Assembly (NCBI GenBank): GCA_021325375.1
Contig: JAJPHG010000007.1
Coordinates: 124,001-188,000 of the forward strand
Source of the DNA: Alphaproteobacteria bacterium
Lineage (GTDB): Bacteria; Pseudomonadota; Alphaproteobacteria; Micropepsales; Micropepsaceae
Direction of reading: 5' to 3'
Length of the DNA stretch: 64,000 bases
Shown here: positions 1-64,000 of the stretch, one piece after another
Position numbering within the stretch: position 1 is the first letter of the stretch
Layout: every line of letters begins with the position of its first letter
Notes under the pieces: generated by a model
Databases searched by the model: none
What the model was told of the DNA's origin: nothing
What the model saw: the letters and a program-made list of their open reading frames with translations, nothing else
Program-made: the position numbers and the translations under genes

Positions 1-2
1 AC

Positions 3-935
3 CGGCTGCATGGCGGCTTCGACGCGGACGGCAGATACATCTCGCCGCGCACGCTCAACCGCTGGCCGGCGATCCGCGCCTGGGAAGTTGCGCTGACGGC
101 GCGCGGGCAGGAGATCGTCGAGCCGTCGGGCGAGCTGATGGCGCGGGGCTCGTTTCCGAGCGTCGCCCAGCAGAGCTTCCTGCTCGAGCACGGCTTCGGG
201 CAGACGCTGTGGGATTCGCTGAGCGTCACCGGGGTGATCGAGGCGCGCGGGCGCCGGCTCGCGGAAGCCGAGGCGCCGGACTTCCAATCCATCGTCGAAG
301 AAGACATCACCGCGACCGCGACCGGCCATCTCAACAAGGGCCTGCTGCGCGCGCACGGCCTCGACGAGGGCGGCGACGGCACAGTCGGCGGCCATGACGC
401 GATGTGGTTCGCGGTGCGCGACATGCTCTTCGGCAAACACGCCTATCCGCATGCGCAGATTCCGGATTCGCTCGCGCGGCCGGAGGTCGGGCGGCTGATG
501 CCGCAGATCCCGGCGGAGCATGAGAACTGGATCCTGCTCTTGATGAACGTGCTGATGATCGAGGTGCGGGCGGAGAAGTTCTTCAACTTCTGCACCACGG
601 TGATGCGCGATCGGCGGAACTTCCGCGACCGGCGCGCGGTGGCGCTGCATGCCGCCGATCTCGTCGACCGCATCCGCCAGGATGAGGCGCCGCATGTGGG
701 CTATCTCGCCGTCGTCGTCTCGGAGCTGCGCAGCTTCACATTCAAAGGTGGCGTCAAAGGCGCCGCGTTCATCGATCCCGTGTGGCGCGGCTTGGTGCAT
801 TGGCATGCGGTCAGCAACAACGACTTCGACCGCGAGCAGCGGCGCAAGGAATTCGCAGAGCTCTTCGGCGCGCGTCCCGACGGCGCGGCGCTGCAGCGCG
901 GATTCGACGGCCTCGAGCAGAAGGAAGCGGCGTGA
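3..935 (+). CDS. Ferritin-like protein, 5' truncated by window edge
   Basis: The frame is open from base 3, so the true start lies outside the window; the Met at 138 is internal. The visible part is about 310 residues of soluble, helix-rich protein. Around residues 175-240 it has a run of acidic and His residues, including EVRAEKFF and RQDEAPHVGYL. The ExxH-like spacing is what ferritin-like di-iron or helical-bundle proteins show, but I cannot name a specific family. The stop overlaps the start of the next gene by one base (TGATG), so the two are translationally coupled. With the SDR and luciferase-like monooxygenase that follow, it looks like part of a small catabolic operon acting on a hydrophobic substrate. 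That role is inferred from context only. Confidence 0.6.
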   Translation, partial: RLHGGFDADGRYISPRTLNRWPAIRAWEVALTARGQEIVEPSGELMARGSFPSVAQQSFLLEHGFGQTLWDSLSVTGVIEARGRRLAEAEAPDFQSIVEEDITATATGHLNKGLLRAHGLDEGGDGTVGGHDAMWFAVRDMLFGKHAYPHAQIPDSLARPEVGRLMPQIPAEHENWILLLMNVLMIEVRAEKFFNFCTTVMRDRRNFRDRRAVALHAADLVDRIRQDEAPHVGYLAVVVSELRSFTFKGGVKGAAFIDPVWRGLVHWHAVSNNDFDREQRRKEFAELFGARPDGAALQRGFDGLEQKEAA

Positions 936-1822
936 TGAAGGATTTCAAGGGCAGGACCGCGTTCGTGACCGGCGGGGCGAGCGGGCTCGGCCTGTCGATG
1001 GCGCGCGCCTTCGGCCGCGCCGGCATGAACGTCGTCCTCGCCGACATCGATATGAGCGCGGCCAAGGCGGCAGCCGAGCAGCTTGCGTCGGAGCAGATCA
1101 AGGCCGTGCCCGTGCATTGCGACGTCAGCGAGCGCGGCGCGCTGCGCGAGGCGGCGCTGGAGGCGATCGCGGCGTTCGGCAAGGTGCATGTCGTCTGCAA
1201 CAATGCCGGCGTCGCGGTCGGCGGCCCCATCGGCACGGTGCGCGAGCGCGACTGGGACCGGATCATCGACGTGAACCTGAAGAGCGTCGTCTACGGCACC
1301 GAGGTCTTCGTGCCGCTGATCAAGAGCCACGGCGAGGGCGGGCATTTCGTCAACACCGCCTCGATGGCCGGCATGATCTCGCCGCCGGGCCTGGAGCCCT
1401 ATTGCGCGACCAAATACGCGGTCGTGGCGATGAGCGAGGGCTGGCACGGACAGCTCGCGCCCATCAACATCGGCGTATCGGTGCTCTGCCCCGGCTTCGT
1501 GCGCACGCGCATCCATGAGAGCGGCCGCGCGCGGCAGGACAAGTATGGCGGCATCGGCGACGTCGATCCCGGCGTCGCCGCGACGCGCGAGCAGGCGGCG
1601 CAGAGCGTGCTCTCCGGCATCGATCCCGACATCGTGGGCAACCGCGTGCTCGAGGCGGTGAAGAACGGCGAGCTCTACATCTTCACCCATCCGGCGATGA
1701 AGGCGTTCGCGGAGATGCGCTTCCAGGCGATCCTCGCTGCGTTCGACACGGCCGCCGCGTCGCCCGCGCTCGCCAGCGTGAAGGACCACGCGCCGGTCAC
1801 GCTTCTCACGCCCAAGCCGTAG
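935..1822 (+). CDS. SDR family NAD(P)-dependent oxidoreductase
   Basis: Classical short-chain dehydrogenase/reductase of 295 residues. Visible motifs are the TGGASGLG nucleotide loop (12-19), Asp37 after the second strand (which favours NAD over NADP), NNAG (89-92), catalytic Ser143 and the Y156-x3-K160 pair. The start was chosen at the ATG overlapping the upstream stop by one base, because the longer reading frame upstream is an out-of-frame shadow of the preceding gene. It probably oxidises or reduces a hydroxyl/keto group. The substrate is unknown, though the coupled luciferase-like monooxygenase gene suggests a terpenoid, steroid or long-chain compound. Confidence 0.9.
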   Translation: MKDFKGRTAFVTGGASGLGLSMARAFGRAGMNVVLADIDMSAAKAAAEQLASEQIKAVPVHCDVSERGALREAALEAIAAFGKVHVVCNNAGVAVGGPIGTVRERDWDRIIDVNLKSVVYGTEVFVPLIKSHGEGGHFVNTASMAGMISPPGLEPYCATKYAVVAMSEGWHGQLAPINIGVSVLCPGFVRTRIHESGRARQDKYGGIGDVDPGVAATREQAAQSVLSGIDPDIVGNRVLEAVKNGELYIFTHPAMKAFAEMRFQAILAAFDTAAASPALASVKDHAPVTLLTPKP

Positions 1823-1831
1823 GAGAGGGAC

Positions 1832-3133
1832 ATGAAATTCGGCATCTTCTACGAGCATCAGCTGCCGCGCCCGTGGAAGGACGGCGACGAGCTCAAGCTC
1901 TTCCAGGACGCGCTCGACCAGGTCGAGCTGGCCGACAAGCTCGGCATCGACCACGCCTGGGAGGTCGAGCATCACTTCCTCGAGGAATATTCGCATTCCT
2001 CCGCGCCGGAAGTGTTCCTCGCCGCCTGCTCGCAGAGGACAAAGAACATCCGTCTCGGCCATGGCATCGTGCTGATGCCTCCCGGCTACAATCATCCCGC
2101 GCGCGTCGCCGAGCGCATCGCCACCCTCGATCTCGTCTCCAACGGCCGCGTCGAGTTCGGCACGGGCGAGTCCTCGGCGCTGCTCGAGCTCGGCGGCTAC
2201 CGCGTGGCCGTAGAGAAGAAGCGCGAGATGTGGCGCGAGACCGTCGAGCAATGCCTCAACATGATGGTGATGAATCCCTATCCCGGATTCAAAGGCGAAT
2301 TCTTCGAGATGCCCTGCCGCAACATCGTGCCCAAGCCCGTGCAGAAGCCGCATCCGCCGGTGTGGGTGGCGTGCTCCAACCGCGAGACGATCAAGCTCGC
2401 CGCAAGGCTCGGCATCGGCGCGCTGACGTTTGCTTTCGTCGATCCGCAGGAAGCCAGGCAATGGGTCGACGACTACTACCGCATCCTGAAAGAGGAATGC
2501 GTGCCGATCGGCCATGCGGTGAACGCCAATATCGCGATGGTCACGGGCTTCTCGGTGCACAACGATCGCGAGGAGGCGCTGAGGCGCGGCCTCGACGGCT
2601 TCCGCTTCTTCGGCTACGCGCTCGGGCACCACTACATCTTCGGCGAGCACAAGCCCGGCCGCACCGACATCTGGAAGGCCTTCGAGGCCGCGCGCGACCA
2701 GATGCCGGCCAATCCCGGCGCCGGCGGCATGGGCACGCCCGACGAGATGCGCGCGCATCTGCGCAAGTTCGCGCAGGCCGGCGTCGACCAGGTAGCCTTC
2801 ATCCAGCAAGGCGGCCGCAACAGGCACGAGCACATCTGCGAGGCGCTCGAGCTCTTCGGCCGCGACATCATGCCGGAGTTCAAGGAGCACGCCGTGGAAC
2901 GCCAGAAGAAGAAGGCCGAGGAGCTCACGCCCTTCATCGAGCAGGCGTTCGCGCGCAAGCAGAAGATGCGCGAGCTGGCCGACGACGAGATCCCCAACGT
3001 CCTCGCGCTCGGCCGCCAGATATCGCAGCAGCCGCAAGCGCCCGATCCCAAGGCGGAGGAGGCGGCGAGGCGGTTCGCGGAAGTCAGCGCGGTGCCGCTG
3101 ACCGACCCGCTCGCCAAACCGGCGGCGGAATAA
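1832..3133 (+). CDS. LLM class flavin-dependent monooxygenase
   Basis: Protein of 433 residues of the bacterial luciferase-like TIM-barrel superfamily. The N-terminus (MKFGIFYEHQLPRPW), the EVEHHFLEEYSHSS segment, the GHGIVLMPPGYNHPARVAERIATLDLVS core and a FGTGES loop are typical. Enzymes of this family use reduced flavin supplied by a separate reductase to oxygenate or desulfonate substrates. The C-terminal ~80 residues are charged and helical, longer than in minimal members. It sits 9 bp after the SDR behind a GGAGAGG ribosome-binding site and is the last gene of the operon; a palindromic repeat follows. The substrate is not predictable from sequence. Confidence 0.88.
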   Translation: MKFGIFYEHQLPRPWKDGDELKLFQDALDQVELADKLGIDHAWEVEHHFLEEYSHSSAPEVFLAACSQRTKNIRLGHGIVLMPPGYNHPARVAERIATLDLVSNGRVEFGTGESSALLELGGYRVAVEKKREMWRETVEQCLNMMVMNPYPGFKGEFFEMPCRNIVPKPVQKPHPPVWVACSNRETIKLAARLGIGALTFAFVDPQEARQWVDDYYRILKEECVPIGHAVNANIAMVTGFSVHNDREEALRRGLDGFRFFGYALGHHYIFGEHKPGRTDIWKAFEAARDQMPANPGAGGMGTPDEMRAHLRKFAQAGVDQVAFIQQGGRNRHEHICEALELFGRDIMPEFKEHAVERQKKKAEELTPFIEQAFARKQKMRELADDEIPNVLALGRQISQQPQAPDPKAEEAARRFAEVSAVPLTDPLAKPAAE

Positions 3134-3143
3134 AATATCAACT

Positions 3144-3316
3144 CGTCATGGCCGCCCTTGAGGCGGCCACCCCTTGCGCCCGCATCCGCGGGCGCAAGGG
3201 GATTCACGCGAAGAACGCGGAGAAGAAAAAACTCCGCGCGCTCCGCGTCTGCGCGTGATTCACTTCGCTCGCTGACGCTCGCTGGCTGGATGGCCGCCTC
3301 AAGGACGGCCATGACG
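3144..3316 (+). repeat. Palindromic repeat unit, GTCATGGCC/ACGCGGAG hybrid
   Basis: Outer arms CGTCATGGCCGCCCTTGAGG and its near reverse complement face each other across about 120 bp. Inside are a small hairpin around CGCATCCGCGGGCGC and a second arm pair of ACGCGGAG/CTCCGCGT type. The outer arm matches the unit at 7245; the inner arm matches the units at 21935, 29166 and 53335. It lies 3' of the monooxygenase gene. Confidence 0.8.
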
Positions 3317-3380
3317 ACGTTGGAGGCCCTGTAAGAAATCCCCTTCTCGAACGACTACCATGTCCGAGGAGGCGTGAGGT

Positions 3381-3896
3381 TTGGATCGGGCCGGGCAGGA
3401 CGAGCGCTACCGGGGTGCCGCGGCCGAATACGGCCCGGCGCTCGAAAGGCTGGCGCGCGCGGTGGAAGCCGATGCGGCCGAGAGGCGCGACCTTCTCCAG
3501 GAAATCCACCTCGCGGTGTGGCGAAGCATGGCGGGATTCGATGGCCGCTGCTCGATGCGCAGCTGGGTTTATCGCGTGGCGCACAATGCCGCGGCCTCGC
3601 ACGTCATGCGCCGCCGCCGCGCGCCGAAGGGCGTGAGCATCGAAGAGCTGGTTCTCGCCGACGACGGCGCAAACCCGGAAGAGATCGCAGGCGAGAAGCA
3701 AGCGCTCGAACGGCTGATGGCCATGATCCGCGCGCTCAAAGCGCCCGACGCGCAGGTGATGCTGCTTTATCTGGAAGACCTGGACGCGGCGGCTATCGGC
3801 GAGATCACCGGCATGTCGCCCGGCGCCATCGCCACCAAGATTCACCGCATCAAGGCGCTTCTCGCGAAACGCTTCCAAGGAGGGCGCGATGACTGA
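3381..3896 (+). CDS. ECF-type sigma-70 family RNA polymerase sigma factor
   Basis: Protein of 171 residues with region 2 at about 35-80 (LLQEIHLAVWRSMAGFDG...SWVYRVAHNAA, ending in an RRRR stretch) and region 4 at about 115-165 (LYLEDLDAAAIGEITGMSPGA, a helix-turn-helix ending in KIHRIKALL). There is no region 1 or 3, which fits an extracytoplasmic-function sigma factor. The start is TTG, 8 bases after an AGGAGG; no ATG is in frame nearby. The 3' end overlaps the next gene by 8 bases. That neighbour is a membrane protein and probably acts with it, possibly as its regulator. Confidence 0.85.
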   Translation: MDRAGQDERYRGAAAEYGPALERLARAVEADAAERRDLLQEIHLAVWRSMAGFDGRCSMRSWVYRVAHNAAASHVMRRRRAPKGVSIEELVLADDGANPEEIAGEKQALERLMAMIRALKAPDAQVMLLYLEDLDAAAIGEITGMSPGAIATKIHRIKALLAKRFQGGRDD

Positions 3897-4458
3897 CGTC
3901 AAATCCCTCTGGCGCAACCAGAAGACGGAGCAAACCGTGACGCTCGAAAACATCCATCGCACGGCGGAGAAGTTCCAGCGGCGCACGCGAAGGGCGCTTT
4001 TGATCGAATACGGCGCCTCCGTCTTCGTCGTGGCCGTGTTCGGCTTCTACATCTGGGCGCTCCCGGGCTCGATGGTGAAGGCGGGCAGCGCGCTCTGCAT
4101 CGTGGGCGTGCTGGGCATCGTCTGGCAGATGCGCAAGCGCGTGGCGGTGAGACGCGTGCCCGACCTCTCGGGGCCCGGGCTGGTGGAGTTTTATCGCCAG
4201 GAGCTTCTCAGGCAGCGCGACGCCGCGAAGTCGGCATGGCTCTGGTACATCCTGCCGGCGATCCCCGGCATGGCATTGATGATGCTCGGCCGGTGGTATC
4301 AACTTCATGCGCCCGGGCGCTCTCTCGCCTGGGATCATGAAGTCATCGCCCTGTGTGCGGTCATCATCCTGCTGGCACTCGGCATCATCAGGCTGCTGCA
4401 GGTCCTGCGCGTCGCGAAGCTGCAAAAGAAGATCGACGAGCTGGAAAGCTTGCGGTAG
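3889..4458 (+). CDS. Membrane protein coupled to the sigma factor
   Basis: Protein of 189 residues with a charged cytoplasmic N-terminus (MTDVKSLWRNQKTE, about 40 residues) followed by about four hydrophobic segments (near 42-58, 64-80, 118-135 and 150-170) and a basic/coiled C-terminal tail (KLQKKIDELESLR). It overlaps the sigma gene by 8 bases, so the two are co-translated. I do not see a zinc-binding anti-sigma (ZAS) motif, so calling it an anti-sigma factor rests on position only. No family recognised with confidence. Confidence 0.65.
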   Translation: MTDVKSLWRNQKTEQTVTLENIHRTAEKFQRRTRRALLIEYGASVFVVAVFGFYIWALPGSMVKAGSALCIVGVLGIVWQMRKRVAVRRVPDLSGPGLVEFYRQELLRQRDAAKSAWLWYILPAIPGMALMMLGRWYQLHAPGRSLAWDHEVIALCAVIILLALGIIRLLQVLRVAKLQKKIDELESLR

Positions 4459-4477
4459 GCGGGGCACGGAGGGTGTG

Positions 4478-4579
4478 ATGCATCACAATTGGATCGCCAT
4501 CGTCGTCGCGATCGTCGCCGGACTGGCGAGCGGGCTGTTCGCGATGATTTTCGGCGACGAAAAAGACACCGATGCGTAG
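4478..4579 (+). CDS. Small single-pass membrane peptide (33 aa)
   Basis: A 33-residue frame starting MHHNWIAIVVAIVAGLASGL has one clear transmembrane helix and an acidic tail (GDEKDTDA). A GGAGG lies 5-6 bases upstream of its ATG. It begins 19 bp after the membrane protein gene and would be the third gene of the sigma operon. The small size, good ribosome-binding site and clean topology support it. No function can be assigned. Confidence 0.5.
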   Translation: MHHNWIAIVVAIVAGLASGLFAMIFGDEKDTDA

Positions 4580-4794
4580 GGGCCAACGCATCCGGGTGGG
4601 CTTGCGCCCTGGTGGAAAAGTTACAACTTCTGATATATTGCCGCATAGGTTGATCACGGCCTTAATTCCTCCAGGCCGGGTGGGTTCGACTCATTGTCGA
4701 AAAGGCTGTGTCCGTAGACGCCGGCGCTCGGGGGAGCTGCGCCGGCGGTGAGCTGTAAGCCTCCGCGATCATCGGGATTTTCGGTTCGGGCGGG

Positions 4795-6411
4795 ATGGCC
4801 TCCTTCCGCGACAGCGAATTTGCGCGCCCGCCGCGCGCCGGCGAAGAGCCGCGCGCGGAGCTCGACCTCTATCTCGCGCGCCGATTCCTTCCGCTCGCGC
4901 CGGGTGTCGTCGCACTCGCCGATTGGAGCGCGCAGAACCTGGCCTGGGCGAAACGCCGCTTCGCCGGTGCCGAGTTTGTCTTCCTTACGCGCTCGGCGCT
5001 GAATGAAGAGATCGTGCGCCGCTTCGGCCGCCGCTTGAGCGACGAGGCCATCCATGGTCTCGACCGGCAATCGCCGCTCCTGTCGGCGCGCCGCGTGGTG
5101 ACGAAGCGGCAGGCGGCCGCGCTCGCGCTGGCCGGGGCCGGGCTTCTCGCGCTCGCCTGCGCGCGGCCGTCTTTCCTGGTGGTCGCGCTCGTCGCCCTGA
5201 TGTCGGCGCTCTTCCTGCTCGGCGTCTTCTTCCGCGCGGCGCTCGCGCTCGCCGGTAGCGTGCCGCGCGACGCAGGACCGGTCGCGGCCGACAACGACCT
5301 TCCCGTCTACACGATCCTGGTGCCGCTCTACCGCGAGGCCGCGATGATCCCGGCGCTCACTCGCGCGCTGCTCGCGCTCGACTATCCGTGCGACCGGCTG
5401 GACATCAAATTGATCGTCGAGGCCGACGATCCCGACACCGCGCGCGCCTGTGCCGAGCTCGACGGCCCGTTCGAGGTCGTCGGCGTCCCGCCCAGCCTGC
5501 CGCGCACCAAGCCCAAGGCGGTGAACTTCGCGCTCAATTTCGCGCGCGGCGATTTCGTCGTCATCTACGACGCCGAGGACCGCCCCGAGCCCGACCAGCT
5601 GCGCAAGGCCGTAGGCGCCTTCCGTCTGCTTCCGGAGAGCGTAGCCTGCCTGCAGGCGCGGCTCGCCTTCTACAACGCGCGCGAGAACTGGCTGACCGGC
5701 CAGTTCGAGGCCGACTACCGGCTCTGGTTCGGCATGCTGCTGCCGGGGCTCGACCGTATCGGCATGCCGATCCCTCTCGGCGGCACGTCCAACCATTTCC
5801 GTGCCGGGATCTTGCGGCGCGTCGGCGCCTGGGACCCGTTCAACGTCACCGAGGACGCCGATCTCGGCATCCGCCTCGCCCAAGCCGGCTTTTCCGTCGC
5901 GATGCTCGACTCGACCACCTTCGAGGAGGCGCCGACGCGCTTGAGCGTCTGGCTCAAGCAGCGCTCGCGCTGGCTCAAGGGCTATATGCAGACCTGGCTG
6001 GTGCACAGCCGCGCGACGCCGAGCCTCGCGCGCGGTTCGGGCCTGCGCGGCGTCTTCGCCTTCCACTTCTTCATCGGCGGCGCGGTGCTGTCGGCGATCG
6101 TCAATCCGCTGCTCTGGGGCGTGTGCGCGCTGTCGCTCGTCTTCCCCGGCCTGTTCCCCGATCACGCGGCCGCGGTCTCCGCCTGGGGCGCGCTTGGGTC
6201 CAACTCCGTGCTCGTGGGCCTGGTGACGAGTGCTGCGATCCGTTGCGGCGACCGCAAGCTCCTGCCCTGCGGGCTGACCGTCGTCCTCTACTGGCTGCTG
6301 ATCTCGCTCGCGGCCTATCGCGGGCTGTGGCACCTGATCACGAAGCCGTTCCATTGGGAGAAGACCGCGCACGGCCTGTCCCGCCAGGCGGCGGAGGACG
6401 GCGATGCGTGA
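4795..6411 (+). CDS. Family 2 glycosyltransferase, processive membrane type
   Basis: Protein of 538 residues. An N-terminal cytoplasmic domain (1-105) precedes two transmembrane helices (about 106-150). A GT-A catalytic domain follows, starting at PVYTILVPLYREAAM (about 168), with the DAED metal/nucleotide motif near 258, TEDADLG near 352 and the QRSRWLKG (QxxRW-type) motif near 388. Four or so C-terminal membrane helices follow. This is the layout of processive inverting enzymes such as cellulose or hyaluronan synthases. It overlaps the following outer-membrane barrel gene by 8 bases, so the pair may make and export or anchor an extracellular glycan, as in XagA/XagB-type loci. The polymer is unknown. 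Confidence 0.85.
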   Translation: MASFRDSEFARPPRAGEEPRAELDLYLARRFLPLAPGVVALADWSAQNLAWAKRRFAGAEFVFLTRSALNEEIVRRFGRRLSDEAIHGLDRQSPLLSARRVVTKRQAAALALAGAGLLALACARPSFLVVALVALMSALFLLGVFFRAALALAGSVPRDAGPVAADNDLPVYTILVPLYREAAMIPALTRALLALDYPCDRLDIKLIVEADDPDTARACAELDGPFEVVGVPPSLPRTKPKAVNFALNFARGDFVVIYDAEDRPEPDQLRKAVGAFRLLPESVACLQARLAFYNARENWLTGQFEADYRLWFGMLLPGLDRIGMPIPLGGTSNHFRAGILRRVGAWDPFNVTEDADLGIRLAQAGFSVAMLDSTTFEEAPTRLSVWLKQRSRWLKGYMQTWLVHSRATPSLARGSGLRGVFAFHFFIGGAVLSAIVNPLLWGVCALSLVFPGLFPDHAAAVSAWGALGSNSVLVGLVTSAAIRCGDRKLLPCGLTVVLYWLLISLAAYRGLWHLITKPFHWEKTAHGLSRQAAEDGDA

Positions 6412-7210
6412 GAGCCTCGCCGCGCTCCTGCTTCTCGCCGTGGCTTGCGGCCATGCGCATGCCGGCGCCTGGACGCTCAAGAGGCATCACTGGCAGATCA
6501 TCTCCGATTTCGAGATCGCGCGCGCGAGCTACGGCTATGACGGCCATGCGCGCCCCGACGCGCCGATCAAGTTCGACAAGATCTACAGCAAGACGCTTGG
6601 GGAGTACGGCTGGAGCGATCGCCTGACCTTGGTGGTCGCGCCGGAATACAGCACCGCGGTCTCGTCCTGGAACGGCGGCGCGCCGGTCACCGCCATCGAC
6701 ATGGGCCTCGAAGGCGGCGCGCGCTATCTTCTCACCGACGCGTTCGGCGTGCTGTCGCTGCAGGCGACGCTCAAATATGCGGGACCTTTCGACCTCTCGC
6801 ATGGGCCGATCCAGAAATACGATTCCAACGGACGCGGTGCGACACGCAGCGAAGAGGCGCGGCTGCTCTACGGCACGAGCTTCAAGCTCTTCGGCCGCGA
6901 CGGTTTCGCCGATGTCGAGGCGGCGGAGCGCTTCATCACCGCGCCGCGCCCGAACGAGACCGCCATCGACCTGACCGCGGGGCTGTGGTTCGGGTCCAAG
7001 ACGATGGTCATGGCGCAGAGCTTCAACACCATCAGCGGTGGCGACGCTGAGCCGCCCTACACCTATTTCCGGGAGAACAAGCTCGAATTGTCACTGGTGC
7101 GCTGCCTCACCGACCGCTGGTCCGTGCAGCTCGGCGCCTATGTCGCGCCCGCCGGGCAGAACACCGTGGCCGAGCAGGGGGTTAGCCTCTCGATCTGGTC
7201 GCATCGTTAG
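6404..7210 (+). CDS. Outer-membrane beta-barrel protein, XagA-like
   Basis: Protein of 268 residues with a signal peptide (1-20, cleavage after AHA) followed by alternating amphipathic strands and an aromatic-rich, short C-terminus (SLSIWSHR). That is the pattern of a 10-12 strand outer-membrane barrel. Translation is coupled to the glycosyltransferase by an 8-base overlap. Homologous barrels next to GT2 genes are often called XagA. I use that name only by context and overall look, not by alignment. Probably outer-membrane, possibly needed for glycan secretion or adhesion. Confidence 0.65.
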   Translation: MRESLAALLLLAVACGHAHAGAWTLKRHHWQIISDFEIARASYGYDGHARPDAPIKFDKIYSKTLGEYGWSDRLTLVVAPEYSTAVSSWNGGAPVTAIDMGLEGGARYLLTDAFGVLSLQATLKYAGPFDLSHGPIQKYDSNGRGATRSEEARLLYGTSFKLFGRDGFADVEAAERFITAPRPNETAIDLTAGLWFGSKTMVMAQSFNTISGGDAEPPYTYFRENKLELSLVRCLTDRWSVQLGAYVAPAGQNTVAEQGVSLSIWSHR

Positions 7211-7244
7211 GGCAGTTTTCGATCCGACGGAATCGCTCCCCCGT

Positions 7245-7372
7245 CGTCATGGCCGCCCTTGTGGCGGCCATCCATATTCCCTGGTCTCGCAGTGCGTGTA
7301 TGGATGGCCGGGACGTGAAGCATGTCCTCGGGCCGCGCCTTCGGCGCGGTCCCGGGGGCCCGGCCATGACGG
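7245..7372 (+). repeat. Palindromic repeat unit, GTCATGGCC family
   Basis: Left arm GTCATGGCCGCCCTTGTGGC and right arm GGGCCCGGCCATGAC face each other. Inner hairpins are GGATGGCC-type and a GGCCGCGCC/GGCGCGGTCC stem. It lies 3' of the barrel gene. The same outer arm occurs at 3144. Confidence 0.75.
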
Positions 7373-7471
7373 TATTGGTGGACCAATCCAATCGCGCGGT
7401 TCTCGGGTCGTATGAAAAATAGTTGTACTTGAGAATTAGTCGCGACTGGCGTATGGAAGGGAGCGATATCC

Positions 7472-7810
7472 TTGGAATACCCAGCCATGAAGCTTGTCCT
7501 TCTGACCCTCGGCGCGGTCCTTGTCGCGTCGTCCGCGCTCGCCGACGACGCCGGGATCCCGCTCAAGCTCAAAAATCATCGCTTCACGCCCGCCGAGATC
7601 CACGTCAAGGCGAACGTCCCCAACCTCATCGTCATGAGCAACGAGGATGCGACGGCGGAGGAGTTCGACTCCACCTCGCTGAAGGTGGAGAAGGTCGTCG
7701 CCGGCAATTCCAGCGGCAATGTGCGCATCCGCCCGCTCGCGCCGGGCCGCTATCCCTTCATGGGCGAATACCATTCCGACACGGCGCAAGGCGTCGTGGT
7801 CGCGGAGTAG
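7472..7810 (+). CDS. Periplasmic cupredoxin-like protein (EfeO cupredoxin type)
   Basis: Protein of 112 residues: a signal peptide (cleavage after SSALA) and one cupredoxin-like beta-sandwich (IPLKLKNHRFTPAEIHVKANVP ... LAPGRYPFMGEYHSDTAQGVVV). The chosen TTG start has AAGGGAG 8 bases upstream; the ATG at 7487 is an alternative and keeps the whole signal peptide. The classical Cys/Met copper ligands are not evident, as in EfeO N-terminal domains. It lies 6 bp before the FTR1 permease. Together they probably form a minimal EfeUO-like iron uptake pair: the cupredoxin would oxidise or hand over iron in the periplasm. Confidence 0.75.
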   Translation: MEYPAMKLVLLTLGAVLVASSALADDAGIPLKLKNHRFTPAEIHVKANVPNLIVMSNEDATAEEFDSTSLKVEKVVAGNSSGNVRIRPLAPGRYPFMGEYHSDTAQGVVVAE

Positions 7811-7816
7811 GCCCGC

Positions 7817-8668
7817 GTGCTCGCGAGCCTTCTGATCGTCTTCCGCGAGGTCATCGAGGCCGGCCTCATCGTCGGCATCGTGCTGGCCGCCACCAAAGGC
7901 GTGGCGCGGCGTTCGCTCTGGGTCGCTTACGGAGTTGGGGGCGGCGTGCTCGGCGCCTGCCTCGTCGCGGGCTTCGCGGGCGAGATCGAGCAGCTCTTCC
8001 AAGGCTCCGGCCAGGAACTGTTCAACGCATCCATCCTGCTTCTCGCCGTAGTGATGCTCACCTGGCACAACGTCTGGATGGCCGGGCACGGCCGTCAGAT
8101 GGCGCGCGAGATGCGCCAGGTCGGCGCCGAGGTCGCGGCCGGCGAGCGCACGCTGACCGCGCTTTCCATCGTCGTCGGCGTCGCTGTCCTGCGCGAAGGC
8201 TCGGAGGTCGTGCTGTTCCTTTACGGCATCGCCTCGCAGCCGGGCACGACGACCGCGTCGCTGCTCACGGGCGGCGCGCTGGGCCTTGCCGCGGGTGCCG
8301 CGATGTCGGCGCTGATGTATTACGGGCTGCTCGCGATCCCCGCGCATAAGCTCTTCCGCGTGACGTCGGGGCTCATCACCTTGCTCGCCGCCGGCATGGC
8401 GGCGCAGGCGGTGCTGTTCCTGCAGCAGGCGGGCTATCTCGAAGTTCTCACCGGCACGGTGTGGAACACGTCATGGCTCCTGGCGGAGGACTCCCTCGTC
8501 GGGCGCCTGCTGCACACGCTGATCGGCTACAGCGACGCGCCCAACGGCGCGCAGCTTGTCGCCTATGGCGCTGTGATCGTGGCCATCGTGCTTTTGATGC
8601 GCTGGGAGCAGGGCCGCCAGGCGCGGCTCAAAGCGGCGGCCGCGCCGGCGCCGGTCGCGGCGGAGTAG
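7817..8668 (+). CDS. efeU: FTR1/EfeU family iron permease
   Basis: Inner-membrane protein of 283 residues with seven hydrophobic segments. It carries two REXXE iron-binding motifs, R10-E-V-I-E14 in helix 1 and a second LREGSE near residue 126 in helix 4, the signature of FTR1/EfeU permeases. Starts with GTG 6 bp after the cupredoxin gene. No EfeB-type haem peroxidase gene is present nearby, so this is a two-gene system. A palindromic repeat separates it from the convergent serine hydrolase gene. Confidence 0.88.
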   Translation: MLASLLIVFREVIEAGLIVGIVLAATKGVARRSLWVAYGVGGGVLGACLVAGFAGEIEQLFQGSGQELFNASILLLAVVMLTWHNVWMAGHGRQMAREMRQVGAEVAAGERTLTALSIVVGVAVLREGSEVVLFLYGIASQPGTTTASLLTGGALGLAAGAAMSALMYYGLLAIPAHKLFRVTSGLITLLAAGMAAQAVLFLQQAGYLEVLTGTVWNTSWLLAEDSLVGRLLHTLIGYSDAPNGAQLVAYGAVIVAIVLLMRWEQGRQARLKAAAAPAPVAAE

Positions 8669-8673
8669 AGTCA

Positions 8674-8808
8674 ACCCTCCCCTTGAGGGAGGGTCGAAAA
8701 ATGCGAAGCATTTTTCGGGGAGGGGTTGGCGGTTGCACGAGCTACCCCTCCCCGAAAATTTGCTTCGCTGCGCTCCGCAAATTGTCGACCCCCCCTCAAG
8801 GGGAGGGT
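8674..8808 (+). repeat. Palindromic repeat unit, CCCTCCCCTTGAGGG family
   Basis: Outer arms ACCCTCCCCTTGAG and CTCAAGGGGAGGGT pair across 135 bp. Inside are a local AAAAATGC/GCATTTTT hairpin and a GGGGAGGGGT/ACCCCTCCCC pair. The unit sits between the 3' ends of two convergent genes. Other copies are at 15885, 24464, 41302 and 43621. Confidence 0.9.
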
Positions 8809-8813
8809 GGGAC

Positions 8814-9953
8814 TCATAAACACGCATAGATCGCGTCGATCAGCGCCTTGTTGCGGGGATTCTGCCAGCGCGGGCCCATGTCGTTGGTGACGTAGCCGAA
8901 GGCGACGCCGCTTTGCGGATCGCAAAAGCCGAGCGAGCCGCCCGCGCCGAAATGTCCGAACGCGCCCGGGTTGGGGCCGAGCGGCCGCTCCGCTTGCGTG
9001 AGCTGGAAGCCGAGGCCGAAGCGGCTGGGCCGCTGGTTGATCAGGTCGTGACCGGAAGAATGCTCCGCGGTCGCGCTCGCGAGCGTCTCCGCTGCGAGGA
9101 TGCGCATGCCGTCGATGCTGCCGCCTTTGGCGAGCGCCGCATAGACGCGCGCCACGCCGCGCGCGGTGCCATGTCCATTCGTCGACGGGATCTCGGCAAG
9201 CCGCCACTCGGGGCGGTTCACCCAGCCCGCGCCGGAGATCCCCGGCGGATTCCAATAGGCGTTGAAACGCATCGCCTCTTCCGGTCCCGGCATCGCCGGA
9301 CTGCGCGAGACGTCCGGCCACAGGAACTCGGCGACGCGGCCGTGCTCGCTCGCCGGCAGACCGATATGGACGTCGGCGCCGAGCGGTCCCGCGACCTCCT
9401 CGCGCAGCAGCGTGCCGATGCTCTTTCCCGTCGCGCGGCGCACCACCTCGCCGACGAGAAAGCCGAAGGTGTTGACGTGATAGCCGTGCGCCGTGCCCGG
9501 CGCCCACCATGGCGCCTGGCGGGCGAGCGCATCCGTCATGCGCGGCCAATCGAGGGCCGCGCCTTCCGGAAGCTTCTCACGGATCGACGGAAGCCCCGCG
9601 CGATGCGACAGGATCTGGCGCAGCGTGATCGCCTCTTTTCCCGCGCGCGCGAACTCTGGCCACAGACGCGCGACCGGCGCGTCGAGGTCGATCTCTGCGC
9701 GCTCCACGCGGCGCAGCGCCACGACGGCGCACAGCGCCTTGCTCACCGAGAAGAAGTTGACCAGCGTCTCGCGCCGCCAGGGCTTGCCGCGCGCCTTGTC
9801 GCTATGGCCGCCCCAGAGATCGGCGACGACGCGGCCGTCGACCGCGAGCGCGATCGCAGCCCCCGGCTCGCCGCGGCCGGCGAAATTCTCCGCGAACGCC
9901 TCGCGCAGGCGCGCGAAGCGGGGATCGCAGAGGCCGTCGACCAAAGGCGTCAT
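8814..9953 (-). CDS. Beta-lactamase-fold serine hydrolase (family VIII esterase-like)
   Basis: Protein of about 379 residues of the class C beta-lactamase/esterase fold. SxxK is at S69-V-S-K72 with Y158 in GYHVN as the likely second catalytic residue. Both fit family VIII carboxylesterases and D-aminopeptidase-like enzymes rather than a resistance beta-lactamase. No signal peptide is seen, so it is probably cytoplasmic. The start taken is ATG at 9953 (MTPLVDGLCDPRF). A TTG at 9974 would add seven residues but abuts its AGGGGAG with no spacing. The substrate is unknown. Confidence 0.8.
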   Translation of the reverse strand: MTPLVDGLCDPRFARLREAFAENFAGRGEPGAAIALAVDGRVVADLWGGHSDKARGKPWRRETLVNFFSVSKALCAVVALRRVERAEIDLDAPVARLWPEFARAGKEAITLRQILSHRAGLPSIREKLPEGAALDWPRMTDALARQAPWWAPGTAHGYHVNTFGFLVGEVVRRATGKSIGTLLREEVAGPLGADVHIGLPASEHGRVAEFLWPDVSRSPAMPGPEEAMRFNAYWNPPGISGAGWVNRPEWRLAEIPSTNGHGTARGVARVYAALAKGGSIDGMRILAAETLASATAEHSSGHDLINQRPSRFGLGFQLTQAERPLGPNPGAFGHFGAGGSLGFCDPQSGVAFGYVTNDMGPRWQNPRNKALIDAIYACL

Positions 9954-9998
9954 CGCGCGCGAATGAGAGCACAACTCCCCTGCGCGCGCGAGATTTCC

Positions 9999-10967
9999 TC
10001 AAGGGAAGACGGTGAAGAGGTCGCTCAGATCCTGCTGGTTCGCCGCGTCGCCCAGAAGCGGCGTGACGCCGAAGATCTCCTGCATCGTGCGCAAGGTCGA
10101 GCCGTGGGTGTAGGGGATGTCGTTGGAATAGCCGTGGCCCTTGGCGAAGGGCGACAGCACGAGCATCGGGATCGGCCCGTCGCCGGTGTTGGCCTCGTCG
10201 AAGGTGATGAAGAGCGCGCCGCCGTCCTGATAGGCGGCGGAGTTCATGATCATCGGCACGACGTCCTTGAGCCACTGGTCGCCGTTGCGCACCGCGCCGT
10301 GGTCGCAATTGTCGTGCATGTCGTTGCACAGATTGGGCGTGATCCAGTTGTAGCGCGCGACGGCGTTCCTCTGCAGGTCCTTGGCCAGATTGCCGAACGG
10401 CCGCAGATGCTCGATGCAATATTGCGAATGCTTGTCGTAATTGTCCGTCACGTCGTGGAAGTAGGAGAACGGCTCGTGGCGCACCGCGAAGGACGGGTTC
10501 CCGTCCGCGTTGACCGGGCCCATATTGTGCAGCGGGCAGACGCCGCCCTTGGCGTCCTCGAGATAGGCCTTCCACGAGACGCCGGCATTGTCGAGCAGCG
10601 TGACGAGATGCTGTGTCGTGTCCTGGCCGTTCTTCTTCGGCAAGCCGTCATGCAGGATGCCGAAATTCGTTCCCGCCTCGAGCCACAGATAGTTGGGCAG
10701 GCTCGGATGCAGGCCGGGCGGGTTGTAGTACTGCTCGGCATGCGAGGCCATCGGGACGAGCACGTTGTCGATGTAGTGCGCGCGCTTCTTGCCCTCGATG
10801 CTCTTGTCGTCGCCGGTCCAGTTGTGGTTCTCCATCAGGATGATGAAGACCGTCTTGATGTGATGGGTGACGCCGCCGGGCTTGTCCGCGGCCGAAGCGG
10901 GCAGCGCCAGCGCAAGGCATGAGAGCACGAGCGCGCGCAGCGCCCCATGGAAAGACGGATGGCGCAT
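9999..10967 (-). CDS. Secreted phosphoesterase (alkaline-phosphatase-like, PF04185 type)
   Basis: Protein of 322 residues with a signal peptide (1-26, ALPASA-AD). It carries the family motif KTVFIILMENHNW near 38-50, FITFDEANTGDG near 232 and TYPHGST-like HGSTLRTM near 290. This family includes acid phosphatases and phospholipase C-like enzymes that hydrolyse phosphoesters outside the cytoplasm. The start was chosen at 10967 behind GAGGGA; the frame upstream lacks a signal-peptide start. It stands 45 bp from the serine hydrolase gene on the same strand, possibly co-transcribed. Confidence 0.82.
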   Translation of the reverse strand: MRHPSFHGALRALVLSCLALALPASAADKPGGVTHHIKTVFIILMENHNWTGDDKSIEGKKRAHYIDNVLVPMASHAEQYYNPPGLHPSLPNYLWLEAGTNFGILHDGLPKKNGQDTTQHLVTLLDNAGVSWKAYLEDAKGGVCPLHNMGPVNADGNPSFAVRHEPFSYFHDVTDNYDKHSQYCIEHLRPFGNLAKDLQRNAVARYNWITPNLCNDMHDNCDHGAVRNGDQWLKDVVPMIMNSAAYQDGGALFITFDEANTGDGPIPMLVLSPFAKGHGYSNDIPYTHGSTLRTMQEIFGVTPLLGDAANQQDLSDLFTVFP

Positions 10968-11152
10968 TTTTCCCTCGCATGGCCGGATGTGGATGGCGCA
11001 CGCTATCGCGCACAGGTGACGGGGTTGTGTCAGTTTGGGGCTTGCCGGGCCGGTCGATGCTTTGCCGATATTCGGACGCGTCAACTCGGCTCAAGCTTTC
11101 AATAGCACACGCTTTACTTGTATGATCGTTCGGCCTTCCACGGGAGCGTGCC

Positions 11153-12658
11153 ATGACCGCCGGTGATCGCAAAAGCTTGCGTCGCATGTTGGAATTCGGA
11201 TGGGCAGGCGGCCTGTCGCTTCTGATGGCGGTAAACGCGGCATCGGCAGCCGTGGAAATTTCCGCGTCACCGACCCGGAACATGAGTTGCTCTGCGGGGG
11301 TGTGCACGGCCACTGCCAAGCAGGCCGTGCTCAACGGCACCGATCTCGCCAATATGCTCGCCACCGGCGATACGAAGATTGTGAGCGGAGCAACCGCGAA
11401 GGACATCGACGTCGACGTGGCGCTGAATTGGGTAAGCGCCAGCCGTCTGACATTCGACGGTTATCGCTCCGTAGCCTTCAAGCAGCCGGTCGAGGTTTCC
11501 GGGCCCGGTGCGCTGACCATCGTCACCAACGATGGAGGTCTGAACGGAGACTACAGCTTCCTCGACAAGGGACATGTCGAATTCTGGAGCGACACCGGCA
11601 GTCTCGTCATCAATGGGCATTCCTACGTGCTGGTCTACAACCTCCGTCAGATCCAGCACGCGACCGAGGTCCAGGATTGTTATATCGCGCTCGCGAAAGC
11701 CATCCGTTCCGGCCGCAAGCTCTATACTGCCTCCCCCGTCGAATCGCTCGACGCGACCCTTGAGGGACTGGGCAACACGATTTCCGGCCTCACGATCAAT
11801 GACCAGACGAACAACGACAATGTCGGACTTATAGGTGTGCTCGGAGGAACGGCTTGTCCCAACGGCGTTCGAGATCTCGGCCTTAAATCGTCCAATATCA
11901 CCGGGTCTGGCTCGGGACAGACTCTGGGCACGCTGATAGGAAAAAACGAAGGCGGTTTCGTGCAGAAATCGCATTCTTCCGGCCAGATATCAGCCTCGGG
12001 AGACGCGGTTGTAGGCGGGCTGGTAGGCGACAGCGGCGGCGGCCTTATTTCGCTATCCTATTCGACCGCTACGATCTCGATATCGGGCACGGGCAGCAAC
12101 GGAGCGGTTGGCGGATTGGTCGGGATAAATGCCGGCACCTGCATCACGGGATGTCGTGGAACGATCAGCCAGAGCTTTTCGGCGGGCGCGATATCCGCGG
12201 GCGCGAATACAATGGCGGGCGGTCTGGCCGGCTACAATTCCGGTGCCTCCATCTCGAACTCTTTCGCGCTGGGAGCGGTCAGCGGAGGCGACGCTTCGCT
12301 CGTCGGAGGACTGATCGGCGTCAACGCCGACAGCCCATCCGAAAATGCGCAAGCGTCGGTCTCCAGTTCCTATTCGACCGGCCTGGTGAGCGGGACCGCG
12401 GGCTCCGTGCTGGGCGGTCTGATCGGCCAGGACAATGCCGCTTCCGGGATAGCGGACGCTTATTGGAATCTGGACACCAGCGGCATCCCGGATCCGAGCC
12501 AGGGCGCCGGCAACGTTGCAAACGATCCGGGAATCACAGGGGTGACAACGGTGCAATTGCAATCAGGATTGCCGACAGGGTTCGACGCTTCGATTTGGCT
12601 GACCAAGGCGTCCGGCAACAGCGGGTTCCCTTATTTGCGGACGCTCCCGCCAGGTTGA
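11153..12658 (+). CDS. Secreted GLUG-repeat protein (adhesin-like)
   Basis: Protein of 501 residues with a long signal sequence ending near AASA (about 32). The N-terminal half resembles the haemagglutinin/pectate-lyase-like beta-helix seen in large exoproteins (NGTDLANMLATGD, LVINGHSYVLVYN). Residues about 220-430 are tandem GLUG repeats (VGGLVGDSGGG, AVGGLVGINAG, MAGGLAGYNSG, LVGGLIGVNA, VLGGLIGQD), each followed by a Ser-rich SxSYSTG turn. GLUG repeats occur in surface adhesins and secreted proteases. Base composition is lower in GC than its neighbours, which hints at transfer. No transporter partner is nearby. Confidence 0.75.
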   Translation: MTAGDRKSLRRMLEFGWAGGLSLLMAVNAASAAVEISASPTRNMSCSAGVCTATAKQAVLNGTDLANMLATGDTKIVSGATAKDIDVDVALNWVSASRLTFDGYRSVAFKQPVEVSGPGALTIVTNDGGLNGDYSFLDKGHVEFWSDTGSLVINGHSYVLVYNLRQIQHATEVQDCYIALAKAIRSGRKLYTASPVESLDATLEGLGNTISGLTINDQTNNDNVGLIGVLGGTACPNGVRDLGLKSSNITGSGSGQTLGTLIGKNEGGFVQKSHSSGQISASGDAVVGGLVGDSGGGLISLSYSTATISISGTGSNGAVGGLVGINAGTCITGCRGTISQSFSAGAISAGANTMAGGLAGYNSGASISNSFALGAVSGGDASLVGGLIGVNADSPSENAQASVSSSYSTGLVSGTAGSVLGGLIGQDNAASGIADAYWNLDTSGIPDPSQGAGNVANDPGITGVTTVQLQSGLPTGFDASIWLTKASGNSGFPYLRTLPPG

Positions 12659-12687
12659 GACAATAGCGAGACCGTCAGACCAGGTGC

Positions 12688-12763
12688 TGGTGCCGGCTAC
12701 AGGACTCGAACCTGTGACCCCCTGATTACAAATCAGGTGCTCTACCAGCTGAGCTAAGCCGGC
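12688..12763 (-). tRNA. tRNA-Thr (anticodon TGT)
   Basis: A 76-base cloverleaf on the minus strand: acceptor stem GCCGGCT/AGCCGGC, D-arm TAGCTCAGCTGGTAGAGCA, anticodon stem CCTGA/TCAGG with loop TTTGTAA (anticodon TGT), T-arm with GGTTCGAGTCC, discriminator A and an encoded CCA end. Confidence 0.97.
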
Positions 12764-12873
12764 GCCTGGGGCGTTGATTAACGGACAAGCAGGGCCGAAC
12801 GCAAATCGTGGGATGCGGGGCCCGGCCGGTTGGGCTAGATTCGGCGCAAACGCACGCCACGGAGGTCAAGTCG

Positions 12874-14364
12874 ATGACGAGGCTCGGTTCGGTCCTTGCG
12901 CTGTTGGCTCTGGCTCTGGCTTTGGCCGCTTCCGGTTCCGCCCCGGCGGCCAGCGTCACCACCTATCACAATTCGCTGCAGCGGCTGGGCGCGTACAAGA
13001 TCGAGCGGCTCACCCTCGCGGCGGCGGCGGGCGTGCATCGCGACACGGGCTTCAACGCGAGCATCAGCGGCAACGTCTATGCGCAGCCGCTCTATTGGCA
13101 GCCCGAAGGCGCCAAGATCGGGCTGATCATCGTCGCCACGGAATCCAACAGCGTCTATGCGCTCAACGAAGCGACCGGCGCGATCGTTTGGCAGAACCAA
13201 CTCGCGGCGTCGGTGCCGCTCGCCCAGCTTCCCTGCGGCAACATCGATCCCATGGGCATCACGGGAACGCCGGTGATCGATCCTGCGACAGCGACGCTTT
13301 ATCTCAACGCGCTGACGGCGACGGGGGGCGGCCCGCGGCACATGCTTTATGCGCTCTCGCTCGCCGACGGCTCGGTGCTGCCCAATTGGCCGATCGACAT
13401 GCAGGCGGCGCTGACGGGGCTGGGCGCGAGCTTCGACTCTGCGCATCAGGGCTCGCGCAGCGCGCTGCTGTTCTTCCAGGGCAGGCTCTACGCGACCTAT
13501 GGCGGCAACGCCGGCGATTGCCAGCCCTATCACGGCACGGTCGCGCAGGTGGCGCCCGCCACGGCGACGGTGGAGGCCTATTGGCAGACGCGCGGCGCGC
13601 GCGGCGGCATCTGGGCGCAAGGCGGCATCGCGGGCGACGGGCAGGACCTCTTCGTCACGACGGGCAACACGTCGGGCACGACCGACTGGGCCGACGGCGA
13701 GGCAATCGTGCGGCTGGTGCCGGGGCTGGCGCATTCGACGAAGCCGCGCGACAATTTCGTGCCCGCGAACTGGCAGGATCTCGACGCGAGCGACAAGGAC
13801 CTGGGCGGCACCGAGGCGCTGCCGTTCGACATCAAGTCTTCCGGCGGCACGGTGGCGCAGCGCGTGATCGCGTTCGGCAAGGACGGCAACGCCTATCTCG
13901 CCGACCGGCATTATCTGGGCGGCATCGGCGGCGCGCTCGCGGTGGCGCCGGTGTCCTCCGGCGCGATCCGCACCGCGCCCGCGATCTATCACATGGACGG
14001 CTCGATCAAAGTCGCGTTCACCAGCCGCGGCAGCACGCAATGCAGGGGCAGCAACCTCACCATGCTCAATGTCGCCGCAAGCGGTGTGTCGCCGATCACC
14101 TTCGCCTGGTGCGTGGCGCTGAACGGGCAGGGCGCGCCGATCATCACCACGACCGACGGCATAGCGAACCCGATCGCGTGGGCGGCGGGCGCGGAGGGCG
14201 ACAACCTCCTGCACGGCTTCGACGCGATGACGGGCGCGTCCGTGTTCACCGACACGGCGCCCGCGATGACGGGGCTGCATCACTTCGCGACGATCCTGGC
14301 GACGCAGCGCCGCTTCTATATCGCCGCCGACAACACGGTGTACGCCTATGCGTTCGCGCCGTAG
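12874..14364 (+). CDS. Secreted PQQ-type beta-propeller protein, copy 1
   Basis: Protein of 496 residues with a signal peptide (1-26, APAAS). It has propeller-blade motifs of the PQQ/WD-like kind (VYALNEATGAIVWQNQL, HMLYALSLADGSVL, LLHGFDAMTGASVFTD). Four cysteines (in LPCGNIDPMG, GDCQPYHG, TQCRGSN and AWCVALNG) are conserved in the downstream copy and could form two disulfides. The start was chosen behind GGAGG with 8-base spacing; longer frames are unsupported. It lacks the full dehydrogenase active site known from methanol dehydrogenases, so an enzymatic role is unproven. Tandem paralogue of the next gene. Confidence 0.75.
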   Translation: MTRLGSVLALLALALALAASGSAPAASVTTYHNSLQRLGAYKIERLTLAAAAGVHRDTGFNASISGNVYAQPLYWQPEGAKIGLIIVATESNSVYALNEATGAIVWQNQLAASVPLAQLPCGNIDPMGITGTPVIDPATATLYLNALTATGGGPRHMLYALSLADGSVLPNWPIDMQAALTGLGASFDSAHQGSRSALLFFQGRLYATYGGNAGDCQPYHGTVAQVAPATATVEAYWQTRGARGGIWAQGGIAGDGQDLFVTTGNTSGTTDWADGEAIVRLVPGLAHSTKPRDNFVPANWQDLDASDKDLGGTEALPFDIKSSGGTVAQRVIAFGKDGNAYLADRHYLGGIGGALAVAPVSSGAIRTAPAIYHMDGSIKVAFTSRGSTQCRGSNLTMLNVAASGVSPITFAWCVALNGQGAPIITTTDGIANPIAWAAGAEGDNLLHGFDAMTGASVFTDTAPAMTGLHHFATILATQRRFYIAADNTVYAYAFAP

Positions 14365-14432
14365 CAGTTGGGATTTCATGTCGTCCGATTTCCCTCTAGA
14401 CTGACCACGCTGTCGGAAAAATGGAGAGTGCG

Positions 14433-15881
14433 ATGAAAACCCGCTTCCTGATCGCGGCGATGCTGCTTGCGGTGCCCGCGCATGCCGACAGCGTGACGAC
14501 CTATCACAATTCCAACCAGCGCGACGGCGCCTATGTGATCCCGAGCCTGACGCTGGCGGCCGCGGGCAGCGTCGCCCCCGACACCAGGTTCAACGCCACG
14601 ATCAGCGGCCATGTCTACGCCCAGCCGCTGTTCTGGAAGCCCAAAAGCGCCAAGCGCGGCCTCGTCGTCGTCGCCACCGAATCCAACAACGTCTATGCGC
14701 TCGACGAGGCGAACGGCAAGGTCATGTGGCAGAACCTCATCGGCAACGCGATGCCGCTGAACCAGCTTCCCTGCGGCAACATCGATCCCATGGGCATCAC
14801 CGGCACGCCGGTGATCGATCCCGCCACGGGCACGCTCTATTTCGACGCGATGACGAAGACGAGCAACGGCGCGCGCCACATGGTGCACGCGCTCTCCCTC
14901 GCCGACGGCTCGGAGCTTTCCGGCTGGCCGATCGACATGCAGGCTGCGATCGGCGGCGGCTGGGATTCCTCGGTGCAGGGCGAGCGCAGCGGGCTGCTCT
15001 TCTTCAAGGGCGCGCTCTACGTCGTCTATGGCGGGCATTTCGGCGATTGCGGCTCCTATCGCGGCACGGTCGCGCAGATCGATCCGGCGACGCACGCGGT
15101 CACGGCCAACTGGCAGACGCGCGCGACGGGCGGCGGCATCTGGGCGCAAGGCGGCATCGCGGGCGACGGCGCCTCGCTCTTCGTCACCACCGGCAACACT
15201 TTCGGCACCAGCACCTGGAAGGACGGCGAGGCGATCATCCGGCTGAAACCCGGCCTTGTGCATTCCACCGACACACACGATTTCTTCACGCCGACGAACT
15301 GGCACGACCTCGACAACAGCGACGCGGATCTGGGCGGCACCGAGGCGCTGCCGATCGACATCAAGGTGCCGGGCAAGTCCAAGCGCGTCATCGCCTTCGG
15401 CAAGGACGGCAACGCCTATCTCGCCGACCGGGGCAATCTCGGCGGCATCGGCGGCCAGATCCAGGTGTTCGCCGCCTCGAGCAGCGGCATCCGCACCGCG
15501 CCCGCCGTCTACGAGACCGCGTCGGGCACGATGGTCGCGTTCCAGAGCAATGGCGGCGGTTCCTGCCACGGCGGCAACATCACGATGCTGAGCGTGGCGG
15601 CAAGCGGTTCCAATCCGATGTCGGTCGCGTGGTGCGCGGCGCTGAACGGCGGCGGCGCGCCGATCGTCACCACCACCGACGGCACCAACAATGCGCTTGT
15701 CTGGGCCGTGGGCGCGGAGGGCGACAACGAGCTGCACGCCTTCAACGCGCTGACCGGCGCGGTGGTGTTCGCAGGCACCGGCACGGGCATGAGCGGGCTG
15801 CACCACTACCAGACGATCCTGGCGACGGGGAAGCGCTTCTACGTCGGCGCCGACAACACGGTGTACGCGTTCAAGTTTTAG
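14433..15881 (+). CDS. Secreted PQQ-type beta-propeller protein, copy 2
   Basis: Protein of 482 residues: signal peptide (1-18, VPAHA-DS), then the same fold as the gene 69 bp upstream, with long identical stretches such as LPCGNIDPMGITGTPVIDPA and GGIWAQGGIAGDG. All four conserved cysteines are kept. The start at 14433 follows GGAGAG. The pair clearly arose by tandem duplication, and high identity over the whole length suggests related but perhaps diverged ligands. Function unknown; extracytoplasmic. Confidence 0.75.
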   Translation: MKTRFLIAAMLLAVPAHADSVTTYHNSNQRDGAYVIPSLTLAAAGSVAPDTRFNATISGHVYAQPLFWKPKSAKRGLVVVATESNNVYALDEANGKVMWQNLIGNAMPLNQLPCGNIDPMGITGTPVIDPATGTLYFDAMTKTSNGARHMVHALSLADGSELSGWPIDMQAAIGGGWDSSVQGERSGLLFFKGALYVVYGGHFGDCGSYRGTVAQIDPATHAVTANWQTRATGGGIWAQGGIAGDGASLFVTTGNTFGTSTWKDGEAIIRLKPGLVHSTDTHDFFTPTNWHDLDNSDADLGGTEALPIDIKVPGKSKRVIAFGKDGNAYLADRGNLGGIGGQIQVFAASSSGIRTAPAVYETASGTMVAFQSNGGGSCHGGNITMLSVAASGSNPMSVAWCAALNGGGAPIVTTTDGTNNALVWAVGAEGDNELHAFNALTGAVVFAGTGTGMSGLHHYQTILATGKRFYVGADNTVYAFKF

Positions 15882-15884
15882 TCA

Positions 15885-16013
15885 ACCCTCCCCTTGAGGG
15901 AGGGTCGACAATTTGCGAGCGAAGCGAGAAAATTTCGGGGAGGGGTAGTCGCCTAGGCTAACCCCTCCCCGAAAAATGCTTCGCATTTTTCGACCCTCCC
16001 TCAAGGGGAGGGT
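15885..16013 (+). repeat. Palindromic repeat unit, CCCTCCCCTTGAGGG family
   Basis: Outer arms ACCCTCCCCTTGAG and CTCAAGGGGAGGGT, with inner AAAAATGC/GCATTTTT and GGGGAGGGGT/ACCCCTCCCC pairs. It lies between the 3' ends of two convergent genes and is followed by a T-run, so it could act as a bidirectional terminator. Confidence 0.9.
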
Positions 16014-16018
16014 CGTTT

Positions 16019-17341
16019 TTATTCCGTCTCCACCAGCAGCACCCAATCCCCGTCGCCGCCGGCATTGTTGCCCGGCGGCGTGAAGTCCTGCGTGCCGGTG
16101 TTGGGGAAGCTGCCGATCGCCGTGGTCGTCGCGTTGGTCGGGTCGAACCAGCTTGCGGTCGCGGTGCCTGAGAGCTTGCTCATGTCGACCGTCACTTTGC
16201 GCACCGTCGGCAGATAGGCGAGCAGCAGGCTGCCGTCGCTCGTCAGCGCGGCCGTCGCATAGGTGTCGTCGGGGATCGGATCGTCCTTGGAGAACTTGCC
16301 GAAGCCCTTGGTCAGCACCTGATGCGCGCGGTCGGGGACGAGGTCGTACCATTTGCGCGGCTCGAGCAGCTGCTTGACGTAGGAAAGCTGAAGGATTCCC
16401 ACCGTGTCGAGATTGTCGGCCCAGTCGCCCTGCAGCCGCCAGGAATAGGCACTGCCGTAGAGCTGGCCCGTCGTGCCGCTGGTCGCCGACCACCATTCCT
16501 GGCGGCGCAAATTCTGCGTCGTGCCGCCGTCGGTGCCGCCATTGTGCTCGAACTCGTAATTCGCCTCGACCAGGAAGGTCGGCGCGAAGGCGGCGCGCTT
16601 GTATTCGGTCAATTCCTCCGCATAGGTCGGCCGGTAGGTATAGACCGCGTCGAGGCCGAGCAGCGGACGTAAGGCGCCGTCCTCGAGCGAGGCGCTGACG
16701 TAATAGTCGAGCTCGATGGTCTGGATATGGTTCGGATCGGTCTCGGCCAGGCCGCGCATCACCGCGCGCACGAGCCGGTTCTGCGAAGGATCGCGCCAGC
16801 TCTGGAAGTCGTTGCCGCTCATCCAGATGATGTTGGGCTGGTCCTTGTAGCGATTGCCTAAGAACCGGCCATAGGCGCGCGCCTTCATCTCGCCGTTGTC
16901 GTCCAGCACCGACAACCACCCGCCGGTCTCGATGGGATCGAGGAGCACGACCATGTTCTTGGCGGCGGCGGCCTGAAGCATTTCCTCGGCGCGGTCGAAA
17001 TAGGCGGGGTTGGGCGTGGACAGATCGCCCGGCGTCGTGAACGGCGCGATCCCGTCGAAGGTCGTGCCGTCGGAATTGCACGCGGTGTAGCTGTCGCAGA
17101 GCAGGTTGACCCAGAGCGCGTTGATCCCGTATCGCGCGCGATCCTTGATGAAGAACTTCGCTTGGCGGACCGACAGGTTCCCCACCATCGCCTGCGGCGC
17201 GTCGCCGATCATCAGGAACGGATTGTTGTTCTGGTCGACGAGAGTGCGGTTGCCGGCGCCGGGCTTGAGCGGGAAGACGGGCGGCACGGCAAGCGCCGAC
17301 GATGATAGGAGGATCGTAGCGAATAGAATCGCAGAACGCAT
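16019..17341 (-). CDS. Secreted DUF4038-type glycoside hydrolase-like protein
   Basis: Protein of 440 residues with a signal peptide (1-18). After it comes the NRTLVDQNNNPFLMIGDAPQ opening typical of DUF4038 (apiosidase-like, TIM-barrel) proteins, WxxN-type segments (GINALWVNLL, NIIWMSGNDFQSW) and a C-terminal beta domain (about 350-440) like the collagen-binding domain that accompanies DUF4038. It would act outside the inner membrane on a glycan; the substrate is unknown. The start is the ATG at 17341 behind AGAGAGG; the upstream Met gives no signal peptide. Confidence 0.75.
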   Translation of the reverse strand: MRSAILFATILLSSSALAVPPVFPLKPGAGNRTLVDQNNNPFLMIGDAPQAMVGNLSVRQAKFFIKDRARYGINALWVNLLCDSYTACNSDGTTFDGIAPFTTPGDLSTPNPAYFDRAEEMLQAAAAKNMVVLLDPIETGGWLSVLDDNGEMKARAYGRFLGNRYKDQPNIIWMSGNDFQSWRDPSQNRLVRAVMRGLAETDPNHIQTIELDYYVSASLEDGALRPLLGLDAVYTYRPTYAEELTEYKRAAFAPTFLVEANYEFEHNGGTDGGTTQNLRRQEWWSATSGTTGQLYGSAYSWRLQGDWADNLDTVGILQLSYVKQLLEPRKWYDLVPDRAHQVLTKGFGKFSKDDPIPDDTYATAALTSDGSLLLAYLPTVRKVTVDMSKLSGTATASWFDPTNATTTAIGSFPNTGTQDFTPPGNNAGGDGDWVLLVETE

Positions 17342-17382
17342 GATGCACCTCTCTGCACCACTATAGCGCAAGTTGGGAAATA

Positions 17383-18054
17383 TCACGTTTCTTCTCGTGC
17401 CACCGACATCTTCTCCGGCACCACCGCGCCGCCGGAGATCACCATGGTCATCGCCTGGTCGGTCGGGATGTCGAGGAAGACGAGCTTGGAGGCGGGCAAA
17501 ATCTCCAGGAATCCCGAAGTGGGATTGAGGGCGCTGGGAACGTAGACGGCGGCCAGCTCCTCGCCGGTGCGGGCATCGATGAAGCTGCGCATCAGGAACG
17601 CCACCGTCCTCATGCCTTCATGCGGGAACTCGACCAGCACCACGCGCTGATCGCCGCCGGGGCGCTGCTGCAGCACGTCGAGCAGCTTCTTGACCGCGGA
17701 ATAGATCGTCTGGACCAGCGGGATGCGGCGGATGATGCGCTCGAAAAGGCCGATCAGGCGCTGGCCGATGACGCGCGAGGCCACCGCGCCGACGGCATAG
17801 AGCACCGCGAGCGCCACGACCACGGCGATGGCGAGGCGGACGTCGGGGTTGGCGATCCAGGGCGCCGCCGCGGGGAACCTGCGATCCATGAAATCGGTCA
17901 GGGGCCCGGCCAGCGGCTGGCCGAAGGCGGAGAGAATGCCGAGCAGGAAATTGAACACCAGCCACACCGCGAACAGGGGCGCGATGGTGAGCAGCCCCGC
18001 GAGCAGCGTGCGCTGGAAATTCGGCTGCCAGAAGCGCCGCTTGGTCTCGTCCAT
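17383..18054 (-). CDS. DUF502 family membrane protein
   Basis: Protein of 223 residues with two transmembrane helices (about 18-45 and 72-97) and a soluble beta-rich C-terminal domain (FERIIRRIPLVQTIYSAVKKLLDVL, VVLVEFPHEGMRTVAFLM, AVYVPSALNPTSGFLEILP). This is the DUF502 signature, widespread in proteobacteria with no established role. It is divergent from metG, with about 50 bp between the starts. The start at 18054 follows GTGGAGA. Confidence 0.85.
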   Translation of the reverse strand: MDETKRRFWQPNFQRTLLAGLLTIAPLFAVWLVFNFLLGILSAFGQPLAGPLTDFMDRRFPAAAPWIANPDVRLAIAVVVALAVLYAVGAVASRVIGQRLIGLFERIIRRIPLVQTIYSAVKKLLDVLQQRPGGDQRVVLVEFPHEGMRTVAFLMRSFIDARTGEELAAVYVPSALNPTSGFLEILPASKLVFLDIPTDQAMTMVISGGAVVPEKMSVAREET

Positions 18055-18104
18055 CTGCGTCTCCACGGTTGAGTTATTCCGCCAACACATTTATGCCAAA
18101 GCGC

Positions 18105-19823
18105 ATGACCCGCTACCTGATCACCTCGGCGCTGCCTTATATCAACGGCGTCAAGCATCTGGGCAATCTCGTGGGCTCGCTTCTGCCGGCCGACGTGTTC
18201 GCGCGCTTCTGCCGGGCGCGCGGGTTCGAGACGCTCGCGCTCTGCGCCACCGACGAGCACGGCTCGACGACCGAGCTTGCGGCGGCGGAAGCCGGCCGGG
18301 ACGTGCGCGCCTTCTGCGATGAGCAATATGCGCTGCAAAAGGCGGCCGGCGACGGGTTCGGGCTGTCCTGGGACCATTTCGGGCGCTCGTCCAACGCGCC
18401 CAACATCGCGCTCACCCAGCATTTCGCGCGGCTGCTCTGGCGCAACGGGCATCTGGACGTGCGCACGACCAAGCAGGTCTATTCCAACGCCGACAAGCGC
18501 TTCCTTTCGGACCGCTACGTCGTGGGCACCTGTCCGCATTGCGGCTATGAGCGCGCGCGCGGCGACCAGTGCGAGAACTGCACGCGCGTGCTCGATCCGG
18601 TCGATCTCATCAACCCGCGCTCCGCGATCTCGGGCTCGCCCGACATCGAGATCCGCGACTCGACGCATCTCTTCCTCAAGCAGTCCACCTTCGTGCCGCA
18701 ATTGCGCGCGTGGATCGACAGCCATGAGCGCGACTGGCCGGTGCTCGTCACCTCCATCGCCAGGAAGTGGCTGGACGAGGGGCTGCAGGACCGCGGCATC
18801 ACGCGCGACGTCGAATGGGGCGTGCCGGTGCCCGACGACATCGCGGACGGCCAACTGAAGGGGAAAGTCTTCTACGTCTGGTTCGACGCGCCGATCGAAT
18901 ATATCGGCTGCGCCCAGGAATGGGCGGAAGCCAACGGCAAGGGCGATGCCTGGCGCGATTGGTGGATCGGGCCAAAGTCCAAGGACGTCGTCTATTGCGA
19001 GTTCATGGGCAAGGACAACATCCCGTTCCACACCGTGGGCTTCCCCGTGACCGTCATGGGCGCGCGGCCGCAGGAGGACTGGAAGCTCGTCGACCGGCTG
19101 AAGGGCTTCAACTACATCAATTTCGACGGCGGCAAGTTCTCGACGTCAAGCAAGCGCGGCGTGTTCATGGATGCGGCGCTGGAGATCCTGCCCGCGGACT
19201 ATTGGCGCTACTACCTCATGGCCAACGCGCCGGAGAGCTCGGATTCCAACTTCACCTGGGAGCATTTCGCCGGCCAGGTGAACAAGGACTTGGCCGACGT
19301 GCTCGGCAATTTCGTCAACCGGGTGACCAAGTTCTGCGGCGCGCGCTTCGAGGGCAAGGTGCCGAGCGAGGGCGAATATGGCGACGAGGAAAAGGCGCTG
19401 ATAGAAGAGCTCGACAAGCGCGTCGGCGAGTACACGCAGCTTTTCGAGGCGATGGAGTTCCGAAAGGCGCTGGCCGAACTGCGCGCGATCTTCGTGACCG
19501 GCAACGAGTATCTGACGCGCGCCGCACCCTGGACGCATGTCAAGACCGACCGCGCGCGTGCCGGCGCCGCGGTGCGCATGGGCCTCAATCTCGTGCATCT
19601 CTTCGCCCATCTGGCGTGGCCGGTGATCCCGACCTCGGCGCGGCGCATCCACCAGGCGATCCAGGACGCGCCCGAGGTGATCCCCTGGCCGGACGAGGCG
19701 ATGGGCGATTTCCTCGATGATCTCGAATACGGCATGGCGATCGGCGTGCCCGAGGTCCTCTTCGCCAAGATCACCGACGAGCAGATCGCCGATTGGCGCG
19801 CGCGCTTCGGGGGCGGCGGATGA
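18105..19823 (+). CDS. metG: Methionine--tRNA ligase
   Basis: Class I aminoacyl-tRNA synthetase of 572 residues. It has the HIGH-equivalent HLGN at about 15-18 (ALPYINGVKHLGN) and a zinc knuckle CPHC...CENC near 145-161. Its KMSKS-equivalent reads KFSTSSKRG (near 347), closer to the archaeal-type KFSTS than to the KMSKS of E. coli-like enzymes. A helical anticodon-binding domain follows. There is no C-terminal tRNA-binding EMAP-like domain, so it is a short form. Starts at 18093 (ATG) and 18069 (TTG) are also in frame; none has a clear Shine-Dalgarno sequence. Overlaps the GNAT gene by 4 bases. Confidence 0.92.
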   Translation: MTRYLITSALPYINGVKHLGNLVGSLLPADVFARFCRARGFETLALCATDEHGSTTELAAAEAGRDVRAFCDEQYALQKAAGDGFGLSWDHFGRSSNAPNIALTQHFARLLWRNGHLDVRTTKQVYSNADKRFLSDRYVVGTCPHCGYERARGDQCENCTRVLDPVDLINPRSAISGSPDIEIRDSTHLFLKQSTFVPQLRAWIDSHERDWPVLVTSIARKWLDEGLQDRGITRDVEWGVPVPDDIADGQLKGKVFYVWFDAPIEYIGCAQEWAEANGKGDAWRDWWIGPKSKDVVYCEFMGKDNIPFHTVGFPVTVMGARPQEDWKLVDRLKGFNYINFDGGKFSTSSKRGVFMDAALEILPADYWRYYLMANAPESSDSNFTWEHFAGQVNKDLADVLGNFVNRVTKFCGARFEGKVPSEGEYGDEEKALIEELDKRVGEYTQLFEAMEFRKALAELRAIFVTGNEYLTRAAPWTHVKTDRARAGAAVRMGLNLVHLFAHLAWPVIPTSARRIHQAIQDAPEVIPWPDEAMGDFLDDLEYGMAIGVPEVLFAKITDEQIADWRARFGGGG

Positions 19824-20317
19824 GCGTGCGGCGCCTCGTGCCGGACGACTACGATGCTTTGCGCGCCCTACGCCTGGAATCGCTCGCTCTGTATCCCGCG
19901 AACTTCGCCGCCGATCTTGATCAGGAATCGGCGATGCCGAAGGAGCAGTGGCTCGCGCGCATGGCGACGGCGGTGACCTTCGGCGGCTTCATGGGCGGGA
20001 CGTTGAGCGGCATGGTCGTGTTCTCGCGGCCCTCGCGGCCCAAGCTCGCCCATACCGGCGACATCGGCGCGATGTATGTGCGCGACGCGGCGCGCGGCAC
20101 GGGGCTGGCCGACGCGCTGATCAGGGCGGTTCTCGACCACGCCGCCGGTGTCGTGGAGCAGGTCCAGCTCACGGTGAATGCCGAGAACGCGCGCGCGATT
20201 CGGTTCTACGAGCGCCACGGCTTCCGCCCCATCGGCCGCATCCCGCGCTCGCTCAACATCGCCGGGCGCTACTACGACGACCTGCTGATGCTGCGGCCGG
20301 TGTCGTCGAGCGATTGA
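19820..20317 (+). CDS. GNAT family N-acetyltransferase
   Basis: Protein of 165 residues. The GNAT core is visible: the MSVRRLVPDDYDALRALRLE opening, motif A around GAMYVRDAARGTGLADALI (acetyl-CoA pyrophosphate loop) and NAENARAIRFYERHGF in motif B. It starts at the ATG overlapping the metG stop (ATGA), so the two are translationally coupled. The acceptor is unknown; candidates are a protein N-terminus, a small amine or an aminoglycoside-like compound. Confidence 0.85.
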   Translation: MSVRRLVPDDYDALRALRLESLALYPANFAADLDQESAMPKEQWLARMATAVTFGGFMGGTLSGMVVFSRPSRPKLAHTGDIGAMYVRDAARGTGLADALIRAVLDHAAGVVEQVQLTVNAENARAIRFYERHGFRPIGRIPRSLNIAGRYYDDLLMLRPVSSSD

Positions 20318-20325
20318 GAATCTCG

Positions 20326-20468
20326 CCTCCCCCTTGTGGGGGTCGGTAGCGACAGCGTACCGACGAAAAATCCGAAGGATTTTTCGGGTGGGGAATCGTC
20401 TTGCACCGGTCCCCCCACCCGACGTGCTCGCTTCGCTGCGCGCGTCGACCTCCCCACAAGGGGGAGGT
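20326..20468 (+). repeat. Palindromic repeat unit, CCTCCCCC/GGGGGAGG variant
   Basis: Arms CCTCCCCCTTGTGGGGGTCG and CCCCACAAGGGGGAGG pair across 143 bp. Internal hairpins are AAAAATCC/GGATTTTT, GGTGGGG/CCCCACC and a GCTTCGCTGCGC module. The architecture equals the CCCTCCCC family but the sequence has diverged. It lies 3' of the acetyltransferase gene. Confidence 0.85.
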
Positions 20469-20489
20469 TTAAGTGTGATCTTCGAGCGA

Positions 20490-20519
20490 TTGACGCAAAT
20501 TCGTGCTACGGTTTAACTT
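20490..20519 (+). promoter_or_regulatory. Possible promoter for the DUF1254 gene
   Basis: TTGACG (20490-20495), then about 18 bp and TAACTT (20514-20519), just downstream of the repeat and 27 bp before the ATG. Only the -35 hexamer is a strong match, so this is tentative. Confidence 0.3.
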
Positions 20520-20545
20520 AAGGTAGAAATAGCGGGGGTTGAACC

Positions 20546-21907
20546 ATGATCCGTCTCAGCAAGGCGCTGTGCGCCGCGATCCTTGGCGCTCTATTCGTTG
20601 CCTCGCAGGGCCCGGCCGCGGCCGGCGCGGCGCGCTCGCAGACCAAGGCCTACACGACGACGGTGAACTATGTGGCGGAGTTCTATCCGCTGTGGTTCAC
20701 CTACAATCAATCGGCGAACGCGACGATCAACCGGCTCGTCGGGCCCGCCAAGATCTCGCCGCTCTATCAGACCGTGGTCGCGATCAATGTCGACACGCTC
20801 TATGCGAGCACCTTCCTCGATCTCTCCAGCCAGCCCGTGATCCTCACGATCCCGAGCACCACGGTCACCTATTCGACGCTGGCGCTGGACCCTTACGGCG
20901 ACGTCCTTTCCACGAGCATCCCCGCGGGAACGCCGGGGACTTATGGGTTCACCGGTCCGAACTTCACCGGCACGCTGCCCGACGGCGTGACGCAGGTGCC
21001 GATGACGCTCGATCACCTGATCCTGATCTTCCGCAGCGACCAGTATACGAGCGGCGGCGTCAACGAGACGCAGGCGTCCGAGACCTTCCGCGAGTCGCTC
21101 CAGCTCCAGACGCTCAGCGACTGGCAGCAGGACCCGTCCGGCGGCCAGACGCTGATCCTGCCCGAGCTGTTCTTCGCAACGCCCTACAAGACCTTCGCGG
21201 ACGCGCTCATCGCCTTCGATCCGATCACGTTCCTGAAGCAGCTGCAGGTCGCGGTCGCGTCGCCGAACACCCCGCCGCTCACCGCGCAGCAGCAGAGCCT
21301 GTCCGACAAGTTCAACACGCTGTTCGCGAAAGGCGGCGAGCAAACGGATTTCGCGCTCGGCGCCCAGGACGCGCACACGCTGATCCTCGACGATTATCTG
21401 GGCAACACCGACGCCAATGGCTGGATTCACTTCACCAATATGGGCGAATGGAAGCCGGGCCAGAACCTCGACCGCTCCGCGATCACCGAGTTCATCCAAT
21501 ACGGCAACAACATCCAGGCCGCCGCCTATTATCAGACCTTCAAGGACGGCACCGGGGCCGCGCTCGACGGCACCGACGCGAAGGGTTACGTGCTCAACAT
21601 CGCGGCCGACCAGATCCCAAAGGCCAAGCGCTTCTGGTCATTCACCGCCTACACGCCGCAATCCATCGAGCTCATCAAGAACAAGGCGAAGGTCTATCAC
21701 GTCGCGAGCTACACGCCGCATCTGGCCTATAATTCCGACGGCTCGATCACGCTCTATATCGCGCGCGAGAAGCCTCACGGCGTGCCGCCTGCCAACTGGC
21801 TGCCCGTGGGCCGAGGGCCGTTCAACGTCATGCTGCGCGTCTACGGGCCGCAAGGCAGCGTGGCGCATAACAAGTACACCCCGCCGGCGATCGAGAAGGT
21901 GGAGTAG
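20546..21907 (+). CDS. Secreted DUF1254/DUF1214 protein
   Basis: Protein of 453 residues with a signal peptide (1-28). The N-terminal DUF1254 domain (about 45-170) contains the typical VAINVDTLYASTFLDLS and GDVLSTSIPAGTPGTYGFTGP stretches. The C-terminal DUF1214 domain (about 330-440) contains AKRFWSFTAYTPQS, NSDGSITLYI and NWLPVGRGPFNVMLRVYGP. Proteins of this architecture are common in soil bacteria. A role in sugar or phosphoryl chemistry has been proposed for some, but no activity is firmly established. Extracytoplasmic. Confidence 0.88.
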   Translation: MIRLSKALCAAILGALFVASQGPAAAGAARSQTKAYTTTVNYVAEFYPLWFTYNQSANATINRLVGPAKISPLYQTVVAINVDTLYASTFLDLSSQPVILTIPSTTVTYSTLALDPYGDVLSTSIPAGTPGTYGFTGPNFTGTLPDGVTQVPMTLDHLILIFRSDQYTSGGVNETQASETFRESLQLQTLSDWQQDPSGGQTLILPELFFATPYKTFADALIAFDPITFLKQLQVAVASPNTPPLTAQQQSLSDKFNTLFAKGGEQTDFALGAQDAHTLILDDYLGNTDANGWIHFTNMGEWKPGQNLDRSAITEFIQYGNNIQAAAYYQTFKDGTGAALDGTDAKGYVLNIAADQIPKAKRFWSFTAYTPQSIELIKNKAKVYHVASYTPHLAYNSDGSITLYIAREKPHGVPPANWLPVGRGPFNVMLRVYGPQGSVAHNKYTPPAIEKVE

Positions 21908-21934
21908 CCGCGCGGAAGAGGATCAAAAAATATG

Positions 21935-22135
21935 TGTCATGGCCCGCGAATGCGGGCCACCCAGCTGGGTTCTACGCGCTGTGGAAGGTTCTCACGCGGA
22001 GACGCGGAGGCCGCGGAGTCGAGTTCATCCTCCGCGATCTCAGCGATCTCCGCGTCTCCGCGTGATCCTTTTTGCGAAAGCAGGCAGATGTCATCTGGGT
22101 GGCCCGCATTTGCGGGCCATGACATCAAAATTTTC
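21935..22135 (+). repeat. Palindromic repeat unit, GTCATGGCCCGC/ACGCGGAG family
   Basis: Outer arms TGTCATGGCCCGCG...GCGGGCCACCCAG and CTGGGTGGCCCGC...GCGGGCCATGACA. Inner arms ACGCGGAGACGCGGAG and CTCCGCGTCTCCGCGT enclose a short loop. It lies between the convergent ends of the DUF1254 and bpt genes. Near-identical units occur at 29166 and 53335. Confidence 0.9.
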
Positions 22136-22151
22136 GATTGAAATACGGACG

Positions 22152-22880
22152 CTACAGCCGTTCCCAGCCCTCGCGGCCGAGCGCTTCCATGGGCTTGAAG
22201 CGCGCCTTGTAGTCCATCTTGTCGCTGCCCTGGACCCAGTAGCCGAGATAGACGTGGCGCAGGCTGCGCATGCGCGCGGCGCGCACGTGGTCGAGGATCA
22301 TGAAGGTGCCGAGGCTGCGCGCCTCCTCGCCGGGATGAAAGAAGCTGTAGACCATGGAGAGCCCGTCGCGCAGCACGTCGCTGAGAGCGCACGCGACCAG
22401 CGCGCCGGGCTCGCCGTCGGGGCCCAGGCGCCGGTATTCGATGATGCGCGTCTGGACCGGCGTCTCCTCGACCATCGCGACATAGTCGAAGAGGCCCATG
22501 TCCGACATGCCGCCGCCGGCGTGGCGCGAGTCGAGATAGGTGCGCAGCAGCGCGAACTGCTCGCGCGTCGCTTCCGCCGCGACCTCGCCGCGCACCAGAT
22601 CGTCGTTGCGCTTGAGGATGCGCTTCTGCCCGCGCGAGAATTCGAACTCGCCGGCGATGATGCGCACCGAGACGCAGGCCGCGCAGTTCTCGCAGGCCGG
22701 GCGATAGGCGATGGACTGGCTGCGGCGGAAGCCGGAATGCGTCAGCGCCTCGTTCAGCGGCTGGGCGAGGCTGCCGGTGAGCCGCGCGAACACCTTGCGC
22801 TCCGTGCGGCCGGGCAGATAGGGGCACGGCCCGCCGGGCGTGAGGAAGAACTGCGGAACGCGGGTCGTATGTTCAGTCAT
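22152..22880 (-). CDS. bpt: Aspartate/glutamate leucyltransferase (Bpt type, N-degron pathway)
   Basis: Protein of 242 residues matching the bacterial ATE-like transferases: N-terminal cluster [10 protein letters not shown], CxxC pair in [15 protein letters not shown] (about 62-70), [22 protein letters not shown] and the end module [26 protein letters not shown]. Bpt enzymes transfer Leu from Leu-tRNA to N-terminal Asp or Glu, marking proteins for ClpS/ClpAP. Many databases call them arginyltransferases. The start follows from homology at [12 protein letters not shown]; the longer frame is not supported. Monocistronic, convergent with DUF1254. Confidence 0.9.
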
Positions 22881-22932
22881 GGCATCAGCGAGTATGGCAA
22901 GCGGGTGGCGTCCAGCCCAGTGAATTCCCCTA

Positions 22933-23853
22933 TCAAAGTTGATGCCCAGGTGGTACCGGCGGCGCCTCTCGCAACAATGTGATGCTGAGGCGCCGGTTCG
23001 ACGAGCCGTTCGGGTCCTCCGGCAAAAGCGGCTCGGAGCCCGCTTTCCCCGCGACCTCGTAGATGCGGTCGGGATTGAGCCCGCCCTGGGCGAGCAGCGC
23101 ACGGCCTGCGTTGGCACGCGCCGACGACAACTCCCAGTTGGTCTCGCCGTTCGGTCCGGTGAACGGCTTGGCCTCGGTGTGGCCGCTGATCGAGATGCGG
23201 TTGGGAAGCCGGTCGACGATCCTGCCGATCTCGGCGATCAGCCGCTTGGCATAGGGCATCGGCTCGGAGGTGCCTTCGCGGAACATCGGGCGGCCGTCCT
23301 GGTCGACGAGCTGGATGCGCAAACCTTCCGGCGTCTGCTCGGTGATGACCTGCTTGGAGAGCTCCGACAGATCGGGATTGTCGGCGATGGCCTGGTGGAT
23401 CGCCTCGGCCGCGTGCGCGAACTCGCCGTCTTGGCTGGACGCGGTCGAGCGGTCGCTGTTCTGGTTGCTCGCGGCTTGTTCCTGGCCGTCTGAGGCGCCG
23501 CCCTGGCTCACCTCGGCCTGGGTGGATTTGGATTTGGAGCTGGGCGAGGACGGGCTGTTCTTCTGGAACACCGAGGCAGCGCCGCCGGCGCGCGCGCTCT
23601 CCTCGCCCATCACCTTGCCGCCGAGCACGCCGCCCGAGCCGCTCAAGGTCTGGGCGATGCTCTGCGGCGCGAAATAGTCGGCGATGCCGCGCTTCTGCTC
23701 GGGCGTGGTCGTGTTGATCAGCCACATCAGCAGGAAGAACGCCATCATCGCGGTGACGAAGTCGGCATACGCCACCTTCCACGCGCCGCCGTGATGGGCG
23801 CCGTGGCCGCTCTTCTTGATGCGCTTGATGACGACGGCGCCTTCGCCTGCCAT
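22933..23853 (-). CDS. motB: Flagellar motor protein MotB
   Basis: Protein of 306 residues: a basic N-terminus ([20 protein letters not shown]), one transmembrane helix with the proton-binding Asp31 in [17 protein letters not shown], a Ser/Gln-rich linker (about 85-140) and a C-terminal OmpA-like peptidoglycan-binding domain ([34 protein letters not shown]). MotB forms the stator with MotA. No motA or other flagellar gene is in the window, so its partner is elsewhere. Divergent from the flavin reductase gene; the bpt gene lies 52 bp downstream on the same strand. Confidence 0.92.
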
Positions 23854-23976
23854 GACTTCGTCCCGCCAAAACCCATGCCCATCAGGCCGTGGACGGTCTT
23901 TTCGCCGCCGCATCCGTCGCCTAGGGTCGGGCCTGACAATGCCCGATACCCTCTTAAGCAAGCGTTGAGGCTGGAT

Positions 23977-24456
23977 TTGACGTTCGATACCAAGGCTTTT
24001 CGCCAGGCGCTCGGCGCCTTTCCGACCGGTGTCGTGGTGGTTACCGCTACGAGCGAGGCCGAGCCCGTGGGCATCACGGTCAACTCCTTCACCTCGGTCT
24101 CGCTCGACCCGCCCCTGGTCTTGTGGTGCCTGAAGAAGGATTCGCAGCGCTATGCGGGTTTCGCCGAGGCCCGCTCCTATACGATATCCGTCCTGGGGAC
24201 GGAGCATGAGGACGTCTCCGCGCGGCTCGCCAGGCAGGGCGAGCACAGGCTGAGCGATATGGGCCTGTTTGCGACCGAACTCGGCCCGCCCGCGCTCGCC
24301 GACGCGCTCGCGATCTTCGAATGCGCGGCGCATGCGATGCACGAGGGCGGCGACCACATGATCCTGATCGGTCGCGTGCTGCGCTTCGCGCGGCGCGACA
24401 CAGGCGCCCCGCTCGTCTTCCACCGCGGAAGCTACGGCGCGCTGTCGGAGGCGTGA
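23977..24456 (+). CDS. Flavin reductase family protein
   Basis: Protein of 159 residues of the FMN-binding split-barrel flavin reductase family: FRQALGAFPTGVVVVTA, GITVNSFTSVSLDPPLVLWCL, and HMILIGRVLRF with a His near the end of the domain. These enzymes supply reduced FMN/FAD to partner monooxygenases. It could in principle serve the luciferase-like enzyme at 1832, but there is no physical link. The start is a TTG 6 bases after GAGG that gives the usual N-terminus; a TTG at 23965 adds four residues. Confidence 0.85.
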   Translation: MTFDTKAFRQALGAFPTGVVVVTATSEAEPVGITVNSFTSVSLDPPLVLWCLKKDSQRYAGFAEARSYTISVLGTEHEDVSARLARQGEHRLSDMGLFATELGPPALADALAIFECAAHAMHEGGDHMILIGRVLRFARRDTGAPLVFHRGSYGALSEA

Positions 24457-24463
24457 TGAAACG

Positions 24464-24596
24464 ACCCTCTCCTTGAGGGAGGGTCGAAAAATGCGAAGCA
24501 TTTTTCAGGGAGGGGTACGAAGCGGGGCGACTACCCCTCCCCGAAATTTGCTTCACTGCGCTTCGCAAATTGTCGGCCCTCCCTCAAGGGGAGGGC
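24464..24596 (+). repeat. Palindromic repeat unit, CCCTCCCCTTGAGGG family
   Basis: Outer arms ACCCTCTCCTTGAG and CTCAAGGGGAGGGC, inner AAAAATGC/GCATTTTT and GGGAGGGGTA/ACCCCTCCCC. It lies between convergent genes. Its right arm encodes the last residues and TGA stop of the minus-strand gene. Confidence 0.9.
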
Positions 24597-26131
24597 GGGA
24601 CATCCGATGTTTGAGAGAGTAGATACGCCCGCACATCCGTATCCGGCGCCGTGACCGGCGGCTGGGCGCGAAGCTCGTCCAGCGTGAAGCCCATGCGCGC
24701 GTCATAGGTGCGCTCGATCTGGTTGCGCAAGGACTGCTCGGCCTCGTACCACGCGGTCTTGACGGGGCCGTCGTCGCAGGTCCCGCCCCAGCGCCGCTCC
24801 AGGCAGTGATAGGGATCGAACGACATCGCGAACAGAAGCTTGCGCGCGTCTTCGTATGAGAGCGTGCCGTCGCCGGTGGCGATGCGGCAGAACGACGTCT
24901 CGCGGTCGTAGGCTTTGAGCAGGTCGCGCACGATGTCGTCGCCATCATAGTGGATGTGCGGATCGTGGCGCCGCGCCATCTCCACGAAGCGCTGCACCTG
25001 GTCGCGCAGCGCCTTGAACGCGGTCTTCAGGCGGGCGTCGCGCGAGGGCGTGGAATAGGTCTCCCAATCGCCTTGCGTGCCGTAGATGTTGTCGGGCAGG
25101 CGCTGCGGCTCGGCGCGGTTCTCCAGCCCCGCATCGATGGCAAGCTGCACGGCTTGCGCGCGGTAGTGCAGATCGTTGCAGTTCGACCACACCGTTGCGA
25201 TCAGCTCGGCGACGGGCTCGAAGACGAGCTTGCCGCCTGCCATCCGGGCGCGAAGATAGTCGTAGTAGTCGAGCTGCTCATCCCCCAGCGTGAACGTGCC
25301 GCTCTTCCAGTCCTCGTCGCGCGGGCGCGCGCCGTTGCCGGTGAACTGCTCGTCGGAGAAATCCGCGATCTGCGCATTGCGGGCAAGCACGATGTGGCCA
25401 CCTTCGACGTGCTCGGGCCGCCAGTTCTTGAAGCCCGCGCCCACTTCCGGCTTCTCGCGGGCGAAGCGCAGATCGTAGACCGTCTCGGTCAGCGAGTAGT
25501 CGGTATGCGCGTCGAAGAAGTGGATGCGTCCGTTGGTCTCCACTCTGTAGACGATGCCGACATGGCCCGCGGGGTCATAGACGACCGTGCCGGGCTGGAT
25601 CGCGCCCGGCGCGAGGCGCGGGGAATAGAAGTCGCCGTCATCCATATCCGGATGGAGCCTGTAGGTGGCCGAGGAAACAGCCGCGCGGATCTTCTCGATC
25701 GCGGCATAGCCGCTCATCGTCCCGCTCGGCACGTCGAAGCGCGAAGCGACCGCGTTGCCGCCCGGGCTGTAGCGGATGTCGCGCGTGGCACCCCGCGCGC
25801 GCACGTCGCTGACGAAGGAGAACGGCAGGCCGCGCTTCCACGCATAGTAGAAGCGCAGCACATAGGGCAGGTCGGCGCAGTCCGACTGGAAGACGAATCC
25901 GGGCCGGTCGGTGCCGGCGAAGGGATTGGCCTTGCCGTGCAGGCAGGCGTCGAGCGTCGTGCAGTCCGAGGTGCCGATCGCGGCGATGAAGTCGCGCCAG
26001 CCCTGCTCGTCCGCCTCGCTCCAGCGCTCGTGGCGCACGACGTAGAGATCGGACTGCGAATCGGCCGCCCGCGCCGGAAGCGCGATCGGGCTTAACGCCA
26101 GGAGACTCAAGACGAAAGCGACTCGCAACAT
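24584..26131 (-). CDS. Secreted protein with NlpC/P60-like features
   Basis: Protein of 515 residues with a signal peptide (1-23, LPARA-AD). I do not recognise a named family. Cys85 in QSDCADLPYVLRFYYAW, His190 in PAGHVGIVYRV and HFFDAH (204-209) are arranged like the Cys-His-polar triad of NlpC/P60 cysteine peptidases, with the usual GxVVYDPAGHVGIV strand. The C-terminal ~250 residues are helical and of unknown role, with several Cys (SFCRIA, YHCLERRWGGTC). Cell-wall amidase or endopeptidase activity is an inference. The last residues and stop codon come from the palindromic repeat at 24464-24596. Confidence 0.65.
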   Translation of the reverse strand: MLRVAFVLSLLALSPIALPARAADSQSDLYVVRHERWSEADEQGWRDFIAAIGTSDCTTLDACLHGKANPFAGTDRPGFVFQSDCADLPYVLRFYYAWKRGLPFSFVSDVRARGATRDIRYSPGGNAVASRFDVPSGTMSGYAAIEKIRAAVSSATYRLHPDMDDGDFYSPRLAPGAIQPGTVVYDPAGHVGIVYRVETNGRIHFFDAHTDYSLTETVYDLRFAREKPEVGAGFKNWRPEHVEGGHIVLARNAQIADFSDEQFTGNGARPRDEDWKSGTFTLGDEQLDYYDYLRARMAGGKLVFEPVAELIATVWSNCNDLHYRAQAVQLAIDAGLENRAEPQRLPDNIYGTQGDWETYSTPSRDARLKTAFKALRDQVQRFVEMARRHDPHIHYDGDDIVRDLLKAYDRETSFCRIATGDGTLSYEDARKLLFAMSFDPYHCLERRWGGTCDDGPVKTAWYEAEQSLRNQIERTYDARMGFTLDELRAQPPVTAPDTDVRAYLLSQTSDVPPSP

Positions 26132-26231
26132 GACGCTACGATGTGAATTTCATCCACAGTCTGCGGAATTGAATCCTGTCTGGCTGTAGCGGATGCGCAA
26201 CGCCGCAAAGCCGAGTGTTGCAAACCGGCCT

Positions 26232-26249
26232 TTGTCATATCTCCGTCGC
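26232..26249 (+). promoter_or_regulatory. Candidate Pho box (PhoB site) upstream of porin-pstS
   Basis: TTGTCATATCTCCGTCGC matches the 18-base PhoB consensus (two CTGTCAT-like 7-mers 11 bp apart) at 14 of 18 positions by eye. It lies about 145 bp before the porin ATG, and the genes behind it are a phosphate-type porin and PstS. PhoB control is therefore likely. Confidence 0.55.
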
Positions 26250-26394
26250 AAAAGCTTCATCCCGCTGTAGTGCCCCACTGGAATCCATCCCGCGGGCAAA
26301 GAGGACCGCTGACCCGGGGGGCGTGGCTGCATCGCAGCGCGAAGCTCTCGAGTCCGATTCGGGACCTACGTCCTTGGACAAACGAGAGGGTATC

Positions 26395-27987
26395 ATGCAG
26401 GGGAAATCAGCTTTGATGACCGCGGTCGCGGTCGTCGCATTGACGGCCGGCAGCGCCTATGCCGCGGGCAAGCCGTCGTCGGACGGAACGTCGTCCTCGT
26501 CCACGGCCGCGACCGACAACGGTCCCACCAATGCCGAGCTCGCCGCGCGCATCCAGGCGCTCGAGGACGAGCTGCAGGCCTATGAGGGCAAGGCGCAGAC
26601 CGACCACACCCGCCTTTCCACCCTCGAGCAGAACTTCAACGACGTGCAGTGGTCGTTCGACAATTCGCGCCCGACCATCAAGACCGGCGACGGCCGGTTC
26701 ACGATGTCGCTTCGCGTCCGCCTGCAGGAGGACGACGCGAACTTCATGCAGGATTCGCGCGCCTCGCTCCTGAAGAACTCGCCCAAGGCCGTCACCGACC
26801 TGTCGTCCGGCGCCGTCACGCGCCGCGCCTATTTCGGCGTCGAAGGCAAGGCGTTCAACGATTTCGTCTATGAGTTCCGCCTGAACGGCGGCGGCACGAA
26901 CGGCAGCGCCGGCGGCTCGCCGACGGTCACCGCCGGAGAAGGCGATCCGCTCGTGAACATCGCGCGCGTGGCCTACACCGGCATCGATCATTTCGAGCTC
27001 AACGCGGGCGTCATCGAGCCGGCCTTCATGTATGAAGGCGTCATCGGCTCCTCCGCGCTTCCGTTCCTCGAGAGGCCGGAAATCGACAACATCGCCGCCG
27101 ACGTCTTCGGCGCGGGCGACAGCCGCCGCGGTGTCGAAGTTCGCTTCCAGAAGGAAGGCGCGCTGATGCCGGGCGACAACCTCGTGCTCGACTCGGCCTT
27201 CACCGGCGCCAAGACCGGCACCAACGCCGGCCACGGCTCTCAGGGCGACGAGCAGACCCAGTGGCTCGGCCGCGCCTCCTATCGCTTCTGGAGCGACGGC
27301 ATCTCCAACGCGTCGATCGGCGCGAGCGGCGCCGATCTGTTGAGCCCCGGCTACACCGGCGGTGCGATCAACCAGATCACCCTCCAGGATCGTCCGGAAG
27401 TCCGCGTCGACGGCGACCGTCTGATCTCGACGGGCGCCCTCAACGTCAGGCACGCCTACATGTATGCCTTCGACGCCGGCGCCAACATCCAGAACTTCTA
27501 TGTCGGCGGCGAGTATGCGGACTTCAACGTGCGCCGCTTGGCGTCGGGCACGCTTGCGGCCGACAATCCCAGCTTCAACGGCTGGTATGTGGAAGGCACC
27601 TGGGTGCTGACCGGCGAGCCCAAGACCTACACGGTCTCGGCCACCAACAACGAAGTCGGCGGCTTCGGCGCGCCGAAGGTTGCGTCGCCGTTCTCGCTCA
27701 AGGGCGATTCGTGGGGCGCCTGGGAGCTCACCGCGCGTTACAGCGACACCGACCTGAACTGGAATCAGCTCTTCGCGGGCGACGCCACCCATCAGGCCGG
27801 CATCAATGGCGGCGACGAGCGCATCGTGGCGCTGGGCGTCAACTGGTACCTAAACAACAACGTCAAGCTGCAGCTCAACGACCTGATCACGAACGTGGAC
27901 AGGTATTCCGCGCCGCAGCACATCCTCGCGAACAGGGCGAGCCAGGATTTCAACACCGTGGCCATTCGCCTGCAGTTCACGAACTGA
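26395..27987 (+). CDS. OprO/OprP-type porin
   Basis: Protein of 530 residues: signal peptide (1-23), a short coiled-coil region (NAELAARIQALEDELQAYEGK, about 43-75, as in OprP/OprO trimerising N-termini) and a 16-strand-like barrel ending in a terminal aromatic strand (NTVAIRLQFTN). Features such as TGDGRFTMSLRVRLQ and RRAYFGVEGKAFNDFVYEF fit the phosphate-selective porin family. The start was chosen at the ATG behind GAGAGGG. pstS follows 50 bp later, with a Pho-box candidate upstream, so it probably carries phosphate or polyphosphate across the outer membrane under phosphate limitation. Confidence 0.85.
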   Translation: MQGKSALMTAVAVVALTAGSAYAAGKPSSDGTSSSSTAATDNGPTNAELAARIQALEDELQAYEGKAQTDHTRLSTLEQNFNDVQWSFDNSRPTIKTGDGRFTMSLRVRLQEDDANFMQDSRASLLKNSPKAVTDLSSGAVTRRAYFGVEGKAFNDFVYEFRLNGGGTNGSAGGSPTVTAGEGDPLVNIARVAYTGIDHFELNAGVIEPAFMYEGVIGSSALPFLERPEIDNIAADVFGAGDSRRGVEVRFQKEGALMPGDNLVLDSAFTGAKTGTNAGHGSQGDEQTQWLGRASYRFWSDGISNASIGASGADLLSPGYTGGAINQITLQDRPEVRVDGDRLISTGALNVRHAYMYAFDAGANIQNFYVGGEYADFNVRRLASGTLAADNPSFNGWYVEGTWVLTGEPKTYTVSATNNEVGGFGAPKVASPFSLKGDSWGAWELTARYSDTDLNWNQLFAGDATHQAGINGGDERIVALGVNWYLNNNVKLQLNDLITNVDRYSAPQHILANRASQDFNTVAIRLQFTN

Positions 27988-28037
27988 CATAAAAGAAGTT
28001 TAACCAGTTGGTACGAATCCAGCGAGAAGAGGAAAAT

Positions 28038-29072
28038 ATGAGAAGCACATTGAAAGCCGCGATCGTCGCGCTGGCCGGCCTTGCCGGTCTCGCGATGGGA
28101 TCGGCGCAAGCCGGCACGATCTCCGGCGCGGGGGCGACGTTCCCGTACCCGATCTATGCCAAATGGGCGGGCGCCTATCAGGGCGTCAGCGGCGACAGCC
28201 TGAACTACCAGTCCATCGGTTCGGGCGGCGGCATCGCGCAGATCAAGGCCAAGACCGTGACCTTCGGCGCCTCCGACATGCCGCTCAAGACGGCGGACCT
28301 GAACGCGGCGGGGCTCGTCCAGTTCCCCACCGTCATCGGCGCGGAAGTGATGGTCTACAACGTCGCAGGCGTGGCGTCGGGCCAGCTCGTCCTCGACGGG
28401 CCGACGATCGCCGACATCTACATGGGCAAGGTCGGCAAGTGGAACGATGCGGCGATCAAGAAGCTCAACCCGGGCGTCAATCTCCCGGACCAGGCGATCC
28501 TCGTCGTCCACCGTTCCGACGGCTCGGGCACGACCTTCGTGTTCGCGACCTATCTGTCGCGCGTGAGCAACGACTGGAAGACGAAGGTCGGTGCCGCGAC
28601 CTCGGTCGACTGGCCCACGGGCATCGGCGCGAAGGGCAATGAAGGCGTTGCCGGCAACGTCGCCCAGACCGCGGGCTCCATCGGCTACGTCGAATACGCC
28701 TATGCCAAGCAGAACCATCTGAAGTATTCGCGCATGGTCAACAAGGACGGCAAGACGATCTCCGCGACGATCGACACGTTCAAGGCGGCGGCGTCCAACG
28801 CCGACTGGAACGCGGCGACGCGCGAGAACTTCTACATCATCCTCGTCGACCAGCCGGGCGCGGAGTCGTGGCCGATCACGGCGACGACCTACATCCTGAT
28901 GTACAAGAACCCGTCCGAACCGGCCGCGTCGGCCTCGGCCCTCAAATTCTTCAAATGGGCCTATGCCAATGGCGGTCCGGCGGCGCTGAGCCTGGACTAT
29001 GTGCCGCTGCCCAAGAACGCCGTCGACGCGATCGAGGCGAGCTGGAAGCAGATCCAGGGTTCTGGAATGTAA
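28038..29072 (+). CDS. pstS: Phosphate ABC transporter substrate-binding protein PstS
   Basis: Protein of 344 residues with a signal peptide (1-25, SAQAG). It shows the PstS signatures ISGAGATFPYPIYAKW, SIGSGGGIAQIKA, FGASDMPL and VVHRSDGSGTTFVF, which line the phosphate site, and the C-terminal ILMYKNP segment. It captures periplasmic phosphate for the PstCAB permease. No pstC/A/B follow, so the permease is encoded elsewhere or another PstS serves it. Starts behind GAAGAGG; ends in a strong intrinsic terminator. Confidence 0.93.
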   Translation: MRSTLKAAIVALAGLAGLAMGSAQAGTISGAGATFPYPIYAKWAGAYQGVSGDSLNYQSIGSGGGIAQIKAKTVTFGASDMPLKTADLNAAGLVQFPTVIGAEVMVYNVAGVASGQLVLDGPTIADIYMGKVGKWNDAAIKKLNPGVNLPDQAILVVHRSDGSGTTFVFATYLSRVSNDWKTKVGAATSVDWPTGIGAKGNEGVAGNVAQTAGSIGYVEYAYAKQNHLKYSRMVNKDGKTISATIDTFKAAASNADWNAATRENFYIILVDQPGAESWPITATTYILMYKNPSEPAASASALKFFKWAYANGGPAALSLDYVPLPKNAVDAIEASWKQIQGSGM

Positions 29073-29100
29073 TCCGCACCCCCTGCGGTTCCAAAGGAAG

Positions 29101-29132
29101 CGGGCGCGAGACGAAAGTCTCGCGCCCGTTTT
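29101..29132 (+). terminator. Rho-independent terminator after pstS
   Basis: A 12-bp GC-rich stem CGGGCGCGAGAC/GTCTCGCGCCCG closed by a GAAA tetraloop and followed by TTTTC, 28 bp after the pstS stop. It is the cleanest intrinsic terminator in the window. Confidence 0.9.
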
Positions 29133-29165
29133 CTTTGGCAGTTCTGCGCTCAATTCGAAAATTGA

Positions 29166-29345
29166 TGTCATGGCCCGCGAATGCGGGCCACCCAGGTGAC
29201 GCTTCTGCATTCTCACAAAAGAATCACGCGGAGACGCGGAGGTCACGGAGGTTGAGCTCGACTCCGCGACCTCCGCGTCTCCGCGTGAGTCCTTTCTACA
29301 GTGCGCAAAACCCACCTGGGTGGCCCGCATTCGCGGGCCATGACA
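29166..29345 (+). repeat. Palindromic repeat unit, GTCATGGCCCGC/ACGCGGAG family
   Basis: Same modules as at 21935: outer TGTCATGGCCCGCG.../...GCGGGCCATGACA and inner ACGCGGAGACGCGGAG/CTCCGCGTCTCCGCGT arms. It lies downstream of the pstS terminator. Confidence 0.9.
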
Positions 29346-29632
29346 GGTGTTGGTTGAGACTGCCCCTACGTTCTCATCGCCCTCGCATAACGCTATGCGT
29401 CCTTGCGCAGTTGAAAGCGCACGGTGCCGTCACGACTTCTCCTTCGAAGGCGTAGTCTGCGCGAAAAGCGACTCGAAGATGCGAGAGAGTTCTGTACAGA
29501 AGTGTGGCCGCCTCGCTGCTTATGTTCCACGCCGTGCGCGCGAAGCCGGTTGAATGCAAATTTTCGAGGACCCCCGCCCCCTCGAAAAGCGAGGTTCGAA
29601 TGCGGGTGGATCATGCTCTAGGCTTGGCGGCC
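29346..29632. other. Non-coding stretch before the ModE-like gene
   Basis: No convincing gene. Short frames on both strands lack ribosome-binding sites. A CGCATA-ACGC-TATGCG inverted repeat (29384-29399) is the only symmetric element and could be an operator for the regulator downstream. Confidence 0.4.
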
Positions 29633-29974
29633 ATGGCACGGCTCACCATCCGCATCGATTTCGACGACGGCTCGGCGCTCGGGCCGGGCAAGGTCCGCCT
29701 GCTCGAGCTGGTGGCCGAGACCGGCTCGATCCGCAAGGCGGCGGCCGGGATGAAGATGAGCTACCGCAAGGCCTGGCTGCTCCTGAAAGCCCTCGAAAAG
29801 ACCTTCGGCCGGCCCTTGATCGAGACCACGACGGGCGGGGCGCGCGGCGGCGGTGCCAGCCTCACGGCCCTCGGCGAGGCCGTCGTGACACGTTACCGGG
29901 AGATCGGTCGGGAGGCCGTCCGCGGCTCCGCAAGGCATCTGACCTATCTATCGAATAAGGCTATGCGAAAATGA
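29633..29974 (+). CDS. ModE-like winged-helix regulator
   Basis: Protein of 113 residues matching the N-terminal LysR-type winged helix of ModE (MARLTIRIDFDDG...ALGPGKVRLLELVAETGSIRKAAAGMKMSYRKAWLLLKALEKTFGRPL). It lacks the C-terminal Mop/TOBE molybdate-binding domains, so this is the short regulator type found in many alphaproteobacteria. An ATG at 29600 with GAGG upstream would add 11 residues. No molybdate transporter genes are adjacent, so a role in metal control is inferred from family only. Confidence 0.75.
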   Translation: MARLTIRIDFDDGSALGPGKVRLLELVAETGSIRKAAAGMKMSYRKAWLLLKALEKTFGRPLIETTTGGARGGGASLTALGEAVVTRYREIGREAVRGSARHLTYLSNKAMRK

Positions 29975-30037
29975 TAAGTATTTGATCTGGAACGGGTAAT
30001 TTCTCCGGATAAACTATTTGTAAACCACGCTATCATC

Positions 30038-30066
30038 TTGCACGTTATTATAAGCAAGCTTATATT
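30038..30066 (+). promoter_or_regulatory. Promoter of the marR-emrAB operon
   Basis: TTGCAC (30038-30043), 17 bp, TATATT (30061-30066), with the ATG 27 bp downstream. The region is strikingly AT-rich for this genome. Confidence 0.5.
30049..30064. promoter_or_regulatory. Palindromic operator, likely MarR site
   Basis: TATAAGC-AA-GCTTATA is a perfect 7-2-7 inverted repeat that overlaps the spacer and the -10 hexamer of the promoter. It sits ahead of the marR-family gene it probably represses. Confidence 0.55.
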
Positions 30067-30092
30067 ACCACTCTCAAGGTATTAAGGCTCCC

Positions 30093-30572
30093 ATGAACGC
30101 CCCTGTGAACTCTTTCGACAGAGATCTCCTCGTCGTTCTTCACGACGTCGCGCGTCTGATCCGGACGCGGTTCGACCAGCGCGCCCGCGGCTACGGCATG
30201 ACCCGCGCGCAATGGATCATCCTGGCCCGCCTCTCGCGCCAGCCAGGCATGTCGCAGAACGAGCTTGCGACGATCTGCGAGGTCGAGCCGATCACGGTCG
30301 GCCGCCTCGTCGACCGGCTGGAGCTGCGCGGCATGGTCGAGCGCCGCCCCGACCCCACCGACCGCCGCGTCAAGCGCCTGCATCTGCTGCCGGCGGCGGA
30401 GCCGATCCTGGCCGAGATCACGCGTTCGCGCGAATATCTCGACGCCGAGATCACCGAAGGCCTGCACGGTCCGGCGCGCGAGGCGCTGGTCGACGCGCTT
30501 CTGCACATCAAGATGAAGCTGAACGCCGAGCCCGACGACGACGGCGCCAAGCTCGCCGTGGCGGGGGAGTGA
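30093..30572 (+). CDS. MarR family transcriptional regulator
   Basis: Protein of 159 residues with the MarR winged helix: RGYGMTRAQWIILARLSRQPGMSQNELATICEVEPITVGRLVDRLELRGMVERRPDPTDRRVKRLHLLPAAEPIL. The recognition helix is in the middle and the DPTDRR wing follows. It is the first gene of an operon with an EmrA/EmrB pair (5-base gap to emrA). By family precedent it senses small aromatic compounds and represses its own operon. The palindrome over its promoter supports this. Confidence 0.9.
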   Translation: MNAPVNSFDRDLLVVLHDVARLIRTRFDQRARGYGMTRAQWIILARLSRQPGMSQNELATICEVEPITVGRLVDRLELRGMVERRPDPTDRRVKRLHLLPAAEPILAEITRSREYLDAEITEGLHGPAREALVDALLHIKMKLNAEPDDDGAKLAVAGE

Positions 30573-30577
30573 GCGCC

Positions 30578-31726
30578 ATGGATACCGCAAGAACCGAAGA
30601 CATCGCCTACGAGCCTATCCGCCGTCGCAGCGGTATCGGGACGCGCCTGCGGGAAGGCGCGCGCGATCTGTGGGCCGACAAGGCGCGCCTGCGCCGCATC
30701 GCCATGGTGTGGGGCGTCGCCGCCGTCATCGTCATTTCCGCAACGCTGTGGCTGACCGGCGGGCGCTACGTCTCCACCGACGATTCCTATGTGCGCGCCG
30801 CCAAGCTGATGGTCTCCACCGACGTCTCCGGCCTGGTGCAGGACGTGGACGTGCGCCAGGGTCAGCACGTCAAGGCGGGCCAGGTGCTGTTCCGCCTCGA
30901 CCCCAAGCCGTTCGAGATCGCGCTTGCCAACGCCAAGGCGTCGCTGGCGCAGACGGTGCAGGACGTCGAGTCGACGCGGGCGACGTATAAGAGCCTGCTC
31001 GGCCAGATCGCGGCGCAGCAGGCGCAGGTCAATCTCGGCCAGATCACCTACAACCGCTACCTCTCGCTCGCCAAGTCGAACGCGATCGCGCCGACCCAGG
31101 TGGACCAGGCCCGCGGCACGCTGCAGAGCGCGCAGGCGACGCTGGTCTCGCTGCAGCAGAACGCCGCCGTCCAGCTCGCCAAGCTGAACGGCGATCCGAA
31201 CATGCCCGCGACCCAGGCGCCCGAGTATCTGAAGGCGCAGGCCAATGTCGACGAGATGCAGCGCCAGCTCAACAATGCGACGGTGCGCGCGCGCTTCGAC
31301 GGCATCGTCAGCGAGGTCGACTCGCTGCAGCCGGGCACGCTCGTGATCTCGGCCATGTCGGCGTTCACCACGACGAGCGCGGTCGGCATCGTGTCGGAGA
31401 AGGACATGTGGGTCGAGGCCGACATGAAGGAGACCGACCTCACCTATGTGCGCGAGGGCGATCCCGTGACCGTCACCGTCGACACCTATGGCGGCTGCAC
31501 CTGGCAGGGCCATGTGAGCTCGGTCTCCGCCGCGAGCGATTCCGCCTTCTCGGCGCTTCCGGCCGAGAACACCAGCGGCAACTGGGTCAAGGTCGTGCAG
31601 CGCATCCCGGTCAAGATCGCGCTCGACAAGTCCAACTGCTCGGCGCCGCTGCGCGCGGGCATGAGCACGACGGTCGCGATCGACACCGGCAAGCGGCGCT
31701 GGGGCCGGCTCCTGTTCGGCGATTGA
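30578..31726 (+). CDS. emrA: HlyD/EmrA-type membrane fusion protein
   Basis: Protein of 382 residues: one transmembrane helix near 43-62 (IAMVWGVAAVIVISATLWLTGG), then the barrel-sandwich half (YVSTDDSYVRAAKLMVSTDVSGLVQDVDVRQGQHVKAGQVLFRLDP), a coiled-coil hairpin (about 125-225), the second lipoyl half (ATVRARFDGIVSEVDSLQPG) and a beta-barrel domain. Periplasmic adaptor linking the EmrB pump to an outer-membrane channel. It starts 5 bases after the MarR stop and is followed 7 bases later by emrB. Confidence 0.9.
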   Translation: MDTARTEDIAYEPIRRRSGIGTRLREGARDLWADKARLRRIAMVWGVAAVIVISATLWLTGGRYVSTDDSYVRAAKLMVSTDVSGLVQDVDVRQGQHVKAGQVLFRLDPKPFEIALANAKASLAQTVQDVESTRATYKSLLGQIAAQQAQVNLGQITYNRYLSLAKSNAIAPTQVDQARGTLQSAQATLVSLQQNAAVQLAKLNGDPNMPATQAPEYLKAQANVDEMQRQLNNATVRARFDGIVSEVDSLQPGTLVISAMSAFTTTSAVGIVSEKDMWVEADMKETDLTYVREGDPVTVTVDTYGGCTWQGHVSSVSAASDSAFSALPAENTSGNWVKVVQRIPVKIALDKSNCSAPLRAGMSTTVAIDTGKRRWGRLLFGD

Positions 31727-31733
31727 CGCGCGC

Positions 31734-33296
31734 ATGAGCGCCCACGCGGCCCCGGCCTACAGCGCAGAGCACTACGACAGCAAGATCGCGATCTGGGCGG
31801 TCTTGATGGGCTCGATGGCCGGCACCCTGATGCAGGCGCTGGACACCACCATCGCCAACGTCGCCCTGCCCTACATGCAGGGCAGCCTCTCGGCCTCGCG
31901 CGACCAGATCACCTGGGTGCTCACCTCCTACATCGTCGCCGCGGCGATCATGACCGCGCCGGTCGGCTGGATCGCGGCGCGTTTCGGCAAGAAGAACTTC
32001 CTGATCGTCAGCCTCACCGGCTTCACCGTCACCTCGATGATGTGCGGACTGGCGCAGACGCTGGATCAGATGATCATGTTCCGCCTGCTCCAGGGCGCGT
32101 TCGGCGCGGCGCTGGGCCCGCTCTCGCAATCGGTGATGCTCGACATGTACCCGCCGCAGAAGCGCGGCAACATCATGGCGATCTGGGGCATGGGCGTGAT
32201 GCTGGGTCCGATCCTGGGCCCCACGCTGGGCGGCATCCTGACCGACGCCTACAACTGGCGCTGGGTGTTCTACGTCAACGTGCCGTTCGGCGTCGCCGCG
32301 GTGAGCGCGATCGTGATCTTCTTCAAGGACACCGCGCGCGACGACACGCTCAAATTCGACTGGTTCGGGTTCGCGGCGCTCGGCATCTGCCTGGCCGCGC
32401 TTCAGCTGATGCTCGACCGCGGCACGGACAAGGACTGGTTCGACTCGATGGAGATCATCGCCGAGGCGGTGATCGGCGCCACCGCGTTCTATCTCTTCAT
32501 CGTGCACATGATGACGGCGCCGCGGCCGTTCATCCCGCCCAAGATCTTCAACGACCGCAATTTCCTGGGCGGCGTGATCTTGATGTTCGTCATCGGCGCG
32601 GTGCTGCTGGCGAGCTCCGCGCTGCTGCCGCCCTACCTGCAGGGGCTGGGCGGCTACACCGTGACCGACACCGGCCTGCTGATGGTGCCGCGCGGGCTCG
32701 GCACGATGGTGGCGATGATGTTCGCGGGCCGCATGGCGCTGCGCTTCGATCCGCGCGTCCTGATGACGTTCGGCGCCGGGCTGATGTCGTGGTCGCTGTG
32801 GGCGATGACGTCGTGGACGCCCGATATCGCGATCCGCAACCTCATCGCGGTCTCCGCGATCCAGGGCTTCGGCATGGGCTTCGTCTTCGTGCCGATGAAC
32901 CTCGTCGCCTTCGCCACGCTCGAGCCGCGCTTCCGCACCGACGGCACCGGTCTCACCAACCTGCTGCGCAACATCGGCAGCGCCGTCGGCGTCTCGGTCA
33001 CCACCACGGTGCTGGCCTACAGCGTCCAGATGATCCATGCGCAGAACATCCGCTTCGGCTCCGGGTTCAACCGCGCGCTGGGCGTCAACGGGCAGTCTTT
33101 GATGATGAGCCCGCAGATCCCCTTCGGCCTCGGCAACCTGAACGGCCTCATCGAGCGGCGCGCCGAGATCCAGGCCTATGCCAACGACTTCCTGTTCATG
33201 TTCTATATTTCGCTTGCGGCGTTCCCGATCATCTGGTTGATGCGGCGTCCGAACTTCTCTCCGGGCAAGCCCGTTGAAATCGAGGTGATGGAATAA
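31734..33296 (+). CDS. emrB: EmrB/QacA family (DHA2) MFS drug exporter
   Basis: Protein of 520 residues with 14 hydrophobic segments. It shows the DHA2 signatures: GTLMQALDTTIANVALPYMQG (motif D1 region), WVLTSYIVAAAIMTAPVGW, and LGPTLGGILTDAYNWRWVFYVNVPFG (motif C). With the adjacent membrane-fusion protein it forms an EmrAB-type efflux pump, probably proton-driven and using a TolC-like channel encoded elsewhere. Its stop overlaps the next ATG by one base. Confidence 0.93.
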   Translation: MSAHAAPAYSAEHYDSKIAIWAVLMGSMAGTLMQALDTTIANVALPYMQGSLSASRDQITWVLTSYIVAAAIMTAPVGWIAARFGKKNFLIVSLTGFTVTSMMCGLAQTLDQMIMFRLLQGAFGAALGPLSQSVMLDMYPPQKRGNIMAIWGMGVMLGPILGPTLGGILTDAYNWRWVFYVNVPFGVAAVSAIVIFFKDTARDDTLKFDWFGFAALGICLAALQLMLDRGTDKDWFDSMEIIAEAVIGATAFYLFIVHMMTAPRPFIPPKIFNDRNFLGGVILMFVIGAVLLASSALLPPYLQGLGGYTVTDTGLLMVPRGLGTMVAMMFAGRMALRFDPRVLMTFGAGLMSWSLWAMTSWTPDIAIRNLIAVSAIQGFGMGFVFVPMNLVAFATLEPRFRTDGTGLTNLLRNIGSAVGVSVTTTVLAYSVQMIHAQNIRFGSGFNRALGVNGQSLMMSPQIPFGLGNLNGLIERRAEIQAYANDFLFMFYISLAAFPIIWLMRRPNFSPGKPVEIEVME

Positions 33297-34168
33297 TGCA
33301 GGTCGCATTCCTAGGACTCGGCGTGATGGGATACCCGATGGCGGGGCACCTCAAGCGCGCCGGCCACGACGTCGTCGTCTACAACCGCACCGCCGCCAGA
33401 GCTTTAGCCTGGGCCGCGGAGCATGGCGGCGGCCACGCGCCGACGCCGGCTGAAGCAGCGCGGGGCCGCGACCTGGTGTTCGCCTGCGTCGGCCGCGATG
33501 CGGATCTGCGCGCCGTCACCGACGATGCGTTTCCGGCGATGAAAAAAGGCGCGGTGTTCGTCGACCACACGACGGCCTCGGCGACCATCGCGCGCGAACT
33601 CGGCGAGCGCGCGGCGAAATCCGGCTTCGGCTTCGTCGACGCGCCCGTCTCGGGCGGCGAGCAGGGCGCGAAGAACGGTCAGCTCACCATCATGTGCGGC
33701 GGCACTGAGAGCGACTATGCCAAGGCCGAGCCGGTGATGGCGGCTTATGCCAAGCGTTGCCGGCTCCTGGGGCCTGCGGGCTCGGGCCAGCTCGCCAAGA
33801 TGGTCAACCAGATCTGTATCGCGGGCGTCGTCCAGGGCTTGAGCGAAGGCTTGAGCTTCGCGCGCGCAGCTAGCCTCGACGCCGAGGCCGTTGTCGACGT
33901 CATCTCCAAGGGCGCCGCCCAGTCCTGGCAGATGGAGAACCGCCACAAGACGATGCTCGAAGGCCATTTCGAGCACGGTTTCGCGGTCGAATGGATGCGC
34001 AAGGACCTCGGCATCTGTTTCGACGAGGCGGCGCGCAACGGCGCCGAGCTCCCGGTCGCCAAGCTCGTCGACCAATTCTACGCCGAGGTCGAGGCGATGG
34101 GCGGCCGGCGCTGGGATACGTCCAGCCTGTTCGCGCGCCAGGAAAAGCTCCGCCGGGGCAAGGCGTGA
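33296..34168 (+). CDS. 3-hydroxyisobutyrate dehydrogenase-family oxidoreductase
   Basis: Beta-hydroxyacid dehydrogenase of 290 residues: GLGVMGYPMAGHL (6-18, NAD(P) loop), FVDAPVSGGEQGAKNG (substrate loop with Ser) and GSGQLAKMVNQ (catalytic Lys region, near 163). The substrate could be a hydroxyisobutyrate-, glyoxylate- or succinic-semialdehyde-like acid. The window holds a second member (mmsB at 39819) inside the valine operon, so this one probably has another substrate. Start overlaps the emrB stop by one base and its end overlaps the TetR gene, so it belongs to the efflux operon. Confidence 0.87.
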   Translation: MQVAFLGLGVMGYPMAGHLKRAGHDVVVYNRTAARALAWAAEHGGGHAPTPAEAARGRDLVFACVGRDADLRAVTDDAFPAMKKGAVFVDHTTASATIARELGERAAKSGFGFVDAPVSGGEQGAKNGQLTIMCGGTESDYAKAEPVMAAYAKRCRLLGPAGSGQLAKMVNQICIAGVVQGLSEGLSFARAASLDAEAVVDVISKGAAQSWQMENRHKTMLEGHFEHGFAVEWMRKDLGICFDEAARNGAELPVAKLVDQFYAEVEAMGGRRWDTSSLFARQEKLRRGKA

Positions 34169-34752
34169 GCGAGGCAGGCCCGGCCAAGACCTATCATCAC
34201 GGCGACCTGCGCAACGCGCTGCTCGAAGCCGCGCGCGCGCTGCTCGAGGAAGGCCCGCTGGCGGAATTGAGCTTGCGCGCGGTCGCGCGGCGCGCGGGCG
34301 TCAGCCATGCCGCGCCCTATCGCCATTTCCCCAATCACGAAGCGCTGCTCGTCGAGCTCGCGACCGAGGGCTTCGTCGAATTGCGCGGCGAGATCGTGGG
34401 CGCCGCATCGGCCAAGGGCGCGGAGAGCGACCGTATCGCCAAGATCGGCGCCGCCTATATGCGCTTCGTGGCGCGGCGTCCGGCGCTCGCGCGGCTGATG
34501 TTCGGCCCGCAGCTTCCCAACCGTGAGCGCTTCCCGGAATTGGGCGCCGCCGCCGATTCGGTCGGCGAGGAGATCGGGACCACGCTGCACGACCCCGCGC
34601 TCGGCCTCGCGGTCTGGGCCGCCGTGCACGGGCTCGCCATGCTGATCCTGGAGAACGTCGTCGATCTCGGTCAGCGGCGGTCGGGGCTGAACGTGCTGCC
34701 CTCGCGCGCGGAGATCCTGCTGCGCAGCCTCTTCACGATCGGGCGCGGCTGA
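34165..34752 (+). CDS. TetR family transcriptional regulator
   Basis: Protein of 195 residues with an N-terminal TetR helix-turn-helix (YHHGDLRNALLEAARALLEE...LSLRAVARRAGVSHAAPYRHFPNHEALL) and a WHG-type C-terminal ligand domain (LARLMFGPQLPNRE). Starts with GTG in a GTGA overlap with the dehydrogenase stop. As the last gene of the marR-emrAB-dehydrogenase operon it may add a second input to efflux control; the ligand is unknown. Confidence 0.88.
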   Translation: MSEAGPAKTYHHGDLRNALLEAARALLEEGPLAELSLRAVARRAGVSHAAPYRHFPNHEALLVELATEGFVELRGEIVGAASAKGAESDRIAKIGAAYMRFVARRPALARLMFGPQLPNRERFPELGAAADSVGEEIGTTLHDPALGLAVWAAVHGLAMLILENVVDLGQRRSGLNVLPSRAEILLRSLFTIGRG

Positions 34753-34754
34753 GC

Positions 34755-35009
34755 TCAGCGATAGGACAGGTTCTGGAAATCGCTGATCTCGCGCTCCGCG
34801 TCGCGGCGCAGCCTGTCCCATTCTTCCTGGGTGCGGCAGTCGGTGCTCTTGATCAGCGTGCCCTCATGGAACATCGGGCGGCAGATGAGCCTGACCGTCT
34901 TGGCCGACGGGGACGCCGCAGCCTGGATGATCCTGGGTGCCGCGCCGTCGGCGCGGGCGGAAACGGAAAACGCCAGCAAGACTGCGGCGGTCGTCACGAA
35001 CAGGCGCAT
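34755..35009 (-). CDS. Small secreted two-Cys protein, paralogue 1 of 3
   Basis: Protein of 84 residues: signal peptide (1-20, SARADG), then the core LICRPMFHEGTLIKSTDCRT followed by QEEWDRLRRDAEREISDFQNLSY. The core C-x4-H-x-G-x2-(I/V/L)K-x3-C-xTQ-x2-WD-x2-R-x8-FQN-x2-Y is shared by the next two genes upstream. Two conserved Cys suggest a disulfide in the periplasm. Function unknown. Confidence 0.65.
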   Translation of the reverse strand: MRLFVTTAAVLLAFSVSARADGAAPRIIQAAASPSAKTVRLICRPMFHEGTLIKSTDCRTQEEWDRLRRDAEREISDFQNLSYR

Positions 35010-35068
35010 GATTCCTCCTCTTCGCCGGGCATGAATGCCGGCGTTGGTTCCGGGCCCGGCAACCCCAT

Positions 35069-35398
35069 TCAATGACCGGACGTCTGGTAGGTACGGTTCT
35101 GGAACTCGGAGACGTTGCGCTGCTGATCCGTCCGGATCTGGTCCCATTCCGCCTGTGTGTGGCAGACGTTGGTTTTGACCAGCATGCCTTCGTGGACCAT
35201 CTCCTTACAGATCCGCTTCTCAGAAATGGGCTGAGCCGAAGCCGGCTGAGCCGAGACGGGCTGGGCCGTCGCCGGCTGAGCGGCCACGGGCTGAGCCGCG
35301 GCGGGCTGTACCACCGGCGTCTGCGCGCCGTCGGCGAAAGACGGCGCGGGCAGGGCAAGAAACGCCAAAGCCGCGAGCGCCGGAATCGATCTGTGCAT
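35069..35398 (-). CDS. Small secreted two-Cys protein, paralogue 2 of 3
   Basis: Protein of 109 residues: signal peptide (1-22), an Ala-Gln-Pro repeat spacer of five or six AQP units (about 30-58), then the family core (ICKEMVHEGMLVKTNVCHT, WDQIRTDQQRNVSEFQNRTY). The spacer is found only in this copy and looks like a flexible periplasmic linker. 59 bp separate it from paralogue 1. Function unknown. Confidence 0.65.
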   Translation of the reverse strand: MHRSIPALAALAFLALPAPSFADGAQTPVVQPAAAQPVAAQPATAQPVSAQPASAQPISEKRICKEMVHEGMLVKTNVCHTQAEWDQIRTDQQRNVSEFQNRTYQTSGH

Positions 35399-35466
35399 GA
35401 AGCTGCTCTCCAATTCGTTGCCGCGGCAGGTTGCCCTTTGCGGGCCCCCCCCTTCTGCCGCGACGG

Positions 35467-35739
35467 CTATTTCGCGAACGGATGCGAGTAGGTGCGATTC
35501 TGGAAGTCCGCGAAATCGTACTCTTCCTGGCGGCGCTGATCGTCCCACTGCTTCTGCGTCTTGCAGACGTTGCTCTTGAGCAGCATGCCTTGGTGGACGA
35601 ACTGATGACAGACGACCTTGTTGGGGTCCGTCGTCATCGATACGGTCTGCGCCTTCGGCTGCTGCACGTCGTCGGCGAACGCCGCGGTCGAGAGCGACAG
35701 GGCGAGGCCGGCTGCAAGTGTCAGGATCGTGCTACGCAT
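35467..35739 (-). CDS. Small secreted two-Cys protein, paralogue 3 of 3
   Basis: Protein of 90 residues: signal peptide (1-22, AAFADD), then VCHQFVHQGMLLKSNVCKT and WDDQRRQEEYDFADFQNRTY, aligning with the two downstream copies. It is the first of the three in transcription order and has GAAAGGGA upstream of its ATG. The three genes run tandemly on the minus strand, each with its own short spacer. Confidence 0.65.
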   Translation of the reverse strand: MRSTILTLAAGLALSLSTAAFADDVQQPKAQTVSMTTDPNKVVCHQFVHQGMLLKSNVCKTQKQWDDQRRQEEYDFADFQNRTYSHPFAK

Positions 35740-35900
35740 GGTGTTCCCTTTCTTGACTTGGCGGCCATGCTGATCCCGCCGCTCGCGGCGTGCAAGAGCT
35801 TGGCCCCGGACTCACGCTTACGTGATGCTCCCGCACCATCACGCACGCGTGAAAAGCGCAAGGAATCAGCGGGTTCCGCGCGCATCGTGAACGATCGGTT

Positions 35901-37587
<1,687 letters not shown>

Positions 37588-37603
37588 CGGGTTCTCCCGG
37601 TTG

Positions 37604-37630
37604 GAAATGTCACTACGGTAGTGACATTTC
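37604..37630. promoter_or_regulatory. Perfect palindromic operator of the toxin-antitoxin operon
   Basis: GAAATGTCACTAC-G-GTAGTGACATTTC is a 13-1-13 perfect inverted repeat in the 70-bp region between the divergent antitoxin and acyl-CoA dehydrogenase genes. It is the natural binding site for the Phd-type antitoxin and could also affect the valine operon promoter. Confidence 0.75.
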
Positions 37631-37657
37631 AAGAAATTTGCAAGGGAAAACAAGGAC

Positions 37658-38797
37658 ATGGACTTTGCCCTGAACGAGGACGAGCGGGCCATTGAGGACG
37701 CCGCCCGCCGTTTCGCTCAAGCCCGGCTGGCGCCGTTCGCGGCGGAGTGGGACGAGACCTCGCATTTCCCGGTCGACCGGCTGCGCGAGGCGGCGGGCCT
37801 CGGCTTCGCGGGCATCTATGTGAAGAGCGACGTCGGCGGGTCGGAGATGTCCAGGCTCGATGCCGCGATCATCATGGAGGAGCTCTCGGCGGGCTGCACC
37901 TCGACGGCGGCGTTCATCTCCATCCACAACATGGCGTCGTGGATGATCGACCGCTACGGCAGCGAGGCGCAGCGCAAGCATTTTCTGCCCCAGCTCACCA
38001 CGATGGAGAAGATCGCCTCCTATTGCCTGACCGAGCCGGGCTCGGGCTCCGACGCGGCGGCGCTGAAGACGCGCGCGGTGAAGGACGGCGACGACTACGT
38101 GCTCAACGGCTCGAAGGCGTTCATCTCCGGCGCCGGCGTCTCGGACGTCTATGTCTGCATGGTGCGCACGGGCGAGGACGGGCCGAAGGGCATCTCCTGC
38201 CTCGTCGTCGAGAAGGGCATGAAGGGCCTCTCCTTCGGCAAGAAGGAGCGCAAGATGGGCTGGAACTCCCAGCCGACCGCGCAGGTGATCTTCGAGGATT
38301 GCCGCGTGCCCGCAGCCAACCGCATCGGCGCCGAGGGCGAAGGCTTCCGCATCGCGATGAGCGGGCTCGACGGCGGGCGCATCAATATCGGCGCCTGCTC
38401 GGTCGGCACCGCGCGCGCGGCGCTGGAAGAGGCGATGGCCTATGTGAAGGACAGGAAGCAGTTCGGCCGCGCGATCGCCGATTTCCAGGTGACGCAGTTC
38501 AAGCTCGCCGACATGGCGACCGATCTCGAGGCGTCGCGGCTGATGATCCGCAGCGCCGCGTCCGCGCTCGACAAGCGCGATCCGCGCGCGACCATGCTCT
38601 GCGCCATGGCCAAGCGCTTCGCCACCGACACCGGCTCGCGCATCGCCAACGAGGCGCTGCAGCTCCATGGCGGCTACGGGTACCTCAAGGACTTCCCCGC
38701 CGAGCGCCACGTGCGCGATCTGCGCGTGCATCAGATCCTGGAAGGCACCAACGAGATCATGCGCGTGATCGTGGCGCGAGAGATGTTCAGGCAGTGA
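37658..38797 (+). CDS. Acyl-CoA dehydrogenase, probable isobutyryl-CoA dehydrogenase
   Basis: FAD enzyme of 379 residues. It shows the N-terminal helical domain ([20 protein letters not shown]), [19 protein letters not shown] (FAD/substrate), [21 protein letters not shown] and the C-terminal [13 protein letters not shown] and [12 protein letters not shown], where the Glu of EGTNE is the expected catalytic base. Its place as first gene of an operon with 3-hydroxyisobutyryl-CoA hydrolase and 3-hydroxyisobutyrate dehydrogenase identifies isobutyryl-CoA (valine pathway) as the likely substrate. Confidence 0.88.
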
Positions 38798-39822
38798 CCG
38801 ACGACGTTCTGTTCGAAAAACGCGGCGTCGCAGGCCTCATCACGCTCAACCGGCCCAAGGCGCTCAACGCGCTGACGCGCGACATGGCGCTGGCGATGAA
38901 GGCCCAGCTGGACGCGTGGGCGGGCGACGCGCAGGTGAAGACCGTCGCCGTCCAGGGCGCGGGCGATCGCGCGTTCTGCGCCGGGGGCGACATCCGCTCG
39001 CTTTACGAGTCGGGGCGCGCGGGCACGCCTTACGCGCTCGACTTCTATCGCGACGAATACATCCTCGACGCGGCGATCAAGCACTATCCCAAGCCCTATG
39101 TCGCGCTGATCTGCGGCATCGTGATGGGCGGCGGCGTCGGCGTGTCGGTGCATGGCAGCCATCGCATCGCCGACGAGACGACGACGTTCGCCATGCCCGA
39201 GACCGGCATCGGCCTGTTCCCCGACGTCGGCGGCAGTTACTTCCTGCCGCGCTGTCCGGGCGAGGTGGGCATGTATCTCGCGCTCACAGGCGCGCGCCTC
39301 AAGACCGCCGATTGCCTTTATGCCGGGATCGCGACGCATTTCGTGGCGAAGGACAGGCGCGCGGCGCTCGTGGACCGGCTTGCGGACGGCATGACGCCGG
39401 ACGCGGCGCTCGCGGACCTTCATGAGGACGTGCCCGGCACGTTCCTCGACAGCCATCGCAAATCCATCGATGCGATCTTCGGCCAAACGTCCGTCGACGC
39501 GCTGCTCGCGGCCCTCGATGCCGACCACACCGACTGGTCGCGCGACACCGCCAAGACCATCCGCGCCAAATCGCCGACCAGCACCAGGCTGACCTTCCGC
39601 CAGCTGCGCGAGGGCGCGAAGCTTTCCTTCGACGATTGCCTGCGCATGGAATACCGCATGGTGCAAGGCATCGTCGCGGGCCATGATTTCTACGAAGGCG
39701 TGCGCGCCACGATCATCGACAAGGACGGCACGCCGCGCTGGGACCCGGCCACGCTCGCCGAGGTGAGCGACGCCGCGATCGACGCCTATTTCACCCCGCC
39801 TCAGAAGGAGCTTTCCCTATGA
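38794..39822 (+). CDS. 3-hydroxyisobutyryl-CoA hydrolase (enoyl-CoA hydratase/isomerase family)
   Basis: Crotonase-fold protein of 342 residues: [22 protein letters not shown] (oxyanion hole), [19 protein letters not shown] and [20 protein letters not shown], with the Glu of PETGIG as catalytic base. The size (about 340-350) and the C-terminal extension ([25 protein letters not shown]) are those of HIBCH rather than of 260-residue hydratases. Starts with GTG in a 4-base overlap with the dehydrogenase; ends in a 4-base overlap with mmsB. Confidence 0.9.
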
Positions 39823-40706
39823 CCACCATCGCATTCATCGGCGTCGGCAATATGGGCGGGCCCATGGCGCGCAATCTCGTCAAGGCGGGCGAGGGCGTGA
39901 CCGCGTTCGATCTCAGCGCCGCGGTGCTGGAGCCCGTCGTCGCGGCGGGGGCGGCGAAAGCGGCTTCGGTCAAGGAAGCGGTGAAGGACGCCGACGTGGT
40001 GATCACCATGCTGCCCGCGGGCCAGCATGTGCGCGCGGTCTATCTCGAGGACGGCATCCTGGGCGCGGCGAAGAAAGGCGCGCTGGTCGTGGATTCCTCG
40101 ACCATCGATGTCGATTCCGCGCGCGCGGTGCATGCGGCGGCCGAGAAGGCGGGCTTCGATTTCCTCGACGCGCCCGTCTCGGGCGGCACGGGCGGCGCGG
40201 AAGCGGCGAGCCTCGCTTTCATGTGCGGCGGCAGCGAGAAGGCGTTCCGGCGCGCCGAGCCGATCCTACAGAAAATGGGCAAGCGCATCGTCCATGCCGG
40301 CGGCGCAGGCGCGGGGCAGGCGGCCAAGATCTGCAACAACATGCTGCTCGCGATCTCGATGATCGGGACCTGCGAGGCCTTCGTCCTGGGCGAGAAGCTG
40401 GGGCTGGAGCCTCAGAAGCTCTTCGACATCATGTCGGCGGCGTCGGGCCAGTGCTGGTCGCTGACGACCTATTGCCCGGTGCCGGGTCCGGTGCCCACCT
40501 CGCCCGCCAACCGCGGCTATACGGGCGGGTTCGCGGCCGCGCTCATGCTCAAGGACCTCAAGCTCAGCCAAGCTGCGGCGCAGAGCACCGGTGCCGCGAC
40601 GCCGCTTGGTGCCGAAGCGGCACAACTCTATTCGCTGTTTGCAAACCAAGGCCGCGCGAACATGGATTTCTCCTGCATCATCGAAATGTTACGCGGCATT
40701 CGCTGA
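39819..40706 (+). CDS. mmsB: 3-hydroxyisobutyrate dehydrogenase
   Basis: Protein of 295 residues: GVGNMGGPMARNLVKAG (NAD loop, 7-23), FLDAPVSGGTGGAEAASL (substrate loop), HAGGAGAGQAAKICNNML (catalytic Lys) and the terminal FSCIIEML. These match true MmsB enzymes closely. It oxidises 3-hydroxyisobutyrate to methylmalonate semialdehyde in valine degradation. It is the last gene of the three-gene operon; the methylmalonate-semialdehyde dehydrogenase (mmsA) is not in the window. Confidence 0.93.
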   Translation: MTTIAFIGVGNMGGPMARNLVKAGEGVTAFDLSAAVLEPVVAAGAAKAASVKEAVKDADVVITMLPAGQHVRAVYLEDGILGAAKKGALVVDSSTIDVDSARAVHAAAEKAGFDFLDAPVSGGTGGAEAASLAFMCGGSEKAFRRAEPILQKMGKRIVHAGGAGAGQAAKICNNMLLAISMIGTCEAFVLGEKLGLEPQKLFDIMSAASGQCWSLTTYCPVPGPVPTSPANRGYTGGFAAALMLKDLKLSQAAAQSTGAATPLGAEAAQLYSLFANQGRANMDFSCIIEMLRGIR

Positions 40707-40785
40707 TAAATTTTACGGCGCCTTAACCTCCCGCCCTTACCGTGATCGCATAACAAGGTGGGCCCTGCAAAGCGGGGGAAAAACG

Positions 40786-41295
40786 ATGACGGCATTGGCC
40801 AAGCCGCAGGCGGCTGCGGCGCTCGAGGGCGCGCAAACCCTCGGCAAGCACTATCTGGAAACGCTCAATCTCGTGGAGCGGCTGCATCGACAGCTTCTCG
40901 ACGTGATCAAGGACGAATTGGACCGGCGCGACGAGCGCGAGATCAATTCGGTGCAGGCGCTTCTTCTGTTCAACGTCGGCGACCAGCAGCTCACCGCCGG
41001 CGAGCTTCGCACCCGCGGCCACTATCTGGGCTCCAACGTCTCCTACAATCTCAAGAAGCTCGTCGAGGCCGGCTACATCCACCACGAACGCTCCGAGGCC
41101 GACCGCCGCTCGGTGCTGGTCAATCTGACCGAGAAGGGCGAGATCGTGCGCAAGATGCTGCGCGAGCTGTTCGAGCGCCACCTGAGCTCGCTCGAGCCCG
41201 TGGGCAACGTCGCCGAAAACAATCTCGACCTCCTCAACACCACGCTGCGCCGGCTGGAGCGCTTCTGGATCGATCAGGTGCGGTTCCGGCTGTAA
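40786..41295 (+). CDS. LdtR-like MarR family regulator
   Basis: Winged-helix protein of 169 residues. The core NSVQALLLFNVGDQQLTAGELRTRGHYLGSNVSYNLKKLVEAGYIHHERSEADRRSVLVNLTEKGE is highly characteristic of the alphaproteobacterial LdtR group. LdtR controls an L,D-transpeptidase gene and cell-envelope stress in rhizobia and Liberibacter. The ATG is preceded by GGGGGAAAA. It follows the valine operon at 79 bp but has its own leader and is probably separate. No ldt gene is in the window. Confidence 0.85.
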   Translation: MTALAKPQAAAALEGAQTLGKHYLETLNLVERLHRQLLDVIKDELDRRDEREINSVQALLLFNVGDQQLTAGELRTRGHYLGSNVSYNLKKLVEAGYIHHERSEADRRSVLVNLTEKGEIVRKMLRELFERHLSSLEPVGNVAENNLDLLNTTLRRLERFWIDQVRFRL

Positions 41296-41301
41296 ACCTC
41301 T

Positions 41302-41435
41302 ACCCTCCCCTTGAGGGAGGGTCGAAAAATGCGAAGCATTTTTCGGGGAGGGGTCCGGCGCTTGCGGCTTTACCCCTCCCCGAAATTTGCTTCGCTTCGC
41401 TCAGCAAATTGTCGACACTCCCTCAAGGGGAGGGT
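41302..41435 (+). repeat. Palindromic repeat unit, CCCTCCCCTTGAGGG family
   Basis: Arms ACCCTCCCCTTGAG and CTCAAGGGGAGGGT, inner AAAAATGC/GCATTTTT and the GCTTCGCTTCGCTCAGC module. It begins 6 bp after the regulator stop and ends in TCTTTT, consistent with a 3'-end or terminator role. Confidence 0.9.
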
Positions 41436-41494
41436 CTTTTGTTGCGGCCGCCGACTCATGACATACCTGCGCCGTCCGTCTCGCGGAGGGTGGG

Positions 41495-42139
41495 ATGCCG
41501 AAATTCCTTCAGAGCTATCTGCACCATCATTGGCGCTTCTATCTCTGCATGATCCTGGGGCTTGCGGTCTACGCCTTCACCGGAACGCTCGATCCGCGCG
41601 TGCGGCTGCTGGCAGGCGGCGATGCGTTCTTCGCGGCGTATCTCACGATCATGGCGATCATCGCCTACGGCATCACGCCGAGGGAGCTGGACAAGAAGGC
41701 CGACATCGAGGACGAGGGCATCCTGCTCGTCATCGGGCTCTCGCTGGTGGTGATCGGATTCTGTTGCTACGCGATCGTCCTGCTCTTCCATCACAAGGAA
41801 AGCATGGGACTGGTTGCGCTGCTGCTCGCCATGGCAGGCGCCCCGCTCGGCTGGTTCATGCTGCATCTGCTGATGGCGTTCCACTACGCCTATCTCTACT
41901 ACTCCGACCCCAGGGGCAAAGGCGGCCACGGGCTCGACTTCCCCGACACGCCGGAGCCGGGGGCGGCTGATTTCCTCTACTACTCCTTCGTGCTCGGCAT
42001 GACGGCGCAGGTCTCCGACGTCCAGGTCACCTCGACCCGGATCCGCAACACGACGCTCGGCCATTCGATCGTGGCGTTTTTCTTCAATACCGTCCTGATC
42101 GCCATGGCGGTGAACGCCGTGGTGGCCCTGGCGGGCTAG
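41495..42139 (+). CDS. DUF1345 family membrane protein
   Basis: Protein of 214 residues with five hydrophobic segments (about 14-30, 42-60, 76-98, 106-128 and 190-212). It carries the diagnostic DUF1345 stretch [25 protein letters not shown] followed by a [13 protein letters not shown] helix. Role unknown; similar proteins occur beside transport and stress genes. The start at ATG 41495 follows GGAGGG. Confidence 0.85.
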
Positions 42140-42230
42140 GTCCCGCCCCGCTTGCGGGACCGCCCATGCGACCTTACGTCTAGGACGAGGGCGGGCGGGT
42201 AGGCTATTCTTGGGCCCGCGAGGACGGGTG

Positions 42231-43448
42231 ATGGCCTTTTCCTATCTTTCCAGGTTCCGGGACGCGCTGGCGGGTCTGCGCCGCGAGGGCCGCTACCGCG
42301 TCTTCACCGATATCGTCCGCGCCCGTGGTGCCTATCCGAGCGCCGATTTCCACGCCCAAGGCGCCAAGCGGCCGGTGGTGGTGTGGTGCAGCAACGACTA
42401 TCTGGGCATGGGCCAGCACCCCAAGGTGCTCGCCGCGATGCATGAGGCGATCGACGCCACCGGCGCGGGCTCGGGCGGCACGCGCAACATCTCCGGCACG
42501 ACGCACTACCACGTCGAGCTCGAAGCCGAGCTCGCCGATCTCCACGGCAAGGAAGCCGCCCTCCTCTTCACCTCGGGCTTCGTCTCCAACGACACGACCC
42601 TGGCGACGCTGGCCAAGCTCCTGCCGGGGCTGATCGTCTTCTCCGATGCGTTCAACCACGCCTCGATGATCGAGGGCATCCGCCACGGCGGCATGGAGAA
42701 GCGCGTCTTCAAGCACAACGACATGGAAGATCTCGAGCGCCTGCTCGCCGAGGCCGATCCGGAGGCGCCCAAGCTTATCGCCTTCGAATCCGTCTATTCG
42801 ATGGACGGCGATTTCGGGCCGTCGATGGCGATCTGCGATCTCGCCCAGAAATACGGCGCGCTCACCTATATCGACGAGGTCCACGGCGTGGGGCTCTACG
42901 GCCCGCGCGGCGCGGGCGTGGCCGCGCGCGACGGCGCCATGGCGCGCATCGACATCGTCGAGGGCACGCTCGCCAAGGCGTTCGGCGTCATGGGCGGCTA
43001 TATCGCGGCCTCGTCCGAGCTGATCGACTGCATCCGCTCCTTCGCGCCCGGCTTCATCTTCACCACCTCGCTCGCGCCCGCCATCGCCGCCGGCGTGCTC
43101 GCGAGCGTGCGGCACCTGAAGGAAAGCGACGCCGAGCGCGAGACGCTGCATGCGCGCGCGGCCCTGCTGAAACGCCTGCTCGGCGAGGCGGGATTGCCGG
43201 TGATGGATTCGCCAAGCCACATCGTGCCCGTCTTCGTGGGCGACGCGGCGCTGTGCAAGGCGGTGTCGGATTCTCTGCTCTACGATCACGGCATCTACGT
43301 GCAGCCGGTGAACTATCCCACCGTGCCGCGCGGCAGCGAGCGGCTGCGCTTCACACCGTCGCCGCTGCACAGCGAGGCGATGCTGCGCGATCTCGTGCGC
43401 GCGCTGGACCAGGTCTGGACCGCGCACCGGCTGAGCCGCGCCGCGTGA
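42231..43448 (+). CDS. hemA: 5-aminolevulinate synthase
   Basis: PLP enzyme of 405 residues of the alpha-oxoamine synthase family. Features: [64 protein letters not shown] (Asp and His contacting PLP) and the Schiff-base lysine in [13 protein letters not shown]. It condenses glycine and succinyl-CoA, the first step of the C4 haem route typical of alphaproteobacteria, feeding HemB. A 21-base longer frame begins upstream at 42210, but the ATG at 42231 gives the usual N-terminus. The stop overlaps the following small gene. Confidence 0.95.
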
Positions 43449-43636
43449 GCGGGCGGAGCGAGATCTATATCGAGTTCGTCATCCACGGGACCGTCGCCAA
43501 GGCGACCGCGATCGATCCGGCCAGCGGGATCGAGGCGAGCGTCATGGGACCTGCCAGCGCCGGTCGCGCGGCGCTTGCTGAGGCAGCGCGAAGGAAGTTG
43601 GAGTATTTGCTGAACAAGAATCGACCCTCCCCTTGA
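43445..43636 (+). CDS. Small conserved protein downstream of hemA (DUF6898-like)
   Basis: Protein of 63 residues, starting with GTG in a 4-base overlap with hemA. The core ([31 protein letters not shown], then ARRKLEYLL) resembles the small DUF6898-type proteins that sit after hemA in many alphaproteobacteria. This assignment is from memory of the pattern. The last residues (RPSP) and the TGA stop come from the palindromic repeat that begins at 43621, so the natural C-terminus may have been altered by repeat insertion. Confidence 0.65.
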
Positions 43637-43761
43637 GGGAGGGTCGAAATCTTTTCGAGCGAGAGCGAGAAAAGATTTCGGGGAGGGGTGAGCCGCCTGC
43701 TCAGAACCCCTCCCCGAAAAATGCTTCGCATTTTTCGACCCTCCCTCAAGGGGAGGGTCGA
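43621..43761 (+). repeat. Palindromic repeat unit, CCCTCCCCTTGAGGG family
   Basis: Ends TCGACCCTCCCCTTGAGG and CCTCAAGGGGAGGGTCGA are perfect reverse complements. Inner pairs are GGGGAGGGGT/ACCCCTCCCC with AAAAATGC/GCATTTTT on one side and a GAAATCTTTTCGAG module on the other. It lies between the convergent ends of the small gene and mucR. Confidence 0.92.
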
Positions 43762-43766
43762 ACGAG

Positions 43767-44228
43767 CTATCCCCTGCGCCCCTTCTTCGCCGGCGGGGAG
43801 GAGCGGCCCAGGCCGATCTTCTTGGCGAACTCGCTGCGCTGGGCGGCGTAGTTGGGGGCGACCATCGGATAGTCGGCCGGCAGGCCCCATTTGGCGCGGT
43901 ATTCTTCCGGAGACAAGCTGTAGCGCGAGCGCAGGTAGCGCTTGAGCATCTTGAGCTTCTTGCCGTCCTCGAGACAGACGATGAATTCGGGCGTGATCGA
44001 TTTCTTGACCGTGACCGCCGGCTTCTGCGCGGTCTGCATCTCGGCCGGCGTGTTGCCGGACAGCCCGCCCAGCGTGGCGTGGACGCTCTTGATCATCGAC
44101 GGCAATTCGCTGACCGGCACCGGATTGTTGCTGACATAGGCGGCGACGATGTCGCTTGCCAGCCTCAGAAGGTCGTCGGTCCTTGCCACGACCACGTCAT
44201 GACTGCTCGTCTTAATCTTCGCCTCCAT
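43767..44228 (-). CDS. mucR: MucR family transcriptional regulator with degenerate zinc finger
   Basis: Protein of 153 residues with the MucR/Ros layout: N-terminal oligomerisation helices (LLRLASDIVAAYVSNNPV...LPSMIKSVHATL) and a C-terminal DNA-binding domain ending EEYRAKWGLPADYPMVAPNYAAQRSEFAKKIGLG. In the finger, IVCLEDGKKLKMLKRYLRSRYSLSP keeps the first Cys, but the second Cys is Asp and both His positions are Tyr/Arg. MucR proteins act as H-NS-like repressors on AT-rich DNA, and some known members do not bind zinc, so this one may still be functional. Confidence 0.88.
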   Translation of the reverse strand: MEAKIKTSSHDVVVARTDDLLRLASDIVAAYVSNNPVPVSELPSMIKSVHATLGGLSGNTPAEMQTAQKPAVTVKKSITPEFIVCLEDGKKLKMLKRYLRSRYSLSPEEYRAKWGLPADYPMVAPNYAAQRSEFAKKIGLGRSSPPAKKGRRG

Positions 44229-44609
44229 GGGTACTGAGGAACAATGGAATTCGCGGGTTCTCTATTGCGCGGCCGGTCGTCGAAAGCAAGAACTATGAGA
44301 GTAACGGGCGACCATGACAGTTCCTGTCTAAGTAGTGGCTTTGGGAATCTTTGGCGAATTTGTCGCCTTCCCAGCAATCGCAAAATTCCATCGAGAGTTG
44401 ATATCATATTTACTACAGGTTTTGAGACGCTGGTCTCTTCTATATTGCAAGTTGCACCCTCGCATGGTGGCCGGGGCGCTGCGGCGAAACTCCGCGCCCG
44501 CTGGCGCTAGATTTGGTAAAGGGGTAAGGGGTATTGCGCCAGCGCTGCCGTGGCCGCCCAGCTATTGGGGCGGCGCGGCCGCCATTTCCACAAGATTACG
44601 GAGTGTTCC
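44229..44609. other. Intergenic region between divergent mucR and glyA
   Basis: 381 bp with no credible gene. It is clearly AT-richer around 44380-44450 (ATATCATATTTACTAC, TATATTGCAAG) than the rest of the window, which is the kind of DNA MucR binds and a likely place for both promoters. No riboswitch-like structure was recognised before glyA. Confidence 0.4.
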
Positions 44610-45884
44610 ATGGAGTCGCGGTTTTTCGAGCAGCATCTTTGCGATGCCGACCCGGAGATCGCCCGCGCCGTCTCCGACGAGCTCGGCCGCCAGCGCGAAA
44701 AGATCGAGCTGATCGCGTCGGAGAACATCGTCAGCCGCGCGGTGCTGGAGGCCCAGGGCTCCGTGCTGACCAACAAATACGCCGAAGGCTATCCCGGGCG
44801 GCGCTATTACGGCGGCTGCGAGTATGTCGACGTCGCCGAGGAGCTCGCCATCGCGCGCGCGTGCAAGCTGTTCGACTGCAGCTTCGCCAACGTCCAGCCC
44901 CATTCCGGCGCCCAGGCGAACCAGGCCGTGTTCATGGCGCTGCTGCAGCCCGGCGACACCTTCATGGGCCTCGACCTCGCCGCGGGCGGGCATCTGACCC
45001 ACGGCTCGCCTGCCAACCAGTCCGGCAAATGGTTCAAGCCCGTCTCCTACGGTGTGCGCCGCCAGGACATGCGCATCGACATGGTCGAGGTCGAGGCGAC
45101 CGCCAAGGCCCACAAGCCCAAGCTCATCATCGCGGGCGGCTCGGCCTATGCGCGCTTCATCGATTTCAAGCGCTTCCGCGAGATCGCCGATTCGGTCGGC
45201 GCCTATTTCATGGTCGACATGGCGCATTTCGCGGGCCTCGTCGCGGGCGGTGTCCATCCCAGTCCGCTCGACCACGCCCATGTCGTGACCACGACGACGC
45301 ACAAGACGCTGCGCGGCCCGCGCGGCGGCATGATCCTGTCGCGCGACGAAGCACTGGGCAAGAAGATCAACTCCGCCGTCTTCCCGGGCCTGCAGGGCGG
45401 GCCGCTGATGCATGTGATCGCCGCCAAGGCGGTGGCGTTCGGCGAGGCCTTGCGGCCCGAATTCAAGTCTTACGCGAAAGCCGTCGTCGAGAACGCCAAG
45501 GTCCTGGCCGAGGCGCTAGTGAAAGAGGGCCTCGACATCGTCTCGGGGGGCACCGACACGCATCTGATGCTGGTGGACCTGCGCCCCAAGAACGCGACGG
45601 GCCGGCCGACCGAGAAGGCGCTCGACCGCGCCTTCATCACCTGCAACAAGAACGCGGTGCCGTTCGACACCGAGAAGCCCGCGATCACGTCGGGCATCCG
45701 GCTCGGCTCGCCCGCCTGCACCGCGCGCGGCTTCGGGCCAGAGGAATTCCGCGAGATCGCCAAGCTCATCGTTGAAGTCGTCGACGCCGTGGCCAAGAAT
45801 GGCGATGAGGGCGACGCGGCCGTGGAGGCTTCGGTGCGCGAGCGCGTCGGCAAATTGTGCGGGCGTTTTCCGATCTACCAATAA
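44610..45884 (+). CDS. glyA: Serine hydroxymethyltransferase
   Basis: PLP enzyme of 424 residues: [55 protein letters not shown], the PLP-lysine motif [16 protein letters not shown], and [15 protein letters not shown]. It interconverts serine and glycine with tetrahydrofolate, supplying one-carbon units and also glycine for HemA. The start at 44610 follows ACGGAG and gives the typical N-terminus ([13 protein letters not shown]). First gene of the glyA-nrdR-rib-nusB-thiL run. Confidence 0.96.
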
Positions 45885-45899
45885 CGAAAGCATCAGACC

Positions 45900-46358
45900 A
45901 TGCGCTGCCCCTTTTGCGGACACGACGACACCCAGGTCAAGGACAGCCGTCCGTCCGAGGACAATTCCGCCATCCGCCGCCGTAGGCACTGCCTGGAATG
46001 CGGCGGCCGGTTCACGACCTTCGAGCGCGTGCAGCTGCGCGAGCTCGTGGTGCTCAAGAAGAACAGCCGCCGCGAGCCCTTCGACCGCGACAAGCTCGAG
46101 CGCAGCCTCGCGCACGCGCTGCGCAAGCGTCCCGTCGAGGCCGAGCGCGTCGACCGCATGGTGACCGGCATCGTGCGCCGGCTGGAAAGCCTGGGGGAGA
46201 ACGAGATCCCTGCCTCCACCATCGGCGAGCTGGTGATGCAGGCGCTGTCGAGCCTCGACAAGGTCGCTTACGTGCGCTTCGCGTCGGTCTACAAGAACTT
46301 CCGCGAGACCAAGGATTTCGAGAACCTGATCGGCGAGCTGGAAGGGGACAAGGATTAG
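45900..46358 (+). CDS. nrdR: Transcriptional repressor NrdR
   Basis: Protein of 152 residues: N-terminal zinc ribbon with Cys3, Cys6, Cys31 and Cys34 ([10 protein letters not shown]...[12 protein letters not shown]), then an ATP-cone domain ([22 protein letters not shown] ... [13 protein letters not shown]). NrdR senses (d)ATP and represses ribonucleotide reductase genes. It lies 15 bp after glyA. In related genomes ribD usually follows at once; here a GxxExxY gene flanked by repeat arms is interposed. Confidence 0.96.
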
Positions 46359-46360
46359 GT

Positions 46361-46809
46361 TTCACGCGGAGACGCGGAGGTCGCGGAGTGGCGGATTCGG
46401 GCCGCGCATTGGACGATGTGACAGGCGAGATCGTTGATGCAGCGCTCAAGCTGCATAGCGCGCTTGGTCCTGGATTGCTCGAGTCCGTTTACGAAATCGT
46501 GCTCTGTCGCGATTTGCAGCGGCGTGGATTGTCCGTAGAACGGCAAAAGGCGGTACCATTTGAGTATGATGGGCTACGGTTTGACGAGGGGTTGCGCATC
46601 GACCTCTTAGTCGATGCGCGAGTTGTTGTTGAGATCAAATCGGTCGAAAAGCACGCCATCGTGCACGCGAAGCAAGTGCTGACTTATCTACGTCTTTTGA
46701 AGCTGCCCGTAGGCTTGCTGATAAATTTCGGTGCGCCGACATTGAAGGAAGGCTTGCAGCGGATCGTAAACGGCTTGCCCAACTCCGCGTCTCCGCGTCT
46801 CCGCGTGAA
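46361..46809 (+). mobile_element. Putative GxxExxY-nuclease element bounded by ACGCGGAG arms
   Basis: The left arm (46361-46387, TTCACGCGGAGACGCGGAGG...) and right arm (46783-46809, CTCCGCGTCTCCGCGTCTCC...) are inverted copies of the inner arms found in the non-coding units at 21935, 29166 and 53335. Here they enclose the nuclease gene instead of a 10-30 bp loop. No target-site duplication was verified. Treating it as a mobile unit is an inference. Confidence 0.45.
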
Positions 46810-46861
46810 CCAACGCAGCAACGGTCAGGCTCCTCTCTCGACAAGGGAGACGAAAGAATGA
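46388..46861 (+). CDS. GxxExxY protein, PD-(D/E)XK nuclease superfamily
   Basis: Protein of 157 residues. The name-giving motif is G29-L-L-E32-S-V-Y35, followed by a PD-(D/E)XK-type core: D72 in RIDLLVD, E82-I-K84 in VVVEIKSVE and Q96 in HAKQVLTYLRLL. Function in the family is unknown; nuclease activity is predicted from the fold. The GTG start and its GGAG ribosome-binding site lie in the left repeat arm, and residues about 132-141 (NSASPRLRVN) are encoded by the right arm. The reading frame then runs on to overlap the ribD ATG by 4 bases. It interrupts the usual nrdR-ribD neighbourhood. Confidence 0.8.
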   Translation: MADSGRALDDVTGEIVDAALKLHSALGPGLLESVYEIVLCRDLQRRGLSVERQKAVPFEYDGLRFDEGLRIDLLVDARVVVEIKSVEKHAIVHAKQVLTYLRLLKLPVGLLINFGAPTLKEGLQRIVNGLPNSASPRLRVNQRSNGQAPLSTRETKE

Positions 46862-47931
46862 CCGACCTCCTCCACATGCGTCATGCGCTTGCGCTCGCGG
46901 GACGGGCGCTGGGCACGACCGCGCCCAATCCCGCCGTCGGCTGCGTGATCGTGAAGGACGAGCGCGTCGTCGGACGCGGGTGGACACAGGTCGGCGGGCG
47001 GCCGCATGCGGAGACGATAGCGCTGGCACAGGCGGGCGAGGCGGCGCGGGGCGCGACGGCTTACGTGACGCTGGAACCTTGCGCGCATCAGGGCCAGACG
47101 CCGCCTTGCGCGAATGCGCTGATCCAAGCCGGCATCGCGCGCGTGGTCGTGGCCGTGGAGGATCCCGATCCGCGCGTCTGCGGCAAAGGCATCGCCATGC
47201 TCTGGGATGCCGACATCGAGGTCGCGAGCGGCGTGCTGGAGCACGAGGCGGCACTCATCAACCAGGGCTTCTTCCTGCGCGTGAAGGAAGAGCGTCCCCT
47301 CGTCACGCTCAAGATCGCCGCGAGCCTCGACGGCAAGACCGCGACCGTCTCGGGCCAGAGCAAATGGATCACCGGGCCTGAGGCGCGGCGGCACGGCCAT
47401 TTGCTGCGCGCCCGGCACGACGCGATCCTTGTGGGCGTCGAGACCGCGCTCGCCGACGATCCGGAGCTCACCTGCCGCATCGCGGGTCTGGAAGACCGCT
47501 CGCCGCTGCGCATCGTGCTCGACACGCGGCTCAGGCTGCCCGAGACCTCCAAGCTCGTGAAGACGGCCAAGCAGATCCCCACCCTCGTGTTCACAGCCAT
47601 CGACGGGCGGCTGGGCGATGCCGAGGTCGTGCGCGTCGCGCGCGACGCCCGCGGACGGCCGGACGTGGGCGCGGTGCTGAAGGCGCTTGCCCGGCGCGGC
47701 ATCACGCGGCTCCTGGTCGAAGGCGGGGCGAGCGTGCATGCGGCGTTCCTGGACCGGGGCCTCGCCGACCGGCTGGAGGTCTTTCGCGCGCCCCTGGTCC
47801 TGGGCGCGTCGGGAAAGAGCGCGGTGGACGCCCTGGCGGCCTTCGATCTTGACGAAGCGTCCCGCTTCGTTTCGCTGGGCAGGCGCGCGCTCGGCGCCGA
47901 TCTTCTGGAATCCTTCGCGGCCAAAGCCTAA
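46858..47931 (+). CDS. ribD: Bifunctional diaminohydroxyphosphoribosylaminopyrimidine deaminase / reductase
   Basis: Protein of 357 residues. The N-terminal deaminase domain (1-145) has the zinc motif HAETIAL and PCAHQGQTPPC. The C-terminal reductase domain begins near 148 (RPLVTLKIAASLDGKTA, SKWITGPEARRHGHLLRARHDAILVG, LLVEGGASVHAAFL). It performs the second and third steps of riboflavin synthesis. The ATG overlaps the GxxExxY stop, but an AAGGGAGACGAAAGA leader sits just upstream, so it can be translated independently. No FMN riboswitch is visible. Confidence 0.95.
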   Translation: MTDLLHMRHALALAGRALGTTAPNPAVGCVIVKDERVVGRGWTQVGGRPHAETIALAQAGEAARGATAYVTLEPCAHQGQTPPCANALIQAGIARVVVAVEDPDPRVCGKGIAMLWDADIEVASGVLEHEAALINQGFFLRVKEERPLVTLKIAASLDGKTATVSGQSKWITGPEARRHGHLLRARHDAILVGVETALADDPELTCRIAGLEDRSPLRIVLDTRLRLPETSKLVKTAKQIPTLVFTAIDGRLGDAEVVRVARDARGRPDVGAVLKALARRGITRLLVEGGASVHAAFLDRGLADRLEVFRAPLVLGASGKSAVDALAAFDLDEASRFVSLGRRALGADLLESFAAKA

Positions 47932-47940
47932 AAGGACGCC

Positions 47941-48534
47941 ATGTTCACCGGAATCGTCACCGACGTCGGCAAGGTGCGCCATGTGGAGAAGCGCGGCGAC
48001 ACCCATATCGTGATCGCCACCCGTTACGACGTCTCGGCGATCGAAAGCGGCGCGTCGATCGCCTGCGCGGGCGCCTGCATGACCGTCGTCGACAAGGGCT
48101 CGGCCAAGGATCGCTGGTTCGCGTTCACCGCCTCGGGCGAGACGCTGTCCAAGACGACGCTGGGTACCTGGAAGGTTGGCGACATGGTCAATCTCGAGCG
48201 GCCGATGCGCGTCGGCGACGAGTTCGGCGGCCACATCGTCACCGGCCATGTCGACGCGGTGGCCGAGATCGTGGGCGCGGAGCCGGAAGGCGAGTCGCTC
48301 AGGCTCACCTTCGAAGTGCCGGTGAAGTTCGCCAAGCTCATAGCCCCCAAGGGCTCGGTCGCGCTCGACGGCGTGTCGCTGACCGTCAACGACGTCACCG
48401 GGCCGCGCTTCGGCGTCAACATCATCCCGCACACAAGGAAGGTCACGACCTTCGGCCGCGCCAAGCCGGGCATGAAGGTCAATTTCGAGGTCGATCTCCT
48501 GGCGCGCTATGTCTCGCGGCTGGTGAAGCCATGA
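47941..48534 (+). CDS. ribE: Riboflavin synthase alpha subunit
   Basis: Protein of 197 residues built of two similar lumazine-binding domains: MFTGIVTDVGKVRHVEKRGD...SIACAGACMTVVDKG, and GHIVTGHVDAVAEIVGAEPEG...SVALDGVSLTVNDVTG. It catalyses dismutation of 6,7-dimethyl-8-ribityllumazine to riboflavin. Starts 9 bp after ribD and ends in a 4-base overlap with ribB. Confidence 0.95.
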   Translation: MFTGIVTDVGKVRHVEKRGDTHIVIATRYDVSAIESGASIACAGACMTVVDKGSAKDRWFAFTASGETLSKTTLGTWKVGDMVNLERPMRVGDEFGGHIVTGHVDAVAEIVGAEPEGESLRLTFEVPVKFAKLIAPKGSVALDGVSLTVNDVTGPRFGVNIIPHTRKVTTFGRAKPGMKVNFEVDLLARYVSRLVKP

Positions 48535-49649
48535 ACGTGCCCGTCTTCCACGACTACATCGCCGAGATCGAGGACGTGATCGAGGCCGCGCGCAACGGCA
48601 AGATGTTCATCCTCATCGATGCCGAGGACCGCGAGAACGAGGGCGACCTCGTCATCCCCGCGCAGATGTGCACGCCCGATTCCGTGAACTTCATGGCGAA
48701 GTACGGCCGCGGCCTCATCTGCCTGGCGCTGACGCAGGAACGCGCGCAGGCGCTCAAGATCCCCATGATGACGCCGGTCAACGGCACGCCGAACCAGACC
48801 GCGTTCACCGTCTCGATCGAGGCGAAGGAGGGCATCTCCACCGGCATCTCGGCGCACGACCGCGCGCATACGATCTCGGTCGCCATCGACGCGACCAAGG
48901 GCCCCAACGACATCGTCTCGCCCGGCCACGTCTTCCCGCTGGTCGCCCGCCACGGCGGCGCGCTGGTGCGCGCGGGCCACACCGAAGCCTCGGTCGACAT
49001 CGCGCGGCTCGCGGGGCTGACGCCGGCCGGCGTGATCTGCGAGATCATGAACGACGACGGCACGATGGCGCGGCTGCCCGATCTCGTGCAGTTCGCCCAG
49101 CACCACAATCTCAAGATCGGCACCATCGCCGATCTCATCGCCTATCGCCGCAAATACGACCACTTCGTCAAGCGCCGCATCGAGGTGCCGTTCGAGAGCC
49201 ATAATGGCGGCGCCTGGAAGATGATCGTCTTCGTCAACGAGCTCGACTATGCCGAGCATATCGCGCTGGTGAAGGGCGACATCACCACGCCCGAGCCGGT
49301 GCTGGTGCGCATGCACGCGATCAATATCTTCTCCGACATGCTGGCGTGGAAGAGCTATGTGCCCGATACGCTGGGCGAGGCGATGCGCATCGTGGCCGAG
49401 AAGGGCCGCGGCGTCGTCGTGGTCTTGCGCCAGACCAGGCCCACCTTCGTCACCGACGTGCTGGCGCGGCGCGCTGAGGACGACGTCGACCGCAGGCGGG
49501 TGAAGGAATACGGCGTCGGCGCGCAGATCCTGCTCGATCTCGGCGTCAAGGACATGATCCTTTTGACCGACACGCCGGAGAAGAAGATCGTGGCGCTGGA
49601 CGGCTACGGCCTCGACATCGTAGGCACCCATGCGATCCGCGGGAAATGA
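48531..49649 (+). CDS. ribB: 3,4-dihydroxy-2-butanone-4-phosphate synthase with degenerate GTP cyclohydrolase II domain
   Basis: Protein of 372 residues. The N-terminal RibB domain (1-205) is intact: DAEDRENEGDLVIPAQ, GISAHDRAHTI, GHVFPLVARHGG and GHTEASVDIARLAG. The C-terminal half aligns with RibA but lacks its catalytic parts: the three zinc-binding Cys are absent (VRMHAINIFSDMLAWKSY) and the QEGRGIG-type loop is missing. Such RibBX fusions are known in alphaproteobacteria. A separate GTP cyclohydrolase II must therefore exist elsewhere in the genome. Confidence 0.92.
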   Translation: MNVPVFHDYIAEIEDVIEAARNGKMFILIDAEDRENEGDLVIPAQMCTPDSVNFMAKYGRGLICLALTQERAQALKIPMMTPVNGTPNQTAFTVSIEAKEGISTGISAHDRAHTISVAIDATKGPNDIVSPGHVFPLVARHGGALVRAGHTEASVDIARLAGLTPAGVICEIMNDDGTMARLPDLVQFAQHHNLKIGTIADLIAYRRKYDHFVKRRIEVPFESHNGGAWKMIVFVNELDYAEHIALVKGDITTPEPVLVRMHAINIFSDMLAWKSYVPDTLGEAMRIVAEKGRGVVVVLRQTRPTFVTDVLARRAEDDVDRRRVKEYGVGAQILLDLGVKDMILLTDTPEKKIVALDGYGLDIVGTHAIRGK

Positions 49650-50086
49650 CCATGCCCAAGATTCTCATCGTCGAATCCCGCTACTACGACGACATCGCGA
49701 CCTCGCTGCTCGACGGCGCGACCGCGGCGCTGGAGCTGGCGCGCGCGCAGTTCGAGCGCATCACGGTCACCGGCGCGCTCGAGATCCCGCCCGCGATCCT
49801 CTTCGCCTCGCAGGGCGACAAGGGCTATGACGGCTATGTCGCGCTCGGCTGCGTCATCCGCGGCGAGACGTTCCATTTCGACATCGTCGCCGGCGAAAGC
49901 GCGCGCGGGCTGATGGACCTCGGCCTCGATCACGGATTGTGCGTCGGCAACGGCATCCTCACCGTCGAGGACGAGCGCCAGGCCGAGGTGCGGGCGCGGC
50001 GCGACGGGGGAGACAAAGGCGGCGACGCGGCGCGCGCCTGCCTGTCGCTGATCGAGGTCCGCAGCCGCTTCGCGAGCGGGCGATGA
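49646..50086 (+). CDS. ribH: 6,7-dimethyl-8-ribityllumazine synthase
   Basis: Protein of 146 residues of the lumazine synthase family: ILIVESRYYDDIA, ITVTGALEIPPAIL, GYVALGCVIRGETFHFDIV (active-site strand and His) and GNGILTVEDERQA. It condenses the RibD and RibB products. Overlaps the ribB stop by 4 bases and the nusB start by 4 bases; the ATG at 49652 is an alternative start. Confidence 0.95.
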   Translation: MTMPKILIVESRYYDDIATSLLDGATAALELARAQFERITVTGALEIPPAILFASQGDKGYDGYVALGCVIRGETFHFDIVAGESARGLMDLGLDHGLCVGNGILTVEDERQAEVRARRDGGDKGGDAARACLSLIEVRSRFASGR

Positions 50087-50568
50087 ACGACCGCGCCACG
50101 CGCAGCGGCGCCCGCCTGGCCGCGGTGCAGGCGCTCTATCAGATGGAGCTGACAGGCCAGGGCGCCGACGAGGCCGTGTTCGAGTTCGTCGAGCACCGCT
50201 TCGGCCGCGAGCCCGAGACCGGCATGGCGGGCGGCATCGACGAGGACTTCTTCGCCCGCCTGGTGCGCGGCGTGCCCGAGCACCAGGTGGAGGTCGACGA
50301 CGGCATCGCCAAGGTGCTCAGCGCCGACTGGCGCCTGTCGCGCATCGATTCCATCCTGCGCGCGATCCTGCGCGCCGCCGCGTTCGAGCTCATCTCCGCC
50401 AAGGACGTGCCGGCCAAGGCCGTGATCGACGTATATGTCGATGTCGCCCACGCCTTCTTCACCGGCGACGAGCCGAGCTTCGTCAATGCCGCGCTCGACC
50501 GCCTTGCGCGAGCCAAGCGCGCCCCCGAATTCGGCGAGGTCCCGCCCGATGACGAGCTCCAGTTTTAA
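50083..50568 (+). CDS. nusB: Transcription antitermination factor NusB
   Basis: All-helical protein of 161 residues: SGARLAAVQALYQMELTG (N-terminal helix), VLSADWRLSRIDSILRAILRAAAFEL and KAVIDVYVDVAHAFFTGDEPSFVNAALDRLAR. It works with NusE (S10) on boxA RNA in rRNA antitermination. It starts in the ATGA overlap with ribH, the usual arrangement. Normally thiL follows closely; here about 1.1 kb with two small membrane-protein genes is interposed. Confidence 0.95.
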   Translation: MNDRATRSGARLAAVQALYQMELTGQGADEAVFEFVEHRFGREPETGMAGGIDEDFFARLVRGVPEHQVEVDDGIAKVLSADWRLSRIDSILRAILRAAAFELISAKDVPAKAVIDVYVDVAHAFFTGDEPSFVNAALDRLARAKRAPEFGEVPPDDELQF

Positions 50569-50838
50569 CACCTCGAACCGACATGATTCTACACTAAATT
50601 TTTTGTTATATCTACCTCGCGAGATAAGCCAGCCGGAGCCGGCCCGCGCTGTCGCAGGCGACCCTCCTGGAACAGGGGGACTGTTCGTAAGTCACGGAAA
50701 AAGAAGGACTCTTGACATTTACCATGATGTGGGGAAACTCCGTTGCACCAGCCGCATTGACAACTTCTGCGTGTCAAATAATGTCGCAAAGCGAACACAA
50801 TCGAATCTGTCGAGTTCGTGGGCGGGGGCCATGCGCGC

Positions 50839-51342
50839 ATGTTGGGGGCGTTACAATCATACATTTGGCAATTGACGGCAGATGCGGGCGCGTTGATCGA
50901 AAGAATATTCGTATCGATGAAAACGCCTCAGCCCTGCCAATATTGGGCAATTTTTGGCGTCACCGCATTGACGACAGTCGCTATCGGCGTATTGCGGAAC
51001 TACTACCAGGAACGTCCCAGAACACATTGGTACGGCGAGGTGTCGGTCGATCTCTATGGAGCCGGCTTCGCTCTCGTCACGACCACGCTCGCATTGGCAT
51101 GGTGCCGAGGAATAAATCCATTCGTGACATCGCTTATTCCGGGACAATCACCGGGATGGTCCTTCGTCTATTTGGCGGCGACGGTGCTTGGATTGCAGGC
51201 GAGCTCCAGCCAAGTCGGGGCGCTGCTGAGGAACGAAGCGGACGGAATTTCGTTATTAGATCGTCTGACGGCGCGGCTTTCTTTCGCGTTGGGTGTGGTT
51301 GTTTTGGCGGAGGCGTCGGCCTTCGCTGTCATTCATGCCTAA
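50839..51342 (+). CDS. Small membrane protein, unknown (insert between nusB and thiL)
   Basis: Protein of 167 residues from the ATG at 50839, with alternatives GTG 50818 and ATG 50917 (MKTPQPCQYWAIF). It has about four hydrophobic segments (YWAIFGVTALTTVAIGVL, GAGFALVTTTLALAW, FVYLAATVLGLQASS, LSFALGVVVLAEASAFAVI) with short loops. Base composition is visibly lower in GC than the rib genes before it, which suggests acquisition. No family recognised. The second small membrane gene follows 16 bp later. Confidence 0.55.
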   Translation: MLGALQSYIWQLTADAGALIERIFVSMKTPQPCQYWAIFGVTALTTVAIGVLRNYYQERPRTHWYGEVSVDLYGAGFALVTTTLALAWCRGINPFVTSLIPGQSPGWSFVYLAATVLGLQASSSQVGALLRNEADGISLLDRLTARLSFALGVVVLAEASAFAVIHA

Positions 51343-51358
51343 AAGCGGGAGGAACAGG

Positions 51359-51535
51359 ATGACGGGCGTTCTTAGATTTATCGCGCTTTGCGGCCTCTTC
51401 GTCGTAGTGCTTGTTGCTGTCCCATTTGTTCTTTTTCAAGCAAACAACAATCACGAGATTCCCATCGTCCTCGGCATTGTGCTTGTCGTCTGCATGCTCT
51501 TGTTGCTTCCGAAAAGGAAGGCGACAAACGATTAG
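51359..51535 (+). CDS. Small two-helix membrane protein (58 aa)
   Basis: A 58-residue protein with two transmembrane helices (FIALCGLFVVVLVAVPFVLF and IPIVLGIVLVVCMLLLL) and a short basic tail (PKRKATND). A GGAGG sits 5-6 bases before its ATG. Co-transcription with the preceding membrane protein is likely. It resembles the many small LapA/DUF-type two-helix proteins in general shape, but I cannot assign a family. Confidence 0.55.
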   Translation: MTGVLRFIALCGLFVVVLVAVPFVLFQANNNHEIPIVLGIVLVVCMLLLLPKRKATND

Positions 51536-51686
51536 CGAAATTGAATGGCGTGTCGGCCGCGCTGCGGAAATCGTCCATCGAAATTGCCGTGAGCTTTCGG
51601 CCTCGGATCGGGATGTAAGCGCCATATCGCCGATACCTTTACGACGGGTCCTGCCGTAGGATGCACCGGCAACTGTTCCGACCGGG

Positions 51687-52613
51687 CTGTCTCTGTCTGA
51701 GTTCGATCTGATCGCGAAGTACTTCGCGCCGCTGGCCGTGGCGCCCGGCGCGTTCGTGCTGTCGGACGACGCGGCCGTCATTGCGCCGCGCGCCGGCCAC
51801 GACCTCGTGGTGACGACCGACGCGATCGTCGCGGGCGTGGATTTCTTCGCCGACGATCCGCCCGCCACGATCGCGAAGAAGGCGCTGCGCGTGAACCTCT
51901 CCGACCTCGCGGCCAAGGGGGCGGAGCCGTTCGCCTATCTCCTCGTGCTGTCGCTGCCGAGCGTAGACGCGCAATGGCTCGCGGAGTTGGCGCGCGGCCT
52001 GGCGCAGGATCAGGAGACGTTCGCATTGAGTCTGCTCGGCGGCGACATGAGCGCCACGCCGGGGCCGCTTTCCATCACTGTCACCGCGTTCGGTCATGTG
52101 CCGGAAGGAACGATGATCCGCCGCGCGGGTGCCGTGCCCGGCGACGGCGTCTTCGTCACCGGCACGATCGGCGACAGCGGCGGCGGCCTCGCGGCGCGCA
52201 AGGGCGTTCTGCTCGAGCGCTACCTGGTGCCCGAGCCGCCGGTCGCGTTCGGGCCCTCGCTGCGCGGCCTCGCCAGCGCCGCCATCGACGTGTCGGACGG
52301 CCTGCTCGCCGATCTCGGCCATATCGCGCAAGCGTCGGGCGTGCGCATCGCCGTCGAGGCGGAGCGCATCCCCCGCTCGGATGCCCTGCGTGCGCTATGG
52401 GGCGACACGACCGGCGCCATCGTCCGCGCCGCGACCTGCGGCGACGACTACCAGATCGCGTTCACCGCACCGCTCGCGAAGGAAGACGCGATGACGGGTG
52501 CGGGCGTCAGAGTCACGCGCATCGGCCGCGTGGAACAGGGATTAGGTGTCTTGCTCCTCGACGCGCAGGGCCACGAGATCGCGGTGCCCCGGAAAGGCTT
52601 CGCGCATTTTTAG
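51687..52613 (+). CDS. thiL: Thiamine-monophosphate kinase, irregular 5' end
   Basis: ThiL of about 308 residues: SEFDLIAKYFAPLA (N-terminus), LSDDAAVIAP (Mg/ATP Asp pair), VTTDAIVAGVDFF, VNLSDLAAKGAEPFAYLL and AAIDVSDGLLADLGHIA. It phosphorylates thiamine monophosphate to the diphosphate. The conserved N-terminal residues are encoded from about 51696, but the frame is closed by TAG at 51657 and contains no ATG, GTG or TTG until GTG 51738. I place the start at CTG 51687 provisionally. An ATG at 51661 in another frame suggests a one-base frameshift or a sequence error. Confidence 0.8.
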   Translation: MSLSEFDLIAKYFAPLAVAPGAFVLSDDAAVIAPRAGHDLVVTTDAIVAGVDFFADDPPATIAKKALRVNLSDLAAKGAEPFAYLLVLSLPSVDAQWLAELARGLAQDQETFALSLLGGDMSATPGPLSITVTAFGHVPEGTMIRRAGAVPGDGVFVTGTIGDSGGGLAARKGVLLERYLVPEPPVAFGPSLRGLASAAIDVSDGLLADLGHIAQASGVRIAVEAERIPRSDALRALWGDTTGAIVRAATCGDDYQIAFTAPLAKEDAMTGAGVRVTRIGRVEQGLGVLLLDAQGHEIAVPRKGFAHF

Positions 52614-52815
52614 TTTCCTCTCCCCTTGAGGGAGAGGACGCGAAATCTTGCACTTAACGGAGCGCAGCGCAGTTAAGTGCTTAGATTTCGCTGGTGAGGA
52701 GAGATTACTTGCGACCGCAAAACTCACCCCTCACCTGAAAAATCAAGAGCTTGGTCTTCGCTGCGCTCAGCCCAAACCCATGTTTTTTCTTCCTCTCCCT
52801 CAAGGGGAGAGGAAA
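52614..52815 (+). repeat. Palindromic repeat unit, CCTCTCCCCTTGAG variant
   Basis: TTTCCTCTCCCCTTGAG (52614-52630) has a perfect reverse complement at 52799-52815. Inside is a strong CACTTAAC...GTTAAGTG hairpin with a GGAGCGCAGCGC loop and a GAAATCT/AGATTTC pair. Total length is 202 bp, the longest unit. It begins right after the thiL stop. Confidence 0.85.
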
Positions 52816-52857
52816 GGAAGTAACCCTTCCTTAGCCATGATTTGCGACTCTGGCCCG

Positions 52858-53331
52858 ATGCGCAGACTGGCCGTCGCTCTCGCCCTGCTCACCTTCCCCG
52901 CCTTCGCGGCCGATGCGCCGAAGAAGGCGGAGGAGCCGGGCACCCATGTGGAGATGCCGTTCCTCATCGCGCCGATGAGCCAGGACGGCAAGCTCGTGGG
53001 CTATGCCTATATCTCGACCAAGCTCGTCTCGTCCTCGCCGCCGGCCTCGGTGGAGATCCGCGACAAGCTCGCCTTCATCCAGGACGCCTTCGTGCGCGAC
53101 GTCAATTCGGCGCCGATCGGCAAGGCGAACGATCCCAGGAGCGTCGACACCGCGCTGCTCGCCGACCGCCTGATCGCCGACGCGCGCCGCATCGTCGGCG
53201 CGGCGAAGGTCGTGAGCATCACCTTCAAGCAGATCCAGTTCGCGCCGCTCCATCCCAACGCCTCGACTGACGACGGCGTAGCACCCCCGGAACGCGCGCC
53301 GCAGCAGCCGGCGGCGCCGGCCCCGAAATAG
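52858..53331 (+). CDS. Secreted protein of unknown function
   Basis: Protein of 157 residues with a signal peptide (1-18, FPAFAAD), a compact domain (about 30-135: HVEMPFLIAPMSQDGKLVGYAYISTKL, VEIRDKLAFIQDAFVRDVN, ADRLIADARRIVGAAKVVSITFKQIQF) and a Pro/Ala-rich tail. The pattern of a secreted domain with paired strands and a long helix is reminiscent of FliL-like periplasmic domains, but I cannot assign it. An in-frame ATG at 52837 would add seven residues. No clear ribosome-binding site for either. Confidence 0.65.
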   Translation: MRRLAVALALLTFPAFAADAPKKAEEPGTHVEMPFLIAPMSQDGKLVGYAYISTKLVSSSPPASVEIRDKLAFIQDAFVRDVNSAPIGKANDPRSVDTALLADRLIADARRIVGAAKVVSITFKQIQFAPLHPNASTDDGVAPPERAPQQPAAPAPK

Positions 53332-53334
53332 AGA

Positions 53335-53512
53335 TGTCATGGCCCGCGACTGCGGGCCACCCAGCTAGGGTCTGCACATTCCGGCAATGTTCACGCGGAG
53401 ACGCGGAGTTCGCGGAGGTTCTTTGCTTCTCCGCGCACTCCGCGTCTCCGCGTGCAATTCTTCGAGACCGGAGCGAAGTCACCTGGGTGGCCCGCAGTCG
53501 CGGGCCATGACA
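53335..53512 (+). repeat. Palindromic repeat unit, GTCATGGCCCGC/ACGCGGAG family
   Basis: Outer arms TGTCATGGCCCGCGACTG and CGCGGGCCATGACA, inner ACGCGGAGACGCGGAG and CTCCGCGTCTCCGCGT. It lies between two convergent genes. Third full copy of the family. Confidence 0.9.
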
Positions 53513-53531
53513 CCGGAGCGGATGGAAAGAA

Positions 53532-54062
53532 CTATTCCTTCCCGTCGACGAAGCTCATCACGTCTTGCGCGCGATGGGCGAGGTCGGCGAGCTCGGCGGG
53601 CATCTCCTCGCCGGATTTGCGCGCCCAGTCGATCAGCGCGCGCGCGAAGGCGGCAAGCTTGGGAGCGGCGGCGATCATCTGCGCCTGGCGCTCGATCTTC
53701 ATCGGATCGAGATCGTATTCGGCGCCCGGCACGCGCCAGCCGCCCCAATCGGTCTCGCCCGTCATGACCACGGGATAGGTTCCGGGGATGGGATGGCGCC
53801 CGCAATCTTCCGTCGACTGCCATTTGTTGCGCGCGCGCGTGACGCGCCAGTGCTCGCTGCCGTTCTGCTTGCGCTCGGGCAGCGGCTCCTCGGACTGCAG
53901 CTCGTCGGCGGTGAATTCGCGGCCCAGGCCGGCGTCGTAATGCACGCGGATCGGCTCGTCCAAGCCTTTGGCCCAGTGCGGCACGACGTGCTCGATCAGC
54001 GCCCAGGTCCCGACCGGCTTCACAAAGACGCGCTGATTCTTGTGAAAAGCTGCTTTGGCCAT
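53532..54062 (-). CDS. Conserved hypothetical protein
   Basis: Soluble protein of 176 residues (MAKAAFHKNQRVFVKPVGTW...). The N-terminal part resembles a small beta-barrel (RVFVKPVGTWALIEHVVPHWA, PIRVHYDAGLGREFTADEL), then HWRVTRARNKWQSTEDCGRHPIPGTYPVV, and a helical C-terminus (QAQMIAAAPKLAAFARALIDWARK). I do not recognise a named family. The start was chosen at 54062; the longer frame begins in the intergenic region. Convergent with the previous gene, divergent from the dehydrogenase cluster. Confidence 0.7.
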   Translation of the reverse strand: MAKAAFHKNQRVFVKPVGTWALIEHVVPHWAKGLDEPIRVHYDAGLGREFTADELQSEEPLPERKQNGSEHWRVTRARNKWQSTEDCGRHPIPGTYPVVMTGETDWGGWRVPGAEYDLDPMKIERQAQMIAAAPKLAAFARALIDWARKSGEEMPAELADLAHRAQDVMSFVDGKE

Positions 54063-54163
54063 AATCGCCGGACCCTGCCTTACCCTTAGGGAACAGTAGA
54101 CTTCCCCCCTTAAGCGGAAGTTAAAATGGGTACCCGCCATTAAATCGCCCTGAGGAACCGCCC

Positions 54164-55291
54164 ATGAATTTCGATTTCTCCGACGACCAGAAGCAGATCA
54201 AGGATCAGGCGCGCAAATTCCTGAGCGAGAAGTGCACGACCAAGACCGTGCGCAAGCTCTATGAGGGAACGGCGGGCTACGACGCCGTGCTGTGGAAGCA
54301 GATCGCGGAGATGGGCTGGATGGGCACCGCGATCCCCGAAGAGTTCGGCGGATTGGGGCTCGGCTACCTCGAGCTCTGCGTCGTCGCGGAGGAATTGGGC
54401 CGCGCGCTCGCGCCGGTGCCGTTCTCCTCGACCGTCTATGTCTTCGCCGAAGCCTTGCTCGCGGCGGGAACCGACGAGCAGAAGAAGCGGCTGCTGCCGA
54501 AGGTCGCGTCGGGCGAGCTGATCGGCTGTCTGGCGCGCAGCGAAGGCGCGGGCGCGGTGCTGCCGAAAAACATCCGCGCGAGCTTCAAGGGCGGCAGGCT
54601 CTCCGGCACCAAGATCGCGGTCGCCGACGGCATGGATGCGGATTACGCGGTGGTGCTCGCGCGGGCGTCCGAGGAAGCGGGCGAGCGCGGGCTGCAACTG
54701 GCGCTGGTCGATCTCAAGAGTGCCGGTGTGAAGCGGCGCAAGGTCACCTCGCTCGATCCTTCGCGCGGCACGGCGGAGCTCACTTTCGACAACGCCAATG
54801 CCGAGGCGCTGGGCAAGGCGGGCGAAGGCTGGCAGAACACGAGCCGCGTGCTCGACCGCGCCGCGATCCTGATGGCGTTCGAGCAGGTCGGCGGCGCCGA
54901 TGTGTGCCTGGTCATGGCCAAGGACTATGCGATGTCGCGCTATGCCTTCGGGCGGCCGATCGCCTCGTTCCAGGCGATCAAGCACAAGCTCGCCGACATG
55001 TATGTGGGCAACGAGCTGGCGCGCTCCAACGCCTATTACGGCGCCTGGGCGCTGTCGACGGGCGCGCGCGAGCTGCCGCTCGCGGCGGCCGCGGCGCGCG
55101 TCTCGGCGACGCAGGCGTTCGACTTCGCATCGAAGGAGAGCATCCAGACCCATGGCGGCATCGGCTTCACCTGGGAAGCGGACTGCCACTTCTACTACAA
55201 GCGCTCGAAGCAATTGGGGCTGGCGCTGGGTCCGCAGCGCGTATGGAAGGACAAGCTGGTCGGCGAGCTCGAGACCAGCAACGCGGCATGA
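54164..55291 (+). CDS. Acyl-CoA dehydrogenase
   Basis: Protein of 375 residues of the acyl-CoA dehydrogenase fold: MNFDFSDDQKQIKDQARKFLSE, MGWMGTAIPEEFGGLGLGYLELCVVAEELG, AFGRPIASFQAIKHKLADM and IQTHGGIGFTWEADCHFYYKRSK. The sequence near the C-terminus lacks an obvious EGT catalytic glutamate, which is usual for the smaller subunit of heteromeric steroid or branched-acyl dehydrogenases. It lies in an operon with a small unknown protein and a second, broken dehydrogenase gene, so the two may once have formed a two-subunit enzyme. Confidence 0.88.
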   Translation: MNFDFSDDQKQIKDQARKFLSEKCTTKTVRKLYEGTAGYDAVLWKQIAEMGWMGTAIPEEFGGLGLGYLELCVVAEELGRALAPVPFSSTVYVFAEALLAAGTDEQKKRLLPKVASGELIGCLARSEGAGAVLPKNIRASFKGGRLSGTKIAVADGMDADYAVVLARASEEAGERGLQLALVDLKSAGVKRRKVTSLDPSRGTAELTFDNANAEALGKAGEGWQNTSRVLDRAAILMAFEQVGGADVCLVMAKDYAMSRYAFGRPIASFQAIKHKLADMYVGNELARSNAYYGAWALSTGARELPLAAAAARVSATQAFDFASKESIQTHGGIGFTWEADCHFYYKRSKQLGLALGPQRVWKDKLVGELETSNAA

Positions 55292-55746
55292 GATTCGTGT
55301 TCGAAAAGCTTCGTGAAGGAAAATACGACCGGCTGCGCGTCGAGCGTGGGCAAGCGGTCGAGGAGATCGCGTGTCCCAAGATCGGCGGCATCCCGCACGA
55401 CATGGTCCATTTCGCGGTGGAGAGCGTGATGGGCCGCGCCGGCTTCATGCGCCGTGTCGCGGGCGGCGAAGCGCTCTCGTTCAAGATGGCGCCCGTCGTC
55501 GAGGCCGATCAGATGGAGCGCCTGGTCGAAGTGATGCAGGCCGACGCGATCAGCGGCTTCCCGCCCGCCGCGGAGATGATCGACATGTACCGCGTCACCT
55601 GCGATGCGCGCGGTGTAGCGCCGTATCCGCTCACGGAGCAGGACATCGCCGCACTTCGCGAAGAGATGGAGCGGTTGGGAAAGCTTTGGTCGGCCGTGCC
55701 GCTTGGCGGAACGCTGGCCCTCGAATTCGAACATCAGGAGGCATGA
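55288..55746 (+). CDS. Conserved hypothetical protein between dehydrogenase genes
   Basis: Protein of 152 residues (MRFVFEKLREGKYDRLRVERG...). It contains IPHDMVHFAVESVMGRAGF, a motif seen in small conserved hypothetical proteins of many proteobacteria (HDxxHFAVE), then a helical C-terminal half (EQDIAALREEMERLGKLW). The ATG overlaps the upstream stop by 4 bases, and the next gene starts directly after its own stop. Function unknown. Confidence 0.65.
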   Translation: MRFVFEKLREGKYDRLRVERGQAVEEIACPKIGGIPHDMVHFAVESVMGRAGFMRRVAGGEALSFKMAPVVEADQMERLVEVMQADAISGFPPAAEMIDMYRVTCDARGVAPYPLTEQDIAALREEMERLGKLWSAVPLGGTLALEFEHQEA

Positions 55747-56985
55747 ATGGATTTCGAAGACAACGCGCAGGAAGCCGCGTTCCGCGCCGAAGTGCGCGCG
55801 TGGCTCGACCAGAACGCCAAGCCCAGGGCGCGGCGCGAGGCGGGCGATCCCCTCGACGAGCGCTATGACGCGTCGGCGATGCAGCGCGCGCGCGAGTGGC
55901 AGAAGATCAAGGCCGAAAAGGGCTACGCGCGCGTCACCTGGCCCAAGGGCATGGGCGGGATCGGCGGCACGCCGATGCAGAGCATCATCTTCGGCCAGGA
56001 AGAGTCCAAATACGACGTGCCGGCGGGCTCGCCTTTCGCCATCGGGCTCGGCATGTGCATCCCCACCGTGATGACCTATTGCGGCGACGAGGTGAAGCAG
56101 CGCTACGTCAAGCCGGCTGTCGAAGGCAGCGAGATCTGGTGCCAGCTCTTCTCCGAGCCCGCGGGCGGCTCCGACGTCGCCGCGCTCAAGACGCGCGCGG
56201 TCAAGGACGGCGACACCTGGACGATCAACGGCTCGAAGATCTGGACCACCGGCGCGCAATTCTCCGACTATGGCTTGCTGCTCACCCGCACCGACCCCAA
56301 TGTGCCCAAGCACAAGGGGCTCACCATGTTCCATCTGTCGATGAAGGCGCCGGGCGTCGACGTCAGGCCGATCAAGCAGGCGAGCGGCGCGAGCGGGTTC
56401 AACGAGATCTTCTTCACCGACGTGAAGATCCCCGACAGCCAGCGCGTCGGCGAGGTCGGCCAGGGCTGGCAGGTCGCGCTCACCACCTTGATGCATGAGC
56501 GCCTCGCGGTCGGCGGCGGCCAGGGCGGCGGTCTCGACGTGCCGCAATTGCTGCAGCTCGCCCGGTCGCTCGAGCTGGAAGACGGGCCCGCGATCAAGAA
56601 CGCGGCGGTGCGCGAGAAGATCGCCGACTGGTACGTGCGCTCGGCGGGCCTCAAATACACGACCTTGCGGACGATGACGGCCTTGTCGCGCGGCCAGTAG
56701 CCGGGACCGGAAGCGTCGATCGCCAAGATCGTCGTGGCGTCGAAGCTCCAGGACATCTCGGCGTTCGCGATGGAGCTCGAAGGCGAGGCGGGCATCATGA
56801 CCGGCGAGGACGCGCCGATGCATGGCAGCTTCCAGGGCGGCTGGCTCGGCGCGCCGGGGCTGCGCATCGCCGGCGGCACCGACGAGATCCTGCGCAACAT
56901 CATCGCCGAGCGCGTGCTGGGCCTGCCCGGCGACATTCGCGTCGACAAGGACGTGCCGTTCAACAAGGTGCCGGCGGGGCGGTAG
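55747..56985 (+). pseudogene. Acyl-CoA dehydrogenase interrupted by in-frame amber codon
   Basis: The first part (55747-56700, 317 residues) is a large-subunit-type acyl-CoA dehydrogenase: [56 protein letters not shown]. Translation meets TAG at 56698-56700 in ALSRGQ*PGPEASIAKI. The same frame then continues to 56985 with the normal C-terminus (ISAFAMELEGEAGI, LRIAGGTDEILRNIIAERVLGL, including the catalytic region). A single base change explains the stop; a Tyr (TAT/TAC) or similar codon is expected. It is either a nonsense mutation, a sequencing error or, less likely, readthrough. Confidence 0.85.
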
Positions 56986-57396
56986 ATGGCGCTCGAAGCC
57001 CTCGACCACTACACGATCCAATGCGCGGACATGGCCGCGACGCGAGACTTCTATCGCGACGTGCTGGGCCTGGTCGAAGGCTTCAGGCCCGCCATCCCGT
57101 TTCCGGGCCATTGGCTCTATTGCGGCGACAGGCCGGTGGTGCATCTGTTGGGCGCGGTGGGCGCGATGCCGGAGAACCGTGGCGCGCGGCTCGGCGAGGT
57201 GACGGGCTCGCTCGACCACATCGCGTTCCGCGGCACGGACGCGGCGGCGACGATCGCGCGGCTGACGGCCGGGGGCATTGCGTTTCGCGAAGCGGTGCTA
57301 AGCGATATCGGACTGCATCAGGTCTTCGTCCGCGACCCGAACGGGATTATGGTCGAGATGAATTTCCGTGAAAAACAATCTGGAGGAACGGCATGA
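56986..57396 (+). CDS. VOC family protein (glyoxalase/dioxygenase fold)
   Basis: Protein of 136 residues with the paired beta-alpha-beta-beta-beta modules of the vicinal-oxygen-chelate fold: LEALDHYTIQCADMAATRDFYRDVLGL (His ligand in the first strand), GSLDHIAFRG (second His) and HQVFVRDPNGIMVEMNF (Glu ligand). A metal-dependent lyase, isomerase or dioxygenase; the substrate is unknown. The start follows immediately on the dehydrogenase stop; the end overlaps the next VOC gene by 4 bases. Confidence 0.88.
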   Translation: MALEALDHYTIQCADMAATRDFYRDVLGLVEGFRPAIPFPGHWLYCGDRPVVHLLGAVGAMPENRGARLGEVTGSLDHIAFRGTDAAATIARLTAGGIAFREAVLSDIGLHQVFVRDPNGIMVEMNFREKQSGGTA

Positions 57397-57758
57397 TCGG
57401 CTACGTCACCATCGGTTCGAACGATTTCGAGAAGGCCAAGGCCTATTACGACGCGCTGCTCGGCGAGCTCGGCGGCAAGCGCGGCTTCAGCAACGACCAC
57501 ATGCAGGGCTATTCCGGCGCCGGCGGCGCCATGCTGGCGGTCTGCACGCCCAATGACGGCAAGCCTGCCACGGCCGGCAACGGCACGATGTTCGCGCTGA
57601 CGGCGGCGAACCGCGAGACGGTGGACAAGGTCCATGCCAAGGCCATAGCGCTCGGCTCCAAGGACGAGGGCGCGCCCGGCGACCGCGGCAACGGCTTCTA
57701 CGGCGCCTATTTCCGCGACCTGGACGGCAACAAGCTCTGCGTCTTCAAGATGGGTTGA
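57393..57758 (+). CDS. VOC family protein
   Basis: Protein of 121 residues (MIGYVTIGSNDFEKAKAYYDALLGELGGKR...FRDLDGNKLCVFKMG) of the vicinal-oxygen-chelate fold. The first-strand metal His is replaced (GYVTIGSND), so metal-dependent chemistry is uncertain; many such small proteins bind rather than convert ligands. Overlaps the preceding VOC gene by 4 bases. A short inverted repeat follows it at once. Confidence 0.82.
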   Translation: MIGYVTIGSNDFEKAKAYYDALLGELGGKRGFSNDHMQGYSGAGGAMLAVCTPNDGKPATAGNGTMFALTAANRETVDKVHAKAIALGSKDEGAPGDRGNGFYGAYFRDLDGNKLCVFKMG

Positions 57759-57824
57759 GCGAATAGGGAGTAGCGAATAGCGAGTAGTTGTCGCTCCATT
57801 CGCTACTCGCTACTCGCTACTCGC
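57759..57824 (+). repeat. GCGAGTAG-type tandem/inverted repeat
   Basis: The left side repeats GCGAATAG/GGAGTAGCGAATAGCGAGTAG; the right side reads CGCTACTCGCTACTCGCTAC. Together they form a 20-bp-plus stem with a short TTGTCGCTCCATT loop. It separates the VOC gene from the DUF1289 gene, whose ATG begins 2 bases later, so it replaces the usual leader and ribosome-binding site. Confidence 0.8.
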
Positions 57825-57825
57825 C

Positions 57826-58008
57826 ATGATCCAGACTCCTTGCGTGAAGGTTTGCGTGATTGATCCGCCCAGCGGCTTGTGTTCCGGTTGCGGGCGCACG
57901 CTGGACGAGATCGCGCGCTGGGGTGCGATGAGCGAGCCTGAGCGCGCGCGCATCATGGCGGCGTTGCCCACGAGGCTGAAAGCATGCGCGGCGCCGTCCA
58001 TCACATAG
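57826..58008 (+). CDS. DUF1289 domain protein
   Basis: Protein of 60 residues with the four-cysteine DUF1289 pattern: [29 protein letters not shown] (Cys6, 10, 19 and 22), likely a small metal-binding module. It is widespread in proteobacteria as a stand-alone protein of unknown role. The ATG directly follows the GCGAGTAG repeat with no ribosome-binding site, which may mean leaderless or weak translation. Its 3' end overlaps the next gene by 25 bases. Confidence 0.85.
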
Positions 58009-58388
58009 ACCTCTCGGTGCGCGATCCGAAGGCCGCGCGGCCGTTCTGGGAGGCGGTGCTGGGCTTTCTGGGGTACCGCGTCAGCACCGAATACGATCAC
58101 GGCGGCTACGATTTCGACGTCGGCGTCCGCGGCGGCGCGTTCTGCTCCATCGGCATCCGCCCCACGACCACGCAGCACGCGCATGATCGCTATTCCTCGG
58201 GCTTGCATCACCTGGCTTGGAATGCGGCGAGCCGCGACGACGTCGACGCGCTCTACGCGCTGCTCCAGAAAATGGGCGCCACGGTTCTCGACGCACCCGC
58301 GCACTTTCCTGAGTACAGCGAAGGCTACTACGCGGTGTTCTTCGCCGACCCGGACGGGCTGAAGCTCGAATATTGCTTTGTGCCTTAG
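57984..58388 (+). CDS. VOC family protein
   Basis: Protein of 134 residues: [29 protein letters not shown] (metal His7), [17 protein letters not shown] and [17 protein letters not shown] (Glu). All typical ligand positions of the fold are present, so a metal-dependent enzyme is possible. It starts inside the DUF1289 gene (25-base overlap, different frame) and converges on the MFS gene with a 4-base overlap of stops. Confidence 0.85.
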
Positions 58389-59608
58389 GCAAACCGCGGA
58401 AACAGCCTTCGCACCGAGAAGGCGACGCTGAAATAGAGCGCGACAGCGGCAACACCGCACAGCGCATCGACATAGAGAAGCCCGTTCGAGCCCCAGGCGT
58501 CGTGGCCGTAGCCGTCGATCTTGGTCTGGTAGATGATGGGGAAGTTCGAGATGCCGGCGAGCACGTTGTATTTCGTCGCCGCGGCGCCTGCGCCGATGCT
58601 CTCCAGCACCACCGCGCCGAACGCGGCATAGGCAAGGCCGGTGATGAAATTGTAGGCGCTGGTGAACACGACATACATCGCTTCGGTATGCGGCGCCGCC
58701 GCCATGCCGGCGGCCGAGACGGCGAGCACGAGCGCGAACAGGCAATAGGCGGTCTTGCGGTCCATCCGGTCGCAGATGATGCCGCCGACGATGCATCCCA
58801 CCATGGAGATCACGCCCGACAGCACGCCCGTCGCGAGCGCCACCGTATTGGCGCCCGCATGCCAGTCGCCCGCGATCGCCGCGAACAGGTTCTGCGCCGC
58901 GCCGACGCCGATGGGCAGAAGCATGATGAAGAAGGCAAGCGCGCCCTGGCGGCGCTTGAGCACCTCCCACACTTCGAGGAGGACGTTCCAAAGGCTCTTC
59001 AGATAGCGCTCGGCGCGGTGCGCGGCGAGGGGCTCGGGGAAATAGAGAAGCGCGAGGCACGGCGCCATGTTGGCGAGCAGCATCGCAGCGGCGCTCGTCC
59101 ATTCCGCGCCCGGATGCTGGGTGAGCCACAAGACGGCGCCCCCGCCGAGCCCCGTGCCGCCCAGATTGCCCGCCTGGCTCCAGCCTCCGGCGCGGCCTTT
59201 CTCCTCCTCGCCCGTCGCATGCGCCATCAGGCTGTCCGCCGCCATGGCGTTGAAGCTCGACGCCAGGCTGAAGGCGAGCACCAGGCCTTCCAGCGCAAGG
59301 AGATTGGACGCGACCGGCGCCACGAACGCTGTCGCCGCCATCAATGCGCCGGTGACGATGGACGAGAGCAGAAACCAGCCGCGGATGGTGAGCGTGGTAT
59401 CGACCAGCGGCGCCCACAGGAACTTCCACATCTGCGGCAGCAGGCTCAGCGCGCCCAGCGTCGCGATGGTGGCGACGCTGACATTGTGCTGGCTCAAAAG
59501 GTAGCCGAGCGTCACCACGACATAGCCGTTGCTGATGCCCATCGGGAAGAACAGGACCAGGAACAGCACCGGATGCGCCTTGGTTTCCGGCGTCACATGC
59601 TCGGGCAT
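58385..59608 (-). CDS. MFS transporter, AmpG/PAT-like
   Basis: Protein of 407 residues with 12 hydrophobic segments. Features of the AmpG/PAT branch: FFPMGISNGYVVVTLGYLL in helix 1, LPQMWKFLWAPLVDTTL, ASSFNAMAADSLMAHATGEEEKGRAGGWSQAGNLGGTGLGGG and CDRMDRKTAY. AmpG carries muropeptides inward and PAT members carry acetyl-CoA; the substrate here cannot be decided. Its gene is convergent with the VOC gene and divergent from the acyltransferase. Confidence 0.82.
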   Translation of the reverse strand: MPEHVTPETKAHPVLFLVLFFPMGISNGYVVVTLGYLLSQHNVSVATIATLGALSLLPQMWKFLWAPLVDTTLTIRGWFLLSSIVTGALMAATAFVAPVASNLLALEGLVLAFSLASSFNAMAADSLMAHATGEEEKGRAGGWSQAGNLGGTGLGGGAVLWLTQHPGAEWTSAAAMLLANMAPCLALLYFPEPLAAHRAERYLKSLWNVLLEVWEVLKRRQGALAFFIMLLPIGVGAAQNLFAAIAGDWHAGANTVALATGVLSGVISMVGCIVGGIICDRMDRKTAYCLFALVLAVSAAGMAAAPHTEAMYVVFTSAYNFITGLAYAAFGAVVLESIGAGAAATKYNVLAGISNFPIIYQTKIDGYGHDAWGSNGLLYVDALCGVAAVALYFSVAFSVRRLFPRFA

Positions 59609-59686
59609 TTGGGGAAATCTCGAGGTGCGCGGGCGATCCTAGAGGGCGGCAACGATTTGGCAATCCCGCTGGGCCACTCTTGGCGC

Positions 59687-60724
59687 ATGGCGAGGAAGTT
59701 CGAGACCCTGGACGGGCTGCGCGGCGTGGCCGCGCTGGCGGTGGTGCTCTATCACGTGCCCGGGCCGCTGCACGCGTTCGCCGGCGGCGGCTATCTCGCC
59801 GTCGACCTGTTCTTCCTGATGAGCGGCTTCGTGATCGCGTCGGCCTATGAGGCGCGGCTGCGCGAAGGATGGCGAGTAAGCGAATTCCTCATTGTGCGCT
59901 TGAAGCGGCTGTGGCCGCTCTATGCGCTGGGCGTGGCGCTCGGCGTCGCGTGCTTCCTTGGCCTGCGCTGGGCGCGGCCGGACGCGGCGTTCGTGTTTCC
60001 GCAGATGCCGGTGGCGGCGGCAGCATTGCTGAGCCTGTTCTTCGTGCCGCAGATCGCGCCTTACGGCGGACCGGCATTCCCGTTCAACTCCGCCTCCTGG
60101 TCGCTCTCGGTCGAGATCGTGGGCAATGTGGTCTATGCGCTCGTCGCGCGCAGCCTCTCCACGCGCATGCTGATGCTGATGAGCGCGATCGGGTTCGCGG
60201 GCCTCGCGCTCCTGTGGTGGCGCGCGGGCGATCTCAACGTGGGAGTCAGCCCGGGCAACATCGCCGGCGGCTATGTGCGGTTCCTGTTCTCGTTCCCGCT
60301 CGGCGTCTTGATGTATCGGCTGCACGCGGCGGGGCGCCTGCCCGAGCTTTCGCCGCCGGCGTGGCTGCCGCTGGCGCTCGCGGCGTTCGCCTTCGCGGGC
60401 TGGCATGGCGCCGATCTCTTCGTGGCGGCGGTGCTGTTCCCGGCGATCCTCATGATGTCGCTGTCGAAGGCGGTTTCGCCGCGCCTGGGCCGCGTCTTCG
60501 TCTGGGCGGGCGCGGTGAGCTATCCGCTCTACATCCTGCATCCGCCGCTGATCGAGCTGATGCGCTTCCTGCCGCGCGGCTTCGGCGACATTGCCTTCGT
60601 TCTCGGCATCATGGCGCTCGCGGCCCTTGCGCAGCGCTGGTTCGACCGGCCGCTGCAGAACGTTCTACACCGCCTGGTGCAGGACGTGCCGCGCGAGCGC
60701 CTCGGCGCGCAACCCGGCGCCTGA
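59687..60724 (+). CDS. Acyltransferase family 3 (membrane O-acyltransferase)
   Basis: Protein of 345 residues with about ten transmembrane segments. The family-3 signatures are FETLDGLRGVAALAVVLYHV (catalytic His), GGYLAVDLFFLMSGFVIA, RLKRLWPLYALG and FPFNSASWSLSVEIVGN. Such enzymes acetylate or acylate surface polysaccharides and lipids. The start is ATG 59687; the frame continues far upstream only as an antisense shadow of the MFS gene. Its last 60 bases overlap the 3' end of cobA on the other strand. Confidence 0.87.
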   Translation: MARKFETLDGLRGVAALAVVLYHVPGPLHAFAGGGYLAVDLFFLMSGFVIASAYEARLREGWRVSEFLIVRLKRLWPLYALGVALGVACFLGLRWARPDAAFVFPQMPVAAAALLSLFFVPQIAPYGGPAFPFNSASWSLSVEIVGNVVYALVARSLSTRMLMLMSAIGFAGLALLWWRAGDLNVGVSPGNIAGGYVRFLFSFPLGVLMYRLHAAGRLPELSPPAWLPLALAAFAFAGWHGADLFVAAVLFPAILMMSLSKAVSPRLGRVFVWAGAVSYPLYILHPPLIELMRFLPRGFGDIAFVLGIMALAALAQRWFDRPLQNVLHRLVQDVPRERLGAQPGA

Positions 60725-61525
60725 CAGGAAGTCCAGCGCACCACGCAGCTTCACGTTCTCGCCGATCACGAGGATCGCGGGCGCCGTGCTCTCGGCCGCG
60801 GCAGCGCCGAGGCCACCAAGCGTCGTCACGCGCACCTGCTGCGTGGCCATGCTCGCATCGCTGACGATTGCGGCGGGCTCGTCGGACGCTCGGCCTGCGG
60901 CGATCAGCTTCGCCGCGATCTCGCCCGCGAAGCCGCGCGCCATGTAGAGGACGATGGTCGGTGCACCGCGCGCGATCGCACTCCAGTCGAGATCTGGCAG
61001 CTTGCCGTCGGCGCCATGGCCGGTGACGAAGGTCACGGCGTGGTTGGTGTCTCGATGGGTGAGCGGGATGCCGGCATAGGCGAGGCCACCGATCCCTGCG
61101 GTGACGCCCGGCACGACGCGGAACGGCACACCCGCTTCGGCGAGCGTCAGCGCTTCCTCCGCGCCGCGTCCGAAGACGAACGGGTCGCCGCCCTTCAGGC
61201 GCAGCACCCGCTTGCCCTTGCGCGCCAGCGACACCAGCATGCGCGAGATGTCGCTCTGCTTGCAGGACCGCCGCCCGGCGCGCTTGCCGGCATAGACGCG
61301 CTCCGCGCCCGGCCGGGTGAGGCCGAGCAGCGCCTCGTTCACCAGCGCGTCGTAGAGCACCACATCGGCCGATTGCAGGGCATGCGCGCCCAGGACCGTG
61401 ATCAGCCCGGGATCACCCGGCCCCGCGCCGGCGAGCCAGACGGAGCCTCTCTCGAACACGGGCAAGTCCAGCGCGTCCAAGGGATTGCGGTTCAGCGGGA
61501 CGACGTTGCGGCTCATTTCACTCAT
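60665..61525 (-). CDS. cobA: Uroporphyrinogen-III C-methyltransferase
   Basis: Protein of 286 residues of the SUMT family: VWLAGAGPGDPGLITVLGAHALQSADVVLYDALV, RVYAGKRAGRRSCKQSDISRMLV, VLRLKGGDPFVFGRGAEEA and VVPGVTAGIGGLAYAGIPLTHR. It uses SAM to methylate uroporphyrinogen III to precorrin-2, the entry to sirohaem and cobalamin, thus branching from the HemA/HemB route. ATG 61516 is an alternative start. The 3' end overlaps the acyltransferase gene convergently by 60 bp. Confidence 0.93.
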   Translation of the reverse strand: MSEMSRNVVPLNRNPLDALDLPVFERGSVWLAGAGPGDPGLITVLGAHALQSADVVLYDALVNEALLGLTRPGAERVYAGKRAGRRSCKQSDISRMLVSLARKGKRVLRLKGGDPFVFGRGAEEALTLAEAGVPFRVVPGVTAGIGGLAYAGIPLTHRDTNHAVTFVTGHGADGKLPDLDWSAIARGAPTIVLYMARGFAGEIAAKLIAAGRASDEPAAIVSDASMATQQVRVTTLGGLGAAAAESTAPAILVIGENVKLRGALDFLSGAGLRAEALARHVLHQAV

Positions 61526-61529
61526 CCGT

Positions 61530-61563
61530 CATGTATTATGTACTGTATCACACATACGGCATG
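61530..61563. promoter_or_regulatory. Imperfect inverted repeat in the cobA-phosphomannomutase promoter region
   Basis: CATGTATTATGT and ACATACGGCATG (9 of 12 paired) are separated by 10 bp in an AT-rich stretch between two divergent genes. Position and symmetry suggest an operator; the regulator is unknown. Confidence 0.35.
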
Positions 61564-61664
61564 TAAGAACAGATCGATGAAATTGAAGCCACAAGGGCTT
61601 CGGGCGCGACATTTCCCGCACCCAGCGGTTATAGAGGCACCCGCCTCCTCACCCGAAAGCGCCC

Positions 61665-63164
61665 ATGTCCGACAAGCCCCGCAGCGACCTCAAGCCCAAC
61701 ACCTTCGAATACGAGATGCAGCCGCTGATCACCCAGAACGGCTTTCGCGAATACGACGCGCGCTGGCTGTTCGGCAAAGAGCTGAACCTGATGGGCGTGC
61801 AGATGGTGGGGCTGGGGCTGGGCACCTATTTCCACGAGCTCGGCATCGAGCCGAAGGTCGCCGTCGGCCACGACTACCGTTCCTACGAGATGTCGATCAA
61901 GCAGGCGCTGATCATCGGGTTGATGCAGGCGGGTTGCGAGGTCGTCGATATCGGGCTCGGCACCACGCCGATGGGCTATTTCGCGCAATTCGCGCTCGAC
62001 TGCCCGGGCTTGGCGATGGTCACCGCCAGCCACAACGAGAACGGCTGGACCGGCGTGAAGATGGGGGCCGCGCGGCCGCTCACTTTCGGCCCCGAAGAGA
62101 TCACGCGGCTGAAAGCCATCGTGCTCGGCCAGGAATTCAAGCCGCGCGCCGGCGGCAGCTACAGCCGCGTCGAGAATTTCCGCGACAGATATCTCGACGA
62201 GCTCACCAAGGGCCACAAGCTGTCGCGCCCGATGAAGGTGACGGTCGCTTGCGGCAACGGCACCGCCGGCCTGTTCGCGCCCGAGGCCCTGCGCCGCATC
62301 GGCGCGGAGGTTGCGGAGTCTGAGTGCAATCCCGACTACAATTTCCCGAACTACAATCCGAACACTGAAGACCTGCACATGCTGGACGCCATGGCGAAGG
62401 CGTTGAAGGCGAACGGCAGCGAGATCGCGCTCGGCTTCGACGCAGATGGCGACCGCTGCGGCGTGGTCGACGACAAGGGCGAGGAGATCTTCGCCGACAA
62501 GATCGGCGTGCTCCTGGCGCGCGACATGTCGACGACGCGGCCGGGCGCGAAATTCGTCGCCGACGTGAAGTCGACCGGCATCTTCGCGATCGATCCGATC
62601 CTTAAAGAAAACGGCGCGACAACCGACTACTGGATCACCGGCCATTCCTACATGAAGCGCCGCTGCAAGGAGATCGGCGCGCTGTGCGGCTTCGAAAAGA
62701 GCGGCCACTACTATCTCTGCGATCCGCTGGGCCGCGGCTATGACGACGGCATCGTCGCCGGCATCGCGATCCTGGAGATGCTCGATCGCGCCGGGGCGAA
62801 GAAAATGTCCGATCTCGTCGCCAGCCTGCCCAAGACCTGGAGCTCGCCGACCATGGCGCCCGAATGCCCCGACGACAAGAAATACGCCGTCGTCGACGCG
62901 ATGGTGAAGGAATACCAGGACGCGCAGAAGACGGGCGAGAAGATCCTGGGCCAGCCGATCAAGGACCTCATCACCGTCAACGGCGTGCGCGTGACGCTCG
63001 AGGACGGCACCTGGGGCCTGGTGCGCGCCTCGTCGAACAAGCCCTCGCTGGTGGTGGTGGTGGAGAGCCCCGTGTCCGACGCGCAGATGCACGCCATGTT
63101 CAAGGACCTCGACGGCAGGCTGTCCAAGCATCCGGAAGTCGGCGCGTACGACCAGAAGATTTGA
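61665..63164 (+). CDS. Phosphomannomutase/phosphoglucomutase
   Basis: Protein of 499 residues of the alpha-D-phosphohexomutase family: MVTASHNENGWTGVKMG (phosphoserine loop, Ser near 126), ALGFDADGDRCGVVDD (Mg-binding DADGD), DYWITGHSYMKRRCKE, GFEKSGHYYLCDPLGRGYDDG and the C-terminal phosphate-binding RASSNKPSLVVVVES. It interconverts 6- and 1-phosphates of mannose or glucose and supplies GDP-mannose or UDP-glucose precursors for envelope glycans. Divergent from cobA. Confidence 0.92.
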   Translation: MSDKPRSDLKPNTFEYEMQPLITQNGFREYDARWLFGKELNLMGVQMVGLGLGTYFHELGIEPKVAVGHDYRSYEMSIKQALIIGLMQAGCEVVDIGLGTTPMGYFAQFALDCPGLAMVTASHNENGWTGVKMGAARPLTFGPEEITRLKAIVLGQEFKPRAGGSYSRVENFRDRYLDELTKGHKLSRPMKVTVACGNGTAGLFAPEALRRIGAEVAESECNPDYNFPNYNPNTEDLHMLDAMAKALKANGSEIALGFDADGDRCGVVDDKGEEIFADKIGVLLARDMSTTRPGAKFVADVKSTGIFAIDPILKENGATTDYWITGHSYMKRRCKEIGALCGFEKSGHYYLCDPLGRGYDDGIVAGIAILEMLDRAGAKKMSDLVASLPKTWSSPTMAPECPDDKKYAVVDAMVKEYQDAQKTGEKILGQPIKDLITVNGVRVTLEDGTWGLVRASSNKPSLVVVVESPVSDAQMHAMFKDLDGRLSKHPEVGAYDQKI

Positions 63165-63253
63165 GTTCAGGCGAGAGAGGTGCCGCCAATACAGCGTGTT
63201 CTCGATCAAGGGTTGATGATAGTCTCCCTTCCGATTGAGACGAGGATCCGCGC

Positions 63254-64000
63254 ATGGTGGCGATGAAATTCTGGCAGGAAAAGCTAAGAAAAATCTATCC
63301 CAATACCGATAAGTCTCCCGACTACATAATGGCGCACGTCTACACGGCCTGCAGCGAGCTTGGTCGATATCTGCTGCGGAACGAAAACAATGACCGCCGC
63401 GACGAGGCCGTCCTGAAAGCGATCAGCTGGATGATGGCGCTCTCGACGCATTTCAAATTGGACTTCGAGTCGGCAGTTGTCCGCCGGTTCCCGCTCGCGT
63501 GCCCATATTGCCTCGATCGCCCCTGTACATGCGATCGGACCGGCAAACGCGCGAAGAGGCATGGCCGCCTGCTGAGTTCAAATGAGGTGAAGGACGAGTT
63601 GTCCGCGAAGTACAACGGATTGGTGTTCTCGACTGAAGCGTCGTTTTCGTGGCTGGCTGGGCAATTGGCGGAAATCTACCCTTCCAATCGAGCGTTGCTC
63701 ACAAAAGGCGGCCAAGGTTACATAGCGGCAAAGTTGCTCGAGGAGGGCGGTGAGCTACATCGCGCATATAGCGTCGTTTTGCTTGGTCGCGGTGACCCGG
63801 CTGATATCGGGCGCGAGGTGGCCGACCTGACCGCTTGGGTTATTTCCTGCTGGGATCTCGACGGCGCCGGCAAGAATATTGATGCCGAGGTTGCGAGCAC
63901 ATATGTTGACGGTTGCTATCGTTGCCACAAGAGTCCGTGCGTTTGTCCCACTTATTCCATTACGATGGGGCAGGAAGAGTTGATCGGAGACATAGCCAAA
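63254..64000 (+). CDS. Tandem cysteine-knuckle protein with MazG-type pyrophosphatase signature, 3' truncated
   Basis: Open from ATG 63254 to the window end without a stop: 249 codons visible. It is built of two similar units. Each has a helical part beginning ...KIYPNTDK / ...EIYPSNRA and ends in a C-x2-C-x4-C-x-C knuckle (Cys83-86-91-93 and Cys221-224-229-231). Unit 2 carries the all-alpha NTP pyrophosphohydrolase (MazG/dUTPase-like) motif E164-x2-E167 ... E188-x2-D191. In unit 1 it is degenerate (SELGRYLL, EAVLKAIS). GC is lower than in the neighbours, as in accessory genes. Function unknown; nucleotide hydrolysis in unit 2 is inferred. Confidence 0.65.
   Translation, partial: MVAMKFWQEKLRKIYPNTDKSPDYIMAHVYTACSELGRYLLRNENNDRRDEAVLKAISWMMALSTHFKLDFESAVVRRFPLACPYCLDRPCTCDRTGKRAKRHGRLLSSNEVKDELSAKYNGLVFSTEASFSWLAGQLAEIYPSNRALLTKGGQGYIAAKLLEEGGELHRAYSVVLLGRGDPADIGREVADLTAWVISCWDLDGAGKNIDAEVASTYVDGCYRCHKSPCVCPTYSITMGQEELIGDIAK

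Follow-up and report, generated by a model that had tools for sequence, protein, structure and literature searches.

A GxxExxY nuclease gene and its matching inverted arms: a candidate RAYT/REP-like element

The stretch of DNA analysed here (the window) comprises 64,000 nt, positions 124,001 to 188,000 of the forward strand of contig JAJPHG010000007.1 (GCA_021325375.1), from an Alphaproteobacteria bacterium (Micropepsales; Micropepsaceae). Within it, a gene encoding a GxxExxY protein is bracketed by inverted arms, each built of three 7-nt units (TTTCACGCGGAGACGCGGAGGTCGCGGAG and its near-complement), in the following layout:

45900 to 46358, plus strand: nrdR (TIGR00244), upstream neighbour, context outside the element
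46361 to 46388, plus strand: left arm, three CGCGGAG units, beginning 2 nt past the nrdR stop codon
46388 to 46861, plus strand: gene for a GxxExxY / PDDEXK_3 predicted nuclease, 157 aa, GTG start, profile matches
46783 to 46811, plus strand: right arm, reverse complement of the left arm, coding for residues 133-142
46858 to 47931, plus strand: ribD (TIGR00326), downstream neighbour, context outside the element

A first-pass annotation of this locus had described the gene as embedded in hairpin arms, and inverted three-unit arms can indeed be read on both sides of it. The same annotation proposed that the gene borrows its start signals and part of its C-terminus from the arms. Much of this stands: the left arm shares one base with the GTG start, and the right arm encodes residues 133-142 (SASPRLRVNQ), which fall within a low-confidence C-terminal tail. 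The Shine-Dalgarno sequence needed correction. It is likely the GGAG of the second left-arm unit (46376-46379, 8 nt upstream of the start), preferred because the GGAG abutting the GTG is too close to serve; the latter was rejected on spacing. A single GxxExxY gene was found in the genome of the window by protein and profile searches. The proposal that it splits a normally adjacent nrdR-ribD pair holds for part of the relatives: in 14 of 29 relatives' loci a ribD-like start (motif MRHA, recognised by eye) lies less than 200 nt from the nrdR stop with no arms in view, the other loci having a different next gene or one beyond view. One relative (G042) carries after nrdR an outer palindrome of the type seen in the window, standing without arms. 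Neither a clean empty site nor a target duplication was readable among the nrdR-ribD relatives, because they are too distant.

The arm sequence is not confined to the gene. With up to 2 mismatches allowed, the window contains the 16-nt arm core ACGCGGAGACGCGGAG 10 times, for an expectation of 0.31, and none of 100 shuffled windows reaches 10 matches. Exact matches number 131 in the whole genome (67 + 64, overlaps counted), and the reversed pattern gives none (0 + 0). Four of the dispersed copies within the window form hairpins inside palindromes:

3195 to 3275, minus strand: degraded arm hairpin inside another palindrome (3143-3194 with 3266-3317), weak fold (z -2.4)
21992 to 22065, unstranded: non-coding arm hairpin inside an outer palindrome (21935-21980 with 22079-22124), fold z -6.7
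29224 to 29288, unstranded: non-coding arm hairpin inside an outer palindrome (29166-29198 with 29313-29345), fold z -9.9
53391 to 53454, unstranded: non-coding arm hairpin inside an outer palindrome (53335 to 53512), fold z -9.6

The claim that arms at 21935, 29166 and 53335 enclose just a short loop inside a larger palindrome is thus well founded, with strong folds (z -6.7 to -9.9), provided that those three positions are read as the starts of the outer palindromes and not of the arms. A search of the window against Rfam at gathering score returned nothing but a tRNA.

The protein itself matches TIGR04256 GxxExxY (E 2.3e-38, 131.1 bits against a cut-off of 35) and PF13366 PDDEXK_3 (E 8e-38), the profile matches spanning residues 10-127 of 157. 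These were its sole NCBIfam and Pfam matches at E 0.001, and no HUH / Y1 transposase domain was found in it. H23, E32, Y35, D72, E82, K84 and Y100 do not vary across 34 sequences and Q96 hardly does, an H, D, ExK and QxxxY set that we take to resemble the motif set of RecB-like nucleases. The AF2 model (pLDDT 84.9, residues 131-157 below 50) looks like a PD-(D/E)XK fold. The best VIA-align matches listed include SSO0001 (4ic1, Z 9.1), 3ijm (Z 8.4) and the Hjc resolvase 1gef (Z 6.3), to be read with the tool's warning that Z 7-8 is common by chance; the top rows are nucleases or nuclease-like folds, restriction-type proteins among them. Foldseek alone gave no match to the model at E 0.001, a sequence search of solved structures gave one row at E 0.45, and the PADLOC profiles of anti-phage defence families gave only weak matches, to Cas4 (E 0.0024-0.027) and to RT-associated PDDEXK proteins, all at E 0.0024 or worse. 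The proposed activity depends on a nuclease fold, and both the modelled fold and the active-site residues D72, E82 and K84 were found. By these two features, the window protein can be assigned to the PD-(D/E)XK superfamily as a predicted nuclease.

The arrangement of the gene within matching arms is confirmed and extends far beyond the window. One scan of GTDB genomes provided a locus set, mostly from metagenome bins, made of the best 80 of at least 571 confirmed relatives; titles among these 80 include Planctomycetota, Verrucomicrobiota, Gemmatimonadota, Chloroflexota, Cyanobacteriota, Pseudomonadota and others. Two loci were excluded for short flanks. Inverted arms around the gene (score of at least 16) were found in 60 of the 78 usable loci; positional controls of identical layout, moved by 700-1000 nt, gave 3 of 289. 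The other 18 loci show no clear arms. Had relatives' genes consistently lacked flanking arms, the system proposed for the window would have lost its footing, and the opposite is seen. When the left flank of one locus was paired with the right flank of another, 174 of 780 combinations still reached a score of 16, because arms follow a common plan; true pairs had a median score of 22.5, mispaired ones of 10.5. A second sample gave 19 of 24 parsed loci with a score of at least 14, some with other units (six of its 30 loci were unparsed).

The usual unit is C-R-C-N-R-A-G, spaced every 8 to 10 nt. Unit dialects (CGCGGAG, CGCAGAG, CGCAAAG, CGCGAAG, CACGAAG, CACAAAG and more) vary between loci and are largely common to both arms, as read from 147 parsed loci, of which 118 were labelled. 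Among 57 loci with clear arms and long flanks, 49 have an upstream same-strand ORF near the left arm by a rough ORF count, the stop codon lying at a median of 7 nt from the arm. A phage collection contained no GxxExxY relative at E 1e-5, and seven plasmid records do contain one.

Variation in the units allowed arms and proteins to be compared position by position. The covariation set holds 107 non-redundant loci, in 101 of which base 5 of the unit is clear (G or A) and in 6 mixed; three broken genes (L039, L160, L226) and 8 near-identical rows were excluded, and L209 was unparsed in the code set. When base 5 was compared with every protein column over the 101 loci, four residues stood out, D9, T12, G13 and V108, with mutual information z of 21-32, the next column reaching 7.0. 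Relatedness alone should have raised other columns too, because all columns share one tree. At residue 9, D occurs with G 49:1 and E with A 25:1, N being mixed (14:9); at residue 108, V occurs with G 57:1 and L with A 31:7. Base 4 tracks residue 123 in a similar manner (L with G 30:2, I with A 24:3). Residues 9, 12, 13 and 108 taken together form 34 types with zero conflicts; 23 of these types are single loci, so the weight is carried by the 11 types that hold 78 loci. In the window the arms encode none of these covarying residues, residue 9 lying about 23 nt past the left arm and residue 108 in mid-gene.

The correspondence was also followed along the best tree, on 14 path-disjoint pairs. Changes at residue 13 went in the same direction in 12 pairs and in the opposite direction in 0, with 2 ties, followed by residues 12 (11:0), 108 (8:0) and 9 (7:0), for a median column of net 0; among the other columns, residue 119 also reached 7:0 and residue 59 reached 10:2. 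Supported branches alone leave at most 5 pairs, at which the tree test is without power. With predictors restricted to proteins less than 50% identical, residues 12 and 13 gave base 5 correctly in 43 of the 45 loci having such a match, against 58 of 101 for the most similar remaining protein; at less than 60% identity the figures were 83 of 87 for the two residues and 51 of 101 for overall similarity. A base-5 rule fixed in advance of fetching gave the correct base in 9 of the 11 held-out loci that could be scored and failed in two, these loci being mostly from one divergent family (38 gene places were fetched, of which 22 could be parsed). Within the window, all 9 matches to the generic arm pattern read CGCGGAG, the dialect predicted from the residues of the gene. 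That the GxxExxY nuclease and its own arms are matched is supported by the covariation of residues with unit bases.

A fixed site beside fabG gives a view of how such elements come and go. In Sphingomonas albertensis (L098) the element is placed after the stop codon of one gene, with fabG (TIGR01830, above cut-off) on its other side, and the GxxExxY gene occupies this place in 24 genomes, in several dialects, one copy (G523) being frameshifted. The arms cover both base-5 classes, and residues agree with arms in 21 of 21 scorable cases, these loci being within the discovery set. Flank identity reaches 94.9%, and that of the genes is mostly around 70%. In the 14 pairs with flanks at least 90% identical, gene identity is 67-75% in 12 and 84% and 94% in the other two; over all 276 pairs, gene identity is below flank identity in 274 and the two identities correlate at 0.22 (in this comparison the gene segments for G484 and G490, both genes reading intact, were set 7 nt too long). 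The lower identity of the gene may reflect cassette replacement rather than substitution.

Sites without an intact element were read directly in 18 genomes, and fourteen more were deduced from alignment gaps of 6-46 nt. Some are short gaps, of 32-38 nt (G521, G480, G511, G504) or 44-45 nt (G469, G502), the alleles of 32-38 nt being too diverged to place exact boundaries; two more have no arms and measure 111 nt (G467) and 171 nt (G472). Decayed gene remnants are found in G497, G493 and G485, and about 1.3 kb with a long opposite-strand ORF and no arms in G475, G503 and G526. In four further genomes (G513, G499, G514, G509) the site is filled by unrelated palindromes or inverted repeats, because of which the spot may be a hotspot for hairpins. 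Cassettes of arms plus gene thus appear to have been exchanged, or repeatedly lost and gained, at this fixed position. Around the same site, 60-kb stretches from six genomes offered no informative second site for the presence or absence of non-coding hairpins.

Equal abundance of arms in genomes lacking the gene would have spoken against a link between the two, and abundance is unequal in the three groups that were compared: arms are abundant with the gene and mostly rare without it. All three comparisons ignore kinship and include many incomplete genomes. In the genus of the window, where absence means that a single-protein search did not find the gene, the CGCGGAG pair pattern occurs in 12 of 12 genomes with the gene against 13 of 48 without (p 4e-6), and at least 8 arm matches in 11 of 12 against 8 of 48. 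In family f6, at least 8 generic arms occur in 9 of 11 genomes with a gene over the cut-off against 5 of 57 without. In the fabG set, where absence refers to that site and not to other genomic places, at least 15 arms (three dialects summed) occur in 22 of 24 genomes with the gene at the site against 1 of 32 without it, the one being the remnant-bearing G497. Two genomes were set apart: G405, with 8 arms and a weak gene match, and G486, with 54 arms and a site that falls at a contig end.

The exceptions run in both directions. G470, one of the two genomes of the fabG set that have the gene and fewer than 15 counted arms, has a unit outside the searched patterns, CGCGACG; G411, G447 and G523 have few arms despite the gene (4, 2 and 3), while the counts of G413 and G430 come close to the reversed control (46 against 32 and 8 against 7). 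Conversely, CGCGAAG hairpins, some with arms in the opposite order, are present in two genomes without a GxxExxY hit (G354, G454). In G461, G484 and G490 the dispersed arms are mostly CGCGGAG, while the gene read at the site has another dialect. A genome-wide match of dispersed arms to the dialect of the gene is accordingly unsupported in Sphingomonas, on these three genomes with one gene site each.

Non-coding palindromes nested within one another, with a different dialect in each layer, were read at nine loci (L237-L241, L305, L306, L308 and L310), and at another (L311) two arm pairs are interleaved. Such Russian-doll palindromes look as if hairpins insert inside hairpins. Cargo varies as well: at G007:C1:53900-55700 (L303), perfect arms (GGATTCACGCGGAGGCGCGGAG and its complement, cores at 311-325 and 1396-1410 of the locus) enclose an ORF for an Mrr restriction endonuclease, whose full translation matches Mrr_cat (E 6e-35) and Mrr_N (E 5e-29). 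GxxExxY was not found in that genome by a single-protein search. From its sequence, this locus is best described as an arm-bounded cassette with a different cargo.

The closest parallel is with RAYTs, tyrosine transposases related to IS200/IS605, whose genes are flanked by two inverted palindromic repeats (REPs), gene and repeats apparently coevolving; RAYTs were proposed to copy or exchange REPs (Nunvar et al. 2010, PMC2817692). With the RAYT/REP/REPIN systems, the GxxExxY loci share a nuclease gene between two inverted palindromic repeats, many dispersed copies, apparent gene-repeat coevolution, a gene diverging beyond its neighbours and a copy number that tracks gene presence. They differ in that GxxExxY is a PD-(D/E)XK protein and RAYT a tyrosine transposase, and in that the arms are rows of 7-nt units, occur in many phyla and bound whole cassettes that differ at a fixed site. 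Judged by sequence, the GxxExxY element would work like REP/RAYT yet is not a RAYT. With Cas4 and RecB-like exonucleases and with Hjc resolvases it shares the PD-(D/E)XK core (D72, E82-x-K84, QxxxY). Unlike any of these, the 157-aa protein sits inside its own arms; unlike Cas4, it has no iron-sulphur cluster motif, because it has one cysteine only, and no CRISPR gene is among its identified neighbours in the window. Homing endonucleases with a PD-(D/E)XK fold exist, and like them the GxxExxY gene can occupy one site repeatedly; unlike them, it apparently recognises the ends of its own element and not an empty host site. In the available parts of the literature on TIGR04256 GxxExxY / PF13366 neither function nor arms are described, and those on RAYTs, nested palindromes and nucleases with inverted repeats hold no account of a GxxExxY-arm system. 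Twelve arm strings searched in the literature were absent from any relevant paper, and the heptamer repeat in the available text of PMC4692102 differs from the arm units.

We consider it probable that gene and arms together make up a single genetic unit, a RAYT/REP-like element whose PD-(D/E)XK nuclease would recognise the 7-nt units of the arms. This supports in part what the first-pass annotation had proposed, a nuclease recognising or spreading its own hairpin, and the flanking arms, the dispersed copies, the covariation, the copy-number association and the nuclease fold all speak for it; its other half, the movement of arms and the derivation of the non-coding copies, is something we infer from these. 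Mobilisation of the arms by the GxxExxY nuclease could proceed as follows. The nuclease would act on the arm units, binding and cutting them, probably as hairpins or cruciforms, and repair or replication would then copy or exchange whatever stands between two arms. The non-coding hairpins would be non-autonomous copies maintained by the activity of the nuclease, some of them inside one another. By copying or exchanging arm-bounded DNA, the nuclease would therefore work like a RAYT with its REPs, through unrelated chemistry. The element would rarely harm its host, because it often stands in the short gap right after a stop codon. On a broader reading, to which we give an even chance, there is an undescribed class of hairpin elements, present in many phyla. 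Its autonomous form would encode a nuclease resembling RecB/Cas4 that reads its own arms through a legible residue-to-base code, and this nuclease would swap and nest arm-bounded cassettes (carrying GxxExxY, another gene such as Mrr, or nothing), which would make it a chemically different counterpart to REP/RAYT.

Several other accounts share parts of this evidence. A selfish nuclease of the homing type, cutting cassette-less alleles at particular intergenic sites and being copied in through recombination between flanks, would fit the 24 genomes with different cassettes at the fabG site, where flanks reach 94.9% identity and genes mostly stay near 70%, as well as the relatives that are empty there. 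Yet the residues track the element's own arms, not the host site, and the element is found in no fewer than two unrelated neighbourhoods, next to nrdR and ribD in the window and next to fabG in Sphingomonas; moreover, a homing enzyme is usually unable to cut an occupied allele. We regard this account as unlikely. Quite unlikely, too, is that the arms are an operator bound by the protein to control its own synthesis, the dispersed hairpins being an unrelated repeat or decoys. The left arm does overlap the start signal in the window, and a residue-base correspondence requires binding alone and no mobility, but a second, inverted copy after the gene would be needless for an operator, which would also leave unexplained why copies running from dozens to hundreds track the gene and why cassettes differ at a fixed site.

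It is improbable that the nuclease gene is a mere passenger, one of several cargoes of palindromic repeats spread by other means. The Mrr gene enclosed by arms in G007, where GxxExxY was not found, and the nesting of hairpins in one another would suit such repeats. Of a passenger, however, one would expect neither a residue-base correspondence with the arms nor a copy number tied so strongly to the presence of the gene. Template switching occurs at quasi-palindromes, and replication errors that copy one arm onto the other with no protein involved would account for arms, and likewise short non-coding hairpins, that agree inside one locus and vary from locus to locus. They would not account for arms some 400 nt apart, for the residue-base correspondence or for the link to gene presence, and we find this explanation very hard to credit. 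The self-recognising, arm-bounded nuclease element would give a probable role to a widespread protein family annotated by motif alone, and would probably account for a class of intergenic hairpins found in many phyla. The claim is open to direct test through the covarying residues, since a few substitutions should switch arm preference. If arm-bounded cassettes are indeed moved by the nuclease, the task proposed for RAYTs would have a second solution with unrelated chemistry, and restriction genes a route by which to travel.

Repeats of other kinds are also present in the window. A second palindrome family (ACCCTCCCCTTGAGGGAGGGT and relatives) is dispersed at 8671, 15882, 24461, 41299, 43621 and 52608. 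A third palindrome type (GTCATGGCCGCC) is found at 3143-3317 and 7236-7274, one case enclosing the degraded arm hairpin listed above. Finally, two diverged tandem copies of about 1.5 kb lie at 12938-15833, with pieces 71-79% identical.
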